This document shows, piece by piece, positions 1 through 64,000 of a stretch of 64,000 nucleotides of DNA (positions within the stretch are counted from its first letter, which is position 1; every line of letters begins with the position of its first letter). Origin of the DNA: Haloarcula rubra (lineage in GTDB: Archaea; Halobacteriota; Halobacteria; Halobacteriales; Haloarculaceae); contig NZ_RKLR01000001.1 in the NCBI RefSeq assembly GCF_019599465.1, forward strand, positions 310,001 through 374,000, written 5' to 3'. The position numbers and the translations under genes are program-made. The notes below the pieces were generated by a model. The model made no database searches. It had not been told where the DNA came from and saw only the letters and a list, made by a program, of their open reading frames with translations.

Positions 1-313
1 GGAACTCGCTCCCCTCGTCCGCCCACGTGAGCGCCGTCGTCGCGTTGCGGTCGGCGTCCGTGACGACGACGGCGAGTCTGGTCGTGCTGGTAGTCGTCAG
101 TCGGTCGCCGCCCTCGTGTGACACCGTGACCGACCCGGCCTCGGCGTCGTAGGTGCCCTGCACGTCGACGGCGGGCGTCGCCGTCTGCAGGTCGGCACCG
201 GGGCCGACGACGAGCGCCGCCAGCCCCGCGACGGCCAGCGCCGCCAGTAGCCAGACTGCGACGCGTTCGACGGTCACGACTCCGCGCGAGTCCGACCGGG
301 GAGTCCCCCTCAT
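1..313 (-). CDS. Type IV pilin-like secreted protein, N-terminal part (runs off the window)
   Basis: The reading frame starts with ATG at 313 and runs to the window edge without a stop, so only about the first 104 residues are present. A short charged N-terminus is followed by one hydrophobic helix (about residues 16-40, VAVWLLAALAVAGLAALVV). After it comes a beta-rich stretch with VTVSHEGGDRL, which resembles the conserved 'v.i.H.GGd' segment of the haloarchaeal type IV pilin N-terminal domain. I infer a membrane-anchored pilin or pseudopilin exposed on the cell surface. The prepilin peptidase site is not a clear textbook match, so a generic single-pass surface protein remains possible. It is divergent from dnaJ. 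Confidence 0.5.
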   Translation of the reverse strand, partial: MRGTPRSDSRGVVTVERVAVWLLAALAVAGLAALVVGPGADLQTATPAVDVQGTYDAEAGSVTVSHEGGDRLTTTSTTRLAVVVTDADRNATTALTWADEGSEF

Positions 314-445
314 TGGTGCATCCGTCCAGCGGCACGGAGATAAGCGCCCCGGTCACGCGTCGGTAGCGGCCACGTTCGTCAGGGCACCGACCGGTACCAG
401 ACCCGTTCCGTTGAAGTGGCTGAATCCAGTATCCACGCACAACGA

Positions 446-1588
446 ATGAGTCAGGATTTCTACGAGATACTGGGCGTCTCGCGGGACGCCTCCGAAGACG
501 AGATACAGGAGGCGTATCGCGAGAAAGCCCGAGAGTTCCACCCGGACGTGAGCGACGACCCGAACGCAGAGGAGAAGTTCAAGAAGGCGAAGAAGGCCAA
601 AGAGGTGCTCACCGACGAGGAGAAGCGCCAGATGTACGACCAGATGGGGCACGAGCGCTTCGAACAGGCCGAGAAGCGCGGCGGTGCCGGCGGCCGTGGT
701 GGGATGGGTGGCGACCCGTTCGGCGGTGGCGCCGGTGGGTTCGACATGCAGGACATCTTCGACCAGTTCTTCGGCGGCGGCGGTCGCCGGGGTGGGGGCA
801 ACCGCCCGCGACAGGGCCAGGACCTCCAGACGCGGCTGGAGATAGACCTCGAAGAGGCCTACACCGGAGCGACCAAGCAGTTGACCGTCACGCGCCCGGA
901 GACCTGTGACGACTGCGACGGCGAGGGGCACCCACCGGGGGCCGACTCACAGACATGTCCCGAGTGCAACGGGCAGGGCCAGACCACGCGGGTCCAGCAG
1001 ACCCCGATGGGACGGGTCCAGCAGACCGCCACCTGTCGCCGCTGTGAGGGCGAGGGGACGCTGTACGACGAGACCTGTTCGACCTGCGGCGGGAACGGCA
1101 CCGTCCAGAACGAGGCGTCGCTGGAAGTGGAGATTCCGCCGGGCGTCGAAGACGGCCAGAGCCTCCGGATGGAACGCGAGGGCGCGCCGGGCGAACGCGG
1201 CGGCCCCAACGGCGACCTGCTCATCCAGTTGTCGGTCCGGGACCACCCGGACTTCGAGCGCGAGGGCGACGATCTCTCGCACCAGCACCCCATCTCCTTC
1301 CCGCAGGCCGTCTTCGGCGACACGGTCAGCGTGCCGACGCTGGACGGCGACGTCGAGATGGACATCCCCTCCGGTACCCAGAGCGGCGAGGTGTTCCGGT
1401 TGGAGGGCAAAGGGATGCCTCGCCTCCGGCGCCGGGGGAACGGCGACCTCTACGTGCAGGTGCAGGTCGTCACGCCCGACAGCCTCAACGACGAGCAACG
1501 CGAGGCCCTCGAACAGTTCGCCGAGGCCGGCGGCGAGGAGGTCGACGTCGAGGAAGGCTTCTTCGAGAAACTGAAGAACTCGCTGTAA
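446..1588 (+). CDS. dnaJ: Chaperone DnaJ (Hsp40)
   Basis: DnaJ stimulates the ATPase of DnaK and hands it unfolded proteins in the cytoplasm. The 380-aa product has the full type I layout. The J domain spans residues 1-70 with HPD at 32-34. A Gly/Phe-rich linker (about 75-120) follows, then four CxxCxGxG zinc repeats (CDDCDGEG, CPECNGQG, CRRCEGEG, CSTCGGNG), then the C-terminal substrate-binding domain with VFGDTVSVPTLDG. The ATG at 446 gives the normal MSQDFYEILG start; a GTG 30 bases upstream would add an unlikely extension. dnaK and grpE, often next to dnaJ in archaea, are not in the visible flank. Confidence 0.96.
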   Translation: MSQDFYEILGVSRDASEDEIQEAYREKAREFHPDVSDDPNAEEKFKKAKKAKEVLTDEEKRQMYDQMGHERFEQAEKRGGAGGRGGMGGDPFGGGAGGFDMQDIFDQFFGGGGRRGGGNRPRQGQDLQTRLEIDLEEAYTGATKQLTVTRPETCDDCDGEGHPPGADSQTCPECNGQGQTTRVQQTPMGRVQQTATCRRCEGEGTLYDETCSTCGGNGTVQNEASLEVEIPPGVEDGQSLRMEREGAPGERGGPNGDLLIQLSVRDHPDFEREGDDLSHQHPISFPQAVFGDTVSVPTLDGDVEMDIPSGTQSGEVFRLEGKGMPRLRRRGNGDLYVQVQVVTPDSLNDEQREALEQFAEAGGEEVDVEEGFFEKLKNSL

Positions 1589-1661
1589 CCGACGGCTCGA
1601 CGAACCGGGCCGGAGCGCGCGTTCCGTCTGGCTTTTGTCCGGTGACGCCCAACGGTCGGGC

Positions 1662-2408
1662 ATGCAGGTACTCGGTGACCTCGTCGCAGACGGGCGCGGC
1701 CGTGAGGGCCCCCTGTTTACCGCACCGGAGCGAACGGCGCCGTACAGCTATCGGGACTTCTGTACGAACGTCTGGAAGGGTGGGAACCTGATGCGCCACT
1801 ACGGCGTCCGGCACGGGACCCGCGTGGCCGTCGTCGCCGGCCCGAAGGACCCCGTCGACGGCGACGAACCGGGCTATCTCGGCGACGCCCCGGACCCGCT
1901 GCTGGCCGTCCTCGCGGCGACGCTCGACGGCGCTATCGTCGACGTGGACCCCCCGAGCGCCGTGGACGCGACGGCACTCGTCGCCCCGGCGGCGTGGCTG
2001 GACCGCTACGAACTCGGTCCGGGGACGAAAGCGCTGGCCTACGGCGGGCCGAGCGACGACCCCACCGTCGCCCAGTTCGAGCGCGAACTGTGGAGCGAGA
2101 ACCCCCTCCAACCGCCGGGCGACGTCGCGCCCGACGACCCCGCGCTGGCCGGCACCGAGACCTACACGCACGGCGACCTACTGGCGGCGAGCGAGCGAGT
2201 CGTCGCGGACTACGACCTCGATGGCGACACCGAGGTGGCGCTGCGGGCGCCGGTCACCACCGCGGGCGCAATCGTCGCCGGCCTGCTCGCGCCGATGCGA
2301 GCGGGCGCGACGGTGTTGCTGGGCGGCGAGGGCGACGTGGCCGTCGCTCCGGAGGGCGTCGACGTGCCGGAAGGACGAGCGATTCTACCGAGCGATATCT
2401 CGTTGTGA
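1662..2408 (+). CDS. AMP-binding-enzyme-like protein (truncated acyl-CoA synthetase homologue)
   Basis: This 248-aa cytoplasmic protein follows dnaJ by 73 bases. The N-terminal part (SYRDFCTNVWKGGNLMRHYG, then GTRVAVVAG) resembles the start of the AMP-binding/acyl-CoA synthetase fold. At 248 residues it is much shorter than the roughly 500-600 of an active synthetase, and I see no adenylate-forming signature (STG-TGxPKG) or C-terminal lysine domain. The family link is inference from local resemblance. It probably does not catalyse acyl-CoA formation and may be a regulatory or binding derivative. ATG at 1662 is preferred to an upstream TTG. Confidence 0.6.
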   Translation: MQVLGDLVADGRGREGPLFTAPERTAPYSYRDFCTNVWKGGNLMRHYGVRHGTRVAVVAGPKDPVDGDEPGYLGDAPDPLLAVLAATLDGAIVDVDPPSAVDATALVAPAAWLDRYELGPGTKALAYGGPSDDPTVAQFERELWSENPLQPPGDVAPDDPALAGTETYTHGDLLAASERVVADYDLDGDTEVALRAPVTTAGAIVAGLLAPMRAGATVLLGGEGDVAVAPEGVDVPEGRAILPSDISL

Positions 2409-2564
2409 GAAACGGTATTCGCCGCCGAAACCGTGGCGAAAGGCCGAACCACGTGGCTCTCCGTGAGGCCCCGGTCCGTTCGGTTCCAGGCCACTCCCTG
2501 TCAGTCTGGTACCCGGTGACTCCGATTTCTTAACGGTTTTGTCCGTTCGCCTGTAACGACAGGT

Positions 2565-2750
2565 ATGGAATTCGACTTCGCGCGCTCCGTGGGCCCCCTG
2601 GTCGTTATTGTCGCCGTCGCGGCGGTCATGCTCACGACCGTGATGACTCCCTCGACAGTGTTCATGATGGTCCTCCCCTCGATGATCGTCTTCTCGGTCG
2701 TCGCGTTCCTCTTCGGGATGAAGCACGGCGAGTTCCGCGCCGGTGCGTAA
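2565..2750 (+). CDS. Small two-helix membrane protein (61 aa)
   Basis: A tiny integral membrane protein with two hydrophobic segments (about residues 10-29 and 31-51) and a short charged tail, MKHGEFRAGA. It has a clean ATG and an AT-containing upstream block (ATTTCTTAACGG at about 2523) that could be its promoter. The layout is like short conserved haloarchaeal membrane proteins of unknown function. I do not recognise a role, and its neighbours are not informative. Confidence 0.7.
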   Translation: MEFDFARSVGPLVVIVAVAAVMLTTVMTPSTVFMMVLPSMIVFSVVAFLFGMKHGEFRAGA

Positions 2751-2943
2751 AACGCCGGCCCGCTCACCGACAGCCCCTGAAGCGAGGGGTCCGTCGGCTC
2801 GGACGCCAGGCGATTCTGACGACCGTCGGTAACTGGCCTGTCCCGTGACTCGACACGGTGGCCGATACCTGTCTCCGGCGGCAGACTCGTGGAAAGGCTG
2901 GCTGGTCCGTAGGCCAGAGCGGCGCCTGTGGCTGATCTCGTGG

Positions 2944-3684
2944 CTACTCGGTCGGGCGAGCGAAGTCCGCGAGCGTCACCAGCAGTCCCAGCACCCATCC
3001 GACGGGGAACGAGATGGCGACCCACATCACCACGTAGGCCGCGCCTTCGAGGTCGAACGTCCGGGAGAACAGGTCGGCGAGTCCGACGGGGGCCAGCAGG
3101 TTGTCCAACAGCCACTGTGCGAGCGCGGTGCTGTTGGGGAGGACGACGGCGGCGAGCGTCTTCGAGAACAGCGCCGCCACGACCGGTGGGAGGAAGATGG
3201 CGGTCATCGCGAACGGGTAGGCCAGTGTGACGGTCGTCCCGCGACCGCCGAGGGCGCGGGTACCGACGGCCAGCGCCGCCGAGACGGTGGCGACGGCGCC
3301 CGCGAGACCGATTGCGAGGACGCCGCCGGCGACGAGGTCCAGTTCGAAGCGCGCGAGTGCGGTGAGGCCACCCCACACCAGAACCGAGAGGAGGACGACC
3401 CCGAGGAGGCCCAGTCGCGTCGCCGTCCCGTCGATACGACGGGTCTGGAACCGGACGAACGCGCCGAGCAACACGAGGGGGTAGACGAGGCCGATGACCG
3501 GGACGCCGACGGCCGACCAGAGTCGGTACAACAGCATGCCGAACTGCGAGTCCGGCGTCCACGTGCCCAGTACGGTGTCGCCCGCGTTGCGCTGGCGCGG
3601 GTAGACTATCTCCATCCACGTCTCGTGTAACCGCCTGAGGTCGACGCGTATCCCACTGACGACCCCGTCGCTCCCGGTAGCCAT
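2944..3684 (-). CDS. Multi-pass membrane protein, unknown function (246 aa)
   Basis: A soluble N-terminal segment of about 55 residues (MATGSDGVVSGIRVDLRRLH, with WMEIVYPRQRNAGDTVLG) precedes five or six hydrophobic helices between residues 60 and 240. No transporter or enzyme motif is visible. The helices are Val/Leu/Ala-rich with few charges, as in other haloarchaeal membrane proteins without a known role. The ATG at 3684 is the only sensible start. It is convergent with the 61-aa gene and lies 90 bases downstream of the aldo/keto reductase on the same strand, so they may share a transcript. Confidence 0.7.
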   Translation of the reverse strand: MATGSDGVVSGIRVDLRRLHETWMEIVYPRQRNAGDTVLGTWTPDSQFGMLLYRLWSAVGVPVIGLVYPLVLLGAFVRFQTRRIDGTATRLGLLGVVLLSVLVWGGLTALARFELDLVAGGVLAIGLAGAVATVSAALAVGTRALGGRGTTVTLAYPFAMTAIFLPPVVAALFSKTLAAVVLPNSTALAQWLLDNLLAPVGLADLFSRTFDLEGAAYVVMWVAISFPVGWVLGLLVTLADFARPTE

Positions 3685-3774
3685 ACGCGCCAGTTTACCC
3701 CTCCCACCGTTAAAGGTTTCAGGCCGAGACGGCCGTCCTGACAGCGCAGCGACAGGGTGACGGGCGAATTCGCG

Positions 3775-4614
3775 TCAGTCCCAGGCGTCCGGACCGAAGT
3801 CCGGGTCGATGCGGCGGTCGGTCCGCTCGACGTCGTCGATGCGGGCCACCTCCTCGTCCGAGAGGTCGAGGGTGGTGCTCGACAGGTTGTCGACGATGTG
3901 GTCGCGGCCGGTCGCCTTCGGGATGGCCGTGACACCCTTCTCGCGGAGCCACGCGAGGCTGACCTGCGCCGCGCTGACGCCGTGGTCGTCGGCGATGCCC
4001 GTGAGCACGTCGCTCTCGAACACTTCGCCGCGGGCCAGCGGCGAGTAGGCGACGAGTTCGTAGTCGTGCTCGGCCGCGTGGGCGCGGAGTTCCTCCTGCG
4101 GGAGGAACGGGTGCATCTCGACCTGATTGGCGAACACCGGCGCGTCGAGAACCTCCATCGCTTCCTCGACGTGGTGGGGTTCGAAGTTCGAGACGCCGAC
4201 GTTTCGAATCGCACCCTGCTCGTACAGTTCGTCGAACGCCGCCAGCGTCTCCTCGGCGTCGTACTCGCCGCTCGGCCAGTGAACGTACAGCAGGTCCACG
4301 GCGTCGACGCCGAGGTCGTCGAGGCTGTCGGCGACGCTGTCGAGGACGTCGTCGTACGCGAGGTTCGACGTCCAGACCTTCGTCGCGAGGAACACGTCTT
4401 CGCGGGCGACGTCCGCCGCGGCGATGCCGTCGCCTACGGCGTCCTCGTTGCCGTACGCCTGTGCGGTGTCGACGTGGCGATAGCCCGCCTCCAGCGCCGT
4501 CTGGACGCTCGTCGCACACTCCTCCGGGTCGTCGTTCTGCCACGTTCCGAGGCCGAGCATCGGCATACCGCTCGCTCGCGGGACGCTATCGAGTGTCGAG
4601 TTCTGTGGAGTCAT
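3775..4614 (-). CDS. Aldo/keto reductase
   Basis: NAD(P)H-dependent reductase of aldehydes or ketones; the physiological substrate is unknown. The 279-aa product is the usual AKR length. It shows LGLGTWQ at the first strand and the catalytic tetrad: Asp and Tyr in GYRHVDTAQAYGNEDAVG, Lys in VFLATKVW and His in LLYVHWP. The cofactor-binding end IPKATGRDHI is also present. I place the start at ATG 4614; an internal ATG at 4566 (MPMLGLGTW) is an alternative that keeps the whole barrel. The frame remains open further upstream but that extension lacks AKR-like sequence. It is divergent from halocyanin. Confidence 0.93.
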   Translation of the reverse strand: MTPQNSTLDSVPRASGMPMLGLGTWQNDDPEECATSVQTALEAGYRHVDTAQAYGNEDAVGDGIAAADVAREDVFLATKVWTSNLAYDDVLDSVADSLDDLGVDAVDLLYVHWPSGEYDAEETLAAFDELYEQGAIRNVGVSNFEPHHVEEAMEVLDAPVFANQVEMHPFLPQEELRAHAAEHDYELVAYSPLARGEVFESDVLTGIADDHGVSAAQVSLAWLREKGVTAIPKATGRDHIVDNLSSTTLDLSDEEVARIDDVERTDRRIDPDFGPDAWD

Positions 4615-4682
4615 GTACCGGTCCCAAGTGCCTGCGCCCGAAAGGGGTTGGGAAAGCGGCCACGGGGACCGATTGGAAACCG

Positions 4683-4690
4683 ACATATTC
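4683..4690 (+). promoter_or_regulatory. TATA element for halocyanin
   Basis: ACATATTC lies 28-35 bases upstream of the halocyanin ATG at 4718, the spacing expected for an archaeal TATA box and a short-leader transcript. Confidence 0.5.
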
Positions 4691-4717
4691 ACGACGGGGA
4701 CCACCCAAAGCCCGAGT

Positions 4718-5413
4718 ATGACAGACGGTAGTGCGGACGTGTCTCGCCGGGCGTTCATGCGGACCGCCGCAGGGGCCACCGCGGCCTCCGCTGCCGCGGG
4801 GACCGCTGCTGCACAGGAGAGCGGCGGAAACAACACGAGCGACGGCGGTGGCGGCGGTGGCGGCGGCAGTGCCGGCCCGCCGGACTACGGTAGTTGGTTC
4901 AGCAACGTCGGCAACTTCGACGGGGAGACGGTCGACGCCACCGGACAGGACGAGGTGACCGTCACCGTCGGTGCCGAGGGCAACGGCGGCGCCTTCGCCT
5001 TCGACCCGCCCGCGGTCCACGTCGACAACGGCGCGACGGTCAAGTTCGAGTGGACCGGCAACGGCGGCGGCCACAACGTCAAGTCCGACGGTGACGGTCC
5101 CCTCGACTCGGGGTCAGCGGTCGCTTCCTCCGGGGTCAACTACGAACACACCTTCGAGAACGACGGCATCTTCAAATACGTCTGTGTCCCCCACGAGGGG
5201 CTGGGCATGAAAGGCGCCGTCGTCGTCGGCACCGACTACCCGACGTCGGGCGGCGGGGGCGGCGGGGGCGGCGGGGACGGTGGCTCTCCCGAAGTCCCGG
5301 GAAGCGCGAAGACGCTCGGCGTCGCCACGTCGTTCGTGATGGTCGCGACGCTCGGCCTCGCGTACTTCTTCATGCGGTACGGCGGCGACTACGAGACGCC
5401 CGACGTGGAGTGA
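4718..5413 (+). CDS. Halocyanin-type blue copper protein
   Basis: An extracellular, membrane-attached electron carrier of the plastocyanin/halocyanin family, likely donating to or accepting from respiratory complexes. The 231-aa product begins with a Tat signal (SRRAFMRTAAG, then an Ala-rich helix). A Gly-rich linker comes next, then the cupredoxin domain with all four copper ligands: His in GGGHNVKSD, and Cys, His and Met in CVPHEGLGMKG. A second poly-Gly linker leads to a C-terminal membrane helix (about 195-215) and a short cytoplasmic tail. The C-terminal anchor means the copper site faces out. ATG 4718 is chosen because it starts just before the Tat motif. Confidence 0.93.
   Translation: MTDGSADVSRRAFMRTAAGATAASAAAGTAAAQESGGNNTSDGGGGGGGGSAGPPDYGSWFSNVGNFDGETVDATGQDEVTVTVGAEGNGGAFAFDPPAVHVDNGATVKFEWTGNGGGHNVKSDGDGPLDSGSAVASSGVNYEHTFENDGIFKYVCVPHEGLGMKGAVVVGTDYPTSGGGGGGGGGDGGSPEVPGSAKTLGVATSFVMVATLGLAYFFMRYGGDYETPDVE
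5248..5276 (+). repeat. G-quadruplex-type G-run repeat inside halocyanin
   Basis: Four G runs (3, 5, 5 and 4 G) are separated by three identical CGGC loops, matching the G3+N1-7 quadruplex rule on the coding strand. It encodes the poly-Gly linker between the copper domain and the membrane anchor. A milder GGC/GGT repeat at about 4846-4872 encodes the first linker. Confidence 0.6.
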
Positions 5414-5434
5414 GCGACCGCGTATCGGACCGAC

Positions 5435-5959
5435 TCAGACCGAGTCCGGTCCGGTGTGAATCTCCAGGTCGACGTCGCGGTGCTGTCCCTCGATGTCCGC
5501 CACGACTCGCTCGACGATACGCGTCGCTTCCTTGCGAATCAGGGGCTTGACTTTCTCGACGACCCAGTCCAGCGAGACGAGTCGCGGCAGGTCGACGGCG
5601 TTCGACGACGCCGAGTCGGGGTCGAACTCGATGTGGAGGACGACCCGCGAGGCGACGTCGACGCCGTCGGGCGCCGGCACTTCCTCCACCTGCCAGTACC
5701 CGTCGGCGTCGATGTCCTTGACGATGCGCCAGTCGATGCGTTCGGGTTCGTCGACGCCGGTCACCTCCGACCGCGCGGTGTAGGTGAGTTTCCACCACGA
5801 GAACACGAGGTCGTAGTTGGTCCCGGGCGTCCCGTCACCGTCCTGCGTGACCCGGTCGATGTACTCCGAGTAGCGCGCGTACCCCGGGAAGTCCAGCAGG
5901 AACTCGTACATCTCCTCGGGGGGTGCGTACACGACCGTACTGACCTCGACTTCGTCCAC
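5435..5959 (-). CDS. SRPBCC / START-like ligand-binding protein
   Basis: A 174-aa cytoplasmic protein with the helix-grip fold of the polyketide cyclase/START superfamily: EVSTVVYAPPEEMYEFLLDFPGYARYSEYI at the N-terminus, a central YDLVFSWWKLTYTARSEV beta segment, and a C-terminal helix with DWVVEKVKPLIRKEA. Members bind hydrophobic ligands or act as coenzyme Q-type chaperones; the ligand here is not predictable. I choose the GTG start at 5959 because a TATA-like GAAAGTTTAC lies 26-35 bases upstream, fitting a leaderless mRNA. The next in-frame ATG, at 6049, would add 30 unrelated residues and span that promoter. Confidence 0.85.
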   Translation of the reverse strand: MDEVEVSTVVYAPPEEMYEFLLDFPGYARYSEYIDRVTQDGDGTPGTNYDLVFSWWKLTYTARSEVTGVDEPERIDWRIVKDIDADGYWQVEEVPAPDGVDVASRVVLHIEFDPDSASSNAVDLPRLVSLDWVVEKVKPLIRKEATRIVERVVADIEGQHRDVDLEIHTGPDSV

Positions 5960-5984
5960 ACGCGCAATGCGGAGGGGTCCGGAG

Positions 5985-5994
5985 GTAAACTTTC
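5985..5994 (-). promoter_or_regulatory. TATA element for the SRPBCC gene
   Basis: Reading on the minus strand, GAAAGTTTAC sits 26-35 bases before the GTG at 5959. Its position decides the start codon choice. Confidence 0.45.
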
Positions 5995-6062
5995 GGGCGT
6001 GAGCGCCGAACGCGGTCGACAATGTTGCCGGAAGATTTCTCGTACGCATGAGACAGAAGGAG

Positions 6063-6073
6063 AAATATTATTA
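6063..6073 (+). promoter_or_regulatory. TATA element for the winged-helix gene
   Basis: AAATATTATTA is a clear AT block 26-36 bases upstream of the ATG at 6099, in otherwise GC-rich DNA. Confidence 0.6.
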
Positions 6074-6098
6074 CCCTGTATGCGATAGGGGAGAGCAC

Positions 6099-6371
6099 AT
6101 GAGTGCATCCGACGTCCAACACGTCGAGGACGAGGACGGCGAAGCAGACGGATGGGAGGCCGTCAGAGACCTCCCACCGAGCGCGAAACTCGTCGCGAAG
6201 GTACTGGAGTACAACGAGACGCTCACGCAGAGCCAACTCGCCGAGGAGACGTTGCTGCCGCCCCGAACCGTCCGGTACGCGCTGAACCGTCTCGAAGAAG
6301 TCGGCGTCGTCGACTCCCGGTTCTCCTTCGCGGACGCGCGAAAGCGAATCTACACGCTCAGTATCGAGTGA
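6099..6371 (+). CDS. Small winged helix-turn-helix transcription regulator
   Basis: A 90-aa DNA-binding protein of the MarR/ArsR-like winged-helix class. After an acidic tail (residues 1-25) comes LPPSAKLVAKVLEYNETLTQ, then the recognition region QLAEETLLPPRTVRYALNRL and the wing GVVDSRFSFADARKRIYTL. There is no ligand domain, so it may act as a dimer on a single site. It precedes cetZ by 104 bases on the same strand, which suggests a regulatory or operon relation. Cotranscription is inference, since cetZ also has its own AT-rich block. Confidence 0.85.
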   Translation: MSASDVQHVEDEDGEADGWEAVRDLPPSAKLVAKVLEYNETLTQSQLAEETLLPPRTVRYALNRLEEVGVVDSRFSFADARKRIYTLSIE

Positions 6372-6475
6372 GCACGCCGGCGGCCCGTCACCGGGCGTCC
6401 CCGAGCCACCGGTGTGGCCGGGACGCGTGCGCTCCCGGGGCAACGTTGATTAGTTACCCGACAGAGACGTTGCAC

Positions 6476-7549
6476 ATGAAAGTCGTCCTGATTGGTGTGG
6501 GACAGGCCGGTGGGAAGGTCACACAGTCCCTCGCAGAGTTCGACTACGAGATGGGGTTCGACGCCGTCCGCGGCGCACTCGCGGTGAACACGGCGCGACC
6601 GGACCTCCAGAACCTCGACATCGACACGGCCCTCATCGGCCAGGACCGGGTGAAGGGCCACGGGGTCGGTGGCGACAACGAACTGGGCGCCCAGATAATG
6701 CAGGAGAACGCGACGGAGGTGCTCGACAACCTCGACGGCCGCATCACCACCGAGGCGGAGGCCGTCGTCGTCGTCGCCGGCCTCGGCGGCGGGACTGGCT
6801 CCGGGGGCGCGCCGATGCTGGCTCGCGAACTCAAACGCATCTACGAGATACCGGTCTACGTCCTCGGCATCCTCCCCGGCAAGGACGAAGGCGGCCTCTA
6901 TCAGGCCAACGCCGGTCGCTCCCTGAAGACGGCCGCCCGCGAGGCCGACTCGCTGCTCCTCGTCGACAACGACGCGTGGCGCGGGAGCGGCGACAGCGTC
7001 GCCGAGGGCTACGAGCGCATCAACGACGCCATCTCCCAGCGCGTCGGCCTCTTGCTCGCCTCCGGTGAGGCCGTCGAGGGCGTCGGCGAGAGCGTCGTCG
7101 ACTCCTCCGAGATAATCAACACGCTCCGGGGCGGCGGCATCTCCTCCATCGGCTACGCCAGCGCACAGGCCAGCGAGGACCCCAGCGAGAACGTCAACAC
7201 CATCACGAGCGTCACCCGCAACGCCCTCCTGACGAGCATGAGCCTCCCGAACGCCGTCGAAGCCGAGTCTGCCCTGCTGGTCGTCGCCGGCGACCCGGAA
7301 CGGCTCTCCCGGAAGGGCGTCGAACGCGCCCGCCGCTGGGTCGAAGACCAGACCGGCAGTATGGAAGTCCGCGGCGGGGACTTCCCGCTCGGATCCGACA
7401 AGATAGCCGCACTGGTCCTCCTCTCGGGCGTCGAGCGCTCTGGGCGCGTCGACGAGTTCATGCAGAAGGCCAACGAGGCCGCGAAGTCACAGGGCGGGAG
7501 CGTCGACCCCGACGAGTTCGACAACGAGGACCTAGACAGCCTCCTCTAG
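6476..7549 (+). CDS. cetZ: Tubulin-like GTPase CetZ
   Basis: CetZ proteins are tubulin/FtsZ-superfamily GTPases that polymerise near the envelope and control haloarchaeal cell shape and motility. The 357-aa product has the N-terminal GVGQAGGKV nucleotide loop, VKGHGVGGDNELGA, and the tubulin signature GGGTGSGGAP (about residues 105-115). LGILPGKDEGGLY and LLLVDNDAW follow, and a T7-loop region lies near YERINDAISQRVG. The acidic C-terminal tail is typical. The VKGHGVGGDNELGA segment marks CetZ rather than FtsZ. Which CetZ subgroup it belongs to cannot be decided by eye. Confidence 0.93.
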   Translation: MKVVLIGVGQAGGKVTQSLAEFDYEMGFDAVRGALAVNTARPDLQNLDIDTALIGQDRVKGHGVGGDNELGAQIMQENATEVLDNLDGRITTEAEAVVVVAGLGGGTGSGGAPMLARELKRIYEIPVYVLGILPGKDEGGLYQANAGRSLKTAAREADSLLLVDNDAWRGSGDSVAEGYERINDAISQRVGLLLASGEAVEGVGESVVDSSEIINTLRGGGISSIGYASAQASEDPSENVNTITSVTRNALLTSMSLPNAVEAESALLVVAGDPERLSRKGVERARRWVEDQTGSMEVRGGDFPLGSDKIAALVLLSGVERSGRVDEFMQKANEAAKSQGGSVDPDEFDNEDLDSLL

Positions 7550-7613
7550 GTGCGGTTTCTCCAGTGGGCCAGTCCCGATTAGAGGCGTGTCCAGCCCGCG
7601 AACTGAGAGCGGC

Positions 7614-8957
7614 TCAGACCAGACTGCTGCCGTCGAACTCGGTCCGGTCGTAGTCGTGTTCGAGCAGGTCCAGAATCGTCGGCGCGATGTCGTAGAGGTC
7701 GGCGTCGTCGATGCGCGCGTCGGCGTCGTCCACGAGGAGCGTCGCGTTGTCGAACGAGTGCATCCCGTTGCGCGGGCCGACGTCGAACACTTCCTCGCTC
7801 CCTTTGAACCCGGCTTTCAGGTCGAAGCCGTGGTTCGGGACGACGACGAGGTCCGGTGCGATGTCGTCGTGGTCGCCGCGGAACGCGTCCTCGCGAGTGA
7901 CCACGCGGTCGGCGACCTTCTTGCCGTTCGGCCCTTCGAGGGCTTCGAGTCTCTCCTTGAGGTCGGCCCGGACCGACTCGTACTCCTCTTCGGGGACGCC
8001 GCCGTTCGGTTCGCGGCCGTCTAAGTTGATGTAGAACCGGCCGGGGATGAGCGAGTAGGCTTCGGCGTCCTCGCTGATGTCGCCGAGTTCGGAGTGGTCC
8101 TCGTCCTCGTACTCCAGCCAGCCCTCCTGTTCGAGCCACTCGTTGAAGTGGACCTCGTACTCCAGCGTGGTGAATCCGTGGTCGGAGGCGACGACCATCG
8201 TCACGTCGTCGGCGAGTTGGTCGCGAAGCTTTCCGAGGTACTCGTCGACCTGCTTGTAGAAGTCGAAGAACTCCTGCTGGTACTCCCCGTCCTGTTCGTA
8301 GTGTTTGAACAGGAAGTGGTTCACCCGGTCCGTGGTCATGAACACGCCGAAGAAGAGGTCCCAGTCGTCCTGCTGGACGTAGTGGGAGAACGTCTCGTAG
8401 CGCTTCTCTAGCGTCTCGTGGGCGTCCTCGACGAACTCGGTCTTGTCCTCGTCGTGGCCCAGTTTGGCGTTGACGTCGATGCGGTAGTTCGTCTCTTCGA
8501 GTCGGTCACGGAGTTCGTCGGGGTAGGCGGCCTTGTCGACGCCGGGCGAGAGGAAGCCCGAGACCATCCGCTGGACGTTACGCTGGGGCGGGAACGTCAC
8601 CGGGACGTTCAGTACGGTGGCGTCGCGCCCCTCGTCGGTGACCCGGTCCCACAGGCGCGTCGCCTGTACGTCCCGACCCATGGGGACGTACGTGTCGTAA
8701 GAGCCGACTTCGCGGTCCTGAAAGCCGTAGACGCCAGTCTCGCCGGGGTTGACACCCGTCGTCAGGGCCGGCCAGCAAGCGCTCGACTCGGGCGGCACGA
8801 TGCTGTCGATGGGGCCGCCGCTGCCCTCCGTCTTGAGTTCGGTGAGGTTCGGAAACACGTCCGGATGCTCGTCGATGAGACTGTACGGCACGCCGTCGAT
8901 GCCGAAGAAGGCGACGCGGGGGGCGTCGTCACCTTTCAGACGGTCGAATAGACCCAT
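7614..8957 (-). CDS. Type I phosphodiesterase / nucleotide pyrophosphatase family hydrolase
   Basis: A 447-aa alkaline-phosphatase-superfamily enzyme that cleaves phosphodiester or pyrophosphate bonds using two zinc ions. The metal-binding Asp is in VAFFGIDGVPYSL, and the nucleophile is a Ser/Thr in VPPESSACWPALTTGVNPGETG. Further metal ligands are in TTDRVNHFLF and in VVASDHGFTTLEYEVHFNEWL, with a late His in GPRNGMHSFDNA. No signal peptide is seen, so it appears cytoplasmic. Substrates of close haloarchaeal relatives are not established; a role in glycan or nucleotide metabolism is a guess. ATG 8957 removes a 9-residue unlikely extension. Confidence 0.88.
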   Translation of the reverse strand: MGLFDRLKGDDAPRVAFFGIDGVPYSLIDEHPDVFPNLTELKTEGSGGPIDSIVPPESSACWPALTTGVNPGETGVYGFQDREVGSYDTYVPMGRDVQATRLWDRVTDEGRDATVLNVPVTFPPQRNVQRMVSGFLSPGVDKAAYPDELRDRLEETNYRIDVNAKLGHDEDKTEFVEDAHETLEKRYETFSHYVQQDDWDLFFGVFMTTDRVNHFLFKHYEQDGEYQQEFFDFYKQVDEYLGKLRDQLADDVTMVVASDHGFTTLEYEVHFNEWLEQEGWLEYEDEDHSELGDISEDAEAYSLIPGRFYINLDGREPNGGVPEEEYESVRADLKERLEALEGPNGKKVADRVVTREDAFRGDHDDIAPDLVVVPNHGFDLKAGFKGSEEVFDVGPRNGMHSFDNATLLVDDADARIDDADLYDIAPTILDLLEHDYDRTEFDGSSLV

Positions 8958-8982
8958 GCCCGTCGTTAGACCGGTCGGGGAC

Positions 8983-8994
8983 AAGAAGCTTCTT
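8983..8994. promoter_or_regulatory. 12-bp perfect palindrome in the phosphodiesterase promoter
   Basis: AAGAAGCTTCTT is self-complementary and lies 26-37 bases upstream of the minus-strand ATG at 8957, over the expected TATA position. It could be an operator or simply part of the AT-rich promoter. Confidence 0.35.
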
Positions 8995-9048
8995 TTCGTG
9001 TCTGTGTCACGGACACCGGCAAAACGTTCGTGGCCGCCGTGGAACCGG

Positions 9049-9168
9049 CTACCGCTCCGCGTTCTCCGGGACGACTGTCAGGTGGGCGATTCCCGGGGGC
9101 GTCGGGTCTTCTCGCGCCGTTCCGCCTGTGGGGTCGGCGGGCGTCGTCTCGGATTGGTCGGTTGCCAT
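9049..9168 (-). CDS. Candidate 39-aa small protein
   Basis: A short frame, ATG 9168 to TAG 9049, encodes an acidic, proline-rich peptide ending GIAHLTVVPENAER. The composition (MATDQSETTPADP at the start) is typical of haloarchaeal proteins, and the hydrophobic LTVVP segment looks conserved in style. No function is recognised. An AT-richer block (GTAATCTTTT on the minus strand near 9200) lies upstream. It could still be chance coding in GC-rich DNA. Confidence 0.4.
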   Translation of the reverse strand: MATDQSETTPADPTGGTAREDPTPPGIAHLTVVPENAER

Positions 9169-9341
9169 CGTGTCTGTAACACCGGTCGCCACCCTGAAAA
9201 GATTACCCATGCTCATACATAATCGGCAACGACTGCCGATATTATCTGCGGGCATACGTCGCGTGTCTCGCGGGCATTCGAGAGGACAGCCACTGGTGTG
9301 GGCGGGAACACGAACGGCGAGAAGCAGCCGTCGAGCGTGGT

Positions 9342-9875
9342 TCAGTTGAAGTGCTCGTCGTAGAGGTCCTGAGCGTGCTCGATAGCGTCCATCGCGGCCT
9401 GTTTGTCCTCCCAACCCAGCGTCTCGACTTCCTTGCCCTCCTCTAAGTTCTTGTAGGTCGCGAAGAACTCGTCTATCTCGTCGAGTTGCTGCTGGGGGAT
9501 GTCCTCTAAGTCTTCGATGTGGTCGTAGCGCGGGTCCTCGGTGGGGACGGCGATGACCTTGTCGTCCTGTTCGCCGTCGTCGTCCATCTTCATCAGGGCG
9601 ACGGGACGGGCCTCGATGATGCAGCCGGGGAACGTCTGGTCCTCGACGAGGACGAGGACGTCGAAGGGGTCCTCGTCGTCGTAGTACGACTGCGGGATGA
9701 AACCGTAGTCAGAGGGGTAGTGGACGTTCGAGTGGAGCACACGGTCGAGGACGACGCCGGGGACGTCCTTGTCGTACTCGTACTTGTTACGCTCGCCTTT
9801 GAGGCACTCGACGACGGCGTAGATCTCTTCGGGCGGGTTCGGTCCGGTTTCGAGGTCTTCCCAGAGGTTCGTCAT
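9342..9875 (-). CDS. ppa: Inorganic pyrophosphatase (soluble, family I)
   Basis: Hydrolyses pyrophosphate to phosphate in the cytoplasm, pulling forward nucleotide, tRNA-charging and lipid reactions. The 177-aa protein is the standard family I length. It shows KGERNKYEYDKD (substrate Lys and Tyr), the HYPSDYGFIPQSYYDDEDPFDVLVL block containing the metal-binding Asp residues of the PPase signature, and VPTEDPRYDHIEDL. The ATG at 9875 gives MTNLWEDL; a GTG one codon earlier is possible but unneeded. Transcription likely starts from the GTAACTTTT block near 9900. Confidence 0.96.
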   Translation of the reverse strand: MTNLWEDLETGPNPPEEIYAVVECLKGERNKYEYDKDVPGVVLDRVLHSNVHYPSDYGFIPQSYYDDEDPFDVLVLVEDQTFPGCIIEARPVALMKMDDDGEQDDKVIAVPTEDPRYDHIEDLEDIPQQQLDEIDEFFATYKNLEEGKEVETLGWEDKQAAMDAIEHAQDLYDEHFN

Positions 9876-10188
9876 CACCCGCGACTGCGCGACGGCGGCA
9901 AAAGTTACTTTCGTAATCCGCCCGGAGTGCGAGCTCCGGAGGCCAGTGGAGCGGTCGGGCCTCCATCGCAGCGGCGCAGGCGGTCCACGTCAGAAGACGC
10001 AAAGTATTTATCCAGTACTCTTGCAGGATTATCCAACGGACGACAGTATCCGGTTCAGACACACCCTACGCACCAACGGACGAACACGTCTCGACCGGAA
10101 AGCCGCTACACATACCGCGTTTTCGATAGTTGTTGCTACGTGAAATATGGGGTCCCGTCGTCCGGTCGTAATCGTTCGTACGTCGGAG
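9876..10188. other. Intergenic region between ppa and padR without a supported gene
   Basis: About 310 bases separate the divergent ppa and PadR-type genes. It holds the ppa promoter (minus strand, about 9900-9915) and an isolated TATA-like AGTATTTATCC at about 10001-10011 on the plus strand with no convincing ORF downstream. A small RNA or a long padR leader is possible, but nothing else supports either. Confidence 0.4.
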
Positions 10189-10202
10189 TTAACAAGTGTT
10201 AA
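10189..10202. promoter_or_regulatory. Perfect inverted repeat over the padR TATA box
   Basis: TTAACA-AG-TGTTAA is a perfect 6+2+6 inverted repeat. Its right arm overlaps TTAAATA (10199-10205), which is placed 23-29 bases before the ATG at 10228 as a TATA box should be. A repressor bound here would block TBP, so it is a good autoregulatory operator candidate. Confidence 0.55.
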
Positions 10203-10227
10203 ATAGCTTGATGACATTTAGCTAACC

Positions 10228-10587
10228 ATGTCAGAGGCACAATCCATCAAGGGCAGCCCCGGCGTCGCAAAGGACTTGACCGCGTTCCAACAGAACATCC
10301 TCGTCATCCTCGCAGAGGAACCACGGTACGGTCTCGCTATCAAGCGCGAACTCGAGGAGTACTACAGCGACGAAGTCAACCACGGCCGTCTGTACCCCAA
10401 CCTCGACGACCTCGTCGAGATGGGGCTGGTCGAGAAGAGCGAACTCGACAAGCGGACCAACCAGTACTCGCTGACCGACGACGGCAAGGACGCCGTCCTC
10501 GACCAGCTCGGCTGGGAGTTCTCGAAGTTCGTCACCGGAGAGGGCCGCGCCGACGAACTCCGCGACCTCGTCGACGCGCAGGAATAG
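10228..10587 (+). CDS. PadR family transcriptional regulator
   Basis: A 119-aa winged-helix DNA-binding protein. The core FQQNILVILAEEPRYGLAIKRELEEYY is followed by the recognition part HGRLYPNLDDLVEMGLVEK and the wing LDKRTNQYSLTDDG, which are PadR hallmarks. The C-terminal helix is short, so it probably lacks the large dimerisation or ligand domain of PadR-s1 and works as a small dimer. The palindrome just upstream suggests autorepression. The signal it responds to is not visible, and the downstream gene is on the other strand. Confidence 0.9.
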   Translation: MSEAQSIKGSPGVAKDLTAFQQNILVILAEEPRYGLAIKRELEEYYSDEVNHGRLYPNLDDLVEMGLVEKSELDKRTNQYSLTDDGKDAVLDQLGWEFSKFVTGEGRADELRDLVDAQE

Positions 10588-10592
10588 ACGGC

Positions 10593-11147
10593 TTAGCGCT
10601 CCGGTAGCCGACCACCCGCTTTTTCGACGGCCAGACGGACAGACTCCTCGAGGAGCGCCCGCTGTTCGTCGGTCGGCCAGACGTTCCGCGGGAAGTACTC
10701 CTCGCGGAACTCCCGCAGTTCGTCGGGCGTCGCGTCCGCTATCGGCTTCGCGTAGTGGTTCCCCATGAAGTCGGCGAGCGCGTCGGCGGTGGCGCCATGG
10801 GCATCCCCGTGGTCGGCGCGAACCGCCTCGGCGACTGCCCGGTTGGCCTCGTCGACCGTGTCCCACTCGTCGGGGGTCTCGGGCCCCGAGAGCCTGACTT
10901 CGACGCCGCGGTCGGTCTCCTCGACCCGGTCCGGACGGATGACGCCGTCCTCGACCCAGTCGGCGGGGTGACAGACGAGTACCTCGCCGGTGTCTTCCTC
11001 CCGAATCCGCGAGGTGTACCCGTGTTCGTCGAGGAGCGACGCGCGCTCGACCCGGTAGGCCGCCGCTTCCTCCTCGTCGACCGCGTCGCGGGCGAGTTTG
11101 GTGAGTCGTTCCACCTCGTCGACCGTCTCGCTTGGCAGGTCAGTCAT
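10593..11147 (-). CDS. rnhA operon protein (conserved haloarchaeal, unknown function)
   Basis: A 184-aa acidic, soluble protein encoded directly after rnhA. Its ATG lies inside the rnhA stop region (ATGACTGA, 8-base overlap), so translation is probably coupled. An N-terminal helical section (DEVERLTKLARDAVDEEEAAAYRVERASLL) precedes a region with VLVCHPADWVEDG and a C-terminal part with FMGNHYAKPI and FPRNVWPTDEQRALLEESV. No catalytic motif is apparent. The stable pairing with rnhA in haloarchaea suggests a role in RNA-DNA hybrid handling, but that is only an inference from context. Confidence 0.85.
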   Translation of the reverse strand: MTDLPSETVDEVERLTKLARDAVDEEEAAAYRVERASLLDEHGYTSRIREEDTGEVLVCHPADWVEDGVIRPDRVEETDRGVEVRLSGPETPDEWDTVDEANRAVAEAVRADHGDAHGATADALADFMGNHYAKPIADATPDELREFREEYFPRNVWPTDEQRALLEESVRLAVEKAGGRLPER

Positions 11148-11733
11148 CGAGTGCGTCGTTGGCTAGTTGGTCCGCGCGGTCGTTTATCTCTCGCGGAACG
11201 TGCTCGATGTCCCACTCGTCGAACTGCGTGAGCAGTTCGCGGACCCGGACGCGTTTCTCCCGGAGGTCCGGGTCGTTCGTGTTCCACTCGCCGCGGACCT
11301 GCTTGACGATGAGTTCCGAGTCCCCGCGGACGTGCACCTCGTCGAACCCGAAGTCGGCGGCGACCTCGAGGACCTTGACGAGCGCGGCGTACTCGGCCTG
11401 ATTGTTGGTCGCGCGGCCGATGGTCTCGCCGCCCTCGGCGACGATACCGCTGTCGTCGACCAGTACGTACCCGACCGACGCCGGACCGGGGTTGCCGCGG
11501 CACGCGCCGTCGAAGTAGGCGTGGACGCGCCCGCCGTCCTCGCCGCGCAGGAGCGCCTCCAGTTTCGCGGTGTCGTCGCCCTGCACGACGACCTTGCCCT
11601 CGTAGGCGACGGCCGTCGCGCCGCCGTACTCCGCCCGCCACCGCTCGTGGTCGGTGTTTCCCGCCTCGACACTGACGCCAGCGTCGGCTAACTGCGCTCG
11701 GGCGACACTCTCGTCACACTCTATGACCGGCAT
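11140..11733 (-). CDS. rnhA: Ribonuclease HI with N-terminal extension
   Basis: Cleaves RNA in RNA-DNA hybrids, removing primers and R-loops. The 197-aa protein has the type 1 catalytic residues: Asp in AYFDGACRGNPGP, Glu in NNQAEYAAL, Asp in VRGDSELIVKQ and Asp in EINDRADQLAN. An N-terminal extension of about 70 residues (ERWRAEYGGATAVAYEGKVVVQGDD) precedes it. Haloarchaeal RNase HI is known to carry such an extension, and its strand pattern resembles the substrate-binding N-domain of RNase HIII. ATG 11733 is chosen over an upstream ATG that adds MRFPGPSRT. It overlaps the next gene by 8 bases. Confidence 0.93.
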   Translation of the reverse strand: MPVIECDESVARAQLADAGVSVEAGNTDHERWRAEYGGATAVAYEGKVVVQGDDTAKLEALLRGEDGGRVHAYFDGACRGNPGPASVGYVLVDDSGIVAEGGETIGRATNNQAEYAALVKVLEVAADFGFDEVHVRGDSELIVKQVRGEWNTNDPDLREKRVRVRELLTQFDEWDIEHVPREINDRADQLANDALDD

Positions 11734-11796
11734 CGTTCGAGAAGGACCCGGGAACCGCAAAAACCGTTGTGGTCTGCCCGGTCGAGCGCGACCGAG

Positions 11797-12192
11797 TCAG
11801 TTGCCAGCGCGCTTCGCGATGCGCTGGGCACCGGTCTGCCGGCCCTCTTCGCCGCCGAGGTAGCGGTCGACGATGGCCGCCGCGCCGCCGGCAGTGACGA
11901 CGAGGCCGAGGACGAGCATCACGGTCAGGAACGGGTCGACGGCGTAGAAGAGTATCGGAGACACCGTCAGAACCAGCCCACAGACGACGCCCGCCACCGC
12001 TGCCAGCGGCGCGGCCTGTTTACCGGAGGCCGCCCGGTAGGCGGAGTGGCCCACGGCCAGCGCCGCTATCTCGCCGACGAGCAGGTTCGTCAGTGCCTGC
12101 GTGTGCGGCACCGAGAACACCGACGGCAGGAATATGACGACGATACTCACGACGGTTCCGGCCAGCCCGACCCACTTCGTTGCGTTCACCAT
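11797..12192 (-). CDS. Four-helix membrane protein, unknown (131 aa)
   Basis: Four hydrophobic segments (about residues 8-28, 36-55, 62-82 and 86-107) and a positively charged C-terminal tail (GGEEGRQTGAQRIAKRAGN). No motif identifies a function. The first helix includes FLPSVFSVPHTQALTNLLVGE, with a small periplasmic loop. A TATA-like GATATAAATC on the minus strand ends only a few bases before the ATG at 12192. That is too close for the usual spacing, so either transcription starts further upstream or the real start lies downstream. Confidence 0.65.
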   Translation of the reverse strand: MVNATKWVGLAGTVVSIVVIFLPSVFSVPHTQALTNLLVGEIAALAVGHSAYRAASGKQAAPLAAVAGVVCGLVLTVSPILFYAVDPFLTVMLVLGLVVTAGGAAAIVDRYLGGEEGRQTGAQRIAKRAGN

Positions 12193-12223
12193 GATTTATA
12201 TCACCTGTTGTTACTCAGTCCAG

Positions 12224-12246
12224 GTACGTAATACTTGTTCACGTAC
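12224..12246. promoter_or_regulatory. Inverted repeat between the membrane gene and nreA
   Basis: GTACGT and ACGTAC are perfect 6-base arms around an 11-base AT-rich core (AATACTTGTTC). It lies in the divergent promoter region. The core holds the best TATA-like sequence for nreA, so a bound factor could control either gene. Confidence 0.4.
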
Positions 12247-12283
12247 GTTCGTCGGGGACAGGTTCATGCCTGACAGGGGCGAA

Positions 12284-12289
12284 CCGGAG
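12284..12289 (+). promoter_or_regulatory. Shine-Dalgarno site of nreA
   Basis: GGAGGT sits 4 bases before the ATG at 12294. Most genes here look leaderless, so this strong SD fits a real 5' leader of about 40 bases and confirms the nreA start. Confidence 0.6.
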
Positions 12290-12293
12290 GTAG

Positions 12294-13589
12294 ATGCAGC
12301 TCGACGATTTCATCGAGGGGTTCGAACGCGACGAGGCCGCGGAGAAGCGCCGCCTCGCCGAGGAGAAGTCCTACGCCATCACCGACCATCTCGAAGACGT
12401 CGAGCGGCAGTTCGAGGAGACGGTGCAGGGCGACGCCCTGTTCGGCTCGACTGCCCCCGAGATATTCGTCGGTCGGTCGGGCTACCCGAACGTCTCGACG
12501 GGCCTCCTCTCACCCGTCGACCGGGACGCCGCCGCCGAGGGCTTCGCCACGAGCAGCGAGTGGTACGACGCCGGCCTCGGCATCGAGGACGTCCTCCAGC
12601 GGCGGACGGGGATGCTCAACTCGACCCGACCGACCGCCGTCGACGCCGTGAGTACGGGTGGTCGCCGCGGGAGCGACGCCGGCGGTGCCTACGACGTGTG
12701 GAACGGGTTCGTCGGCGTCCAGCGCGAGGTGGCCATCGCGGACCACCCGGTGGACGTCGAGGTGGGACTCAACGGGACGCCGGAACTGGACGTGCAGTTC
12801 GACGACGTGGGGACGCCGACCGGCCCGCGGGCCCACGCGACCGGCGCCGACCTCGCGGAGAACCCCCACGTCCCCAAGCCGGTCGAGAAGACCCTCTCGG
12901 ACGACGACTGGCAGGCCGAAGGAGCGATGACGTACCTCTACCGGCGCGGCTTCGACGTCTACGACATCAACACCATCCTCTCGGCCGGGGCGCTGGGACA
13001 GGCCAGCGAGCGGTCGCTCGTCCCGACCAGGTGGTCTATCACCGCCGTCGACGACACCGTCGGCCAGTACCTCCGTGGGACGACGCGCAACAGCGACACC
13101 ATCGACAAGCCCGAGGTGTGGTACAACGAGTACATGGGCAACCGCTACTGGGTCCTGCTGGCACCGGGTCGCTGGGAGTTCGAACTCGTGGAGATGAAAG
13201 CGCCCGAGAGCGTCTGGAACCCCCGACCCGACACGGGCTACTACATGTCCAGCGCGTACGAGGGGTACGAGGGCCGGACTGGGTACGTAGAGGAGACGGC
13301 CGGCGCGTACTACGCCGCCCGCCTCGGCGCCCTCGAACACCTGCAGGAACGCGGCCGACAGGCGAAGTGTCTCGTCCTGCGAGAGATTACCGACGACTAC
13401 TGGGCACCCGTCGGCGTCTGGCAGGTCCGGGAGGGGGTCCGGAACGCCTTCGACGGCGAACCCGGCGTCGGCCAGTCGTTCAGCGAGACGCTCTCGGCCG
13501 TGAGCGACCAACTGCCGGTCAGCGTCGGAGCGCTCCGGCGGAAGTCCGAACTCGTCGCCGGTCTCCAGTCACAGCTCTCGGACTTCTAA
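12294..13589 (+). CDS. nreA: DNA repair protein NreA
   Basis: NreA is an archaeal DNA repair factor that works with the PCNA sliding clamp; in Haloferax, loss causes sensitivity to mitomycin C. The 431-aa protein has the family blocks EIFVGRSGYPNVSTGLLSP, LNGTPELDVQFDDV and RRGFDVYDINTILSAGALGQ, then VPTRWSITAVDDTVGQYL and the late NRYWVLLAPGRWEFELVE. The last residues, LQSQLSDF, fit the QxxLxxF PCNA-interacting motif. No N-terminal zinc finger is present, as expected for NreA rather than NreB. It stands alone, with an SD-led transcript. Confidence 0.92.
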   Translation: MQLDDFIEGFERDEAAEKRRLAEEKSYAITDHLEDVERQFEETVQGDALFGSTAPEIFVGRSGYPNVSTGLLSPVDRDAAAEGFATSSEWYDAGLGIEDVLQRRTGMLNSTRPTAVDAVSTGGRRGSDAGGAYDVWNGFVGVQREVAIADHPVDVEVGLNGTPELDVQFDDVGTPTGPRAHATGADLAENPHVPKPVEKTLSDDDWQAEGAMTYLYRRGFDVYDINTILSAGALGQASERSLVPTRWSITAVDDTVGQYLRGTTRNSDTIDKPEVWYNEYMGNRYWVLLAPGRWEFELVEMKAPESVWNPRPDTGYYMSSAYEGYEGRTGYVEETAGAYYAARLGALEHLQERGRQAKCLVLREITDDYWAPVGVWQVREGVRNAFDGEPGVGQSFSETLSAVSDQLPVSVGALRRKSELVAGLQSQLSDF

Positions 13590-13639
13590 GGTCCGTAGAA
13601 GCGACAACCATTACATTCGCGCTGGTGTTACAGCCCGGT

Positions 13640-13822
13640 ATGAGCCCTCCACTCCTACTGTTTCCGGGCCTCCCCGGCGGAGTCGAATTGGTCGTCCTCC
13701 TCCTGATGATGGTCCCGTTTCTGGGACTCCCCCTGGCCCTCGTCGTCGGCGCGTACCTGTTCGGAAAGCGACGCGGTCGCGCCGAGGTGACCGACGGCGA
13801 CGGGACAGAGCGTGTCGAGTAG
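13640..13822 (+). CDS. Tiny single-helix membrane protein (60 aa)
   Basis: A 60-aa protein with one long hydrophobic stretch (about residues 15-42, VELVVLLLMMVPFLGLPLALVVGAYLF) and a charged cytoplasmic tail (GKRRGRAEVTDGDGTERVE). A GTGTTAC motif lies just upstream of its ATG and also precedes the similar gene at 14116. The two look like diverged copies. Function unknown; the shape recalls small membrane modulators or a TatA-like anchor without the amphipathic helix. Confidence 0.65.
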   Translation: MSPPLLLFPGLPGGVELVVLLLMMVPFLGLPLALVVGAYLFGKRRGRAEVTDGDGTERVE

Positions 13823-13887
13823 GAGACAGTGAGTCGGCGTCTCACGCCCGCTACGGCCAGAATCGACTGGTTTAACCGTCCGAATCC

Positions 13888-14073
13888 GTGAATGGGGATG
13901 TGTCCCCTCAGCCCGCAGACACCGCCCCGTCACAGGAGTTGACGAGTCAGGCCTACCACATCACCGTCGACGACGGCCGTGACTCGTTCTGCGCGCTCAG
14001 CATAGAGTCGCCCGACGTCGAGACGGCGTGGCTCATCTCCGACACCGTTCGGTCGCTGGAGAACATGCGATAG
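13888..14073 (+). CDS. Small conserved haloarchaeal protein (61 aa, AWL-SDT type)
   Basis: A soluble acidic mini-protein ending in the pattern AWLISDTVRSLENMR, which I recognise as a recurring signature of a short haloarchaeal family (probably the DUF7331 type). The middle reads YHITVDDGRDSFCALSI. The GTG at 13888 starts the longest form. A TTTAACC element at about 13870 would rather place transcription near 13897 and favour a GTG at 13900, giving 57 residues. No function is known. It lies between two similar small membrane proteins. Confidence 0.6.
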   Translation: MNGDVSPQPADTAPSQELTSQAYHITVDDGRDSFCALSIESPDVETAWLISDTVRSLENMR

Positions 14074-14115
14074 CGTCGCAAAAGCGGTTTGAGCCCACCC
14101 GTGTTACCTCCAGCC

Positions 14116-14340
14116 ATGTATCCGCTACTGCAAGGACCGGGGGTGGGTGGGCTGGTCGTCGTCTTCCTCTTGCTACTGGCGATGGTGGTGCCCGTCCTCG
14201 TCGTCCTCGGTATCGCCCTGTATCTCACCCGCGACCAGTGGGACGACCGGAAGGACGTGGTCGGGACGCCGGCGGACCCGACGGTAGACGCGGACGAGAC
14301 GCCGCCAGAAGACCAGCGCGCCGACGACGAGTCGGCGTAG
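14116..14340 (+). CDS. Tiny single-helix membrane protein (74 aa), paralogue-like to 13640
   Basis: One hydrophobic helix (about residues 11-37, GGLVVVFLLLLAMVVPVLVVLGIALYL) is followed by an acidic tail. The N-terminal LLQGPGVGG and the helix align well with the protein at 13640 (LLLFPGLPGG, VELVV), suggesting a local duplication. ATG 14116 is favoured over an earlier start that adds nine residues. Its stop is directly followed by the stop of the convergent DUF5789-like gene. Confidence 0.65.
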   Translation: MYPLLQGPGVGGLVVVFLLLLAMVVPVLVVLGIALYLTRDQWDDRKDVVGTPADPTVDADETPPEDQRADDESA

Positions 14341-14625
14341 TCACTCGGTCGGGACCGGACCGGTGCCGACGACCTCTCGCACCGCGGCCTCGAACTCGTG
14401 GCGGTCGGCGAAGTACGGTTCGTCGACGTCGTCCATGACCTCGGCCAGTTCCTGCGGCCCGTCGGGGGTCCTGATGGTGGTGTCGCCCTCTCGGTCGACG
14501 ACCGTACTGTGTTCGATACCCCACGTGAGCCGTGCCGTGACGCGGGCCAGCGGTGCCCCCTCGACGTCGGGCCCCGAACCGAGTTCGACGGCCGGCGCCT
14601 CTTCCTCGCTGTCGTCGTCGCTCAT
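14341..14625 (-). CDS. DUF5789-like small protein
   Basis: A 94-aa acidic protein with the characteristic core PLARVTARLTWGIEHSTVVDREGDTTIRTPDGPQEL, then YFADRHEFEAAVREVVGTGPVP. This pattern is shared by a haloarchaeal family that I believe is DUF5789; the number is from memory. No catalytic residues stand out. The TWGIEHS and IRTPDGP segments look like a small mixed alpha-beta domain. It is convergent with the 74-aa membrane gene and shows no operon partner. Confidence 0.75.
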   Translation of the reverse strand: MSDDDSEEEAPAVELGSGPDVEGAPLARVTARLTWGIEHSTVVDREGDTTIRTPDGPQELAEVMDDVDEPYFADRHEFEAAVREVVGTGPVPTE

Positions 14626-14764
14626 ACCCGAACTGTTCCCGCCGGCCCGATTAGTGTTTTCGGAATGTGAGCGGTCCGCTGGCGCGCTCTCCGCGCGTCG
14701 CTCGCGCGCACGTCATGCGCTCGTCTGACGGGTAGTTTTGAGGAACGCCGTCCTAGACGGTCCT

Positions 14765-15799
14765 ATGACCAGTTTGACGGACGTCTACGAGGGGGAAGTC
14801 GGCCGCGTCGCGTCGCGCCGACAGCAGCTCGTCGGGTCGGGGCTGTTCCTCGCGGGGGTCGCCGGACTCGTCGCCGCCATCGCGCTGGCGACGACGGACG
14901 TGGGGGTGACGGTCGGTACGGGAGAATACGCCGGCCGGCGGGCCGCCGGCATCCTCGCAGGCGTCGGCCTCCCGGCCGTCGTCCTCGGCGTCTTCGCGGT
15001 CCTCCCGGCCAGCAGACGGGTCCGGGCGACGGCGGTCCTCGGGGCGAGCGTCTCACTGCTCGGCGTCGCCGTCTTCCAGCACATCTATCCGTACGACTGG
15101 ATGACGAACGCGCCGTTGCAGGCGCTGGGGACCAGCATCGTCTACGTCGCCGGCGTCCTGACGACCTTCTGGTGTCTGTTCGCGGCGCTCGCGACGTTCA
15201 ACACCCGGAAGTCGCCGGGCGGCAGCGCTCGGATGGAGATAACCGAGGAGGGCACCATCGAACTCGTCGAGGAGGCCCGCTCCATCCCGGGGATGGGCGG
15301 TATCGGGTTCTTCGGCGACGACCCCGACGGCGGCGTCGAGACGCAGACGAACCGACGTGACGAGGGCCGGGGCACCGTCAGCGACGGCGGCGACGGGAGC
15401 GAGGTGCTCCGGTCGCCGGCCGGGTCCGGCGGAGAGAGCGAGACGGCCTCCCCGGCCGGCCCACAGCACGGCGGTCGGCAGTCGGCGACCGGGCAGTCGG
15501 CAGACGACACCGGCCAGCGGTCGGCGAGAACCGGTCCGTCGGAGCGTGACCTCGACCCGAGCGTGGCCAGTGCCGGTCCGGAGTCGTCACCCAGCACGGA
15601 CGGGGGCACTACGAGCCACACCGGACAGGACCCCATCACGGAGACGGCCGTCCACCGCGGCGAACCCGACAACTACTGTGGCAACTGCCGCCACTTCCAG
15701 TACGTCATGGACGGCGACGACGTCGAACCGTACTGTACGTTCCACGAGGAGATGCTGGACGACATGGACCCGTGTCCGGCGTGGGTCGACAACGACTGA
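14765..15799 (+). CDS. Membrane protein with low-complexity linker and C-terminal Cys cluster
   Basis: A 344-aa protein in three parts. The first part has four membrane helices (residues about 20-160) including QHIYPYDWMTNAP. The middle is a Gly/Ser/Thr/Gln-rich disordered linker (about 190-300). The end is a compact Cys-rich segment, YCGNCRHFQYV then PYCTFHEEMLDDMDPCPAW, with four cysteines plus His that could bind a metal or iron-sulfur centre. Cys-tail modules of this type occur on several haloarchaeal membrane proteins of unknown role. ATG 14765 fits after a TAGTTTTGAGG block. Confidence 0.75.
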   Translation: MTSLTDVYEGEVGRVASRRQQLVGSGLFLAGVAGLVAAIALATTDVGVTVGTGEYAGRRAAGILAGVGLPAVVLGVFAVLPASRRVRATAVLGASVSLLGVAVFQHIYPYDWMTNAPLQALGTSIVYVAGVLTTFWCLFAALATFNTRKSPGGSARMEITEEGTIELVEEARSIPGMGGIGFFGDDPDGGVETQTNRRDEGRGTVSDGGDGSEVLRSPAGSGGESETASPAGPQHGGRQSATGQSADDTGQRSARTGPSERDLDPSVASAGPESSPSTDGGTTSHTGQDPITETAVHRGEPDNYCGNCRHFQYVMDGDDVEPYCTFHEEMLDDMDPCPAWVDND

Positions 15800-15810
15800 C
15801 CCGAACCCGG

Positions 15811-15821
15811 GTGTTTAACAC
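15811..15821 (+). promoter_or_regulatory. TATA element / small palindrome of tfs
   Basis: GTGTTTAACAC is a perfect 5+1+5 inverted repeat centred on a TATA-like TTTAA, 28-38 bases upstream of the tfs ATG. Confidence 0.45.
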
Positions 15822-15848
15822 GGGCGCGTTGCTTACGGGTGGACAACG

Positions 15849-16175
15849 ATGGAGTTCTGCGACGACTGCGGTTCGATGATGAAGACCGAGGGCGATATGT
15901 GGCTCTGCGAGAGCTGTGGCTACGAGAAGGCCCGTAACGCCGAGGCCGAACAGGAGATGGCCGTCACCACACAGGGCCAAGAGGAGTCCGAGGTCGTCGA
16001 CACCTCCGAGGTCGAGGCCGAGGACATGGGGCCGACGACCGGTGCCCGCTGTCCCGAGTGTGGCAACGAACGCGCCTTCTACGAGATGAAACAGATTCGG
16101 GCCGCCGACGAGTCCGAGACGCGCTTCTTCACCTGCACCGAGTGCGAGCACAAGTGGCGCGAGGACGACCACTGA
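15849..16175 (+). CDS. tfs: Transcription factor S (TFIIS-like RNA polymerase cleavage factor)
   Basis: TFS rescues backtracked archaeal RNA polymerase by stimulating transcript cleavage. The 108-aa protein has both zinc ribbons. The N-terminal one uses CDDCGSMMK and CESCGYEK. The C-terminal one uses CPECGNERAFYEMKQIRAADE and FTCTECEHKW, and keeps the Asp-Glu pair (ADESET) that enters the polymerase active site. That pair argues for an active factor rather than an Rpb9-only role. The downstream gene starts nine bases after its stop and is probably cotranscribed. Confidence 0.95.
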   Translation: MEFCDDCGSMMKTEGDMWLCESCGYEKARNAEAEQEMAVTTQGQEESEVVDTSEVEAEDMGPTTGARCPECGNERAFYEMKQIRAADESETRFFTCTECEHKWREDDH

Positions 16176-16184
16176 GGCGGTAGC

Positions 16185-16796
16185 GTGTCGGACGACGCCT
16201 CGTTTCCGGACGTTCCCGCGGACCGCCTGCGCGACGAGGGATGGGAACTGACAGACGAGAGCGTCGAGACGGTGTTCAAACTGCCGACGGCCAGCGTCGT
16301 CGGCGCGACCGAACTGTACGACGACGTGCGGACGCGCGAGGCCGCCGCGGCCGCTACCGGTATCGACAACCAGTGGCGCTTCTTCTTCGCGACGGCGCTG
16401 ACCTTCCGGCCTCCGCTGGCACCGGGCATCGGCCCGGCCATGATTCTCCCGACGGTTCGCTCGGAGGCCAACTCGACGTTCGCCGACGAGTTGCGTGGCC
16501 GTGGCTTCGAGGACGTCGACCGCGGCCGTCGGGAACGGGTCCGGACCGACAGCGGGGACCGGGCCAGACTGCGGGAGTACACGGCGTCGATGCCGCTCCC
16601 GGAGGCCGACGCGACGCTCTCGATAACCGGCTGGGTCGGGGTGTGGCACGGCGACGGGTTCCGCATCGCCGCAGGCGCCTACCCGAACGAGGCGGTCGGC
16701 GAGACGCTGGGCCTGTCGGACCCGCCGGACCGACTCAGACGACAGCCACGGGAGTACCGCGACGAACTGCTCTCGCTCATCCGCGCCGTCGAGTGA
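16185..16796 (+). CDS. Conserved haloarchaeal protein of unknown function (203 aa)
   Basis: Starts with GTG nine bases after tfs, so it very likely shares the tfs transcript. The soluble protein has FPDVPADRLRDEGWELTDE and VETVFKLPTASVVGATELYDD near the start, a hydrophobic FFFATALTFRPPLAPGIGP patch, and a C-terminal ITGWVGVWHGDGFRIAAGAYP strand-rich part. No cysteine or catalytic pattern is evident. The 3' end overlaps the convergent gene by 20 bases. Position beside tfs could mean a link to transcription, but that is only context. Confidence 0.75.
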   Translation: MSDDASFPDVPADRLRDEGWELTDESVETVFKLPTASVVGATELYDDVRTREAAAAATGIDNQWRFFFATALTFRPPLAPGIGPAMILPTVRSEANSTFADELRGRGFEDVDRGRRERVRTDSGDRARLREYTASMPLPEADATLSITGWVGVWHGDGFRIAAGAYPNEAVGETLGLSDPPDRLRRQPREYRDELLSLIRAVE

Positions 16797-17184
16797 GAGC
16801 GGCGAGGAGCGGCCCCTCCGGGACGAGTTCGACGGGACCGAACCCGAGACGGCGAGCGACGGCGCTCGGGTCGGCGGCGTCACCGACGCGTGCGACCGGG
16901 ACGCCGCGGACCGCCAGTTCGACTGTCAGGCCGACGGAGGCGAGCGCTGCCGCCGCGTCCATCGTCTCGACCGGGAGCCGCCGCCACAGCGAGAGCGCGG
17001 CGGGGAGCGACGGCACGTCGACGGTGACGACGTCGTCGTAGCCGACGACGGTGACGCCGTGGCCGTCCACCTCGACGTCGAGGTCGGCCTCGACGGCGAG
17101 TGACGGCCGGTCGTCGAGGGCGTCCAGTAGCTCCGCGACTGTCTCGATGGGCTCGCGGTGTCGTCGCTCGGTGGTGGTGGTCAC
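16777..17184 (-). CDS. Conserved haloarchaeal protein, unknown (135 aa)
   Basis: Starts inside the end of the 69-aa gene (ATGA overlap, 4 bases), so the two are translated together. The sequence runs from IETVAELLDALDDRPSLAVE through a beta-rich EVDGHGVTVVGYDDVVTVDVPS to a helical ALSLWRRLPVETMDAAAALASVGL. The C-terminal part, LELAVRG-like then GDAADPSAVARRLG, may bind a partner. No known motif is seen. Its 3' end overlaps the convergent tfs-linked gene by 20 bases. Confidence 0.65.
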   Translation of the reverse strand: MTTTTERRHREPIETVAELLDALDDRPSLAVEADLDVEVDGHGVTVVGYDDVVTVDVPSLPAALSLWRRLPVETMDAAAALASVGLTVELAVRGVPVARVGDAADPSAVARRLGFGPVELVPEGPLLAALTRRRG

Positions 17185-17390
17185 TCGTTCTCGCGGGTAG
17201 TAATAGTCAGCGTGCCGTCGACTCGCCAGTGTGCGTAGTCGGCGTCGTCGCCGGTCTTGCTCGGTACGTCGACCTCCATGTCCTCGAACTCGTAGGTAAT
17301 CTCGGCGTTACGGCCGGTGAGCCGGTCGTACAGTCCGATTGCGAGTTCGGGCCACGTCGTCGTCTCGTCTGGAGCTTCGGCTTCGCTCAT
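17181..17390 (-). CDS. Small acidic conserved protein (69 aa)
   Basis: A 69-aa soluble protein: a helical N-terminus (WPELAIGLYDRLTGRNAE) followed by three beta strands (ITYEFEDMEVDVPS, ADYAHWRVDGTLTITTRE). Its stop overlaps the start of the 135-aa gene. The strand-rich part resembles an immunoglobulin-like or OB-like mini-fold, but no family is recognised. Likely a two-gene unit. Confidence 0.65.
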   Translation of the reverse strand: MSEAEAPDETTTWPELAIGLYDRLTGRNAEITYEFEDMEVDVPSKTGDDADYAHWRVDGTLTITTRENE

Positions 17391-17468
17391 GCAGCCACCG
17401 ATACGTGTCAGTGGGGCTTGAAACCACGGCCCAACTAGTCGGGGGACACCGAGATGCGGCCTGACTTC

Positions 17469-18191
17469 TCAGGGCCGTCTGGCGAACGTGAGGTAGCCCG
17501 TGTGTCCGACCCCGCCGGTGGACGGGCGCGACCCTCTGTCGTCGAAGTCCATCTCTCGCTGGATGGTGTCCAGCGTCTCTATCTGGTCCAGTCCCACTTC
17601 CTCGGCGGCGGCGACCGCATCGCGCGTGTTCTCGACGAACGGCGAGTACACCGCGAGCGAGCCGCCCCGGTCGAGCAGAGTCGGTGTTCGCTCGACGACG
17701 GTCGGTGCGTCCTCGGTGTCGAGCGTCACGACGTCGAACCCCGAGAGCTCGTCGAGGTCGTCGGTCACGTCGCCGGTTCGGACCTCGACGGCGTCCTCGA
17801 CGCCGGCCACCACCATGTTCTGGCGGGCTACCTCGGCGAACTCGGGGTCGATCTCGTAGGTCACGACGTCCGCACCCAGTCGACCCACGTACGCACTGAG
17901 GATGCCGGTCCCGGTCCCCGCGTCGAGGACCCGGTCGCCCGCAGCGACGCCGGTCTTGCCGACGACCAGTCCCACGTCTCGGGGCATCATCGGCGCGCCG
18001 GTCCGCTCGAGGTGGTTGAACAGGTCCGGGCCGCGGAGGCGTCGGACGGTGAAGCCGGTGCCCAGATGCGTCTCCACGACGTCGCCGGGCGCGACGTCTT
18101 CCGGGACCTCCAGAATGCCGAGGTCCGACTCGAAGCGTTCTCCCGGGTCCAGCAGGTACTCGCGGTCCTCGTGGACGAACAGGTAGGACAC
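17469..18191 (-). CDS. trmI: tRNA (adenine-58/57-N1)-methyltransferase TrmI
   Basis: Methylates adenine N1 in the T-loop of tRNA, which stabilises the fold. The 240-aa SAM enzyme has the N-terminal beta domain (LFVHEDREYLLDPGERFESD), then QM-type RGPDLFNHLERTGAPMMPRD, then the SAM loop VLDAGTGTGILSAYVG. Motif II is VVTYEIDPEFAEVARQN and motif IV is DVVTLDTEDAPT. The GTG at 18191 lies one base after the NAC stop, so the pair forms a transcription unit; the same NAC-TrmI pairing is known in archaea. A longer frame upstream is the out-of-frame shadow of NAC. Confidence 0.9.
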   Translation of the reverse strand: MSYLFVHEDREYLLDPGERFESDLGILEVPEDVAPGDVVETHLGTGFTVRRLRGPDLFNHLERTGAPMMPRDVGLVVGKTGVAAGDRVLDAGTGTGILSAYVGRLGADVVTYEIDPEFAEVARQNMVVAGVEDAVEVRTGDVTDDLDELSGFDVVTLDTEDAPTVVERTPTLLDRGGSLAVYSPFVENTRDAVAAAEEVGLDQIETLDTIQREMDFDDRGSRPSTGGVGHTGYLTFARRP

Positions 18192-18192
18192 G

Positions 18193-18591
18193 TTACTCCA
18201 GTTGGTCGACGGCGTCCGCGAGGTCGCCGTCGTTGTCTTCGAGGGCCTCGCGGGCCGTCTCCTCGTCCACGCCGGTCCGCATCGAGACGAGTTCCACGTC
18301 GTCGGCGTCGACGACGTTCCCGTCGTCGCCGCTGGCCTCGTCGCCCTCGTCGGCGCTCTCGCTGTCGCTCCCGGCGCCACGCTCTCGGGACTCGGGGTCG
18401 CCGACGACCTGATACGTCTTCTGGCCCTGCGCTTCCATCAACTGGACCTCCGCGTCGGTGAAGACGAGTTCCTCGTCCGGTGTCCGGATGATTACCTCTT
18501 CGGCATCGATGTCGTCCATGTCGATGCCCATCTGTTCCATCATCTGCTTCATCTTGCGCGGGTTCATGCCCCCGCCGCCGCCTCCAAACAT
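18193..18591 (-). CDS. nac: Nascent polypeptide-associated complex protein (aNAC)
   Basis: Archaeal NAC binds the ribosome exit site and shields new chains. The 132-aa protein has a Gly-rich start, then [18 protein letters not shown], a NAC domain ([34 protein letters not shown]) and an acidic linker. It ends with a UBA domain ([30 protein letters not shown]). The start at 18591 is supported by a TTTTTTATCC block 20-29 bases upstream. It leads the unit with trmI. Confidence 0.93.
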
Positions 18592-18725
18592 ACTCTGGAC
18601 TGCGCGTTCTGGATAAAAAAGGCTAGCGACCCACCTTTTTCGACGGGGCATCGGGCGCGTCGCGGCCCCAACCGCCGGCCAAAGGCGTGGGCGAACAGCG
18701 CCCGTTCGCCGACGCCTCCCGAGAG

Positions 18726-19178
18726 TCACTCCTCCCAGTAGACGTTGATTCCGTCCGCACCGACGTCGACGAAGTGGTTCGACCCCATCCGGACGTCGTA
18801 GGAGCCGATGGCGAGCGTCATCGTTCGCTGCGGTCCGTTCTCGACGGTCACCGCGAGTTCGTAGTCGCCGGGCGACCGGATGCGGCTGTCGAGCTCCCGT
18901 GAGTCGCCGGGAGCGAGCGTCAGCGACTCGTCGACGAACGTCTGGTCGGTCCGCGTGAGCGTCAGCGACACTGTCCGCTCGGTGTCGGTGCCGTTGCTGA
19001 CGACGAACAGAATCGGGTCGTCCGGGTCGGGGGTCACCGCGTCCGTGTCGGTGTCGGTCGGTGACGACGTGTCCGTCGGCTCGTCGGTCGGCGACTCCTC
19101 TGGCGGTTCGGAACCGGAACACCCGGCGAGCGATGCGGCGGAGAGGGCAGCGGCCGTGAGGACCTGCCGGCGGCGCAT
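18726..19178 (-). CDS. Tat-type lipoprotein, unknown (150 aa)
   Basis: The N-terminus [20 protein letters not shown] has a twin-arginine-like start and a lipobox (LAGC) whose Cys would be lipidated. A Thr/Asp-rich linker (about 25-55) leads to an extracellular beta-sandwich-like domain: [21 protein letters not shown], then [25 protein letters not shown]. It looks like a CARDB-like or intracellular-PI-like Ig domain, as in many haloarchaeal surface proteins. Role unknown. Confidence 0.8.
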
Positions 19179-19214
19179 ATCTGCAGTTCAGAGTGGGCGG
19201 ATAAGTGCTTTGTC

Positions 19215-19685
19215 TCAGTCGCCGTCGGCCCCGCGGCGGACCTTCACCGCCATCCCCGTCTCGAAGTCGGCCATGCCGTGGCCCGGCAGTTCCGCACGGC
19301 CGACGGCCAGCAAGTCGCCGTCCTCGTGGACGACCAGCGCTTCGTCGCCGGGCCGCAGGCCGGGGTCGGCCTGCTGGACGAACTTCGCGAAGGCGTTGCG
19401 CCCCTCGCGGACGAACGGTTCGCTCTCGTCGCCGACGACGACGCGATGGCGCGGGGCCTCGAAGTGGGCCTGCAGGCGGCGGCCGCCGGTCAGCCCCAGC
19501 GTGTAGCGGCCGTCGGTGCCGTAGGTGACCAGACGGCCGTCGTCGGCGATGACCTGCCGCGGCCGGCCGGAACTCGTGTGCGTTACCTCGACGGTATCGA
19601 CCGACGGGAACAGGGCCCGTCCCGCGCCGGGGCCGAACTGGTAGTCGGCACCGCGGCGGAGGCCACGGAACTCGCTGTCGCTCAT
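19215..19685 (-). CDS. PUA-domain RNA-binding protein
   Basis: A 156-aa protein whose C-terminal half ([40 protein letters not shown]) is a PUA domain like that of archaeosine tRNA-guanine transglycosylase. The N-terminal half ([22 protein letters not shown] and TGRPRQVI-like sequence) matches the small domain preceding PUA in those proteins. No catalytic domain is present, so it likely binds tRNA or rRNA as a partner or chaperone. ATG 19685 is clear. An operator-like repeat lies about 65 bases upstream. Confidence 0.85.
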
Positions 19686-19749
19686 GAGCGGTGTTCACCG
19701 CCGGGGCGTCAACCGCTTTTCGGTCCAGTGGCACGCGCACGTTCGTGAT

Positions 19750-19783
19750 ACGGTGTTGACAATACACCGTTATACTGTGGTGT
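19750..19783. promoter_or_regulatory. Three-half-site operator-like repeat between PUA gene and 60-aa gene
   Basis: ACGGTGT and ACACCGT form a perfect 7-base inverted repeat with a 7-base centre (19750-19770). A third half-site, GGTGT at 19779-19783, pairs again with the middle ACACC. It lies in a 174-base divergent intergenic region and could bind a dimeric regulator. Confidence 0.5.
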
Positions 19784-19824
19784 TTGTGACTGTCTAACGC
19801 ACTCCCCTCCGTCGATTTTGGGGA

Positions 19825-19832
19825 AATTTATA
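19825..19832 (+). promoter_or_regulatory. TATA element for the 60-aa membrane gene
   Basis: AATTTATA sits 28-35 bases before the ATG at 19860 and is the most AT-rich octamer nearby. Confidence 0.6.
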
Positions 19833-19859
19833 CCGGATGAACGCTAAGCGAGAGGTACA

Positions 19860-20042
19860 ATGGCTACCGACAATCGAAAAGTGATGCTGGGCGCGCTGTT
19901 GCTGTTCGTCAGCACGGCGCTCATCCTCGGGACAGGACCGATAGACGTCGCCATCCCGGCCGTCGCCGCCGGCGTCGCGGCGCTGGGGCTGGCGGCGGGT
20001 GCGCTCCTCGTGGGCACTTCCGAAGACGGCCGCCCGGTCTAA
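19860..20042 (+). CDS. Small two-helix membrane protein (60 aa)
   Basis: Two hydrophobic segments (about residues 7-25 and 30-51) joined by a short GTGPIDVAIP loop, with charged ends. The gene has its own TATA box and a divergent operator-like repeat upstream, so it is probably expressed on its own. Function unknown. Confidence 0.65.
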   Translation: MATDNRKVMLGALLLFVSTALILGTGPIDVAIPAVAAGVAALGLAAGALLVGTSEDGRPV

Positions 20043-20089
20043 CGCTCGCTACGACGTTCTCGCCCGGACACCGCGCTCGTGAGTGACGA

Positions 20090-20587
20090 CTACAACAGGA
20101 ATCGGTCCGGGTCCTCGCTCAGGTCGACGAACCCGTCGACGGCGTCTTTCAGGTCCTCGGACGAGGACTCCTCGAAGCCCATCGCCTCGATGCGACAGCC
20201 CTCGTGACGGACGTAGCGACAGACCCGCGCGAAGTCGCCGTCGCCGGTACAGAGGACGACGGCATCGTTGTGTTTCGCCAGCGTGACGGCGTCTAGGCTC
20301 ATCCCGACGTCCCAGTCGGCCTTCTTCGACCCGTCCTCGAACGTCTTGATGTCCTTGATGCGCGTCTCGAAGCCGATGTCGACGAGCGCTTCGAAGAACG
20401 TCTCCTCCTCGGGGGAGTCCGCACGGATGACGTAGGCGATGGCACGGGTGAGTTCTCGGCCGTCGACGGCCTCCTCGAGTAGGGCCGAGTAGTCGATGTT
20501 CCGCGTGTAGAGACTCCGGGCGGTGTGGTAGAGATTCTGCGCGTCCGCGAGAACGGCCACGCGCTGGCCCGGGTGTGATACGGTCAT
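20090..20587 (-). CDS. NYN-domain (LabA/DUF88-like) protein, predicted nuclease
   Basis: A 165-aa PIN-like protein of the NYN/LabA family. It has the N-terminal RVAVLADAQNLYHTARSLYT (metal-binding Asp and Asn), AIAYVIRADSPEEETFFEALVDIGFE, then KKADWDVGMSLDAVTLA (second acidic site) and VVLCTGDGDFARVCRYVRHEG (third acidic site). This keeps the acidic residues expected for RNase-like activity, so it may process RNA. ATG 20587 avoids an unlikely 19-residue extension. No partner gene is adjacent. Confidence 0.88.
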   Translation of the reverse strand: MTVSHPGQRVAVLADAQNLYHTARSLYTRNIDYSALLEEAVDGRELTRAIAYVIRADSPEEETFFEALVDIGFETRIKDIKTFEDGSKKADWDVGMSLDAVTLAKHNDAVVLCTGDGDFARVCRYVRHEGCRIEAMGFEESSSEDLKDAVDGFVDLSEDPDRFLL

Positions 20588-20826
20588 ACTCCGTGTTGGC
20601 GTCCGCTCTCGGATAGGTTTTCGGATGCAGCGGACAGAACACAACAGCTAAGTCCCTCACGGTCTGTCACTCGTGTATGTCACGGCGCCTCGACGCGGCG
20701 GCCCGACCGGTCGCGAGCGGCGTCTGTGTCGTCTCCAAACCGAAGCGTACGGACGACTACTGACTCGCGGCGGGCGTAGCGCCCCCGTCCCGGGTCGATT
20801 TCTCCCGCATCGCCTGCAACCGGACC

Positions 20827-20834
20827 ACATATCC
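20827..20834 (+). promoter_or_regulatory. TATA element for dapA
   Basis: ACATATCC lies 26-33 bases before the dapA ATG at 20860. It sits in a 272-base divergent gap that otherwise holds no supported gene. Confidence 0.5.
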
Positions 20835-20859
20835 CATAGCGACACGACACACCTCAGCA

Positions 20860-21786
20860 ATGACAGCAATCGACTTCCACGGCGTCTATCCCGCGATGTG
20901 TACGCCGTTCCACGACGACGACGACCGCAGTATCGACTTCGAGACACTCCGAGACGACGCCCAGCGCCTCGAAGAAGCAGGCGTCGACGGCCTCGTTCCG
21001 GTCGGCTCTACGGGCGAGTCCGCGACGATGACCCACGACGAACACGTCGAAGTGGTCGAGGCGGTCATCGACGCCGTCGACGACGTGCCGGTCATCGCCG
21101 GCACCGGGTCGAACAACACCCGGGAGGCGCTCTCGCTCTCCCGGCGTGCGGCCGACGCCGGCGCCGACGCCCTGCTCCTCATCTCGCCGTACTACAACAA
21201 GCCCGAACAGCAGGGCCTCGTCGACCACTACACCACCATCGCCGACGAGGTGGACTGCCCGCAAATCGTCTACAACGTCCCCTCGCGCACCGGGCGCAAC
21301 ATCGAACCGGACACCGCCGTCGAACTGGCGAGCCACGACAACATCCGGGCGTTCAAGGCCGCCAGCGGCGACATGAACCAGATTTCGGAGATCATCGAGC
21401 GTACGCGTGACGAGGAGTTCGCGGTGCTCTCGGGCGACGACGGCATGACCCTGCCCGTCCTCTCGGTGGGCGGCCACGGCTGTATCTCCGTCTCGGCGAA
21501 CATCGAACCCGAGCGGACCTGTGCGATGGTCGGCGCGGCGCTGGCCGAGGACTACGAGCGCGCCCGGGCCATCCACCACGAACTGGGGCCGCTGTTCCGT
21601 GCGCTGTTCGTCGAGACGAACCCCATCCCGGTCAAGGAGGCCATGCGCATCCGCGGCTACGGGCCCGCACACGTCCGGTCGCCGCTGACGCGCCTCTCCG
21701 AGGAACACCTCGACGACCTGCGTGACGTACTCGCGGTGCTCGAGGACGAAGACCTCGAAGACGAGTACGCGGAGATAGAGCGATGA
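20860..21786 (+). CDS. dapA: 4-hydroxy-tetrahydrodipicolinate synthase
   Basis: Condenses pyruvate with aspartate semialdehyde, the first committed step of lysine synthesis. The 308-aa TIM-barrel protein shows GSTGESATMTHDEH near the start, the YNVPSRTG tyrosine region, and the Schiff-base lysine in IRAFKAASGDMNQ. The motif for the catalytic Thr (STGE) is present, and the C-terminal NPIPVKEAMRIRGYG is typical of true DapA. The family also contains N-acetylneuraminate lyases and keto-sugar aldolases. The direct overlap with dapB (ATGA) makes the lysine role very likely. Confidence 0.95.
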   Translation: MTAIDFHGVYPAMCTPFHDDDDRSIDFETLRDDAQRLEEAGVDGLVPVGSTGESATMTHDEHVEVVEAVIDAVDDVPVIAGTGSNNTREALSLSRRAADAGADALLLISPYYNKPEQQGLVDHYTTIADEVDCPQIVYNVPSRTGRNIEPDTAVELASHDNIRAFKAASGDMNQISEIIERTRDEEFAVLSGDDGMTLPVLSVGGHGCISVSANIEPERTCAMVGAALAEDYERARAIHHELGPLFRALFVETNPIPVKEAMRIRGYGPAHVRSPLTRLSEEHLDDLRDVLAVLEDEDLEDEYAEIER

Positions 21787-22541
21787 CGCGGGTCGCCGTC
21801 AACGGCGTCACGGGCCGGATGGGCGGCGCCGTCGTGGAGACGGCCGCCGACCGAGACGTCGAGGTCGTCGTCGGGTTCGCTACGAGCGACGTCGAACGGG
21901 CCCACGGCGTCCCGGTCGTCCACCCCGAAGGGGCCACGGAGGCGCTCCGGGAGTACGACGTGGACGTCGTCGTGGACTTCGCCGCCCCCGAGGGCGCGCT
22001 GACCGTCGCCGACGCCTGCGCCGAGACGGGCGTCGCGATGGTCGTCGGGACCACCGGGTTCGACGACGACGGCCTCGACCGACTCGACGCCGTCAGTGCC
22101 GAGGTTCCGCTCCTGAAGGCGAGCAACTTCTCGCAAGGGATTCAGGTGCTCCAGCGACTCGTCGGCGAGGCCGTCCGCGCGCTGGACGACTACGACCTCG
22201 AACTGCTGGAGAGCCACCACAACGGCAAGGTCGACGCGCCGTCGGGCACGGCCAACAGCCTCCTCGCGACGATTCAGGAGGAACGGGACGTCGAACCCGT
22301 CTACGGCCGCGAGGGCCACGCGCCCCGCGACGAGGACGAAATCGGCGTCTTCGCCCGCCGGGCCGGTGACATCCGCGGCGAACACGAACTCGTCCTCGCC
22401 GGCAACGACGAGGTGGTGACCCTCGCCCACCGCGCGGAGGACCGCGGCGTCTTCGCGGCGGGCGCGCTGGACGCGGCGACGTGGCTCGTCGGCCGTGACC
22501 CCGGCCGGTACGAGTTCGGTTCGGTCGTCGACGCCTCGTAG
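21783..22541 (+). CDS. dapB: 4-hydroxy-tetrahydrodipicolinate reductase
   Basis: Reduces the DapA product with NAD(P)H. The 252-aa protein has the Rossmann start VAVNGVTGRMGGAVVE, then VVVDFAAPEGAL and VVGTTGFDD. The catalytic block ELLESHHNGKVDAPSGTA carries the conserved His and Lys pair, and GREGHAPRDEDEIGVFARR is also present. Length and motif order match DapB. It overlaps dapA by four bases and probably ends the first transcript, since AT-rich promoter sequence follows. Confidence 0.96.
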   Translation: MTRVAVNGVTGRMGGAVVETAADRDVEVVVGFATSDVERAHGVPVVHPEGATEALREYDVDVVVDFAAPEGALTVADACAETGVAMVVGTTGFDDDGLDRLDAVSAEVPLLKASNFSQGIQVLQRLVGEAVRALDDYDLELLESHHNGKVDAPSGTANSLLATIQEERDVEPVYGREGHAPRDEDEIGVFARRAGDIRGEHELVLAGNDEVVTLAHRAEDRGVFAAGALDAATWLVGRDPGRYEFGSVVDAS

Positions 22542-22571
22542 GCCCCTTTCACGACCTTATACAGTTTCGCC

Positions 22572-22594
22572 AATATATAGCATAGCCTTATACG
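22572..22594 (+). promoter_or_regulatory. Tandem TATA elements for the 42-aa zinc-ribbon gene
   Basis: AATATATAG (22572-22580) and CTTATACG (22587-22594) are strong AT blocks in GC-rich DNA. The second is 23-30 bases upstream of the ATG at 22617, so the small gene is probably transcribed separately from dapAB. Confidence 0.6.
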
Positions 22595-22616
22595 ACGCTA
22601 CGCCGGACCAGCAGGT

Positions 22617-22745
22617 ATGGCTACGAACCACAGCAGTCGACTGCCAGCGTCGAAGTGCCCGCACTGTTCCGGCGAGTTCGAAATCGCGACCAGCGTCGGT
22701 CTCTGTCCCGACTGCGGCTACGTGCCGGGACAGGGCGCGGACTGA
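22617..22745 (+). CDS. 42-aa zinc-ribbon mini-protein
   Basis: A very short gene between dapB and dapD. The product MATNHSSRLPASK- then CPHCSGEFEIATSVG- then LCPDCGYVPGQGAD has two CPxC knuckles 17 residues apart, a complete treble-clef or rubredoxin-like zinc site. Haloarchaea are known to encode many such CPxCG mini-proteins, some needed for stress or biofilm behaviour. The strong promoter just upstream and the intact Cys pairs argue it is real. Its function next to lysine genes is unknown and may be incidental. Confidence 0.8.
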   Translation: MATNHSSRLPASKCPHCSGEFEIATSVGLCPDCGYVPGQGAD

Positions 22746-22816
22746 GACGCTCACAGTTTGCGGACCCGATTTCCCCAGCAGGTGTCGTCGCCGCGACCGG
22801 TCGAAATCCCCGGTCG

Positions 22817-22823
22817 CTATACG
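22817..22823 (+). promoter_or_regulatory. TATA element for dapD
   Basis: CTATACG is 26-32 bases before the dapD ATG at 22849, supporting a separate dapD promoter after the mini-protein gene. Confidence 0.5.
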
Positions 22824-22848
22824 TTCGGAGGCGGTACCGACGCCCAAG

Positions 22849-23688
22849 ATGCTCGGACAAGACCTCGAACAGAACATCGGGGACCTCTGGACAGCGTACG
22901 AACAGGGCGCGACAATCGACGACGTCGAACCGCCGCAACTGGACACGCTCGACGAGTTCCTCACCGCACTGGAGAACGGCGACGTGCGCGCCGCTGAGAA
23001 GGTCGACGGCGAGTGGGAGGCCAACGAGTGGGTCAAGCAGGGCATCCTGCTCAACTTCGCCTTCCGGGAGACCCACAGCCGAGAGTACGGCGACGTCGAG
23101 TACCACGACGTGCTCCCCCTCCGGGACACCGGTGACCTCGGCGAGCGCGGCACTCGGAACACCCCGGACGGGACGACCATCCGCCGCGGCGCCTACCTCG
23201 GCGAGGACTGCATCATGATGTCGCCCTCCTTCGTCAACATCGGGGCCCACGTCGGCGACGGCACGCTCGTCGACTCCTGTGACACCGTCGGCTCCTGCGC
23301 CCAGATCGGCGAGAACGTCAAACTCGGCGCGAACACGCTCATCGGTGGCGTCCTCGAACCGGTCGAGAGCGCTCCGGTCATCGTCGAGGACGACGTCTCG
23401 CTGGGTGCTGGCTGTCGCGTGACCAGCGGGTTCGTCGTCGGCGAGGGGAGCGTCGTCGGCGAGAACACGCTCCTGACCCCGCGCATCCCCGTCTACGACC
23501 TCGTCGAGGACGAGGTTCTCTACGGCGAACTGCCGCCCGAGCGCCGGGCCTTCCAGCGCTTCGTCGACTCCTCGGTCGGCGAGAACGACCTCATCCCCGG
23601 CGGCGCGTACAAGCCCGCCGTCGTCGCCACCGACGTCGAAGAGGAGACGCTGGAGGCGACGGAGCGAGAGGACGCGCTTCGGGACTAA
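22849..23688 (+). CDS. dapD: Tetrahydrodipicolinate N-succinyltransferase
   Basis: Adds succinyl from succinyl-CoA to tetrahydrodipicolinate, which defines the succinylase branch. The 279-aa protein carries the left-handed beta-helix hexapeptide repeats (about residues 105-220): GTTIRRGAYLGEDCIMMSPS, IGAHVGDGTLVDSCDTVGSC and LGAGCRVTSGFVVGEGSVVG. The C-terminal end IPGGAYKPAVV is typical of DapD. ATG 22849 fits the TATA box. In-frame sequence further upstream is not DapD-like. Confidence 0.94.
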   Translation: MLGQDLEQNIGDLWTAYEQGATIDDVEPPQLDTLDEFLTALENGDVRAAEKVDGEWEANEWVKQGILLNFAFRETHSREYGDVEYHDVLPLRDTGDLGERGTRNTPDGTTIRRGAYLGEDCIMMSPSFVNIGAHVGDGTLVDSCDTVGSCAQIGENVKLGANTLIGGVLEPVESAPVIVEDDVSLGAGCRVTSGFVVGEGSVVGENTLLTPRIPVYDLVEDEVLYGELPPERRAFQRFVDSSVGENDLIPGGAYKPAVVATDVEEETLEATEREDALRD

Positions 23689-23898
23689 CGAGGGGCGAAC
23701 GGAGCGAAACCCCCGAGAAACGACGCGGCGACCCCAGCGAACCGCGTCGCAGTAGCGAGACTTGGACGGAAGGCTACGTCTCGAAAACGGCGACAGACGG
23801 ACGGCGTGAGTAGGGAGCGCTGACAGGCCACCGTCTCCAGCGAGTGGACGAGCGTAAGCGCGCGTTACCCGCACGGACGCCGGCGTGCACTATCTGTT

Positions 23899-23907
23899 GC
23901 ATATTTG
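23899..23907 (+). promoter_or_regulatory. TATA element for the membrane gene between dapD and lysA
   Basis: GCATATTTG lies 25-33 bases before the ATG at 23932. Confidence 0.5.
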
Positions 23908-23931
23908 TTACCAACCCACATAGTCGTCGGT

Positions 23932-24465
23932 ATGAGCGAGCGACTCGTCACGTCACGGCTCGTCCACTCGCTCCGGTACGAGTGGAGTGCGGGCGTCGCC
24001 GGTGGGGCCGTCGCGGGTGTCGGGATGGGTGTCGTGTTCCACGCCGGCGCGAACCTCATGCCGTTCGTGGGCGCACTGTACGGGTGGCCGACGGTCGTCG
24101 GTGGCTGGGTCGTCCACCTGCTGAACAGCGTCCTCGCCGGTATCGTGTTCAGTATCATCGTCTCGCACCCGTGGGTAAGCGAGCAGACGGCGAACGTCCG
24201 CGAGTGCGTCGCGGCGGGGGTCGTCTACGCCGCCGCTATCGGTCTGCTCTCGACGGGGGTGTTGTTGCCCGTCTCGATGCAAGCGCTGGGCGTCCAGACG
24301 TTCCCGGAGCCACTGGTGCCGCTCCCGGGGCTACTCGGGACCTTCCTCGTCGTCGTCTCGGTGGGCGTCGCCCACGTCGTCTACGGCGTCCTCCTCGGGG
24401 CGACCTACGCCACCGTTCAGGGGAGACTGCGGGCGGGTGTCGAGACGGCAGAGAGCATGCCGTGA
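23932..24465 (+). CDS. Membrane protein inserted in the lysine cluster (177 aa)
   Basis: Four or five hydrophobic helices: WSAGVAGGAVAGVGMGVVFHAG, WPTVVGGWVVHLLNSVLAGI, then helices at about 90-110, 125-145 and a Gly-rich last one. The repeated AGGAVAGVGMGV and GVLLGATYATV patterns resemble the Gly-zipper membrane family that I think is DUF6789. There is no transporter motif, so a lysine or DAP carrier is only a possibility suggested by location. It has its own promoter, and its neighbours dapD and lysA are complete. Confidence 0.7.
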   Translation: MSERLVTSRLVHSLRYEWSAGVAGGAVAGVGMGVVFHAGANLMPFVGALYGWPTVVGGWVVHLLNSVLAGIVFSIIVSHPWVSEQTANVRECVAAGVVYAAAIGLLSTGVLLPVSMQALGVQTFPEPLVPLPGLLGTFLVVVSVGVAHVVYGVLLGATYATVQGRLRAGVETAESMP

Positions 24466-24516
24466 GGAGCTATCGAAGCGGAACCCTTGTTAGCCGCCGT
24501 CGCCGACGTTGCGCCA

Positions 24517-25752
24517 ATGAGTCACGACTCGCCGCCGGTCCGCCGTCTCGCGGACTGGGACCACGACCGACTCGGTCGACTCGCGGCCGAACACGGGACG
24601 CCGCTGTACGTCCTCGACGTGGACCGCGTCGCCGAGAACTACGAACGGTTCGCGTCGGCGTTCCCCGACGCCCACGTGATGTACGCCGCGAAGGCCCACA
24701 CTGGCCGCGCCGTCCTCTCGAAACTCCTCGACACCGGCGCCGACATCGAGTGCGCCGCGTGGGGGGAACTCCAGCGGGCCATCGACGCCGGCGCGGACCC
24801 CGACACGCTCCAGTACACCGCCGTCAACCCGCCGGACCACGACCTCGACTACGCCGTCGACCTCGCAGAGGACAATCCCGGACTCACCGTCACCGGCGGC
24901 GCACGAGACACCTTCGACCGCCTCGAAGCACGCGGCTACGACGGTCGTGTCGCCATCCGCGTCAACCCGGGCATCGGCACGGGCCACCACGAGAAGGTCG
25001 CCACCGGGAAGGACGCGAAGTTCGGCATCCCCTACGACCAAGTGCCCGAGGTGGCCGAAGACGTGGCCGAGGGGTTCGACCTCGTCGGCATCCACGCCCA
25101 CGCCGGGAGCGGCGTCCTCCACGACGACCTCGACGACCACTGCCGCGCTATCGGGAAAGTCGCGGACATGGGCCGAAAAGTCGAGACCGAAGTCACGCCG
25201 CTGGAGTTCGTGGACTTCGGCGGCGGGTTCGGCGTCCCGTACCGCGAGGACGAGGAGCCACTCGACATGCAGGTCGTCGGTGAGAAGGTCCGCGACGCCG
25301 TGGGCGAACTGGACGCCCAGATAAAACTGGAACCGGGCCGCTACGTCGTCGCCGACGCGGAATGCATCCTCACCGAGGTCAACACCGTCAAGGAGACGCC
25401 CGCGGCCACCGTCGTCGGCGTCGACGCCTCGCTGGCGACGCTCATCCGCCCGGCGATGTTCGGGTCGTACCACCCGATTCGGAACGTCACCGCCCCCGAC
25501 CGCGAGGCAGAACCAGTCTCGGTCGGCGGCCCCTGCTGTACGAGCGCCGACGTGTTCTGTACAGACCGGCCAATCGCCCGCCCGGAGCGCGAGGACCTGC
25601 TGGCCATCGGCAACGCCGGCGCGTACGGCTACGAACTGGCCAACCAGTTCCACTCGCAACCCCGACCGGCCGAGGTGGCTATCGAGGGCGGCGAGACGCG
25701 GGTGGTCCGCGAGCGAGAGACGCTCGACGACGTGACCAGTCTGGAGCGATGA
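24517..25752 (+). CDS. lysA: Diaminopimelate decarboxylase
   Basis: A PLP enzyme that decarboxylates meso-diaminopimelate to lysine. The 411-aa fold-III protein shows the PLP lysine in VMYAAKAHTGRA, AWGELQRAIDAG, GIHAHAGSGVLH and FVDFGGGFGVPY, which are phosphate and barrel motifs. The partner active-site segment VGGPCCTSADVFC carries the catalytic Cys, and AIGNAGAYGYELANQFHSQPRP follows. ATG 24517 is used; an earlier ATG adds ten residues. Its stop overlaps the dapE start (ATGA), so they are cotranslated. Confidence 0.96.
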   Translation: MSHDSPPVRRLADWDHDRLGRLAAEHGTPLYVLDVDRVAENYERFASAFPDAHVMYAAKAHTGRAVLSKLLDTGADIECAAWGELQRAIDAGADPDTLQYTAVNPPDHDLDYAVDLAEDNPGLTVTGGARDTFDRLEARGYDGRVAIRVNPGIGTGHHEKVATGKDAKFGIPYDQVPEVAEDVAEGFDLVGIHAHAGSGVLHDDLDDHCRAIGKVADMGRKVETEVTPLEFVDFGGGFGVPYREDEEPLDMQVVGEKVRDAVGELDAQIKLEPGRYVVADAECILTEVNTVKETPAATVVGVDASLATLIRPAMFGSYHPIRNVTAPDREAEPVSVGGPCCTSADVFCTDRPIARPEREDLLAIGNAGAYGYELANQFHSQPRPAEVAIEGGETRVVRERETLDDVTSLER

Positions 25753-26900
25753 GTTCGACCTACGACATCGCCGCGTTCCACCGCCGGGCCGTCGAGACAG
25801 ACTCCACCGAGTCCGTCGTCGAGATGCGTGACGTCCTCGTGGAGACACTCGAATCGGCCGGCGTCGACCCGACGCTCGACGACGTCGGCAACGTCGTCGC
25901 CACCGTCGGCGCGGCCGACCACGAGGCCGCCGCGAGCGCCGACACGCATCTGGTCCTCAACACGCACATCGACACCGTGCCGCCACACGTCCCCTACGAG
26001 CGCCGGACCGAACGGCCCGGTGACGAGGCAGTCGACGGGAGCGAGGACGCGGGCGAGGGCGACGTGGTCTGTGGCCGCGGGTCGTGCGACGCGAAGGGAC
26101 CGCTCGCGGCGTTGCTGGACGCCTTCCTCACCGTCGACCCCCACGACGGCGCGGTGACGCTCGCGGTCTCTATCGACGAGGAGACCACCCAGACTGGCGG
26201 CGCACACCTCGCAGAGACCATCGACGCCGATGGCGTCATCGTCGGCGAACCGACGGGACTGGACGTGTGTACCGCCGCGAAGGGGCAGTTCGAGGGAACG
26301 GTGACCATCCGCGGCGAGAGCGCCCACGCCGCCGACCCGGGGAGCGGCATGAACGCGATTCGTGCCGCCGCACCGATTCTGCAAGCGATGGAGAGTTACG
26401 ACGAGCGCGAGGGACCGGACGACCACGAGACGCTGGGCCGCCCCATCCTGACGCCGTCGATGGTCGAGGGCGGCGAAGCGACCAACCAGGTCCCCGCCGA
26501 GTGTACCATCACGTTCGACCGGCGGAGCGTCCCGCCGGAGACGAGCGCCGAGTTCTGCGCCGATCTGGAGGACCACCTGCGCGAGTGGCTTCCCGCGTCG
26601 ATGGGGCTGGACGTGTCCCTCATCCGCCCCGACACGCCCTTCCCCGAGGCGTTCGCGACTGACCCCGACGCGGAACTGGTCCGGACCCTGCAGGCGGCCA
26701 GTGGCGGCGCTGTCAGGCCGTTCGAGGCGGCCACGGAGGCCTCCTACTTCGCTCAGCACGGCCCCACCGTCGTGTTCGGGCCGGGCGTCCTCACCGACGA
26801 CGTGGGCGCCGTCGCGCACTCGAAGCGCGAGTACGTCAGGCTCTCGGACGTGCGAACCGCCGCTCGCGCGGTGCGCGAGACGGTCGAGCGGCTAGTCTAA
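25749..26900 (+). CDS. dapE: Succinyl-diaminopimelate desuccinylase (M20 peptidase family)
   Basis: Removes succinate from N-succinyl-LL-DAP using two zinc ions. The 383-aa protein has the M20 pattern: LVLNTHIDTVPPH (His, Asp ligands), VCGRGSCDAKGPLAALLDA (bridging Asp), AVSIDEETTQTGG (general base Glu and ligand Glu), VGEPTGLDVC, a dimerisation domain, and a late ligand His in VGAVAHSKREY. M20 also includes acetyl-lysine or acetyl-ornithine deacetylases, but position in a dapD-containing cluster supports DapE. The 3' end overlaps the convergent phosphoribosyltransferase by nine bases. Confidence 0.92.
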   Translation: MSSTYDIAAFHRRAVETDSTESVVEMRDVLVETLESAGVDPTLDDVGNVVATVGAADHEAAASADTHLVLNTHIDTVPPHVPYERRTERPGDEAVDGSEDAGEGDVVCGRGSCDAKGPLAALLDAFLTVDPHDGAVTLAVSIDEETTQTGGAHLAETIDADGVIVGEPTGLDVCTAAKGQFEGTVTIRGESAHAADPGSGMNAIRAAAPILQAMESYDEREGPDDHETLGRPILTPSMVEGGEATNQVPAECTITFDRRSVPPETSAEFCADLEDHLREWLPASMGLDVSLIRPDTPFPEAFATDPDAELVRTLQAASGGAVRPFEAATEASYFAQHGPTVVFGPGVLTDDVGAVAHSKREYVRLSDVRTAARAVRETVERLV

Positions 26901-27512
26901 CAGCGCCATCGCTGCCTCGTCGGTGACCTGCGAGAAGTCACGGTAGAACTGCCCGACGGCGCTGAAGTTCGCCGGTTCCTCTATCGTCACGACTCGCTGG
27001 GCCGTCCGTTCCAGCGACCGGGCGGTCTCCGGCGAGGAGACGGGGACGGCGACGACGACGCTCGCCGCCCCGGCCTCCCGGACCCGTTCGACGCAGGCCC
27101 GCATCGTCGCACCCGTCGCGAGGCCGTCGTCGACGACCAGCACCCGTTTGCCGGCCACGTCGAGGGGCGGTCGGTCGCCCCGGTAGCGGTCGAACTTCTC
27201 CTGTGCCGCTCGTTGTTCGTGTTCGGTCTGTTCTTGGAGGTACTCCGTCGTGAGGTCCAGCGAGCCGACGAGCGAGTCGTTGCGCCACGCAGTTCCGTCG
27301 TCGGCGACGGCGGCGACGGCCAGTTCGGGATTCCCCGGCGCACCGACTTTCCGCGCGACGACGACGTCCAAAGGCACCTCCAGTGCGTCCGCGACGGGGC
27401 GTGCGACGGGGAGGCCGCCTCGCGGGACGCCCAACACGATGTCGGCGTCGACGCCCTGCCGCCGGAGTTCGTCGGCGAGTCGCTCACCGGCGTCCGTGCG
27501 GTCTGCGAACAT
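26892..27512 (-). CDS. Phosphoribosyltransferase-family protein
   Basis: A 206-aa type I PRTase-like enzyme. The PRPP loop VLVVDDGLATGATMRACVERV is intact, with VLGVPRGGLPVARPVADAL and VVARKVGAPGNPELAVAAVADDG near the N-terminus. Proteins of this pattern form a family of predicted phosphoribosyltransferases distinct from Apt or Hpt; their base is unknown. The gene runs opposite to dapE with overlapping ends, then is separated by 38 bases from the MFS gene upstream on the same strand, which may be cotranscribed. Confidence 0.88.
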   Translation of the reverse strand: MFADRTDAGERLADELRRQGVDADIVLGVPRGGLPVARPVADALEVPLDVVVARKVGAPGNPELAVAAVADDGTAWRNDSLVGSLDLTTEYLQEQTEHEQRAAQEKFDRYRGDRPPLDVAGKRVLVVDDGLATGATMRACVERVREAGAASVVVAVPVSSPETARSLERTAQRVVTIEEPANFSAVGQFYRDFSQVTDEAAMALLD

Positions 27513-27550
27513 GTCAGAAGCTACGACGGTCTGGGGCTTAACGCTCGCGG

Positions 27551-28861
27551 TCAGTCCTGCGGGGAGGGTCGCGGGGACTCCTCGCCGACGGCCAGCGTCT
27601 CCTCGACCTGCCAGTAGGTCAGGCCGAGCGCGAACAGCGCCATCGCTGCACCGACGGTGAAGGGGGTGCTGAAGCTTCCGAGGTTGAACAGCACCCCGGA
27701 CGCGAGGGGGCCGACGGCGACGCCGAGGCCGAAGGCCATCGTCAGCACCGACAGCGTCGTCCCCGACCCGCGCGCCCCCGCGAGGTCACCCGCCAGCGCC
27801 AGCGACGGCGCGAACACGAGGGCGACGGCGATACCCTGCACGAACCGCGCGCCGAGCATCAGCCACGGGTCGGTGACGACCCCCTGTACGTAGACGGCCG
27901 GGACGAGGACGACGAACCCGGCGACGACGAACGGTCGGCGACCGAACCGGTCGCTCGCCCGGCCGATGGGGACCTGCAGGAGGACGTTCGCGATGACGAC
28001 GGCCGCGAACTGGACGCTGAACATGAACGTCGACTCGTCGAGTCGCATCCGAATCGGACCCTCCAGCGTCGCGAACAGGGCGATGGTCGTCGCCATCATG
28101 AACGTGCCGACGCCGAGGACGAACACCGAGTCCAGTCCGTTCCCGTCCGGGTCCAGGACGGCGATAGAGAGGTCCTTGCTCGCGGCGTCCTCGGCGACGG
28201 GCGGGTCCTCGATGAGGAGTGCCACGAGCGCGAAACTGACGACAGCCCCGAGGACGGCGACGGCGAACGCGGCGGTGAACCCGGAGAACGTGACGCCCCC
28301 GAGGACGTAGGAGACGACGCCCTCCGCGCCGAGGCCGCCGGTGATGACGACGCCCGCGACGATGGGGCCGAAGCCGAACCCGATGAGTCTGAACGTGTTG
28401 AAGACGCCGAAGTTGCCGCCGCGTTCGCTGTCGCTCTCGGCGTAGTCGTTGACGAGGGCGATGGTCGCGGGGATGGTAAAGGCCGCGCCGACGCCCTGAA
28501 AGGCCCGGGCCGCCAGCACTGACCAGTACGAGGTGAGGAAGGGGTAGGCGGCGCTCCCGATAGCGAAGAGGACCAGTCCCGTGAGGACGAACGCGCGGCG
28601 GCGGCCGGTCCGGTCCGAGAGCCGTCCGGTGAGCGGTTGGCCGAAGGAGTTCAACAGACCGAACAGCGAGAGCACCAGTCCGATGAGCGTCTCCTGTCGG
28701 AGGACGAACCCGAACAGTTCGGTCCCGGCGATGCCCGCCAGCGTCACCTGTCCGCTGGCGATGTAGAGGGGGAGGACGATGATGAGAAAGGAGTTGCCCA
28801 GCGCGTCGGCCATCCGGGCGAACGCCAGCGTCAGGATGCGGGAGTCGGTGCCGAGAACCAT
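27551..28861 (-). CDS. Major facilitator superfamily transporter
   Basis: A 436-aa, 12-helix permease. Both halves carry the loop 2-3 motif A: GRLSDRTGRRRAFVL after helix 2 and GRASDRFGRRPFVV after helix 8, typical of drug:H+ antiporters. The N-terminus SRILTLAFARMADALGNSFLIIVLPLYI and helix 4 with GVGAAFTIPATIALVNDYAE also fit. Substrate unknown; an exporter is likelier than a sugar importer. A 19-bp inverted repeat lies in the divergent promoter region. Confidence 0.92.
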   Translation of the reverse strand: MVLGTDSRILTLAFARMADALGNSFLIIVLPLYIASGQVTLAGIAGTELFGFVLRQETLIGLVLSLFGLLNSFGQPLTGRLSDRTGRRRAFVLTGLVLFAIGSAAYPFLTSYWSVLAARAFQGVGAAFTIPATIALVNDYAESDSERGGNFGVFNTFRLIGFGFGPIVAGVVITGGLGAEGVVSYVLGGVTFSGFTAAFAVAVLGAVVSFALVALLIEDPPVAEDAASKDLSIAVLDPDGNGLDSVFVLGVGTFMMATTIALFATLEGPIRMRLDESTFMFSVQFAAVVIANVLLQVPIGRASDRFGRRPFVVAGFVVLVPAVYVQGVVTDPWLMLGARFVQGIAVALVFAPSLALAGDLAGARGSGTTLSVLTMAFGLGVAVGPLASGVLFNLGSFSTPFTVGAAMALFALGLTYWQVEETLAVGEESPRPSPQD

Positions 28862-28975
28862 CGGCCGAACGGACGGTCGGACGCCACCTCAGCGTTCCGT
28901 TCTCCCGTCGCCGACCGGGCGCAGTACACGCGCGGTCCACGCGCTCTCTCAGGTGGTGTGTGCGTCGAACTGTCC

Positions 28976-28994
28976 CCGTAAGGCACACTTACGG
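28976..28994. promoter_or_regulatory. 19-bp perfect inverted repeat between MFS and HalOD1 genes
   Basis: CCGTAAG and CTTACGG are perfect 7-base arms around GCACA. It lies in the 171-base divergent gap, 38 bases before the HalOD1 ATG. This is the expected architecture of an operator for the exporter or its neighbour. Confidence 0.5.
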
Positions 28995-29032
28995 CCACCA
29001 GAGATTCAAAGGACCAGTCGATACCGGGCGGT

Positions 29033-29260
29033 ATGGGTTCAGACGACCAGTTGAGCAACAGAGTGGTGATGGCCGTCGCAGAGGCGGAGGGCGTCGAGCC
29101 GACGGAGCTCCCGGAGACGCTCTATCCCACCATCGACGGCGACGCACTGGACGCGCTCTTCTGTGAGGCCCCCGGCAGCGTCACCTTCGAGTACAGCGGC
29201 TACGAGGTGACCGCCGACAGCGACGGCGACGTCTCGGTCGTGCCGCTCGAACGAGCGTGA
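29033..29260 (+). CDS. HalOD1 output-domain protein
   Basis: A 75-aa protein that is essentially one HalOD1 domain: LSNRVVMAVAEAEGVEPTELPETLYPTIDGDALDALF, then VTFEYSGYEVTADSDGDVSVV. HalOD1 is a small haloarchaeal domain often attached to response regulators or occurring alone, thought to be an output or sensing module of unknown mechanism. It starts at ATG 29033 with a weak AT block (GATTCAAAGG) upstream, and is convergent with purB. Confidence 0.85.
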   Translation: MGSDDQLSNRVVMAVAEAEGVEPTELPETLYPTIDGDALDALFCEAPGSVTFEYSGYEVTADSDGDVSVVPLERA

Positions 29261-29284
29261 GACGGCCACGCCGTCGACGGCACC

Positions 29285-30667
29285 CTACGCGTCCTCGGCC
29301 AGTTCGGCCGCGAGACCCGTATAGCCTGCCGGCGTCAGCGCCTCCAGTTCGGCGCGCACCGACTCCTCGACGTCGAGGTCGGCGAACATCTCGCGGAAGT
29401 CCGCGATAGTCACGTCCCGGCCCCGCGTGGCCTTCTTGACCTGTTCGTAGGCGTCGTCGTGGCCCTCGCGACGGAGGATGGTCTGGACGGCCTCGCCGAT
29501 GATTTCGGGCGTGGCGTCGAGGTCCTCGCGCATCACCTGCTCGTTCGGAACGACCTTCGCGAGGCCGTTCTGACACTTACCGTAGCCGACGAGACAGTGG
29601 GCGAACGCCGCGCCGATGTTGCGCTTGACCGTCGAGTCCGAGAGGTCACGCTGGAGGCGGGAGTTCGTGACGTAGTCCCCGAGGAAGACGAGGTCGGAGT
29701 TGGCCTTCGAGAGGTTCCCCTCGCTGTTCTCGAAGTCGATGGGGTTGACCTTGTGGGGCATCGTCGAGGACCCCGTCTCGCCCGCGACGGTCTCCTGTCC
29801 GAGGTAGCGGTCCGAGACGTACAGCCACATGTCGAGGTCCATGTCCAGCAGGACGTTGTTCGCGCCGCGCAGGGCGTCGAACAGTACTTCGAGGTCGTCA
29901 CAGGGATTGACCTGCGTGGTCAACGGTTCGTGCTCCAGTCCGAGCGACGCGACGAACGACTCGGCGAACGCCGGCCAGTCGACGTCCGGGTAGGCCGCGT
30001 GGTGGGCCGCGTACGTCCCCGAGGCGCCGGCGAGTTTCCCCGAGAGGTCGTCGGCGGCGCGTTCGACCCGCGCGATGGCCCGCCCGAGACGGGAGGCGTA
30101 GACGGCCATCTCCTTGCCGAACGTCGTCGGGGTCGCCGGCTGGCCGTGCGTGCGGGCCAGCATCGGCACGTCGCCGTACTCGTGGGCCATCTCGACCAGC
30201 GCGTCCCGAATCTCGCGCAGTTCCGGGACGAGAACGTCCTCGGCGGCCGGCTTGACGAGCAGTCGGTGCGCGAGGTTGTTCACGTCCTCGCTCGTGAGGC
30301 CGAAGTGAATCCAGTTGTCGGCGTCCAGTCCCTCTGGCATGCCCAGCCGCAGGAAGTACTCGATGGCCTTCACGTCGTGGTTGGTCGCGGTGTACTCGCC
30401 GTACCCCTCCGTCTCCAGTCGCTTGACGACGTCGGCGTCCTCGTCGTCGAACTCCTCGTAGAGGCCCCGGAGCGTCGCTCGCTGGTCGGCGTCGACGGAG
30501 AGCGGCGTCGCGTCGAGGTCGGCGAGCGCCAGCAGATACTCCACTTCGACTCGCACGCGAGCGCGCATCAGCGCCCGCTCGCTGGCGTACGGGACGAGCG
30601 GTTCGGTGTAGCGGGCGTACCGCCCGTCGAGCGGCGACACGGCGGATAGTGGCCCTCTCTCGGTCAT
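29285..30667 (-). CDS. purB: Adenylosuccinate lyase
   Basis: Catalyses two fumarate eliminations in purine synthesis: SAICAR to AICAR and adenylosuccinate to AMP. The 460-aa fumarase/aspartase-superfamily protein has SPLDGRYARYTEPL at the N-terminus, TATNHDVKAIEYFL, LTSEDVNNLAHR, MLARTHGQPATPTTFGKEMA (catalytic His) and the signature GSSTMPHKVNPIDFE. Length and motifs match PurB well. It lies 45 bases downstream of a PrsW-like gene on the same strand. A purine gene (purN-purH) lies a few kilobases away. Confidence 0.96.
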   Translation of the reverse strand: MTERGPLSAVSPLDGRYARYTEPLVPYASERALMRARVRVEVEYLLALADLDATPLSVDADQRATLRGLYEEFDDEDADVVKRLETEGYGEYTATNHDVKAIEYFLRLGMPEGLDADNWIHFGLTSEDVNNLAHRLLVKPAAEDVLVPELREIRDALVEMAHEYGDVPMLARTHGQPATPTTFGKEMAVYASRLGRAIARVERAADDLSGKLAGASGTYAAHHAAYPDVDWPAFAESFVASLGLEHEPLTTQVNPCDDLEVLFDALRGANNVLLDMDLDMWLYVSDRYLGQETVAGETGSSTMPHKVNPIDFENSEGNLSKANSDLVFLGDYVTNSRLQRDLSDSTVKRNIGAAFAHCLVGYGKCQNGLAKVVPNEQVMREDLDATPEIIGEAVQTILRREGHDDAYEQVKKATRGRDVTIADFREMFADLDVEESVRAELEALTPAGYTGLAAELAEDA

Positions 30668-30712
30668 GTTCGACCCTCCGAGGGAGGCGCGAAAAAGCGT
30701 GTCGCTCTCGGG

Positions 30713-31669
30713 TTACGCGCTCGTCGCGCGCTCGTAGTGGTCGTGGTACCGCCGGAGCTTTCGGTACAGCAGGTAGCCGACGGCGGCGTCGAAGGCGACG
30801 ACGAAGCCGACGAAGACGACCGCGTTCCACGGCACCAGCCGCGGGAGGTAGGTCACGGAGGTGTTGTAGACGGCGTGGATGAGCGCCGCGACGACGATGC
30901 CCTTGACGACGATTGGGCCGGCGTCGTCGGGGTTGAACTTCGCCAGCCCGAGGTAGTAGCCCGCGAACGAGGAGTACAGCACGTGGCCGGGGCCGACGAA
31001 GGCGCGACTGGTGGCCGTCTGGAGCGCCGCCGCGATGGGCTCGGCGCTCTGGCTGGCCGCCCGCGTGTACCCCTGTGAGATGTACAGCGCGTTCTCGATG
31101 GTCGCGAAGCCGAGGCCGGCGACGGCGCCGTACACCACGCCGTCGACGACGGCGTCGATGGTGCCGTAACCGCCGACGCGAATCGCGAGCCACTTCACCG
31201 TCTCCTCGATGGGGCCGACGACGACGAAGAAGAACAGTGCCATCCCGACGACGGGAACCCAGGTGAAGAGTGGCTGGAGCAGCGTGTTGACCAGCGCGGC
31301 GATGCTGGCGAAGAGGATGGCGAGGACGAACGTGACCGCGAGCGGTTCGAGCGGCTCGCGCATCGTCGGGTCGCCGTACCAGAGATAGCCGACGATACCC
31401 AGTGCAGGGACGACCGACAACGCCCCCAGCACACCGAGTGCCGGCCGTTGAATCGCCAGCAGTACCGTGCCGGCTAGCTGGGCGACGAACAGGACGACGC
31501 CGAGTGCGATGAGGAGCCAGCGCCGCGAGGCGTGTAACGCGCCGTAGAGTCTGACCGAGAAGTCGTCGAGCGCAGACCGTGGCTCCCACTCGGCGATATC
31601 GTAGAGATCTGTCGACCCGGAGAGTGCTGACGCGACCGGGTCGCTGTCTTGGTCGGGCACGTGCGCCAC
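30713..31669 (-). CDS. PrsW-family intramembrane protease-like protein
   Basis: A 318-aa membrane protein with about eight helices after a 60-residue soluble start. It keeps the conserved PrsW motifs: GPIEETVKWL (double Glu), GLGFATIENALY, GHVLYSSFAGYYLG and ALIHAVYNTSV. These His and Glu residues are thought to form the metalloprotease site of the CPBP/PrsW superfamily. In bacteria PrsW degrades an anti-sigma factor; archaeal targets are unknown. Start is GTG 31669; no clear TATA is seen. A tandem repeat lies just upstream. Confidence 0.87.
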   Translation of the reverse strand: MAHVPDQDSDPVASALSGSTDLYDIAEWEPRSALDDFSVRLYGALHASRRWLLIALGVVLFVAQLAGTVLLAIQRPALGVLGALSVVPALGIVGYLWYGDPTMREPLEPLAVTFVLAILFASIAALVNTLLQPLFTWVPVVGMALFFFVVVGPIEETVKWLAIRVGGYGTIDAVVDGVVYGAVAGLGFATIENALYISQGYTRAASQSAEPIAAALQTATSRAFVGPGHVLYSSFAGYYLGLAKFNPDDAGPIVVKGIVVAALIHAVYNTSVTYLPRLVPWNAVVFVGFVVAFDAAVGYLLYRKLRRYHDHYERATSA

Positions 31670-31776
31670 GTCACGAGGGAGGCACCTCAGACTTTCGACG
31701 ACGAGACTGTCTGACTCGCCGGTCGCGGCTCCCGTCGCTCCACGCCTTCGATTGTCGCCCCTGCGCTCGTCGAGGG

Positions 31777-31924
31777 CGCTCGCTATCGCTCACGGGTCAC
31801 ACCGTTCCCCGTTCGCGTTTCGAGACTTCCCACCCCGTTCGGGCGCTTGCTATCGCTCACAGATCACACCGTTCCCCGTTCGCGTTTCGAGACCCCTCAC
31901 TCCGTTCGGGCTCTCGCTATCGCA
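31777..31924. repeat. 67-bp tandem direct repeat (about 2.2 copies)
   Basis: The unit starting GCTATCGCTCAC recurs at 31782, 31849 and (partly) 31916, an exact 67-base period. Copies share TCACACCGTTCCCCGTTCGC and CGTTTCGAGAC with a few substitutions between. It fills most of the gap upstream of the PrsW-like gene, and the third partial copy contains the stop codon of the next gene. It is likely a duplicated 3' flank. Confidence 0.85.
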
Positions 31925-32465
31925 GCCACCCGTAATCGGCGTTCGCCTCCCCGAACCGACCGTCCGGCGGGTCGTACCGATAGATGTCTTGTCCGAGCGC
32001 GACCCACGCCAGTCCGTACGGGAGCGCCGCCCACGCCGAGACTTCGAACCCGAGGAACGCGACGGTCCCGACGGCCAGCAGGACGCCGAGCCACGGCGGT
32101 TCGATGCGGGTCCTGACGAGGCCGACGCTGGTCAGTAGCGACCCGCCCACGAGCGCGAGGACGCCCAGTCCGACGACGACCTCGCCGTTCCCGGTGAGAA
32201 TCCGGAGCAGTTGGCCGACCGCGAAGACGACGCCGCCGACCGCGCCCAGCCACGCCCCGCCAGTGCCGGGTCGTTTCATGCGTGCGCCGTGGAAGCTCTC
32301 GACGGCGTAGTGACCGGCGACGACGCCGAGCGACGAGAGGGCGACGAGCGCCAGAACCCCGTCGCTCTCGCGACCGGTGGCCCCCAGCGCCACGGCCCAG
32401 GCGACCCACAGGAGTCCACCGAGCGCCGTGACGGCCCCTGCCCGCTGACACCGAAGCTTCGCCAT
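31917..32465 (-). CDS. Membrane protein, unknown (182 aa)
   Basis: Five or six hydrophobic helices, Gly/Val/Leu-rich, with a short acidic C-terminal end (YRYDPPDGRFGEANADYGWLR). A His-containing helix (GVVAGHYAVESFHGARMKRPG) links helices two and three. No family motif is recognised. Its stop codon sits inside the third copy of the 67-bp repeat, so the very C-terminus may have been affected by that duplication. It is divergent from purN-purH. Confidence 0.65.
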   Translation of the reverse strand: MAKLRCQRAGAVTALGGLLWVAWAVALGATGRESDGVLALVALSSLGVVAGHYAVESFHGARMKRPGTGGAWLGAVGGVVFAVGQLLRILTGNGEVVVGLGVLALVGGSLLTSVGLVRTRIEPPWLGVLLAVGTVAFLGFEVSAWAALPYGLAWVALGQDIYRYDPPDGRFGEANADYGWLR

Positions 32466-32606
32466 ACCGGCGACTGAACGGGCCGGCTACAAAGGCACGT
32501 CGACACGCGGTGACTCGCGTGACAGTCTCGACCGTGTTCGACGTGTACACACACACGCAGCGTTCGTTTCGCAACTACTTTGCACGGCCCCACCACCCAC
32601 TCAGGT

Positions 32607-34187
32607 ATGAAACTCGCCGGTATGGCCAGCAACCGTGGCCGGAACCTCACGAACATCGCCGACCGCGCCCCGGGTGGGGCGGAGTTCGCCGTCGTGCTGA
32701 CGAACGACGCCGACGCGCCCGTGCTGGAGGCCGCCGCCGAACGCGGCATCCCGACGGAAGTCGTCGAGCGCGAGGCCGACGAGGCCCGCGCGGCCCACGA
32801 GGAGCGCGTCCTCGACGCCCTCTCGGAGTACGACTTCGACCTCGTGGCGCTGGACGGCTACATGCGAATCCTCAGCGAGACGTTCCTCGAAGGCACGCCG
32901 ACGACGCTGAACGTCCACCCGTCGCTCCTGCCGAACTTCCCCGGGGACGACACCCACGAGCAGGTGCTGGAGTCGGGCGTGAAGGTGACGGGCTGTACCG
33001 TCCACGTCGTCGACGAGACGGTCGACGGCGGCCCCATCGTCACGCAGGAACCCATCCCCGTCTTCGAGGGCGACGACGAGGACGACCTGAAGCGACGCGT
33101 CCTCTACGAGGGCGAGTTCACCGCCTATCCCCGCGTCGTCAAGTGGTTCGCCGAGGACCGCGTCGATATCGACTGGGAGCGCGGGACCGTCGACGTCGAG
33201 GGCGACGAGGGCGGGGCCTTCCCCGCGCGCCGGTTGGTCTCCGACGACCGGGCGGCCGACCTCCGCTACGGGGAGAACCCACATCAGGACGCCGCGCTGT
33301 ACGCCGACACCACCGTCTCCGAGGCCAGCGTCGTCCACGCCGACCAGTTGAACGAGGGCGCGAAGGCGCTGTCGTACAACAACTACAACGACGCCGACGG
33401 CGCGCTCAACCTCATCAAGGAGTTCGAGGAACCGGCGGCCGCGGTCATCAAGCACACCAACCCCGCCGGCTGTGCGACCGCCGACTCGCTGGCCGACGCC
33501 TACGCCGACGCGCTCTCGACGGACCCACAGAGCGCCTTCGGTGGCATCGTCGCGCTCAACCGCGAGTGTGACGCCGCCACGGCCGAGCAGATTATCGACT
33601 CGTTCAAGGAGATAGTCGTCGCGCCGGGCTACACCGACGCCGCGCTGGACGTCCTCTTCCAGAAGGAGAACCTCCGCGTGTTGGACGTCGACGGCGACTT
33701 CGAGGTCACCGACGCGCTGACCGAGAAGCCCCTCGTGGGCGGCCGACTGGTCCAGGAACGGGACACCCAGCACCTCACGGCCGACGACCTCGAGGTCGTC
33801 ACCGAGCGGGAACCGACCGACGAACAGATAGAGTCGATGCTGTTCGCGTGGCACACGCTGAAACACGTGAAGTCGAACGGCATCCTGTTCGCGAAGGGGA
33901 CCGAGACGGTCGGCATCGGCATGGGACAGGTGTCCCGCGTCGACGCCGTCCGACTCGCGGCGATGAAAGCCGAGGAACACGCCGAGGGGAAAGACGCCGA
34001 CGGCGCGGTCATGGCCTCGGACGCCTTCTTCCCGTTCCCCGACGGCATCGAGTACGCCGCCGAGGCCGGCATCGAGGCGGTCATCCAGCCCGGCGGGTCG
34101 AAGAACGACGAGAGCGTCGTCGCGGCCGCCGACGAACACGACATGGCGATGGTCATGACCGGTCAGCGCTCCTTCCGACACGACTGA
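32607..34187 (+). CDS. purN-purH: Fused GAR formyltransferase (PurN) / AICAR formyltransferase (PurH C-domain)
   Basis: One 526-aa protein does the two folate-dependent steps of purine synthesis. Residues 1-200 are PurN-like: LAGMASNRGRNLTNI, DLVALDGYMRILSETFL and the catalytic NVHPSLLPNFPGDD (Asn, His) with the late Asp in HVVDETVDGGPI. Residues 215-526 match the AICAR transformylase: DLRYGENPHQDAALY, YNNYNDADGALNLIKEFE, VIKHTNPAGCA and FAWHTLKHVKSNGI, ending GGSKNDESVV. The IMP cyclohydrolase part of bacterial PurH is absent, as expected where PurO supplies it. This fusion is known in haloarchaea. Confidence 0.95.
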   Translation: MKLAGMASNRGRNLTNIADRAPGGAEFAVVLTNDADAPVLEAAAERGIPTEVVEREADEARAAHEERVLDALSEYDFDLVALDGYMRILSETFLEGTPTTLNVHPSLLPNFPGDDTHEQVLESGVKVTGCTVHVVDETVDGGPIVTQEPIPVFEGDDEDDLKRRVLYEGEFTAYPRVVKWFAEDRVDIDWERGTVDVEGDEGGAFPARRLVSDDRAADLRYGENPHQDAALYADTTVSEASVVHADQLNEGAKALSYNNYNDADGALNLIKEFEEPAAAVIKHTNPAGCATADSLADAYADALSTDPQSAFGGIVALNRECDAATAEQIIDSFKEIVVAPGYTDAALDVLFQKENLRVLDVDGDFEVTDALTEKPLVGGRLVQERDTQHLTADDLEVVTEREPTDEQIESMLFAWHTLKHVKSNGILFAKGTETVGIGMGQVSRVDAVRLAAMKAEEHAEGKDADGAVMASDAFFPFPDGIEYAAEAGIEAVIQPGGSKNDESVVAAADEHDMAMVMTGQRSFRHD

Positions 34188-34252
34188 GCGCCGACGAGTG
34201 CGGTCTGCGCGGCGTCGACGTTCGCGCCGTGGTCCGGCGGCGTCCGTACGGG

Positions 34253-34260
34253 TTCAAAAA
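34253..34260 (+). promoter_or_regulatory. TATA-like element for the FNT gene
   Basis: TTCAAAAA lies 33-40 bases upstream of the ATG at 34293; it is the only AT-rich block in the gap. Confidence 0.4.
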
Positions 34261-34292
34261 GGGCTTCACGACCGGCGGCGAATCGACCCACG

Positions 34293-35252
34293 ATGCCGAA
34301 CGACTCAGACAGAGAGACTGCCGTCCGCGACGCCGTCGACGTCTCACAGAGCGGCGCGCCGGCGGGTGGACACACGATCCGAGACAGGTTCTCAGCGGAC
34401 GAAATCTTCCAGCGCATCGTCGTCGCCGCGGACGAGGAGATATCTTCGAGCACGCGCGAACTGGTGTTCAGTGGGCTGGCAGCCGGGTTCGCCATCACCG
34501 TCACCTTCCTGCTGTACGCGTCGCTGTACGCCTCGACCGACGGCGACCCGATACTGAGTGCGCTCCTGTACCCGCTCGGATTCGTCTTCATCATCCTCGG
34601 CGACTACCAACTGTACACGGAGAACACGCTCCCGCCCGTGGCGCTGACGCTGGAACGGCTCGCCAGTCTGCCGGCGTTGATGCGCATCTGGGGGGTCGTC
34701 CTGCTCGCCAACCTCGCGGGCGGCTTGCTCGGCGCACTCGCACTGGCCTCGACCGGTGTGCTCTCGCCGGCGGCGGCCATGGCGGCCGAGGGGTTCGCAC
34801 ACAAGGCCATCGAGACGCCGTGGTGGACGCTGTTCGCGAAGGCGGTGTTCGCCGGCCTCATCGTCGCCGGCGTCGTCTGGGTCGACTACTCGCTCCGCGA
34901 CAGCATCTCACGGCTGGCGCTCGTCTACGTCTCGTTCCTCGCCATCCCGTTCGGGAACCTCTACCACGTCGTCGTCTCCGCCACGGAGATGCTGTACCTC
35001 GTCTTCGTCGGCGAACTCGCCCTCGCCGTCGGCGTCACGCAGTTCGTCGTCCCCGTGTTGCTGGGCAACTCCATCGGCGGTGTGGTGCTGGTCACCGTCG
35101 TCAACTACTTCCAGACCACCGAACGCCGTCTGGAGACGGCCCGGGAGGGTGGACAGAAGCGTCAGCTGACGCTGCGAGAGTGGGTGCTGGGCCCCTTCTC
35201 CGAGTCGGGTCGCTCCTACGTCCCCGTCAACGGGCACGGCGAGGACCGATGA
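34293..35252 (+). CDS. Formate/nitrite transporter family channel
   Basis: A 319-aa membrane protein with a soluble N-terminal segment of 65 residues and six helices in FNT order. Helix 1 is VFSGLAAGFAITVTFLLYA, and KAVFAGLIVAGVVWVDYS corresponds to the FNT re-entrant region. GNLYHVVVSATEMLYL aligns with the gating EHSVANM segment and keeps the His. FNT proteins conduct small anions (formate, nitrite, hydrosulfide). The SYRDS-like C-tail has GPFSESGRSYVP. The anion is unknown; no formate or nitrite enzyme is adjacent. Confidence 0.85.
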   Translation: MPNDSDRETAVRDAVDVSQSGAPAGGHTIRDRFSADEIFQRIVVAADEEISSSTRELVFSGLAAGFAITVTFLLYASLYASTDGDPILSALLYPLGFVFIILGDYQLYTENTLPPVALTLERLASLPALMRIWGVVLLANLAGGLLGALALASTGVLSPAAAMAAEGFAHKAIETPWWTLFAKAVFAGLIVAGVVWVDYSLRDSISRLALVYVSFLAIPFGNLYHVVVSATEMLYLVFVGELALAVGVTQFVVPVLLGNSIGGVVLVTVVNYFQTTERRLETAREGGQKRQLTLREWVLGPFSESGRSYVPVNGHGEDR

Positions 35253-35289
35253 CCAAAGCCATTTGACCCGACTGTGACTAGGTGCGTGT

Positions 35290-35826
35290 GTGAACTGGGT
35301 CGCCGAAAACCGCCACTTGCTGTTGTTCGCCGGCGTCGTCCTGACGACGCTTGGGACCGCCGGCGTCGCCATCGTGGGCCTCGTCGCGACGCTGTCGACG
35401 CTCGTGACCGGGGGCCCGATTCTGGGCGTCGTCGCCGCGTGGGTCCTCGGAACGCTCGTCCTCGCGGGTCTCGACGTGCTCTGTCTCGCCGCGCTCCTCT
35501 CCGAACTCGCCAGCCGAGCGTCACTGCCCGAGAGTCAGCGCGCGGCCGACTTCTTCCACCGGGTCGAGTCTGCCGTGCCGCCACTCGCCTCTCTAGAACT
35601 GGGGGACCGATTCGAACCGTCCGTCGAAGCGCGCCGGGCCGAACTCACCGAGCGCTACGTCGACGGCGACCTCTCGGAGGCGGAACTCGAAGCGGAACTG
35701 CAGGCGCTGTTGAACGAGGCGGACGGGACGGCGGTCGGTCCCGACGAGATATCGCGAGAGGACGCCGTGCAGGCGGCCGAGCGGCGTGCCCGCGACGACG
35801 ACCGAGAGGTCGAGACGGAGACGTAG
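35290..35826 (+). CDS. Membrane protein with SHOCT-like C-terminal segment (178 aa)
   Basis: Two N-terminal membrane helices (about residues 9-35 and 40-68) are followed by a soluble helical part. The segment RRAELTERYVDGDLSEAELEAELQALL has the SHOCT-style short helix pair (ltelyekGeIteeEfe..k). Such domains sit at the end of many archaeal membrane proteins and may mediate oligomer contacts. GTG 35290 is the start, 37 bases after the FNT stop, so cotranscription is likely. Function unknown. Confidence 0.7.
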   Translation: MNWVAENRHLLLFAGVVLTTLGTAGVAIVGLVATLSTLVTGGPILGVVAAWVLGTLVLAGLDVLCLAALLSELASRASLPESQRAADFFHRVESAVPPLASLELGDRFEPSVEARRAELTERYVDGDLSEAELEAELQALLNEADGTAVGPDEISREDAVQAAERRARDDDREVETET

Positions 35827-35874
35827 CGGCGACGGGCGTCGGCCAGTGGATGGTCCCCGACCCGTGGTCACGCG

Positions 35875-35884
35875 GATTTAAATC
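35875..35884 (+). promoter_or_regulatory. Palindromic TATA element of the 35907 gene
   Basis: GATTTAAATC, a 10-base palindrome, lies 23-32 bases before the ATG at 35907. Confidence 0.5.
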
Positions 35885-35906
35885 ACGTCCGGCCGTCGGT
35901 CGTGGT

Positions 35907-36677
35907 ATGGCCGACTACACGATTCTCCGTGTCGACGTGGACGCCGGCGTCGTCGCGCGGGTACTGGACGCGGTTCCCGGCGTCGCCGTCGCCGAGTCCG
36001 AGGCGTCGACGGTGGCCGACGAGGCGGTCACAGAGACTGCGCCCGCAGGCAGTCGGGACGCCACGGCGACGACAGAGTGCGGCCCGGACGCCGACACAGG
36101 GGCCGAGGAGGAAGCGCCGTCGGCACTCCGAGAGTGGGGGCTGCTCGGCGTCGGCGTCTCGCTGGTCCTCCTCGGGATAGCGACGGTCGGTATCTGGTGG
36201 TACCGCCGGCGTGACGGTGGCGACGACGAGACGCTCCCGAGCGGAGAGACACCACCTCCGGCCACGAGCGTCGCCGGACCGACTGCGGGGCCGACCGGCG
36301 GAGCGACGACGGCCGCCGGGCCGAGTTCGGCCACGACGGCGACTGACGAGGCCGAGGAGACACCGGCACCGGACGACTCGGCGACGACGCGCGACGAGTC
36401 CGTCGCGAGCACCGTCCTCGACGAGGACCCGGCGCCCGAGGAACCCGAACCGAGGGGGCGGACCGAGGACCGTTCGGACGTCGAGTGGGCGCCGAAGGAC
36501 GCCCCGGCCGGCGGGACGGAGGCCGACAGCAGCGAGGCGGAGACGGCCGACGAACCGTCCCCGCGGCCCGGTACTGCCGGCGAGGTCGACGTCGCGCCGT
36601 TGCTCGGGGTTGCGTTCCTCGCAGTGAGCGGGGCCGTCGTCCGGTGGATAGAGGGGCGCGAACGCGAGGAGCAGTAG
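35907..36677 (+). CDS. Single/double-pass protein with long disordered segment, unknown (256 aa)
   Basis: A short globular N-domain (YTILRVDVDAGVVARVLDAVPGV) precedes an Ala/Glu-rich stretch. Then come a membrane helix (WGLLGVGVSLVLLGIATVGIWWY, about 77-100), an acidic Thr/Ser/Pro-rich disordered region (about 105-225) and a second hydrophobic segment near the C-terminus. The layout suggests a membrane-tethered adaptor with a flexible surface or cytoplasmic tail. No recognised motif is seen. It has its own promoter and precedes folC-folP. Confidence 0.65.
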   Translation: MADYTILRVDVDAGVVARVLDAVPGVAVAESEASTVADEAVTETAPAGSRDATATTECGPDADTGAEEEAPSALREWGLLGVGVSLVLLGIATVGIWWYRRRDGGDDETLPSGETPPPATSVAGPTAGPTGGATTAAGPSSATTATDEAEETPAPDDSATTRDESVASTVLDEDPAPEEPEPRGRTEDRSDVEWAPKDAPAGGTEADSSEAETADEPSPRPGTAGEVDVAPLLGVAFLAVSGAVVRWIEGREREEQ

Positions 36678-36791
36678 CGTCCGGCCGGGCTGTGTCTATC
36701 GGCGCTCCGACGGCGTCGTGTCGAGTAGGTCCTGTGGCACGGTTTCCTGTCGGTCCGACAGGCTAAAGCGCGCGGCTCCGATACTCCGGGC

Positions 36792-39233
36792 ATGGAGTTC
36801 CACGAGGCCGCGAACTTCCTCTTCGAGTTGCGCCGGTTCCCGTCGGGAGCCGGTACCGACGCCACACGGGGCCTGTTGTCCGCCGTCGACGACCCACACG
36901 AGGGCCTCCGCTGTGTCCAGATAGCCGGCTCCAACGGGAAGGGGTCGACCGCCCGGATGGTCGAGCGGTCCCTCCGGGAGTCAGGACTTGACGTCGGCCT
37001 CTACACCTCGCCGCACCTCGACGACGTGCGCGAGCGCATCCGGGTCAACGGCCGGAAAGTGCCCGAGACCGCACTTGTCGAGTTCGTCGAGACGGTCGCA
37101 CTGTACGTCACCGAGCGCGGCGCAGACGGCGAATCGCCCACGTTCTTCGAGACGCTGACCGCCTTCGCCCTCTGGGAGTTCGACCGGCAGGACGTCGACG
37201 TCGCCGTCCTCGAAGTCGGCATCGGCGGGCGGTACGACGCTACCAGCGTCGTCGACCCCGTCGCGAGCGCGGTGACCTCCGTGACACTCGAACACACGGA
37301 CATCCTCGGGGACACCGTCGAGGAGATCGCCCGCGACAAGGCCCACGTCGCACCGGACGACGCGCCGTTGGTCACCGGGACGACGGGCGACGCCCTCGAC
37401 GCGGTCCGCGAACAGGCCGGCGACGTGGTGACCGTCGGCGACGGCGACGACGCCGACGTGACCGTCACCTACGGCGGCCGAGACGGCCTCGAAGGCGCGG
37501 TCACCGTCGACGGCCCAGACTGGCACGTCGACACGCACCTCCCGCTACTGGGCGAGCACCAGGCCCACAACGCTGGTATCGCGGCGACGCTCGTCCGACA
37601 GGTCGCCGACGTAGCGCAGGCGGACCTCGAACGCGGTCTGCGAAACGCCCACTGGCCGGGCCGCTTCGAGGTGATGGGCGAGGCCCCGCTGGTCGTCCTC
37701 GACGGCGCGCACAACCCCGGCGGCCTCGAACGGACCGTCGAGACGCTCGACTCGTTCGACTACGACGACCTGCACGTCGTCGTCGGCGCGATGGTCGACA
37801 AGGACCACGCCGGCGCCGCCGAGGCGCTGTCGGTGGCCGACCACGCTATCGCCTGTGAACCGGACGTCGACCGGGCCGAGAGTCCGGCGGTCGTCGCCGA
37901 GGCGTTCCGGACCGCCACCGACGCCGACGTGGAGACGCGCCACGACGTGGCCGGTGCCCTCGGGATGGCACTGGACGCCGCAGACGACGGGGACGCCGTC
38001 CTCGTCACCGGGTCGCTGTACGCCGTTCGGGAGGCCCGCACGCGCTGGTCGCGCACGATGGTCCCGAAGCGCGTCGACTCCGTCGAGGAGTCCCGGGAGA
38101 CCATCAAGGCCGCGCACGTCACCGACGCCGGCGCGTGGCGGATGCGCGGGAAGGGCGTCCACCGCGTCCTCCGGACCCGCGTGCAACCACGACAGGCCCA
38201 GTACCTCAAGGAGGAACTGCTGTCGCTCGGTGGCGAGTGTGCTATCTCCGGGCTGAACGACCAGGACGAGGAGCGCGTCGACGTCGTGACGATGGCGACG
38301 ATGGCCCACTACCGCCGACTGGCCGACAAACTCGACGGCCAGCCCTACGGCCTCTCGACGTTCGCCGACGAACTGCGCGAGGCGCTGGACATCCAGCAAC
38401 CCGACGACTCGCGCGGGTACCCGTGGGACGACGGCACGGCCGTCATGGGCATCCTCAACATCACGCCGGACTCGTTCCACGACGGCGGCGAGTACAACGC
38501 CGTCGAGGACGCCGTCGCTCGCGCCGAGCAGATGGTCGCCGACGGCGCGGACATCCTCGACGTCGGCGGCGAGTCCACCCGCCCGGGTGCCGACCCCGTC
38601 CCGGTCGAGGAGGAGATAGACCGCGTCGTCCCCGTCGTCGAAGCGCTCGCCGACGTGGACGTCGACGTCTCCGTCGACACGCGGAAAGCGGCCGTGGCAC
38701 GGGCGGCGCTGGACGCGGGCGCGGACATCCTCAACGACGTCTCGGGCCTCGAAGACCCGGAGATGCGACTGGTCGCCGCCGAGTACGACGTGCCCGTCGT
38801 CGTGATGCACTCCATCGAGACGCCCGTCGACCCGGACAGCGACATCCACTACGACGACGTGGTCGAGGACTGCATCGACCAGTTGACCGAACGGGTCCTG
38901 CTGGCGGAGAAAGCCGGACTGGACCGCGAGCAGATTCTCGTCGACCCCGGCATCGGCTTCGGGAAGTCCGCCGTCGAGAGCTTCGAACTACTCGACCGGC
39001 TCCCGGAGTTCCGGGCGCTGGGTTGTCCCGTCCTCGTGGGCCACTCCCACAAGTCGCTGTTCGGCCTCGTCGGCGCGGACCCCGGCGACTGTCTGGAGGC
39101 GACTGTCGCGGGGACGGCGCTGGCGGCCGAACGCGGCGCCGACGTGGTGCGGGTCCACGACGTGGCCGAGAACGCCGCGGCTGTCGGCGTCGCCGAGGCG
39201 ACGCGCGACCCGGAGCAGTTCGACGCTAACTGA
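36792..39233 (+). CDS. folCP: Fused folylpolyglutamate synthase / dihydropteroate synthase (FolC-FolP)
   Basis: One 813-aa protein makes dihydropteroate and adds glutamate to folates. Residues 1-415 are FolC-like: CVQIAGSNGKGSTARMVE (P-loop), YTSPHLDDVRERIRVNG, EVGIGGRYDATSVV and LLGEHQAHNAGIAATLV, plus APLVVLDGAHNPGGLE. A linker domain (about 420-540) with RVLRTRVQPRQAQYLKEELL follows. Residues 545-813 are FolP: MGILNITPDSFHDGG, LDVGGESTRPGADPV, VSVDTRKAAVA and VDPGIGFGKS, ending HSHKSLFG. The fusion is known in haloarchaea. Confidence 0.95.
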   Translation: MEFHEAANFLFELRRFPSGAGTDATRGLLSAVDDPHEGLRCVQIAGSNGKGSTARMVERSLRESGLDVGLYTSPHLDDVRERIRVNGRKVPETALVEFVETVALYVTERGADGESPTFFETLTAFALWEFDRQDVDVAVLEVGIGGRYDATSVVDPVASAVTSVTLEHTDILGDTVEEIARDKAHVAPDDAPLVTGTTGDALDAVREQAGDVVTVGDGDDADVTVTYGGRDGLEGAVTVDGPDWHVDTHLPLLGEHQAHNAGIAATLVRQVADVAQADLERGLRNAHWPGRFEVMGEAPLVVLDGAHNPGGLERTVETLDSFDYDDLHVVVGAMVDKDHAGAAEALSVADHAIACEPDVDRAESPAVVAEAFRTATDADVETRHDVAGALGMALDAADDGDAVLVTGSLYAVREARTRWSRTMVPKRVDSVEESRETIKAAHVTDAGAWRMRGKGVHRVLRTRVQPRQAQYLKEELLSLGGECAISGLNDQDEERVDVVTMATMAHYRRLADKLDGQPYGLSTFADELREALDIQQPDDSRGYPWDDGTAVMGILNITPDSFHDGGEYNAVEDAVARAEQMVADGADILDVGGESTRPGADPVPVEEEIDRVVPVVEALADVDVDVSVDTRKAAVARAALDAGADILNDVSGLEDPEMRLVAAEYDVPVVVMHSIETPVDPDSDIHYDDVVEDCIDQLTERVLLAEKAGLDREQILVDPGIGFGKSAVESFELLDRLPEFRALGCPVLVGHSHKSLFGLVGADPGDCLEATVAGTALAAERGADVVRVHDVAENAAAVGVAEATRDPEQFDAN

Positions 39234-39408
39234 ACCCGACGACCAAATCGCAGTTCTCGCAGTGCCAGAGCGTCACAGTCTCGTCGTTCACGACGGTCAC
39301 GGACCCGGTGTCGTCGAGGGTCAGTCGGTGGACGCGGCGGCCGGCCCCGAGGTCGTCCGCGTCCTCGATCTGCGCACCGCAGTCGGGGCAGGTCATAGCG
39401 GGGGCCAT
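39226..39408 (-). CDS. Small zinc-ribbon protein (60 aa)
   Basis: A mini-protein with two Cys pairs, MTCPDCGAQIEDADDLGAG and LWHCENCDLVVGF, flanking a beta-rich middle (RVHRLTLDDTGSVTVVNDETV). This is a one-site zinc ribbon common among small haloarchaeal proteins. The start is uncertain: ATG 39408 gives MAPAMTCP, while 39396 or 39453 are alternatives that keep or lengthen the same domain. Its stop overlaps the folC-folP stop region by eight bases. Confidence 0.75.
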   Translation of the reverse strand: MAPAMTCPDCGAQIEDADDLGAGRRVHRLTLDDTGSVTVVNDETVTLWHCENCDLVVGFS

Positions 39409-39544
39409 ACCACCGGTACGTGTCGGAGTACCATAGGCGCATCCACAACTCATTGAAACGTCGCGCCCGGCCACAGACTACACAGCTAGCCATCGGTCGA
39501 CTGGCCGACAGAAGACACTTGCCGCCCGCCGCTGGAGCCGGGCT

Positions 39545-40153
39545 ATGGACCAGCGAGCCGTCGTTCGGTCGGGGTACGACGAGATAGCCTCGGCGTACGC
39601 CGCCGAGCGAGACGAGGAGGGGTGCGACCGCGACCACGTCGAGGGACTGGCGTCGACGCTCGGCGACGGCAGTCGAGTCCTCGACGCCGGGTGTGGGGCG
39701 GGCACGCCGGCGACCGACGCCCTCGCGGCGCGCCACGACGTGACCGGCCTCGACATCTCGCGCGAGCAGTTGAGGAAGGCCCGGGAGCGACTGCCGGGCG
39801 CCAGACTCGTGCAGGGCGACCTCGCCCACCTCCCGTTCCGCGACGGCGCGTTCGACGCCGTCGTCTCCTTCCACGCGGTCATCCACGTCCCGCGCGAAGA
39901 ACACGCGGCCGTCTTCGCCGAGTTCGAACGCGTCCTCCAGCCGGGCGGACACCTGCTCGTCGCCGTCGGGAGCGAGGCGTGGGCCGGCGAGAACGACGAC
40001 TGGTTGGACACCGACACCCGGATGGTCTGGAGTTTCTACGGCCGGGAGCGGAACCGAGAGCTACTGGCGGACGCGGGGTTCGAGGTGACGAGCGTCGAGA
40101 CGGTCCCCGACGAACTCGGCGGGACGTGGACGATAGTGCGGGGCCGTGCCTAG
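39545..40153 (+). CDS. Class I SAM-dependent methyltransferase
   Basis: A 202-aa cytoplasmic enzyme of the UbiE/COQ5-like group. Motif I is VLDAGCGAGTPATDALA, motif II is VTGLDISREQLRKARERLPG, then LVQGDLAHLPFRDGAFDAVVSFHAVIHVPREEH and LQPGGHLLVAVG. The substrate is unknown; the final antiparallel strand GFEVTSVETVPDELGGTWTIV fits small-molecule methyltransferases. Its TAG stop shares a CTAG tetranucleotide with the helicase stop on the other strand. Confidence 0.9.
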   Translation: MDQRAVVRSGYDEIASAYAAERDEEGCDRDHVEGLASTLGDGSRVLDAGCGAGTPATDALAARHDVTGLDISREQLRKARERLPGARLVQGDLAHLPFRDGAFDAVVSFHAVIHVPREEHAAVFAEFERVLQPGGHLLVAVGSEAWAGENDDWLDTDTRMVWSFYGRERNRELLADAGFEVTSVETVPDELGGTWTIVRGRA

Positions 40154-42009
40154 TCCTCTGCCGCCGGCGGGTCGACGGCTTCGGCCTCCGTCTCGTTCAC
40201 CCGAATCCCCTTCGAGGCGAGGTGGCGCATCTGGCGGCGGACGAAGTCCTCCTCGGTCGTGCCGCGGGTCGCGAGGACGACCATGCGCGCGTCGCCCGCG
40301 GGTCGCATCGTCCGTCCGGCGCGCTGCGCGCCCTGTCGACGCGACCCGCCGAGCCCCGATGCGACGACGGCGAGTTCGGCGTCGGGCAGGTCGATGCCCT
40401 CGTCGCCGACGCGGGAGACGACCAGCGTCTCGCGTTCGCTCCGGCGGAACTCGTCGAACAGTTTCTCGCGCTGGGCGTGGGGCGTCTCGCCGCTGATGAA
40501 GGGGGCGTCGATGGCCTCGCTGATGGCCTCGCCCTGTTCGAGGTACTCGACGAACACCAGCGCCTTCGCGGCGGGGTGTTCGGCGAGCGTGTAGCGTATC
40601 TCGTCGACTTTGCCGGTGTTGTTCGCCGCGGCCTGCCGCCGGTCGTGACCCGACGTGGCGGCGTACTCCGAGCGCTCGCCGTCCTCGCCCCACGGGACGA
40701 GACGAATCTCGACTTCGGGTTCGGCGACGTACCCCTCGTCGAACAGTTTCCCCCAGTCGGTGCCGATGGGCGGGCCGACGAGCGTGAATATCTCCTCCTC
40801 GTCGTCGCTCTCGCGCGTCGGCGTCGCCGTCAGACCGAGGCGGTGTTTGGTCTGGAGGTCGGCACTCCGGCGGTGGATGGGACTCGGGACGTGGTGGACC
40901 TCGTCGTAGACGATGAGGCCCCACTTGCGCTGGTCGAACAGTTTCCGGTGGCGGTCCATCCCGGCCGTGCGGTAGGTGGCGATGGTGACCGGCCGAATCG
41001 ACTTCTCGCCGCCGTGGTACTCGCCGATATCGTCGTCAGAGAGCGAGGTGTGGCGGACCAATTCGTCGTGCCACTGCGTGGCGAGTTCCCGCGAGGGGAC
41101 GAGGATGAGCGTCTCGCCGCCGATAGCGGCCATCGTCCCCATCGCCGCCACCGTCTTTCCGGACCCCGGTGGCCCGACGAACACGCCCGACCCCTGCTCG
41201 GTGAACCGCTCGACCCAGTCGGCCTGATAGTCCCGCAGGCGGAGCAGGAGGTCCATCTCCAGCGCGTCGCCCTCCTCGAGTTCGCGGTCGTCGCGGACGG
41301 GGTAGCCGGCCTCGTACAGCGTGCGCTTGACCTCGGCGGTGGCGTCCTCGTTGACCCACGCCTCCGAATCCGAGATGGGGGCGCGCAGGGTCTCCTCGTC
41401 GAGTTTCTGCCGGGCGACGTTGCCCATCAGGTCGTCGCTCTCGGCTTCGAGGACGACGTAGCCGTCCTCGTGGGTGTAGAGGCGGAACTTCCGCGCGCGC
41501 TCCCACTGACTCGTCACCCACTCTTCGAGGTGGGGCGACCGCTCGCCGAGGACGTCCCGCATCGTCGCGAGCAGTCCCTCCAGCGACTCGTGGGGTGCGG
41601 CCCAGACGTCCGCTTCGCGAATCTCGTAGACGTAGCCCCCCGAGCGGTTCGAGTCCTGCAGGCGGGCGAACTGCGAGAGTTGCGCCCGCGTGAACTGGTC
41701 GGGGTGCTCGACGACGACCTCGCGGCGGTCCGGGAAGAGGACGACCCGCTCGCGGTCGGTCACCTCCGCGACATCCGTGGGGTACCAGATGGACTCGACC
41801 TCGGTCACGTCCTGCCGACGGATCTCTCCGTCGGCCGCGAGCGTTTCCAGCGCCTCGCGGGCCTCGTCGGGGGTCAGGTCGGTCTTTCTCGACAACTCCG
41901 TCGCAGTCAGGTGTGGCCGCCCGACGGCGTCGATGGCGTCGTACACCGCGTCGAGTTCTATCGCCGGGCCGGCGGCCTCGTCCTCGTCGGCTGACTCCTC
42001 TGCTGTCAC
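40150..42009 (-). CDS. XPB/Rad25-type DNA helicase
   Basis: A 619-aa SF2 helicase of the XPB group, likely acting in DNA repair or transcription-linked unwinding. After a winged-helix-like start (LTATELSRKTDLTPDEAREAL) and a damage-recognition-like region come the ATPase motifs: QADWV (Q-type), VFVGPPGSGKTVAAM (Walker A), TLILVPSRELATQW (Ia), LIVYDEVHH (DEVH box), GLTATPTR (III), then KALVFVEY, ETLVVSRVGDEGIDLPDAE and QRAGRTMRP (VI). No nuclease domain is fused. It is alone in its unit and overlaps the methyltransferase stop. Confidence 0.92.
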   Translation of the reverse strand: MTAEESADEDEAAGPAIELDAVYDAIDAVGRPHLTATELSRKTDLTPDEAREALETLAADGEIRRQDVTEVESIWYPTDVAEVTDRERVVLFPDRREVVVEHPDQFTRAQLSQFARLQDSNRSGGYVYEIREADVWAAPHESLEGLLATMRDVLGERSPHLEEWVTSQWERARKFRLYTHEDGYVVLEAESDDLMGNVARQKLDEETLRAPISDSEAWVNEDATAEVKRTLYEAGYPVRDDRELEEGDALEMDLLLRLRDYQADWVERFTEQGSGVFVGPPGSGKTVAAMGTMAAIGGETLILVPSRELATQWHDELVRHTSLSDDDIGEYHGGEKSIRPVTIATYRTAGMDRHRKLFDQRKWGLIVYDEVHHVPSPIHRRSADLQTKHRLGLTATPTRESDDEEEIFTLVGPPIGTDWGKLFDEGYVAEPEVEIRLVPWGEDGERSEYAATSGHDRRQAAANNTGKVDEIRYTLAEHPAAKALVFVEYLEQGEAISEAIDAPFISGETPHAQREKLFDEFRRSERETLVVSRVGDEGIDLPDAELAVVASGLGGSRRQGAQRAGRTMRPAGDARMVVLATRGTTEEDFVRRQMRHLASKGIRVNETEAEAVDPPAAED

Positions 42010-42066
42010 TACTCCGTGACAGGGGCCAGAGGGGCAAACGGGTTTCGTCTGGCCGGGCGGGACGAC

Positions 42067-43125
42067 TCAGAAGAAGCCGTGGTCCTCGACCAGTCGGTCG
42101 TACAGCGACTCGTACTCCGCTCGCACCGCCTCGTGGTCGAACTCCGAGAGGGATTCGTCGGCGGTCCGGCGCTCCATGTCCGCGGATTCGACTATCTTGT
42201 CGGCTATCTCCTGCGGGTTGGTCACGCGGAAGGCCCGGTCGCGCTGTTCGACGAGTTCGTGCGCGCTGGACCCCGCCTGATACTCCACGATACCGATACA
42301 GCCAGCCGCGAGCGCCCACAGCAGGTCCGTCGCGAAGTACTCGCGAAAGGCCGTCTGGACGAACACGTGCGCGCCCTTGTAGATGGAGACGCGCCGTTCG
42401 ACGTCACACGACCCGACGAACTCCACCCGGTCGTCGATGCGCAGGTCGGCGGCCTCCTGTTCGTAGGTCGCACGCTCGGGGCCGTCGCCGACGATAGTCG
42501 CCGACCAGTCTTTCTGTCGGAGTTCCGCCAGCGCGAGGAACAGCGACTCCACGTTGGCGCTCTCGTCAAGCGGGTGGGCGTACACCACGTCGACTTCCTC
42601 GGCCGGGTCTGCCTCGCGGACGAGGTCCATGTCGATGCTCTCGGGGACGATGGTGGTCCGGTCGTCCGGCGCGCCGGCCTCCCAGAGCGACGTCTGGACG
42701 AGTTCCGAGGGCGTGACGAACTGGTCGGGTGCGCGGAGCGACCAGTCGGTCCGGCGGGCCTCGGGCAGGGCCTCGTCGCCGAACCACTCGACGACCAGCG
42801 GTGCCCGGGCGAGCGTCCCGCCCAGCGAGGCCGCGAGCAGGACCGACGGCGGCGAGGGAACCGCGTGAATCACGTCGGGGCGGTAGTTCGCGAGCAGTGC
42901 GGGCAGGCGCGTACAGAACGAGGGGACGGTCGGCGAGACGGTGACGGCGCGGTAGGTGACGTCCTCGGGAGCGAACCGCTTGTCCAACCCGCCCCACCAC
43001 TGCGAGCAGAACACCGACACCTCGTGCCCGGCCTCGGCCAGATTGGCGGCGACGCGTTCGACTCGGCGACGCCCTTCGGTGTCCCGGTAGTGACTCGTCT
43101 CCATGGCGACGACCGCGACACGCAT
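42067..43125 (-). CDS. Glycosyltransferase family 4 protein
   Basis: A 352-aa GT-B enzyme that likely builds a cell-surface or lipid-linked glycan. The N-terminal acceptor domain begins MRVAVVAMETSHYRDTEGRRR and includes YRPDVIHAVPSPPSVLLAASL. The donor domain has TIVPESIDMDLV, ATIVGDGPERATYEQEA and IYKGAHVFVQTAFREYFATDLLWALAAGCIGIVEYQAGSSAHEL, where the EX7E-type segment is partly degenerate. ATG 43125 is clear. Divergent from the S9 peptidase; no other glycan gene is adjacent except the distant SDR at 48.3 kb. Confidence 0.85.
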   Translation of the reverse strand: MRVAVVAMETSHYRDTEGRRRVERVAANLAEAGHEVSVFCSQWWGGLDKRFAPEDVTYRAVTVSPTVPSFCTRLPALLANYRPDVIHAVPSPPSVLLAASLGGTLARAPLVVEWFGDEALPEARRTDWSLRAPDQFVTPSELVQTSLWEAGAPDDRTTIVPESIDMDLVREADPAEEVDVVYAHPLDESANVESLFLALAELRQKDWSATIVGDGPERATYEQEAADLRIDDRVEFVGSCDVERRVSIYKGAHVFVQTAFREYFATDLLWALAAGCIGIVEYQAGSSAHELVEQRDRAFRVTNPQEIADKIVESADMERRTADESLSEFDHEAVRAEYESLYDRLVEDHGFF

Positions 43126-43206
43126 ATACAACCCCTCACCGGGGGTTCTCAAAAAGCCACCCGTTCGCCAGCAAGGGTTTTGGGCGCGCCACCCGTCGGG
43201 AGAGGC

Positions 43207-45003
43207 GTGTACGACTACGACCTCGAACGCTATCTCAACGTCCGTAGCGCCTACGGGGCCTCGGTCTCTCCCGAGGGGACGCTGGCGTTCCTGATGGACA
43301 CGACCGGCGTCGGGCAGGTCTGGACGCTGTCCGAACCCGGCGCGTGGCCGGACCAGCGGACCTTCTACGACGAACCCGTGAGTTTCGTCGACTACTCGCC
43401 GACCCGCGAGGAACTCGTCTTCGGGATGGACGAGGGCGGCAACGAGCGCGCCCAGCTGTACCGGCTGGACGAGGACGGCCGAGTCACCGACCTGACGGCG
43501 ATGCCCGAGGCCAAACACCGCTGGGGTGGCTGGCGACCCGACGGCGAGGCCTTCGCGTTCGCCTCGAACCGCCGTGACGAGGCCGTCTTCGACGTGTACG
43601 TGCAGGACCGCGACGCCACCGGGGACGAGGCCGAACTCGTCTACGAGGGCGACGGCTGGTTCACCGTCAACGGGTGGTCGCCCGACGGCCAGCACCTCGC
43701 CATCAGCGAGGCCCATTCCAGTTTCGACCAAGACGTGTACGTCCTCGACGTGGCGACGGGCGAGCGGACGCACCTGACGCCACACGAGGGGAACGTCCGG
43801 TACGTCAGCGTCTCGTGGAGTCCCGACGGCGACGCGCTGTATCTGGTCACGGACGAGCGAAGCGACACGCTCTCGCTCGCTCGTCTCTCGCTGGAGGGGG
43901 ACCTCGACCCCGTTCGTGACGGAGACGGGTGGAACATCGACGGCGTCGCCATCGACCAGGACAGCGGCCGCCTCGCGTACTCCCGGAACGTCGAGGGGTA
44001 CAACGAACTCACGGTCGGCGAGTTCGACGGACCGACAGCCGTCGAGGAGTTCCCGGCCCCGGACCTACCGGGGGGCCTCGCCGGCGGCGTCGCGTGGGGA
44101 CCGGAGGCCGAGCAGTTCGCCGTCAGCGTCACCGGCCGCACCGTCAACACGAACGTCTTCGTCGTCGACGCCGAGAGCGGCGAGAGCGAGCGCTGGACGT
44201 ACGCCTCCACCGCCGGCATCCCGCAGGAGACGTTCGTCGAACCCGAGGTAGTCCGTTTCGAGAGCTTCGACGGGCGGCAGATTCCGGCGCTGTTCTCGCT
44301 CCCGCCGGACGCTCCCGAGGGGGAGACGCCGGTCATCGTGGACATCCACGGCGGTCCCGAGAGCCAGCGCCGGCCCTCCTTCGCCGGCCTCACCCAGTAC
44401 TTCCTCTCGCGGGGCTACGCCGTCCTCGAACCGAACGTCCGCGGGTCGACGGGCTACGGGAAGGCCTACACGCACTTAGACGACGTCGAGAAGCGGATGG
44501 ACTCGGTGAAAGACATCCGCGCGGGCGTCGATTGGCTCCACGACCACCCGGCGGTCGACCCGAACCGCATCGTCGCCATGGGCGGGTCCTACGGCGGGTT
44601 CATGGTGCTGGCGTCGCTGACGGAGTACCCCGACCTGTGGGCCGCGGGCGTCGACGTGGTGGGTATCGCCAACTTCGTGACGTTCTTGGAGAACACCGGC
44701 GAGTGGCGGCGTGAACTGCGCGAGGCCGAGTACGGGTCGCTGGCCGAGGACCGCGAGTTCCTCGAATCCGTCTCGCCCATCAACAAGGTGGAGCGCATCA
44801 CCGCACCGCTGTTCGTCCTCCACGGCGCGAACGACCCGCGCGTGCCCGTCGGGGAGGCCGAGCAGATAGCCGACGAGGTGGCCGACCACGGCGTCCCCGT
44901 CGAGAAACTCGTCTTCGACGACGAGGGCCACGGCATCAGCAAGCGGGAGAACCGCATCGAGGCGTACACTCGCGTCGTCGAGTTCCTCGACGAACACGTC
45001 TGA
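43207..45003 (+). CDS. S9-family serine peptidase (prolyl oligopeptidase / acylaminoacyl peptidase type)
   Basis: A 598-aa cytoplasmic peptidase. Residues 1-340 form a beta-propeller with repeated WSPDG-like blades (VNGWSPDGQHLAI, VSWSPDGDALYLV). The C-terminal alpha/beta hydrolase has the triad Ser in AMGGSYGGFMVL, Asp in HGANDPRVPVG and His in DDEGHGISK. HGGPESQRRPSF forms the oxyanion region. It probably trims short peptides or removes acyl-amino acids. GTG 43207 begins YDYDLERYL; the frame is open upstream but that part is the shadow of the glycosyltransferase and helicase region. Confidence 0.92.
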   Translation: MYDYDLERYLNVRSAYGASVSPEGTLAFLMDTTGVGQVWTLSEPGAWPDQRTFYDEPVSFVDYSPTREELVFGMDEGGNERAQLYRLDEDGRVTDLTAMPEAKHRWGGWRPDGEAFAFASNRRDEAVFDVYVQDRDATGDEAELVYEGDGWFTVNGWSPDGQHLAISEAHSSFDQDVYVLDVATGERTHLTPHEGNVRYVSVSWSPDGDALYLVTDERSDTLSLARLSLEGDLDPVRDGDGWNIDGVAIDQDSGRLAYSRNVEGYNELTVGEFDGPTAVEEFPAPDLPGGLAGGVAWGPEAEQFAVSVTGRTVNTNVFVVDAESGESERWTYASTAGIPQETFVEPEVVRFESFDGRQIPALFSLPPDAPEGETPVIVDIHGGPESQRRPSFAGLTQYFLSRGYAVLEPNVRGSTGYGKAYTHLDDVEKRMDSVKDIRAGVDWLHDHPAVDPNRIVAMGGSYGGFMVLASLTEYPDLWAAGVDVVGIANFVTFLENTGEWRRELREAEYGSLAEDREFLESVSPINKVERITAPLFVLHGANDPRVPVGEAEQIADEVADHGVPVEKLVFDDEGHGISKRENRIEAYTRVVEFLDEHV

Positions 45004-45013
45004 GCGAGGGTCG

Positions 45014-45130
45014 TATATAAATCGGCCTCGAAAGCGCCGTCGTCGACCGCCGGAGGGCGGTGGCACGGTGTCGACGATTCCGCCGCCGTCTGCCGGTTCG
45101 TCCGAGTATCCGCGCTGAGAACGATTGATT
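45014..45130 (+). ncRNA. Candidate promoter and structured RNA without ORF
   Basis: TATATAAAT (45014-45022) is one of the strongest TATA boxes in the window. The predicted start near 45043 coincides with a nested hairpin: outer arms CGTCGAC (45041-45047) and GTCGACG (45070-45076), inner arms ACCGCC (45046-45051) and GGCGGT (45056-45061). No convincing ORF follows before the next gene, which has its own TATA at 45134. It may be a small RNA, or a leader or terminator of the S9 gene. The same TATA is also readable on the minus strand. Confidence 0.3.
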
Positions 45131-45133
45131 GGG

Positions 45134-45140
45134 TTTATAC
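45134..45140 (+). promoter_or_regulatory. TATA element for the Nudix-like gene
   Basis: TTTATAC lies 24-30 bases before the ATG at 45164 and supports that start over the upstream ATG at 45125. Confidence 0.6.
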
Positions 45141-45163
45141 ACGGTCCGCCCCAGCCACGGTGC

Positions 45164-45649
45164 ATGGACGTATCCGACCGCTCGCGGGCCCGTGTCGAAG
45201 AGCGGCTGACACGGCTCGACGAGGAGTTCGGCTCGCCGTCGGTCACGCAGACGACGTTCGAGGTGGGCGAAGAGAGCTACCAGCGAGCGGTCGAGCAGTC
45301 ACGGGACGGCCAACTCGACGTCCACGCCATCGTCCGCGACGAGGACGGGGCCGTGATGCTCCGGGAGGGCGACGGGGAGTGGATGCTCCCCCGCGGCCAG
45401 ACGAGACCCGGCGAGAACGTCGAGACGGCGGCGAAACGCATCGTCCGCGACGCCGCCGGCGTCGACTGTACCGTCACCGACGCCGTGCGAGCGAACATCT
45501 CCGGCGTGCGAAACGCCGACGACGAGGACGACGAGACGGTGTATCGATTGAGCGTCGTCTTCACGGCGGAACTGGTCGAAGACGACGAGTCGGCCGGCGA
45601 GGCGGTCCGCTGGGACTCGGACCCGGACGCAGTCGGCGAGCTCGTCTAG
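45164..45649 (+). CDS. Nudix-fold protein with degenerate Nudix box
   Basis: A 161-aa protein. The Nudix fold is recognisable from QLDVHAIVRDEDGAVMLREGDGEWMLPRGQTRPGE onward. The box reads G-QTRPG-E-NVETAAK-R-IVRDAAGV. The spacing GX5EX7R is kept but the REUxEE core is R-I-V-R-D-A, so the metal-binding glutamates are replaced. Nudix enzymes hydrolyse nucleoside diphosphate compounds; this one is probably inactive, altered in metal use, or a binding protein. It is convergent with egsA and shares a CTAG stop overlap. Confidence 0.82.
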   Translation: MDVSDRSRARVEERLTRLDEEFGSPSVTQTTFEVGEESYQRAVEQSRDGQLDVHAIVRDEDGAVMLREGDGEWMLPRGQTRPGENVETAAKRIVRDAAGVDCTVTDAVRANISGVRNADDEDDETVYRLSVVFTAELVEDDESAGEAVRWDSDPDAVGELV

Positions 45650-46704
45650 ACGACGCCGGTGACCGTCGCGGCCTCGATGGCGGCTTCTTCGCTCATCCCG
45701 TCGCCCAGAATCGTGTAGCGGTCGCGAATCTCGTGGGCCGTCGTCAGCGCCTCGATGACCGTCTCGCGGTCGATGCCGAGGTCCTCCGCGGTCGTCGGCG
45801 CGCCGAGCGCGCCGAGGGCGTCACGGACGTCACGCCAGCGCCCATTCGGGCCGCTGTGGAGGTACTCGGTCATGATGGCGCCGACGCCGACCTGATGGCC
45901 GTGGAGCGCCGCGCCGGGGGCGATGCGGTCGAGTTGGTGCGAGAAGAGGTGTTCGGCGCCGCTGGCGGGCCGGGACGACCCCGCGATGGACATCGCGACG
46001 CCGGAGGAGACGAGGGCTTTGACGACGATCCACGAGGACTCTTCGAGGTTCCGTTTTATCGAGTCAGCGTTCTCGACGAGCATCTCGGCGGTCATCTGGG
46101 AGAGGGCGCCCGCGTACTCCGAGTACGGGACGTTCTTCAGTCGGTGGGCGAGTTCCCAGTCCCGCACCGCCGTGTAGTTCGAGATGATGTCGGCACACCC
46201 CGCCGTCGTCAGGCGCCACGGGGCCTCGGCGAGGATTTCGGTGTCGGCGACGACGGCCAGTGGCGGTTCGGCCGCGACGCTGTGGCGGGTGTCCCCTTCC
46301 GGGACCGACCCGCGCCCCGAGACGATACCGTCGTGGCTGGCCGCCGTCGGGACGGAGACGAACCCGAGACCGAGGTCGTCGGCCGCCATCTTCGTGATGT
46401 CGATGGCCTTCCCGCCGCCGACGCCGATGGCGAACCCCGCGTCGGCATCCTCGGCGTGGGCGATGACGCGCTGGACGGCGTCGAAACTCGCCTCCTCGAT
46501 GACGATTTCGGCCGGGTCGTACCCCGCCGCCGCGAACTGGTCGACGACCTTCTCGCCAGCGACGGCGTGCGGTGTCGGACTGGAGACCACCAGCGGCCGG
46601 CCGGAGAGGTGGAGTTCCTCCACGGCGTCGAGCGTCTGGCCGAGCACCCCGTGCCCGATGACGACGTTCCGTGGCAGGCGTATCCACGTGGATTTGTCGA
46701 ACAT
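45646..46704 (-). CDS. egsA: sn-glycerol-1-phosphate dehydrogenase
   Basis: Reduces dihydroxyacetone phosphate to sn-glycerol-1-phosphate, setting the stereochemistry of archaeal membrane lipids. The 352-aa iron-alcohol-dehydrogenase-superfamily protein shows AIGVGGGKAIDITKMAAD (cofactor loop), VSVPTAASHDGIVSGRGSV, and the metal-site regions GCADIISNYTAVRDW (Asp), ASGAEHLFSHQLD (His) and ALHGHQVGVGAIM (His). The length is standard. Gene start ATG 46704. It is a single-gene unit. Confidence 0.95.
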   Translation of the reverse strand: MFDKSTWIRLPRNVVIGHGVLGQTLDAVEELHLSGRPLVVSSPTPHAVAGEKVVDQFAAAGYDPAEIVIEEASFDAVQRVIAHAEDADAGFAIGVGGGKAIDITKMAADDLGLGFVSVPTAASHDGIVSGRGSVPEGDTRHSVAAEPPLAVVADTEILAEAPWRLTTAGCADIISNYTAVRDWELAHRLKNVPYSEYAGALSQMTAEMLVENADSIKRNLEESSWIVVKALVSSGVAMSIAGSSRPASGAEHLFSHQLDRIAPGAALHGHQVGVGAIMTEYLHSGPNGRWRDVRDALGALGAPTTAEDLGIDRETVIEALTTAHEIRDRYTILGDGMSEEAAIEAATVTGVV

Positions 46705-47048
46705 ACCCGCAACTCTACCCCGTGACGGGAAAATGGTTCGCTCTTCTCAGGTTGTCTCGGGAGCGACGACGCTTCCGAGACCGCGCCGAGAGCCGATACT
46801 GGGCCGAGTGAGCCGGGGTCGGTGAGGTGCGTGTCCGCCTCGAAGGCAACGGGTGTGAACAGACGACCGTCAGACCGACGTAATCCCCGATTACTCCGAT
46901 ACTCTGACCACGGTGGCTCTCGCCGACCGTGCCGCCCGGACGCCCGTCGCAGGGTCGGTAACCGGTGGCAAACTATACTGTCAAATAGCGATATTTTTCC
47001 AGTCGAGGCGGATATCTGGGTCACCAGCGCCGCCGACACACCTCAGCA
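46705..47048. other. Intergenic region with nested inverted repeat, no clear gene
   Basis: About 340 bases lie between egsA and the short upstream ORF. It contains the egsA promoter, a nested inverted repeat at 46869-46908 (outer GTCAGA/TCTGAC, inner GTAATC-CCC-GATTAC) and AT-rich blocks at 46971-46998 (AACTATACTG, GATATTTTTCC) that likely promote the membrane protein gene. No protein of typical haloarchaeal composition is visible in any frame. Confidence 0.5.
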
Positions 47049-47168
47049 ATGATAGCGACACACGTCGAATCGAGCGGTCAGGTACCGACGACGGGTCCGA
47101 CGAGACGTGCCGTTCCGCTGACGATATGGCTGTCCCCGAGAGAACACGGACGGAGCTACCCATGCTGA
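47049..47168 (+). CDS. Candidate 39-codon upstream ORF
   Basis: ATG 47049 opens a 39-codon frame (MIATHVESSGQVPTTGPTRR at the start) ending in TGA at 47166. That TGA overlaps the ATG at 47162 of the membrane protein gene in another frame (ATGCTGA). It lies within a leader of about 140 bases. The peptide is basic and not haloarchaeal in style, so if translated it would act as a regulatory leader rather than a stable protein. Confidence 0.3.
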   Translation: MIATHVESSGQVPTTGPTRRAVPLTIWLSPREHGRSYPC

Positions 47169-48226
47169 CGACGGTGTTACAGGTCCCGGTGCTGGGCATC
47201 GAGTTCTCGACGCTCGTCATCCTGTTCATCGCGGCGTTCGGCGGGGGTGCATTCGGCGCGGCACTCGGGGCGCTCCCGGCGTTCTGTTTCACGGGATTCA
47301 TGGTCATCGCGGGGGAGGCAGCGGGGTTCGCGCAGGCCGAGTTGGCCGCGAACGTCACCGGTCTGGTCGCCTTCGGCCCGGTGTTCGGCCCCCACATCTC
47401 CTTCGCCGGCGGGGCGGCCGCGGCGGCCTACGCCGCCAGAGATAACGAGATGGGTGCCGGGTTCGACTACCACAACGCGAAGGCGATTACGTTCGCGCTG
47501 GGTACCGAACCGAGCCACCTCGTCGCCGGCGGGCTGTTCGGTATCGCGGGCATGCTCATCACGCAGTTCTCGGCGGCGTTCGCACTGCCGTGGGACCCCA
47601 TCGCCGTCGCCGTCACGCTCAGCGCCTTGCTCCACCGCGTGGTGCTGGGATACTCCGTCATCGGCGTCGTCGCCGGCGACGGCCTCTTCGACATGACGCC
47701 GTTCGAGCGCGGCGAGAAGCGGCGGGCAGGCGAGGTCGACGGCGACGCGGACAAGGCCGGCGAAGAGCGGTTCGCCGTCGAACCGTGGCTCCCCCACCAG
47801 TACGAGTGGAGCGGGGTCGCCCTCATCGGACTGGTTACAGGCATCCTCGGCGGCTACATCTGGTTGCAGACCGGGAGTTACTTCCTCGGCTTCGGCATCA
47901 GCGCCGCCTCGTTGACGTTCCTCAACCTCGGCGTCGAGAAGATTCCGGTCACACACCACATGACCTTGCCGGCGTCGACGGCCGGCGCCGCCGTCGTCGC
48001 CAGCGACCCGTCCGCCAGCGGCATCCTCGTCGTGGTCGTCGCCGCGGTGTTCGGCGTCTACGGCGCACTGCTCGGCGAAGTGTGGCAACGGATATTCTAC
48101 GCCCACGGAGACACGCACTGGGACCCGCCCGCCGCGGCCATCACCCTCGCGACGTTCACCATCGCAGTGCTGTACATCGTCGGCGTGTTCCCGGGGTCGG
48201 CGTGGGTGCCGGCGCTAGGCGTCTGA
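47162..48226 (+). CDS. Large conserved membrane protein, unknown (354 aa)
   Basis: About nine or ten hydrophobic helices. It opens with VLGIEFSTLVILFIAAFGGGAFGAALGALPAF. A central loop (FERGEKRRAGEVDGDADKAGEERFAVEPWLPHQYEW, about residues 180-215) divides two halves. Conserved-looking polar residues occur in GPHISFAGGAAAAAYAAR, YHNAKAITFALGTEPSHL and VEKIPVTHHMTLPASTAG, a permease-like pattern. Substrate unknown. ATG 47162 follows a long leader; ATG 47126 (MAVPERTRTELP) is an alternative start that adds 12 residues. Confidence 0.75.
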   Translation: MLTTVLQVPVLGIEFSTLVILFIAAFGGGAFGAALGALPAFCFTGFMVIAGEAAGFAQAELAANVTGLVAFGPVFGPHISFAGGAAAAAYAARDNEMGAGFDYHNAKAITFALGTEPSHLVAGGLFGIAGMLITQFSAAFALPWDPIAVAVTLSALLHRVVLGYSVIGVVAGDGLFDMTPFERGEKRRAGEVDGDADKAGEERFAVEPWLPHQYEWSGVALIGLVTGILGGYIWLQTGSYFLGFGISAASLTFLNLGVEKIPVTHHMTLPASTAGAAVVASDPSASGILVVVVAAVFGVYGALLGEVWQRIFYAHGDTHWDPPAAAITLATFTIAVLYIVGVFPGSAWVPALGV

Positions 48227-48255
48227 ACCGGCGGGCCCCGCCCGCTCTCGCCGTC

Positions 48256-49242
48256 TCACTCCGTGAGGGCGTCGAGTATCTCGCCCTCCGTCTCCCGGTC
48301 CGGGCCGAACTGGCGCCCGGTCCGTTCGTTCTCCCGGTGTTCGGCGACCGTCCGCTGGAGCGCGACCCGGTGGGGCGTCGACGACCAGCCCAGCGCACGC
48401 AGTTTCGCCGTCTCCAGCAGGTGGGGCGAGGCGCGATACATGGGGAAGTCCTGTGGTTCGAGGCCGTGGCGCGCGAGGTCGCGCGCGGTGGCCCCGACCG
48501 TCTCGACGCCCGTCTCACAGGTCTCGGCCAGCAGGTCTAGCCACTGGCCGAGCATCGGGGCGTGTTCGTCGCCGACGTTGTAGGCCTCGCCGGCCGTGCC
48601 CGCCTCGGCGACGAGGCGGAGCGCGCTCGCCACGTCCTCGACGTAGGCCATCTGCCAGAGGCTCAGACCGTCCCCGGGGACGACGACGCGGTCCTCGACG
48701 TCGACGCGGTCGACCCAGTAGGCGAACCGCTCGGTGTAGTCGTGGGGGCCGTAGACGACGGTCGGTCGGACGCTCATCGCCCGCACGCCCGCCTCGGCGG
48801 CCGAGAACACCTCTCTGTCGCCCTCGGCCTTCCGGGGGCCGTACGTCTCGGCGCTGTCGGTCGTCGCCTGCTCGTCGGAACACGGTTCGAGCGCCGTGTC
48901 GTCCTCGCGTTTCGGGACGCGCTCCTCCCCGTAGGCCGCCCCGCTGGAGACGTAGACGTAGGCGTCGACGTCGGCGAAGACGTCCGTCGCGACCCGCACG
49001 TCCTCCGGGAAGTACGCGACGCAGTCGACGACGACGTCGGGGTCGACGGCGGTGTGCACGTCTTCGAGCGCGTCCCGGTCCCGCCGGTTGCCCTCGAAGT
49101 GAGCCACGGCCTCGTCGTCGACGAAGGGGTTCGCTCGGGTCCCCCGGTTGAACATCGTCACGTCGTAGCCGGCGTCACGGAACTCGGAGACGGTGTAGCG
49201 CCCGATGAAGCGCGTCCCGCCGATGACGAGTACGTCGTCCAT
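48256..49242 (-). CDS. NAD-dependent epimerase/dehydratase-like extended SDR
   Basis: A 328-aa Rossmann protein of the extended SDR type. DDVLVIGGTRFIGRYTVSEF is the nucleotide loop, NRRDRDALEDV and DVVVDCVAYFP follow, and YVYVSSGAAYGEER plus TYGPRKAEGDREVF supply Ser and the YxxxK pair. RPTVVYGPHDYTERFAYWVDR is typical of UDP-sugar epimerases and CSP41-like proteins. The sugar substrate is unknown. It is divergent from the ABC importer, so a link in sugar metabolism is plausible but not shown. Confidence 0.88.
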   Translation of the reverse strand: MDDVLVIGGTRFIGRYTVSEFRDAGYDVTMFNRGTRANPFVDDEAVAHFEGNRRDRDALEDVHTAVDPDVVVDCVAYFPEDVRVATDVFADVDAYVYVSSGAAYGEERVPKREDDTALEPCSDEQATTDSAETYGPRKAEGDREVFSAAEAGVRAMSVRPTVVYGPHDYTERFAYWVDRVDVEDRVVVPGDGLSLWQMAYVEDVASALRLVAEAGTAGEAYNVGDEHAPMLGQWLDLLAETCETGVETVGATARDLARHGLEPQDFPMYRASPHLLETAKLRALGWSSTPHRVALQRTVAEHRENERTGRQFGPDRETEGEILDALTE

Positions 49243-49314
49243 ACCGGCGTATGGAGCGGCGGCGTCAAAACGGGTCGGGTGAGCGCCGGACGGTTCCTGC
49301 CGACTCGGCGAGAC

Positions 49315-49350
49315 GTGCACACTTCGCTCACCTACGCACGAAGTATGCAC
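49315..49350. promoter_or_regulatory. 11-bp-arm inverted repeat upstream of the SDR gene
   Basis: GTGCACACTTC (49315-49325) and GAAGTATGCAC (49340-49350) pair at 10 of 11 positions around a 14-base loop. A second short repeat, CCACT-TC-AGTGG, lies at 49435-49446. Both are in the 299-base divergent gap before the ABC operon, which holds no supported gene. Confidence 0.5.
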
Positions 49351-49504
49351 ACTATCGTTCACAGCGCTCAGCGGTCGCCAGTGGGAGCAGATATCGTACA
49401 GAGCGGTCAAAACGCCATCTCGGTCCATTTTAGCCCACTTCAGTGGTCACAAACTCGCGTGTTACGTAATACTTCGTCGTGATTATACGCGAACGTTAAC
49501 CCAC

Positions 49505-49539
49505 ATAATTTATTAACTATGCCTAAATGATGTTCATTT
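49505..49539 (+). promoter_or_regulatory. ABC operon promoter with operator-like palindrome
   Basis: ATAATTTATTAA (49505-49516) is a strong TATA block 26-37 bases before ATG 49542. Right after it, AAATGA-TGT-TCATTT (49525-49539) is a perfect inverted repeat over the transcription start and first codons, a good repressor site. Confidence 0.6.
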
Positions 49540-49541
49540 GC

Positions 49542-50882
49542 ATGCAGCGACAACCCAAGCGAACTCGACGACGATTCATCAAAGGTGCAGGCGCTATCGG
49601 TACGGTCGCACTCGCGGGGTGCGGCGGCAACGGGAGTTCGGACGGCGGAAGCGGGTCCGACGGGTCCGATGGGTCCGACGGGTCCGGCGAGACCACGGGG
49701 ACCGGTACGGAGTCCATGGCCGACAGCATCGTCTTCTACAACGCCGGGAGCCTCAAGTACGACCCCGGGACGGAGGCGAACATCGAACGGTTCGAAGAGG
49801 AGACCGGCATCTCCGTCGAAGTGAACGAGGTTCCGTGGAACAACCTCAAGACCAGCCTCACCACCATCTGGCGGAACGAGGACGCGACAGTCGACGCGTT
49901 CAACGGCCCGACGTGGTGGCTGGCCGACTTCGTCGCCTCGGACTGGCTCGAACCGCTCGAACTGGGCGACAGCCACATGTCCAACTTCCCGACGAACCTC
50001 CAGGACCTCGTCACGTTGGACGGCAAGACGTACATGGCCCCCGAGTTCGGCAAGTGGGGGACGTTCCTCTACGACCAGACCCACTTCGAGGCGCAGGGCG
50101 TCAGCGAGCCGCCGAGCACGTGGGACGAAGTCGTCTCGAAGGGCCAGCAGTTGAAGACCGAGGACACGTCGCCGTTCGCGTTCACGTGGGCCAACAAGGA
50201 CGTGTTCACGTTCAAGCAGTTCCTGTATCAGGCCGGCGGCCAGCTGTTCAACGACAGCAACGAACCGGTCTTCGTCGACGCCGGGATGGACGTGATGGAC
50301 TTCTTCACGGAACTGCGCGAGCAGGACCTCATCCCCGACGGCATCTCCAGCATGGGCGAGGGCGGCACGGGTGACACGTTCATCGCCGGCCAGCTAGCCA
50401 GCGTGGAGTCGTGGACGCCGCTCGGCGCTCGTGCCCTCGACGCCGACAGTTGGGGGAAAGACCGGCTCGCCAGCGCGAAACCGCCGAAGGGCCCCGACTC
50501 TCGCGCGACGTTCCAGGACACGAACGGTATCAGCGTCTCGGCGTTCTCGGAGAAGAAACGCGCGGCCAAGAAGTTCGCGAAGTTCATGACCACGCCGGAG
50601 TCCTCGAAGACCAACATGAAGGTGGAGGGCAACCCCGCCGTCATCCCCTCGGTCTACGACTCCGAGGCCATCCAGAGCCAGTACCCGTCGTGGCTGCTCG
50701 AAGACATGAAGTTCAACCTCGAACACGCCAAGAGCGAGACGTACCTCGCGCAACCGCAGGTCGACGACTACCTCTCCGAGCAGATTACGCCGGCGCTGCT
50801 GGGTGACAAGGACCCGCAGCAGGCGCTCCAGACGGCACAGAACAACATCGAGAGCCTGTACCAGGACATCGGGTTGCTCTAA
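49542..50882 (+). CDS. Carbohydrate ABC transporter substrate-binding lipoprotein
   Basis: The extracellular receptor of the importer. The 446-aa protein begins with a Tat signal (TRRRFIKGAGAIGTVALAGC) whose lipobox Cys is residue 27, then a Gly/Ser/Asp linker. The mature part is a family 1 extracellular solute-binding protein: VFYNAGSLKYDPGTEANIERFEEETGISVEV, then GKTYMAPEFGKWGTFLYDQTHF and FIAGQLASVESWTPLG. Such proteins bind sugars, polyols or glycerol phosphates. The ligand is not predictable. ATG 49542 is preferred because it fits the TATA box; in-frame ATGs at 49527 and 49530 exist. Confidence 0.92.
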   Translation: MQRQPKRTRRRFIKGAGAIGTVALAGCGGNGSSDGGSGSDGSDGSDGSGETTGTGTESMADSIVFYNAGSLKYDPGTEANIERFEEETGISVEVNEVPWNNLKTSLTTIWRNEDATVDAFNGPTWWLADFVASDWLEPLELGDSHMSNFPTNLQDLVTLDGKTYMAPEFGKWGTFLYDQTHFEAQGVSEPPSTWDEVVSKGQQLKTEDTSPFAFTWANKDVFTFKQFLYQAGGQLFNDSNEPVFVDAGMDVMDFFTELREQDLIPDGISSMGEGGTGDTFIAGQLASVESWTPLGARALDADSWGKDRLASAKPPKGPDSRATFQDTNGISVSAFSEKKRAAKKFAKFMTTPESSKTNMKVEGNPAVIPSVYDSEAIQSQYPSWLLEDMKFNLEHAKSETYLAQPQVDDYLSEQITPALLGDKDPQQALQTAQNNIESLYQDIGLL

Positions 50883-50930
50883 CCGGTCGCACCACGGCAC
50901 CGCCATCTGAATACACACGCACGTCACTAC

Positions 50931-51860
50931 ATGTCGACAGAAAAACAATCACTGCGACGAAAACTCGACCGGCTGTTCGTCCCCCTGACGGTCGGGCCGA
51001 CGATGCTCTGGATAGCCGGCATCATCGTCTACCCGACCCTGAAGTTGCTCTGGAGCAGCGTCTTCTGGACGAACCCCATCGACGGCCAGAAGGAGTTCGT
51101 CGGTCTCCGGAACTTCGAACGCCTCATCTTCGCCGAGGGGGGCAGCGGGACGGTCTTCGGCCTCGCACCGGACTTCGTTTCGATTACCTGGCACACGTTC
51201 GTCTACGTCGGGCTGAGCGTGAGCATCTCGTTCGCGCTGGGACTGGGCATCGCGCTCCTCCTCGACAAGGACCTCAAGGGACGCGGGTGGTTCAGGACCG
51301 CCGTCATCGTACCGTGGATTCTCCCCTACGTGATGAGCGGCCTGATGTGGCGCTGGATGTTCAACTCCGAGTACGGCGCCATCAACGGGATACTCACCCA
51401 GTCCGGACTCCTGTCCAGCAAGATAGCGTTCTTCTCGGACGGGACTCTCGCGATGATGGCGCTCGTCATCGCAGACATCTGGGTGTTCACGCCGTTCATC
51501 ATCATCATCCTGCTCGCGGGGCTCCAGAACGTCCCCGAGCAGTTGTACGACGCCGCCGAAGTCGACGGCGCCGGGAAGGTTTCGCGGTTCGTGAACGTCA
51601 CGTACCCGTTCCTGAAACCGTCCATTCTGGTCGCGCTGACTATCCGAATCATCTTCGACATCCGCGCGCTCGACCTCGTCTGGGTCATGACTCAGGGTGG
51701 GCCGGGGAAATCGACGGAAGTCTGGGCCTCCTGGCTCTACCGCACCGCACAGGTCTTCAACCGCCCCGGAGAGGGTGCAGCACTCGGCGTCGTCCTACTC
51801 GCCGTCACGTTCCTCATCGTGGCAGTGCTGTACAGAGTCTTCGGTGAGTCCCCCTACTGA
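50931..51860 (+). CDS. ABC transporter permease, MalF/UgpA-like
   Basis: A 309-aa inner-membrane permease with six helices. The EAA loop reads LYDAAEVDGAGKVSRFVNVTYPFLKP (about residues 202-228) and contacts the ATPase. The N-terminal helix is preceded by a short cytoplasmic part, RRKLDRLFVPL. A periplasmic section FAEGGSGTVFGLAPD is also seen. It forms a heterodimer with the next permease. It starts 48 bases after the binding-protein gene and ends two bases before the next ATG. Confidence 0.93.
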   Translation: MSTEKQSLRRKLDRLFVPLTVGPTMLWIAGIIVYPTLKLLWSSVFWTNPIDGQKEFVGLRNFERLIFAEGGSGTVFGLAPDFVSITWHTFVYVGLSVSISFALGLGIALLLDKDLKGRGWFRTAVIVPWILPYVMSGLMWRWMFNSEYGAINGILTQSGLLSSKIAFFSDGTLAMMALVIADIWVFTPFIIIILLAGLQNVPEQLYDAAEVDGAGKVSRFVNVTYPFLKPSILVALTIRIIFDIRALDLVWVMTQGGPGKSTEVWASWLYRTAQVFNRPGEGAALGVVLLAVTFLIVAVLYRVFGESPY

Positions 51861-51862
51861 CA

Positions 51863-52783
51863 ATGAGCACGAAACAATCCACTCTCGGCCAACTGATAGC
51901 CGCACTGGGACTGGACACCGAGAACGAGTGGTCCCACGTCGTCCGTGAACGCCTCGTCGCGTACGCACTGCTGGGGCTGTACGTCTTCGTCATCTGGTTC
52001 CCCATCTACTTCATCTTCATCACGAGCATCAAACCGACGTCGGCTGTGCTGGACATCCCCATCTCGTTCCTCCCGACCCAGCCGACGGTCAGCAACTACG
52101 TCGAAATCTTCCAGAACCGGCCGTTCGAACTGTACACGCTGAACAGCCTCATCGTCGCGAGCACCACCACCGTCATCTGTGTCACGCTCGGGACGGTCAC
52201 GGGGTACTCGTTCTCCCGGTACGACTTCGTGGGCAACAAGACGCTGTTGCTCTCTATCGTCGGCGCGCGGATGATTCCGCCCATCGCGCTCATCGTGCCG
52301 TTCTTCAGCATCATGTCGAACCCGCCGCTCATCGGCGGGTTGACCGGGAGTCTGTACGACACGCGCATCGCGCTCATCCTGACGTACACGTTCTTCAACC
52401 TCCCGTTCGCCGTCTGGATAATGAAGAACTACTTCGACGGCGTCCCCGAGTCGCTGGACGAACAGGCCCGCATCGATGGCTGTTCGCGCTGGGAAGGGTT
52501 CGTCAAGATTATCCTGCCGATGGCGAAACCCGGCATCGCCGCGACGGCGATTCTGGCGTTCATCTTCTCGTGGAACGAGTTCGTCTTCGCGCTCGTTCTC
52601 ACGTCCTCGGAGCAGGCACAGACGTTGCCCATCGCCGTCTCGCTGTTCGTCGCCGACGACTTCGTCGACTGGGCACACCTCGCCGCCGGTGGCATGATAG
52701 CGGCCCTGCCGGGCATCCTGTTCGGCCTGTTCTTCCAGCAGTACATCGTGAGCGGACTGACCCAAGGAGCTGTCAAGGAGTAA
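51863..52783 (+). CDS. ABC transporter permease, MalG/UgpE-like
   Basis: The second permease, 306 aa, with six helices and the EAA motif SLDEQARIDGCSRWEGFVKIILPMAKPGI. The first helix region is ALLGLYVFVIWFPIYFIFITSIKPTS and the last helix is followed by FQQYIVSGLTQGAVKE. The sequence matches the MalG/LacG group of sugar importers. Tight spacing (2 bases before, 6 after) shows one operon. Confidence 0.93.
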   Translation: MSTKQSTLGQLIAALGLDTENEWSHVVRERLVAYALLGLYVFVIWFPIYFIFITSIKPTSAVLDIPISFLPTQPTVSNYVEIFQNRPFELYTLNSLIVASTTTVICVTLGTVTGYSFSRYDFVGNKTLLLSIVGARMIPPIALIVPFFSIMSNPPLIGGLTGSLYDTRIALILTYTFFNLPFAVWIMKNYFDGVPESLDEQARIDGCSRWEGFVKIILPMAKPGIAATAILAFIFSWNEFVFALVLTSSEQAQTLPIAVSLFVADDFVDWAHLAAGGMIAALPGILFGLFFQQYIVSGLTQGAVKE

Positions 52784-52789
52784 CCAACA

Positions 52790-53920
52790 ATGGCACACGT
52801 AGAACTCAACGACCTCGTAAAGGAATTCGACGACGTCACGGCAGTCGACGGCATCTCGCTGGACATCCCCGACGAGAGCTTCACCGTCTTCGTCGGCCCC
52901 TCCGGATGCGGCAAGACGACGACGCTCCGCCTCATCGCCGGCCTCGAACGCGCCACGGACGGGGAGATTCGCATCGGCGACGAAGTGGTCAACGACCGGC
53001 GCGCCTACGAACGGGACATCGCGATGGTGTTCCAGAACTACGCGCTGTACCCACACAAGACCGTCCGCGAGAACATGCGCTTCGGGCTGGAACAACACGA
53101 CACGCCCGAGGACGTCATCACGGAGCGGGTCACCGAAGCCGCGGAGCTCCTGCAGATACAGGACCTGCTCGAACGCAAGCCCTCGGAGCTCTCGGGCGGC
53201 CAGCAACAGCGCGTCGCGCTGGGGCGGGCCATCGTCCGCGACCCCGCGGTGTTCCTGATGGACGAACCGCTCAGTAATCTGGACGCGAAGCTCCGCGTGC
53301 AGATGCGCGCGGAACTCAACAAACTCCACGAGGAACTGTCGACGACGACGGTGTACGTCACGCACGACCAGGTGGAGGCGATGACGCTGGCCGACCAGAT
53401 CGCCGTCATGGACGACGGCCAGATTCAGCAGGTCGGCGCGCCGACACACGTCTACTCGAACCCGCGCAACATGTTCGTCGCGGGCTTCCTCGGCTCGCCC
53501 AGCATGAACTTCATCGAGGGGACGCTCGAACGCGACTCCGCGGGGAAACTCCAGCTAGACATCGGGACGGAGACCCACGACGTCCCCGACGAGTTCGACG
53601 ACGAACTCGAGTCGTATCTCGGCGACGAGGTCGTCCTCGGCATCCGGCCGGAGAACATCTCGCTCAATCAGGACGGCATCGCCGCGAACGTCCACCCCGC
53701 GACCGTGCAAGTGGTCGAACCGCAGGGCGAGAAGACGGTCCTCGAAGTCGGCCTCGACACCGGTCAGACCATCAAGGCCGCCGTCGACCCCGACACGACG
53801 GTCCAGATGGGTGACAGCGTCAACCTCCGCTTCGACCGCGACTCGCTCCAGTACTTCGACCCCCAGACCGGGGAATCACTGACCTACGAGTCGAAATCCG
53901 AGCAGAAACTGACCGCCTGA
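52790..53920 (+). CDS. ABC transporter ATPase, MalK/UgpC-like
   Basis: The motor of the importer, 376 aa. Walker A is FVGPSGCGKTTTLRLIAGLE, the Q-loop is VFQNYALYPHKTV, the signature is LSGGQQQRVALGRA, Walker B is AVFLMDEPLSNLDAKLRVQ, and the H-loop is VTHDQVEAMTLADQ. The C-terminal part (residues 240-370) has the TOBE/OB fold of the MalK group, with VLGIRPENISLNQDG. That regulatory domain is complete. Directly followed by the 57-aa gene. Confidence 0.95.
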   Translation: MAHVELNDLVKEFDDVTAVDGISLDIPDESFTVFVGPSGCGKTTTLRLIAGLERATDGEIRIGDEVVNDRRAYERDIAMVFQNYALYPHKTVRENMRFGLEQHDTPEDVITERVTEAAELLQIQDLLERKPSELSGGQQQRVALGRAIVRDPAVFLMDEPLSNLDAKLRVQMRAELNKLHEELSTTTVYVTHDQVEAMTLADQIAVMDDGQIQQVGAPTHVYSNPRNMFVAGFLGSPSMNFIEGTLERDSAGKLQLDIGTETHDVPDEFDDELESYLGDEVVLGIRPENISLNQDGIAANVHPATVQVVEPQGEKTVLEVGLDTGQTIKAAVDPDTTVQMGDSVNLRFDRDSLQYFDPQTGESLTYESKSEQKLTA

Positions 53921-53922
53921 CG

Positions 53923-54096
53923 ATGCGACTCGACACCACCCGTCGCCCGTCACGCGTCGCCGTGACCGCGTTCGGCATCGCCGGGATACTGGCAGCCATC
54001 GCCGTGTACAACTACGCGACCGGTGTCCACGGCGGCGCCGTCGTCAGCAGTGTCGGTACCGTCGTCGCGACGCTGTTCGGGGTCCTCACCGAGTAA
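53923..54096 (+). CDS. 57-aa single-helix membrane protein closing the ABC operon
   Basis: ATG 53923 begins two bases after the ATPase stop. The product MRLDTTRRPSRVAVTAFGIA then GILAAIAVYNYATGVHGGAV then VVSSVGTVVATLFGVLTE has one or two hydrophobic helices (about 13-30 and 38-55) after a basic N-terminus. The tight spacing, positive-inside N-terminus and clean stop argue for a real gene cotranslated with the importer. No family is recognised. It could help assemble or regulate the permease. Confidence 0.65.
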   Translation: MRLDTTRRPSRVAVTAFGIAGILAAIAVYNYATGVHGGAVVSSVGTVVATLFGVLTE

Positions 54097-54113
54097 TATG
54101 AAGGATGCATATT
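54095..54113. promoter_or_regulatory. AT-rich inverted repeat at the end of the ABC operon
   Basis: AATATG and CATATT are perfect arms around AAGGATG, directly overlapping the stop of the 57-aa gene. It may act as an operator for the next unit or a terminator hairpin; the AT content is unusual for the region. Confidence 0.35.
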
Positions 54114-54266
54114 TATGAGTTCGACACGGACCGCGAATGCAACGACGTGTGGCAGACGAGGGTGTCTGTCGTAGACGTATGCAGGACCGTACGTCCCCGA
54201 TTCCGTCGGTGGGGTTCCTCTAGGTGTCGAGCATGTCGATGACAAACAAGGCTATACGCGTCGCTG

Positions 54267-54278
54267 CCGTAGCTACGG
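54267..54278. promoter_or_regulatory. 12-bp palindrome in the DeoR promoter
   Basis: CCGTAGCTACGG is perfectly self-complementary, lying between a TATA-like GCTATACG (about 54251) and the regulator ATG at 54319. It is a candidate autoregulatory operator. Confidence 0.45.
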
Positions 54279-54318
54279 ACCGACCACCGGCGCGTGTGAT
54301 ACGAAACAACTCGTGACT

Positions 54319-55098
54319 ATGTTGCCCGAGGAACGACGACAGGAGATAGTTCGAAAAGTAAACAGCAGTGACAGGGTCACAGTCGAGGAACTCACGGAGG
54401 CGTTCGGTGTCTCGGGAGCGACGATTCGGCGCGACCTGGCATCGCTGGCCGAGGACGGCCTCATCGAGCGGTTTCACGGCGGTGCGCTGCCGGCCTCGAA
54501 CGGCCGGACGGACGACACCGGCACGCGGGTGGAGCGCAGCGTCGAGAACCCGAACGGGAAACGCGCCATCGCGGAACGGGCGGTCGAGGAACTGGGCGAC
54601 GGCGACGCCGTCTTCTTCGACACCGGCCAGACCACCATGGAGGTGGCCAGAGAGCTCCCGGAGTCGGTGTCGCTCCTCGTCGCGACGAACTCCCCGGAGA
54701 ACGCCTTCGAACTCCGGAAGGCCTGCGGGGAGGTGAAAGTCGTCGGCGACTCGCTCCGCCGGACCTCCGACGCTCTCGTCGGTCCGAGCGGCGAGTCGTA
54801 TCTGCGTAAGACGAACTTCGACGTCGTCTTCCTCGAGACCGACGCCATCCAGCAGGACGGGAGTCTCTCGGTGTCGAACGAGGACGAGGCCCGCATCAAA
54901 TCCCTGCTCGTCGACGGCGGTCACCGCGTCGTCCTCGTCGCCGACGGGAGCAAACTGGACCAGCAGAGCTTCCGCGAGTTCGCCACCGTCGACGACATCG
55001 ACGTGTTCATCACCGACGTCGCGCTCGACGAGGACATGCGTGCGGTGTTCGACCGGGCCGGCGTCGAAGTCGTCGACAACTTACTGGTCGTGAGCTAA
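54319..55098 (+). CDS. DeoR/GlpR-family transcriptional repressor
   Basis: A 259-aa sugar-responsive regulator. The N-terminal HTH is LPEERRQEIVRKVNSSDRVTVEELTEAFGVSGATIRRDLASLAEDGLIERFHGGALP, a standard DeoR signature. The C-terminal DeoR sensor domain (about 75-250) shows FFDTGQTTMEVARELPE, LLVATNSPENA, KVVGDSLRRTSDALVGPSGE and VLVADGSKLDQQSF, which binds phosphorylated sugars. In Haloferax, GlpR of this family controls fructose and glucose enzymes. Its position after the importer suggests it controls that operon. ATG 54319 is chosen over a GTG two codons upstream. Confidence 0.93.
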   Translation: MLPEERRQEIVRKVNSSDRVTVEELTEAFGVSGATIRRDLASLAEDGLIERFHGGALPASNGRTDDTGTRVERSVENPNGKRAIAERAVEELGDGDAVFFDTGQTTMEVARELPESVSLLVATNSPENAFELRKACGEVKVVGDSLRRTSDALVGPSGESYLRKTNFDVVFLETDAIQQDGSLSVSNEDEARIKSLLVDGGHRVVLVADGSKLDQQSFREFATVDDIDVFITDVALDEDMRAVFDRAGVEVVDNLLVVS

Positions 55099-55264
55099 CG
55101 GCGGACCGCGAGGCTGTGCGACGCCGGCCGGTCTTCGCCCGGCGACCTCGTCGCGACTGTGTCCGGGACACTCGGGAGCGACGCGACCCCTGCCGCCGTC
55201 GGACTCGGACGACACGGCAGACGCCGTCGCTCAGGCGTCGAGACCGAAGGAGAAGGGACCCGCC

Positions 55265-58200
55265 TCAGTCGTCCGAGGAGGCGGCGAAGTCGGCCTCGCT
55301 GGCCTCCGCGACGGCCGACGCGGCGGCCGGTGGTTCGTTGCGCACGTCGTCGCGTTCGCGGTCGGAGATGACCTCGGCGTAGGCGTCGGGCATCACCATC
55401 GTGAAGTTCTCGAGTTCGGCGTCCCAGTCCTCTAGGAGTTCGTTCGCGCGGTCCGAGTCGGTGTAGGCCGCGTGGTTCTCGACGAGGCGGGTGATCATCT
55501 GACGATCCTTCGCTTCGAGCGTCTCCCGGATGGAGACCATGCCGGTGTTGGCCTGTTCGGCGAAGGACCCGTCGGGGTCGTAGACGTAGGCGACGCCGCC
55601 GGACATCCCGGCCGCGAAGTTCTTGCCCGTGTCCCCGAGGACGACGATAGCGCCACCGGTCATGTACTCACAGCCGTGGTCGCCGACGCCCTCGACGACG
55701 CCCTTGATACCGGAGTTGCGGACGCCGAAGCGCTCGCCGGCCATGCCGTTGATGTACACCTCGCCCTGCGTCGCACCGTAGAGGGCGACGTTGCCGATGA
55801 CGATGTTGTCGCTGGCCTCGTAGGGTGCGTCTTCCGGCGTGTTGACGACGAGTTTCCCGCCGGAGAGACCCTTGCCGACGTAGTCGTTGGCCGTGCCGGT
55901 CAGTTCCATCGTCACGCCCTGTGCGAGGAACGCGCCGAAGGACTGGCCGGCGGTGCCGTCGAAGTCGACGCGGATGGTGTCGTCGGGCAGGCCGTCGCCG
56001 CCGTGGGCCCGGCAGATGCGGTTCGACAGGGTCGCACCGACCGCGCGGTTAACGTTGTCGATGCTCGTGTCGATGGCCACCGGTTCGCCGTTCTCGATGG
56101 CGGGTTCGGCCGCGTCCAGCAGGTCCCAGTCGAGCTGCTCGTCGACCTCGTGGTCCTGTTCGCGCTGTTTGTACCGGCCGTCGTTGTCGGCCGGTTCGGC
56201 GATGACCGAGGAGAGGTCGAGTTTCTTCGCCTTCGGTTGCGTGACGTCGTCGCGCTGTTCGAGGACGCCCGCGCGGCCGATCATCTCGTCGACCGTCTCG
56301 AAGCCGAGTTCGGCCATTATCTCGCGCAGTTCCTGCGCGACGAACGTCATGTAGTTGATGACGTGCTGTGGTTCGCCGGGGAACCGGCTCCGCAGGTTCT
56401 CGTTCTGCGTGGCGATGCCGACCGGACAGGTGTTCTCGTGGCACTGTCGGGCCATCACACAGCCCGAGGTGACCATCGAGGCGGTCCCGAAGGTGTACCC
56501 CTCGGCACCCAGCAGGGCGGCGACGGCCACGTCGCGACCGGTCTTCATCCCGCCGTCGGTGGTAATCTTGATGCGCGAGCGCAGTCCCGTCGCGCGGAGC
56601 ATCTGGTTGGCCTCGGCGACGCCCAGTTCCCACGGGAGGCCCGCGTTCTTGATGGACGTCTTCGGCGACGCGCCGGTGCCGCCGTCGTGCCCCGAGATGT
56701 GGACCACGTCGGCGTTGGCCTTCGCGACGCCGGCCGCGATGGTGCCGATGCCGTCCTCGGCGACCAGTTTGACGTTGATGTCGGCCTCCGGGTTCGAGGC
56801 CTTCAGGTCGTGGATGAGTTGCTTCAGGTCCTCGATGGAGTAGATGTCGTGCAGCGGCGGCGGCGAGATGAGGCCGACGCCCGGCGTCGCGTACCGGACG
56901 TGGGCGATCATCTCGTTGACCTTCTTGCCGGGGAGGTGACCCCCTTCACCGGGCTTCGAGCCCTGTGCCATCTTGATCTGGAGTTCGTCCGCCGCGGCAA
57001 GGTACTCCGAGGTGACGCCGAAGCGACCGGAGGCGACCTGCTTGGTCGTACACTCCTTCTCGGTGTGGAACCGCTCGGGCGGTTCGCCGCCCTCGCCGGT
57101 GTTGGCGTTGGCACCGAGACGGTTCATCGCGATGGCGTTGTTCTCGTGCATCTCCGGGGAGAGCGACCCGAGCGACATCGCCGCCGTCTCGAAGCGCTGG
57201 ACGATGTCCTCTACGGGTTCGACGTCCTCGACGGGGATGGACTCACGGTCCGAATCGAGTTCGAGGAGGCCCCGGAGCGTCTGGAGTTGCTCGTTCTGGT
57301 CGTTGACGAGTTCGGCGAACTCCTTGTAGGTGTCGTAGTCGCCCATGCGGACGGCCTGCTGAATCTTGCCGACCGTGTTGGGGTTCCACTGGTGGTGGAT
57401 GCCGTTCGAGCGGAACTCGTACTCGCCCTGCCGGGGCATCTCCGGTTCCTCTTCGCTCCACGCCACGTCGTGACGCTGGAGCAGGTCGTCCTCTATCTCC
57501 TCGATACCGATACCCTCCGTGCGGCAGGTCGTGCCCTCGAAGTACTCGGCGATGAAGTCGGAGGAGAGGCCGACGGCCTCGAAGATTTGGGCGCCCTGAT
57601 AGGACTCCACGGTGGAGATGCCCATCTTCGCCATCGTCTTCAGCAGGCCGTCCTCGACGGCCGTGATGTAGGCGTCGATGGCGTCCGAGAGGTCGGCGCC
57701 GTCCGGCCCGGCGACGAGGTCCTCGATAGTCTCGTAGGCGAGGTAGGGGTTGACCGCGCCCGCACCGTAGCCGATGAGCGTCGCGAAGTGGTGGACAGCA
57801 CGCGGGTCGCCCGATTCGAGAACGAGGCCGACGTGGTTGCGCAGGCCGTTGCGGACGAGGTGGTGGTGGATGCCACCGACCGCCAGTAGCGAGGGGATGG
57901 GGACGCGGTCCTCGCCGGCCGCCTTGTCCGAGAGCACGATGATGTCGTGTTCCTTGGCCGCGGCGTCGGCCTCGGCCCGCACGTCTTCGATGGCCTCACG
58001 GAGGTCAGTTCCCTTCTCGTAGGTGATGTCGACGACTTTCGTCGACATGTCGTTCTCGTCGATGTCCTTGATGGCCGCCGTCTCGGCGTCGGTGAGAATC
58101 GGCGAGTCGAGAACGAGTTGGCGCGCGTGGGCCTGCGTCTCGTCGAGCAGGTTGCGCTGGAAGCCCAGTCGAGACTCCAGCGAGGTGACCAGTTCCTCGC

Positions 58201-59818
58201 GGATGTAGTCCAGCGGCGGGTTCGTGACCTGCGCGAACAGTTGCTTGAAGTAGGTGAACAGCGGCCGGTTGAACTGCGAGAGCACCGACAGCGGCGTGTC
58301 GTCGCCCATGGAACCGACGGGGTCTTTCCCCTTCTCGGCCATCGGTTCGATGAGGTGGTCGACCTCGTCGTACGTGTAGCCGTACATGGCCTGATGGCTC
58401 CGCAGGCCACTCACCTCGTGGCGCGGCGTGTTGTCCGAGCGGTCTGCGACGTCGTCGATGTCGACCTGTTCCTCGGCGACCCACTCGCCGTACTTGTCGT
58501 CGGCGATGTTCTCGAAGACCTCCTCGTCGGGGATGACACGGCCTTCCTCGGGGTCGGCGAGGAAACACTGTCCGGGCTGGAGGCGGCCACGTTCGGCGAT
58601 TTCGCTGGCGTCGTGGTCGAGCGCGCCGGCCTCGGAGGACATCACGAGCGTGTTGTCCTGCAAGACGTCGTAGCGACACGGGCGCAGACCGTTGCGGTCG
58701 AGCACCGCACCGATGCGGTCCCCGTCCGTCGCCGCGACCAGCGCCGGTCCGTCCCACGGTTCGACGAGCGACGCGTGGTAGTCGTAGAAGTCGCGTCGGT
58801 CGCCAGAGACGTTGTTCATCTCGCCGCGCCACGCCTCGGGGATGAGCATCCGGAGCGCGTGCGGGAGGTCACGACCGCCCTGCAGGAGGAGTTCGAGCGC
58901 GTTGTCGACGCTCGCGGTGTCGGACTGGGTCGGGTCGTCGATGATGGGCTTGATGGTCTCGACGTCGTCGCCGAACCGGTCGCTCTGGATGTCCGTCTCG
59001 CGAGCGCGCATCCAGTTGATGTTGCCCTGAATCGTGTTGAACTCGCCGTTGTGGATGATGCGGCGGTACGGGTGTGCGAGGTGCCACGCGCCGAGCGTGT
59101 TCGTCGAGAAGCGCGCGTGGACCATCGCGAACGTCGACTCCAGACGCTCGTCGGAGAGGTCCGGGTAGTACGCCGGAAGCTGTTCGGCCGTCAGCAGGCC
59201 CTTGTAGACGACGACGTCGGTAGCCAGCGAGACGACGTAGAAGCGTTCGTGGCCCGGCGGCTGTTCGGACTCGACGGTGTTCTCCAGCGAGCGTCGAGCG
59301 ACGTAGAGTTGGTTGTCGAGTTCCTCGCCCGTCTTCCCCTCGGCGGACGTGGCGACGAACTGGACGATTTCCGGCTCGGACTCGAGCGCGGTGGCGCCGA
59401 GGTCGCCGTTGTCGGTCGGAACGGTCCGCCAGTCGAGGACGTCCAGTCCTTCCCCCGCGAGTTCCGTCTCGACGAGGTCTTGCAGACTCTCGGCGGCCTC
59501 GTCGTCGTCCTTCGGTAGAAAGAGCGTCCCGACGGCGTACTCGCCCGGAGCGGGCAGGTCCGCGTCCAGTTCCTCGGCGAAGAACTCGTGTGGAATCTGG
59601 AGCATGATACCGGCACCGTCACCGGTGTTCTGCTCGGCCCCAGTCGTCCCCCGGTGTTCGAGGTTCTCGAGGAGGTCCAGTCCGTCAGATACTGTGCCGT
59701 GGTCGCTGCCGCCGTCGAGGTCCATCACGACCCCGACACCGCAGTTCGACCGTGCGTCTGTCGGGTCTACGAGCCCGGCCTCGCTCGCAGACTGGTCACT
59801 GTCGTGTCGCTCAACCAT
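55265..59818 (-). CDS. gltB: Glutamate synthase, large subunit (GOGAT)
   Basis: Transfers the glutamine amide to 2-oxoglutarate to make glutamate. The 1517-aa protein has the class II amidotransferase domain with Cys26 in SNCGVGVVMD as the probable nucleophile after a cleaved propeptide. A central domain and the FMN synthase domain (GRFGVTSEYLAAADELQIKMAQGSKPGEGGHLPG, then HISGHDGGTGASP) follow. The iron-sulfur Cys set is CVMARQCHENTCPVGIAT, and a GxGxG-repeat end carries GGAIVVLGDTGKNFAAGMSGG. No small NADPH subunit (gltD) is adjacent, so a ferredoxin-linked form is likely. ATG 59818 fits the proximal TATA. Confidence 0.95.
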   Translation of the reverse strand: MVERHDSDQSASEAGLVDPTDARSNCGVGVVMDLDGGSDHGTVSDGLDLLENLEHRGTTGAEQNTGDGAGIMLQIPHEFFAEELDADLPAPGEYAVGTLFLPKDDDEAAESLQDLVETELAGEGLDVLDWRTVPTDNGDLGATALESEPEIVQFVATSAEGKTGEELDNQLYVARRSLENTVESEQPPGHERFYVVSLATDVVVYKGLLTAEQLPAYYPDLSDERLESTFAMVHARFSTNTLGAWHLAHPYRRIIHNGEFNTIQGNINWMRARETDIQSDRFGDDVETIKPIIDDPTQSDTASVDNALELLLQGGRDLPHALRMLIPEAWRGEMNNVSGDRRDFYDYHASLVEPWDGPALVAATDGDRIGAVLDRNGLRPCRYDVLQDNTLVMSSEAGALDHDASEIAERGRLQPGQCFLADPEEGRVIPDEEVFENIADDKYGEWVAEEQVDIDDVADRSDNTPRHEVSGLRSHQAMYGYTYDEVDHLIEPMAEKGKDPVGSMGDDTPLSVLSQFNRPLFTYFKQLFAQVTNPPLDYIREELVTSLESRLGFQRNLLDETQAHARQLVLDSPILTDAETAAIKDIDENDMSTKVVDITYEKGTDLREAIEDVRAEADAAAKEHDIIVLSDKAAGEDRVPIPSLLAVGGIHHHLVRNGLRNHVGLVLESGDPRAVHHFATLIGYGAGAVNPYLAYETIEDLVAGPDGADLSDAIDAYITAVEDGLLKTMAKMGISTVESYQGAQIFEAVGLSSDFIAEYFEGTTCRTEGIGIEEIEDDLLQRHDVAWSEEEPEMPRQGEYEFRSNGIHHQWNPNTVGKIQQAVRMGDYDTYKEFAELVNDQNEQLQTLRGLLELDSDRESIPVEDVEPVEDIVQRFETAAMSLGSLSPEMHENNAIAMNRLGANANTGEGGEPPERFHTEKECTTKQVASGRFGVTSEYLAAADELQIKMAQGSKPGEGGHLPGKKVNEMIAHVRYATPGVGLISPPPLHDIYSIEDLKQLIHDLKASNPEADINVKLVAEDGIGTIAAGVAKANADVVHISGHDGGTGASPKTSIKNAGLPWELGVAEANQMLRATGLRSRIKITTDGGMKTGRDVAVAALLGAEGYTFGTASMVTSGCVMARQCHENTCPVGIATQNENLRSRFPGEPQHVINYMTFVAQELREIMAELGFETVDEMIGRAGVLEQRDDVTQPKAKKLDLSSVIAEPADNDGRYKQREQDHEVDEQLDWDLLDAAEPAIENGEPVAIDTSIDNVNRAVGATLSNRICRAHGGDGLPDDTIRVDFDGTAGQSFGAFLAQGVTMELTGTANDYVGKGLSGGKLVVNTPEDAPYEASDNIVIGNVALYGATQGEVYINGMAGERFGVRNSGIKGVVEGVGDHGCEYMTGGAIVVLGDTGKNFAAGMSGGVAYVYDPDGSFAEQANTGMVSIRETLEAKDRQMITRLVENHAAYTDSDRANELLEDWDAELENFTMVMPDAYAEVISDRERDDVRNEPPAAASAVAEASEADFAASSDD

Positions 59819-59844
59819 GTGTGCGCGCATCTAGTTGGGGCCCC

Positions 59845-59906
59845 CATAAGAGGATGTTCATGAAGGTATTAGTGTTCTTTACCCCCACATTAGGACATAT
59901 ATATTT
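59845..59906 (-). promoter_or_regulatory. Tandem TATA elements upstream of gltB
   Basis: CTTATG (59845-59850) lies 27-32 bases before ATG 59818 and would give a near-leaderless mRNA. A stronger AAATATATATG at 59896-59906 could start a second transcript with a leader of about 50 bases. Two starts could allow nitrogen-dependent control. Confidence 0.45.
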
Positions 59907-60012
59907 GTCACGATAGTTGGCGCTGTATTGCGGTTGACACGATTGTTGCAGCGTCACCGGGCCGGAACCGACGGCGCACAGACGGCAATATTTGCGCCGT
60001 CTTCGGCCAGTT

Positions 60013-60429
60013 CTATTTCGACGCGCGGGCCGGGGTCGGGTCCTCGATACCCGAGAGGTACGCCGTGAGGTCGGTGGTGGTCAGCATCCCGACGACCCCT
60101 TCGGTGTCGTCGACGACGGGGACGTGATGGATGCCGTGTTCTATCAACAGGTCCGCGACGCCCTCGATGGGTTCGTTGGCCGTCGTCGTCACCACGTCGG
60201 TCGTCATGTAGTCGGCGACCGAGAGCGTCTCCGTCGACTCGTCGGCCGCGGCGATAGCCACGAAGTCCGTCGACGTGAGGATGCCCACGAGACCTCCCTC
60301 GTCGTCCGTCACGACCACGGAACTGATGCCAGCGTCCAGCATCAGCTCTGCGGCCCGTTCTGCCGGCGTGTCGGCCGATACGGTCGTTACGGGTGAGGAC
60401 ATCAACCGTCCGACAAAGATGTCGTCCAT
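60013..60429 (-). CDS. Two-CBS-domain protein (138 aa)
   Basis: A small protein made only of a CBS pair: IFVGRLMSSPVTTVSADTPAERAAELMLDAGISSVVVTDDEGGLVGILTSTD, then VADYMTTDVVTTTANEPIEGVADLLIEHGIHHVPVVDDTEGVVGMLTTTDL. CBS pairs bind adenosyl compounds (AMP, ATP, SAM) and signal energy state to a partner protein. No partner domain is fused. It is transcribed from CCTTATTCG about 26 bases upstream, with palindromes between and beyond. Confidence 0.93.
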   Translation of the reverse strand: MDDIFVGRLMSSPVTTVSADTPAERAAELMLDAGISSVVVTDDEGGLVGILTSTDFVAIAAADESTETLSVADYMTTDVVTTTANEPIEGVADLLIEHGIHHVPVVDDTEGVVGMLTTTDLTAYLSGIEDPTPARASK

Positions 60430-60433
60430 GTCC

Positions 60434-60496
60434 GTGAGTCACACTCACACGCGAATAAGGTTGTTGTTACCTGCAGGGTAAGCCGTGTATACGGCG
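60434..60496. promoter_or_regulatory. Three palindromes in the CBS-gene promoter
   Basis: GTGAGT-CAC-ACTCAC (60434-60448) lies between TATA and ATG. TTACC-TGCAG-GGTAA (60467-60481) covers the BRE side, and GCCGT-GTAT-ACGGC (60483-60496) lies just beyond. All arms are perfect. Such density suggests binding sites for a regulator. Confidence 0.5.
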
Positions 60497-60593
60497 GCAC
60501 CGCCGGCCGACCGTTCACCGCCGATCGAACCTGTTACGTTTCGAGACAATCCGGCCGCTGTCTGCCGTTTGTATGACCCGAGTCTGACGCCGA

Positions 60594-60602
60594 TTTATAT
60601 AT
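60594..60602. promoter_or_regulatory. Strong isolated TATA box in the CBS-kinase gap
   Basis: TTTATATAT reads as TATA on either strand. On plus it would start RNA near 60625 running antisense to the 3' end of the kinase gene; on minus it would give the CBS gene a leader of about 140 bases covering the palindromes. Confidence 0.4.
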
Positions 60603-60699
60603 CCCCGTGTAACACTCCTCTGTGGGGGCACGGAGAAAGTCACACGCTCCCTGAGCCCCATCCTTTCCTTCGGACCCTGACTCGTAGCCAGCGGCCGCG

Positions 60700-62361
60700 C
60701 TATCGAACCCCACCGCCAGCGGCGTCGTCGACCGGCAGCGTCAGGGCGACGGTCGTACCGTCGGGCGACGTGTCGACGTCGACGTCGCCGCCCAGCGTCC
60801 AGACGCCCCAGTAGGTGAGCCAGAGGCCGAGGCCGCTCGCGTGTTTCAGTGCCGTCTCCTCCCCGTCACGGATGGGTTCGAGTTCGTCGGGGTGGATTCC
60901 CGGGCCGTCGTCGTGGACCGAGAGGCGGTAGCGGTCCCCCGAGCGCTCGCCGGTGATACGGACGCCCGGGTCTGGCCCGGCGTGTTGCAGTGCGTTCTCG
61001 ACGACCTCGCCGAGGACCAAGTCGAGGAGGTCCCGGTTGGTCGTCAGTTCGGTACGGCCGTCGCCGAGGGCGACGACGGTCGGGTCGGGCGACTCGAACC
61101 GAGCGACGACGGCGTCGACGACGTCGGCGACGACGACCGAGTCCCGGTACGACGACTGGTCGAACACCCGTTCTATCTGTATCGCCTTCTCGCTGATGTC
61201 GGTGAGTCGTTCGGCCTGCGTCGCGACCGTCGCCGCGAGACTCGCGACCTCTCCGTTCGTCCGTTCTGCAATCTCGTCTGCCGCCCCGAAGGCGACGGTC
61301 ATGCTGTTTCGAACGTTGTGTCTGAGGATTCGGTTGAGGACCTGTAACCGCTGTTGACGGCGGTCCAGACGGGTCACGTCGCGGAGGACGAGGGCGTGCC
61401 CGACCGGACGCGCGCCGGGACCGGTCACCGCCGACGCAGTCACCTGAAACGTCTGGCCCTCTCGCCTGTCGCGCGTCGGCAGGTCGCCGACCGTCTCGAC
61501 GCCGAACCCGTCGAGTACCGGACGTACCGACCGGCCGACCAACTCGTCGGCGTCGAGGTACGACCGTGCCCGTGCGTTCGCCCGGAGGATGGTGTCGTCG
61601 TCGGCCACGACGAGGATGCCGTCGTCCAGTTCGTCGAAGACGGTGCGCTCGCCGATGCGGGCGATGGCCGGGACCATCGCCAGCACCTCCTGCCGGAACA
61701 CGGCGTACGCGAAGAACAGCGACTGGCCACCCACCGCGACTTCGATGAGCGGATACCCCTCGACCGGAGCGACGCCGAGAATCTGTGCCGCGCCGGCGAG
61801 GACGCTCACGAGCGACCCGAGCACGAGTGCCATCGACTGGCCGAGGAACAGCGTCTCGCCGTCCGCGACGGTCTTCAGTACCACGGCGAAGCCACCGAGG
61901 AACACCGCGTAGAGGTAGACGCCGAGCGCGCCGCCGAGGGGCCCGATACTGGCCGTCACCACGGTCCCGGCGGCCACCGTCTGCTGGGTCGTCTCCTCGA
62001 CGAGGAGGGGCCACGAGGGTGCGAGGGCGTAGCTCACCGCGCCCGCGAGGAGCGGCGCCGTCACGACGCCGAACGGGCCCGGCCGGAGCCACCACTCCCG
62101 CCCGGTGTACCGGAGGACGAACGCGAGCCAGACGACGCCCGCGAGCAGACTCAGTCCCGTCGTCACGCCCCACAGTCTGAGTCGGAGCGGCCCGGTGTCC
62201 AGCACGAGGCCGACGGCCGCCGTGGATACCCAGACAGCCGTGACCGCCTGCAGGCCGGCGAACAGCCTGCTCCCGGGCGTCTGTCGGTGTCGCCAGCCGA
62301 CGACCGCCAACCCGAGCACCACCACGACCACGACGAGGAGAACGGCTCCCGTTACACTCAT
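60700..62361 (-). CDS. Orphan membrane sensor histidine kinase
   Basis: A 553-aa two-component sensor. Residues 1-225 form seven membrane helices of the HK 7TM-type sensor (WGVTTGLSLLAGVVWLAFVLRYTG). A PAS-like domain (FDELDDGILVVADDDTILRANARA, about 240-345) follows, then the H-box in ILRHNVRNSMTVAFG and the ATPase lobe with VVENALQHAGPDPG (N box), VHDDGPGIHPDE (G1) and HASGLGLWLTYW (G2). No response regulator is next to it, as is common in haloarchaea. The signal may be membrane or redox related; unknown. Confidence 0.92.
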   Translation of the reverse strand: MSVTGAVLLVVVVVVLGLAVVGWRHRQTPGSRLFAGLQAVTAVWVSTAAVGLVLDTGPLRLRLWGVTTGLSLLAGVVWLAFVLRYTGREWWLRPGPFGVVTAPLLAGAVSYALAPSWPLLVEETTQQTVAAGTVVTASIGPLGGALGVYLYAVFLGGFAVVLKTVADGETLFLGQSMALVLGSLVSVLAGAAQILGVAPVEGYPLIEVAVGGQSLFFAYAVFRQEVLAMVPAIARIGERTVFDELDDGILVVADDDTILRANARARSYLDADELVGRSVRPVLDGFGVETVGDLPTRDRREGQTFQVTASAVTGPGARPVGHALVLRDVTRLDRRQQRLQVLNRILRHNVRNSMTVAFGAADEIAERTNGEVASLAATVATQAERLTDISEKAIQIERVFDQSSYRDSVVVADVVDAVVARFESPDPTVVALGDGRTELTTNRDLLDLVLGEVVENALQHAGPDPGVRITGERSGDRYRLSVHDDGPGIHPDELEPIRDGEETALKHASGLGLWLTYWGVWTLGGDVDVDTSPDGTTVALTLPVDDAAGGGVR

Positions 62362-62494
62362 CCCACGAACCCCTGTGGACCTGTACCGCGGCCACCTTCT
62401 TATCGTTTATCCGTCAATTATCGGTGCGTGATACTCCGACGTCGACGGGTCGGTCCTGACCCGATGGTCGAGGAAAACGGCCGCCAGTTCTGAC

Positions 62495-63949
62495 TCAGTA
62501 GCTCTTCGCGAAGTACGCCGTCTCCTCGGCGTCCTCGCCGCAGATGGCACAGTCGTCGTGAATCGGTTCCTCGTCGCGGTCCAGCGGGACCATCACGATT
62601 TCGGCGGCGATGGCCTCTTTGATGGGGTCCTCGCAGTCCTCGTCGCCACACCAGCCACACTTGACGTAGCCGCCGTGCTGACCGATGGTGCCCAGAATCT
62701 CCTCGCGGGACTCGGCCTCGCGAATCTCGCCCTCCAGCGTCTCCTCGGCGCTGGCGTACAGTTTGGCGTGGATGGTGTCGAGGTGGTCCTCGACGGTGTC
62801 GTCGATGTCGTCGCGGTCGACCGTCTCGCTCTCGCCGTCGGGGCGGTGGACCAGCGTCGCCTCCTCGTCCTCGACCTCGTGGGGTCCGACCTCGATTCGC
62901 AGGGGGACGCCGTTGAGTTCGTGTTCGTTGTACTTGAAGCCGGGATTGCGGTGGTCGCGGTCGTCGAGTTCGACGCGGACATCCGCTTCCTCGAGTTCGG
63001 CGGCGAGGTCGGCAGCGTACTCCAGCACGTCGTCTTTGGTGTCTTCCTGCCAGATGGGGACGACGACGACCTGCGTGGGCGCGAGTGCGGGCGGGAGTAC
63101 GAGACCCTGGTCGTCGGAGTGAGTCATGATGAGCGCGCCCATCGCGCGCCAAGAGAGGCCCCACGAGGTGGTGTGGGCCACGTTCTCCTCCTCGTCCTCG
63201 TCGGCGTAGGTGATGTCGAACGCCTCGGCGAACGACGTCCCCAGATAGTGCGAGGTAGCGGCCTGCACGCTCTTCCCGTCGGGCATCAGCGCCTCGACGG
63301 TCGTCGTCGTGTGCGCGCCGGGGAACTTGTCGTGTGGGGGCTTGCGCCCTTTCAGCGGCGGCATCGCCATGACTTCCTCGTAGAGGCGCTCGTACTGGTC
63401 CAGCCGGGTCATCGTCTCGTCCCACGCGCCGTCCTCGTCGGCGTGAGCCGTGTGGCCCTCCTGCCAGAGGAACTCCTTGGTGCGGAAGAACGGCTTCGTC
63501 TCGGTGGCCTCCCATCGGACGACGGAACACCACTGGTTCAGTCGCAGGGGGAGGTCACGGTGCGAGCGGGTCCAGTCGGCCATGAACGGCGCGATGATAG
63601 ACTCGCTCGTGGGCCGGACCGCCAGTCGCTCCTCCAGTTCGTCGTGGCCGCCGTGGGTGACCCACGCCACTTCCGGGTCGAACCCCTCGACGACGTCTTT
63701 CTCCCGTTCGAGGTAGCTCTCCGGGATGAACAGGGGGAAGTAGGCGTTCTGGGCGCCGGTGTCCTTGAACCAGCCGTCGAGGTGGCTCTGGATGCGCTCC
63801 CAGATGGCGTACCCTCGCGGGCGCGTGACGATGAACCCGCCCATGGGGGCGTAGTCCGCGAGGCCGGCCTTCTGGACGACTTCGGCGTACCACTCGCCGG
63901 GTGAATGCTCCTTGCTCTCCGTGATGCCGAGGTCCTGCTCGCCGCTCAT
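62495..63949 (-). CDS. proS: Prolyl-tRNA synthetase (archaeal/eukaryotic type)
   Basis: Charges tRNA-Pro with proline. The 484-aa class II synthetase has motif 1 around PRGYAIWERIQSHLDGWFKD, motif 2 in LNQWCSVVRWEATETKPFFRTKEFLWQEGHTAH, and motif 3 in SWGLSWRAMGALIMTHSDDQGLVLPP. The anticodon domain has TQVVVVPIWQED, and the C-terminal zinc-type domain holds VKCGWCGDEDC and CAICGE before the typical Tyr end (YFAKSY). The lack of the bacterial editing insertion fits the archaeal type. Confidence 0.96.
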   Translation of the reverse strand: MSGEQDLGITESKEHSPGEWYAEVVQKAGLADYAPMGGFIVTRPRGYAIWERIQSHLDGWFKDTGAQNAYFPLFIPESYLEREKDVVEGFDPEVAWVTHGGHDELEERLAVRPTSESIIAPFMADWTRSHRDLPLRLNQWCSVVRWEATETKPFFRTKEFLWQEGHTAHADEDGAWDETMTRLDQYERLYEEVMAMPPLKGRKPPHDKFPGAHTTTTVEALMPDGKSVQAATSHYLGTSFAEAFDITYADEDEEENVAHTTSWGLSWRAMGALIMTHSDDQGLVLPPALAPTQVVVVPIWQEDTKDDVLEYAADLAAELEEADVRVELDDRDHRNPGFKYNEHELNGVPLRIEVGPHEVEDEEATLVHRPDGESETVDRDDIDDTVEDHLDTIHAKLYASAEETLEGEIREAESREEILGTIGQHGGYVKCGWCGDEDCEDPIKEAIAAEIVMVPLDRDEEPIHDDCAICGEDAEETAYFAKSY

Positions 63950-63973
63950 TACCGGAATCGTGGCCCACGCCGC

Positions 63974-63980
63974 TAATAAA
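63974..63980 (-). promoter_or_regulatory. TATA element for proS
   Basis: On the minus strand TTTATTA lies 25-31 bases before ATG 63949, supporting that start and a leaderless mRNA. Confidence 0.6.
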
Positions 63981-64000
63981 CTCCCCGAAGGTGTGCCACT

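Follow-up and report, generated by a model that had tools for sequence, protein, structure and literature searches.

What does the short open reading frame directly behind the ATPase gene of a sugar importer operon in Haloarcula rubra encode, and does its product belong to the importer? The question arises in a window of 64,000 nucleotides (the whole stretch of DNA that was analysed), in which an ORF of 57 codons on the + strand (53923–54096; ATG to TAA; MRLDTTRRPSRVAVTAFGIAGILAAIAVYNYATGVHGGAVVSSVGTVVATLFGVLTE) begins after a gap of 2 nt from the TGA of the ATPase gene. The first-pass annotation had described a 57-amino-acid ORF whose start lies two bases past the ATPase stop, and coordinates, start codon, stop codon and gap all agree with that description. 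The upstream genes, all on the + strand, form a CUT1 importer operon consisting of a binding protein, two BPD_transp_1 permeases and a MalK/UgpC ATPase with a TOBE domain, as assigned by Pfam and NCBIfam. The substrate-binding protein gene (SBP_bac_1, 49527–50882) matches Pfam PF01547 at 9.2e-29 and PF13416 at 4.2e-26, and has a Tat-like signal that lies below the cut-off. Permease 1 (MalF/UgpA-like, 50931–51860) matches PF00528 at 4.9e-14 and NCBIfam MalF at 4.4e-31, the latter below the cut-off of that family; permease 2 (MalG/UgpE-like, 51863–52783) matches PF00528 at 1.1e-21, and its orthologs have 79–99% identity. The 376-amino-acid ATPase (UgpC/MalK-like, 52790–53920) matches Pfam ABC_tran (8.4e-34), TOBE_2 (8.6e-15) and OB_MalK (2.4e-13), and scores 444 bits against NCBIfam UgpC NF008653 (cut-off 432). 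Downstream, 216 nt separate the small ORF from glpR, which encodes a DeoR-type sugar regulator (54313–55098, + strand; NCBIfam NF041397, 327.5 bits, cut-off 300); convergent with glpR is a 1521-amino-acid ORF (55265–59830, − strand), which we take to resemble the large chain of glutamate synthase.

In GC-rich DNA the length of an ORF is by itself no evidence for a gene: 77 ORFs of at least 40 amino acids overlap positions 48000–58500, and two of them run antisense to the small ORF. Conservation is such evidence. In a tblastn search of 60 genomes, that of H. rubra included, 14 other genomes of the genus have the small ORF at E < 1e-12; weaker matches were regarded as noise, since 44 of the 60 genomes had some match at E ≤ 10. 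The order permease–ATPase–ORF–GlpR is kept in 15 of 15 genus loci, the window included, with ORF lengths of 56–58 amino acids; in 14 loci the start comes 2 nt after the stop codon of the ATPase gene, and in one it overlaps that codon. The full genus search found the ORF in 15 of 32 genomes. An orthologue with 58% identity lies on a plasmid of Haloarcula pelagica (NZ_CP126162.1, 84780–84953; L209:8064–8237) and is annotated there as a hypothetical protein (WP_284011409.1), so that the earlier statement that the ORF is too short for gene callers does not hold. The tblastn search against plasmids missed this orthologue, perhaps because of the low-complexity filter, and short hydrophobic queries can get lost in such searches.

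Beyond the genus, a profile (A1) built for the small protein matched 23 of 391 genomes of the class at E ≤ 0.01. The match is syntenic in 20 of these, 11 in the genus and nine in three other families, and not syntenic in three (G069, G119, G230). Only 16 first-look candidates per genome were scored, so that absences are not absolute, and a second copy in G390 was missed. The three non-syntenic genomes and one from the tblastn search (G048) were left out of the family, as their loci (L016, L128–L130) do not match the importer genes. In 246 genomes of the phylum, a broader profile gave a single copy in an importer operon, that of the window itself, and no family member outside the class; four other weak matches, which lie in open frames of 530–936 amino acids (L270–L273), were left out as well.

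Permease 2 provides a search that is independent of the small ORF and thus unbiased toward finding it. Its orthologs occur in 21 of the 391 class genomes, so that this importer type is uncommon, and the 20 genomes with a syntenic profile match are 20 of these 21. Searches by GTDB family found permease-2 orthologs in 2 of 148 genomes of f4, 4 of 125 of f7 and 11 of 28 of f17, some genomes recurring across searches. Altogether, 34 distinct operons in four GTDB families were obtained (23 from the class search, one new in f7 and 10 new in f17), and in 33 of them an intact hydrophobic ORF of 54–68 amino acids lies directly behind the ATPase gene. These 33, together with four genus members found via the ORF (G007, G008, G021, G027), make up alignment A2 of 37 intact homologues, in which the members from the three other families are alignable at 28–53% identity. 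Relative to the ATPase stop, the start codon lies in a 4-nt overlap (ATGA or GTGA) in 20 homologues, at +2 in 14, at +3 in two and at −1 in one.

Substitution patterns indicate selection on the encoded protein. Across 17 disjoint pairs, which use 34 of the 37 sequences, 274.5 of 866.2 synonymous and 278.5 of 2031.8 nonsynonymous sites were changed, giving a pooled pN/pS of 0.43 (one-sided Fisher p 8.9e-28). The pairs were chosen closest first (L007, L154 and L163 remained unpaired), and the p-value is approximate because some pairs have internal tree branches in common. Differences at the three codon positions of the frame number 1553, 1250 and 2682, the third position being the highest. The constraint is moderate, not strong. 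It is weakest in the N-terminus (pN/pS 0.56), intermediate in helix 1 (0.41) and strongest in the turn and helix 2 (0.35). Compared with the window sequence within the genus, omega is 0.26–0.81 for the small ORF and 0.055–0.16 for the ATPase; the small protein thus outpaces the ATPase in evolution, which better suits a peripheral than a core part. Both checks that had been proposed with the first-pass annotation, conservation of the reading frame in relatives (here in the genus loci and in further families) and a synonymous/nonsynonymous pattern indicative of protein selection, gave positive results.

The association is also specific to one type of importer. Six haloarchaeal genomes contain 60 matches to the window's ATPase at E ≤ 1e-75. 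All seven orthologous ATPases carry the small ORF, and none of the 53 paralogous MalK-type ATPases has a member of this family behind it; some other hydrophobic ORF (35–120 amino acids) follows seven of the 53, six of these ORFs belonging to a second small family described below and one (L220) being seemingly unrelated. A wider genome scan covered 80 loci with ATPase identity of at most 55%; by record title almost all of these are bacterial, and Desulfurococcales and Haloarcula contribute one locus each. Five were dropped; each of the other 75 has 400 nt or more past the ATPase gene, and in none of them does a hydrophobic ORF of 40–120 amino acids start within 20 nt of the ATPase stop. Strict linkage to one importer type, as would be looked for in an accessory subunit, is therefore what was observed (33 of 34 operons versus 0 of 53 paralogs), and it supports a small membrane protein dedicated to this transporter. 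The conserved ORF at 53923–54096 is a genuine gene that accompanies one importer type in haloarchaea. Given this conservation and linkage, its product is probably a small subunit or tuner of that importer which has so far been overlooked.

AlphaFold2 run on A2 predicts two helices, at residues 11–33 and 36–55 (mean pLDDT 79.5, pTM 0.53), with pLDDT ranging from 62.9 to 79.5 over the five models of the hairpin. In most members the predicted turn reads N-Y-x2-G-x-Y-G-G-A, and after M1 the best-conserved columns are L23, A27, Y31, G34 and G45. The protein had earlier been credited with a basic N-terminus and a single hydrophobic helix. The family, however, has a pair of hydrophobic stretches, and two helices are predicted instead of one. 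Likewise, the basic N-terminus occurs in the window species, in some of its close sisters and in a second operon type, including six f17 members of that type in which it is strongly basic, but many homologues are neutral or acidic at this end, and the N-terminal net charge across the family runs from +7 to −2. Profile scans found no family near its cut-off, either in Pfam, against which 15 members from the genus and three distant members were run, or in NCBIfam, against which the protein of the window and two distant members were run. Membership of a known family was rejected, the matches in both being sub-threshold and inconsistent (best Pfam E 0.047 for the window's protein and 15 members). 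A profile search against solved structures gave a sole, weak match to SecDF (E 0.041), which was regarded as chance. A Foldseek search with the hairpin returned 29 matches, the best a ferritin at E 3.0, which is uninformative for a two-helix model.

Our preferred reading, to which we assign a probability of roughly 0.55, is that this two-helix integral membrane protein is a small accessory subunit of the upstream CUT1-type (MalFGK-like) sugar ABC importer. The spacing of stop and start codons suggests that the gene may be co-translated with that of the ATPase, and translation of the two would be coupled through the ATGA or GTGA overlap or the +2 or +3 nt spacing. The hairpin is predicted to insert in the membrane so that its N- and C-terminus lie on the same side; it could then pack against the outside of the two permeases, and may tune the importer by aiding assembly of the complex, its stability or its proper switching or gating. 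A protein that is made with the ATPase and permeases, is linked to the importer, evolves faster than the core components and has been lost once fits an accessory subunit.

The loss is found in G026, the exception among the 34 operons. A frame of 58 codons occupies the same place, and the small ORF in it has decayed: the frame scores 6.3 bits to profile A1 and does not match A2, and it lacks a hydrophobic helix, its maximum hydropathy over 17 residues being 0.86 as against 1.89–2.76 in the 37 intact homologues. The binding protein, permeases, ATPase and GlpR of this genome (L146, L177) are all present over their length, and since the operon is otherwise intact, the importer can persist without the small protein. 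Charged residues and prolines now occupy what used to be the helices, and G026 represents a natural knock-out.

The main alternative, which we rate as clearly less probable, is that the protein regulates the activity of the importer, acting as an SgrT-like brake or as an element of inducer exclusion through binding to the permeases or the ATPase when the flux of sugar phosphate or through the fructose PTS is high. Linkage to a regulator gene would suit such a role: glpR follows the small ORF in all 15 genus loci, and wide flanks show the same order in 10 of 12 loci and in the window. Fructose-PTS genes follow glpR in 6 of 9 loci of f7 and f17 (L169–L172, L176, L178). In one of these, L170, the genes behind GlpR include a 1-phosphofructokinase (NF041320, 462.8 bits, cut-off 400) and a fructose EIIC (TIGR01427, 283.5 bits, cut-off 157.55); the L170 GlpR is above its NCBIfam cut-off, and EIIB in L170 and PtsI in L171 are above those of Pfam. 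The PTS and GlpR genes of the remaining wide loci were assigned via similarity to the L170 and L171 genes. Small proteins acting in this way on other transporters have been reviewed (PMC10710835), and an archaeal case of 61 amino acids is provided by sP36, which acts on AmtB1 (PMC10714827). However, a protein whose gene keeps a constant position in the importer operon would always be made together with its supposed target, no PTS gene adjoins the three Haloarcula loci that were read with wide flanks (the window, G026 and H. pelagica), and two f17 operons of the second type (L173, L175) have no adjacent GlpR.

The same neighbourhoods bear on what is transported. Within wide flanks, fructose-PTS genes are absent beside L173, L174, L175, the two f4 loci, G026 and the window. 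The H. pelagica gene is accompanied by glpR, a fumarylacetoacetate hydrolase, a Gfo/Idh/MocA oxidoreductase and a relative of mandelate racemase. Because fructose-PTS genes follow glpR in six of the nine loci, in two families, a guess at the cargo would be fructose or a sugar that enters the fructose pathway. In those six loci, the ABC importer and the fructose-PTS genes are arranged around one glpR, so that two uptake systems, perhaps for related sugars, stand side by side. The operons of the second type, in two f17 genomes, encode a diverged, strongly basic hairpin, and their neighbours presumably include genes for a 2-oxoacid:ferredoxin oxidoreductase and for Lrp. A similar hairpin occurs in L157–L160.

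A further alternative is a role in the same pathway as a membrane protein without contact to the importer, for example as an anchor for the Tat-type binding protein or an aid to its export, or in tethering GlpR to the membrane. The small gene does share an operon with the binding protein and often with glpR, but it stays with the importer in L173 and L175 where GlpR is not adjacent, and it was not found behind the 53 other MalK-type ATPases; we consider this explanation improbable. That the ORF is no gene at all, and represents a chance frame (such frames are plentiful, and length by itself is uninformative) or a conserved 3′ RNA element, is rejected as very improbable on the strength of the pN/pS of 0.43 (p about 1e-27) with differences concentrated at third codon positions, a protein alignable across three other families, and start/stop spacing that has been kept.

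For an accessory subunit, the nearest comparisons are with small proteins of other transporters. To our knowledge, the textbook CUT1 complex consists of a binding protein, two permeases and an ATPase dimer, and a small membrane subunit is not part of it; the operon here has the same four upstream genes as CUT1 importers of the MalFGK2/UgpABCE type, and differs in encoding the small membrane protein. KdpF is a single-helix subunit encoded with the KdpABC pump, whereas the protein described here has ABC importer neighbours and two predicted helices. GlpU/DUF2160 of the rhizobial glycerol ABC importer and CbiN of the cobalt ECF importer are small membrane proteins encoded with their importer, and in this the present protein resembles them; neither family was matched in Pfam at E ≤ 1 by the window's protein or the 15 members. 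AcrZ is a single helix around AcrB of the RND pump, and thus also differs from a two-helix protein with ABC neighbours. AcrZ, MgtS, MgtR and MgtU are small membrane proteins that act on transporters (PMC10710835). Like these and KdpF, the protein is short, hydrophobic and dedicated to one or few transporters, but their partners are P-type ATPases, a phosphate transporter and the RND pump instead of a CUT1 ABC importer. SgrT is encoded in the SgrS RNA and inhibits PtsG of the PTS (PMC10710835), whereas the small protein here is encoded in an ABC operon. The earlier comparison with SgrT, AcrZ and KdpF can be kept as one of analogues at most, given that no family came near its cut-off in the Pfam and NCBIfam scans.

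In the available part of one review, small proteins act on PTS, P-type, RND, PiT and MntP transporters, and among ABC importers the case given is LucB, a small transmembrane protein found with the mycobacterial Mce1 lipid importer; no case of a CUT1 sugar importer with a small protein appears in that part (PMC10710835). LucB, compared by description only, is similar in being a small transmembrane protein with an ABC importer, and differs in importer class. In Methanosarcina mazei, the 61-amino-acid sP36 is dispersed in the cytoplasm and moves to the membrane on nitrogen upshift, where its target is AmtB1 (PMC10714827); it is likewise an archaeal small protein on a membrane transporter, and differs in its target and in being cytoplasmic until the upshift. 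Among the titles and abstract openings covered by a search of openly available literature, none reported a small subunit of haloarchaeal sugar importers.

A second, unrelated family occupies the same genetic position. It consists of membrane proteins of 55–70 amino acids (about 67) with the motif LFFFWAYGIVSF-LD-KNK and the end QLY, encoded behind another type of MalK-like ATPase (for example G000:C31:247970–248173; L230, L241), and AlphaFold on alignment A3 predicts one long helix (5–67). Its profile matches 78 of 194 genomes of the class, so that it is more widespread than the first family. The 30 best loci, which were those examined (L240–L269), all have a MalK-like ATPase upstream, which is 43.5–46.8% identical to that of the window and lies within 10 nt in 25 of them and at 24–101 nt in five (start codons chosen by script). 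Two members matched no Pfam family at cut-off, and six public plasmid records annotate the protein as hypothetical. By hhalign, the first and second families are unrelated (probability 0.2).

With two unrelated families in the same position, the general idea of small subunits on haloarchaeal CUT1 importers carries more weight than one family would give it. It is a tentative extension, which we would not yet favour, that haloarchaeal CUT1 sugar importers commonly carry a dedicated small membrane subunit encoded behind the ATPase, which evolved at least twice from unrelated sequences, and that in the present type the hairpin belongs to the permease belt as a regular component, a separately encoded equivalent of MalF's additional N-terminal helices. 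MalFGK-type importers are among the best-studied transporters and are thought to be complete with four kinds of subunit. If the proposal is true, haloarchaea would have repeatedly added small subunits to them. The idea is directly testable in tractable haloarchaea, and yields predictions for genes that are now called hypothetical.
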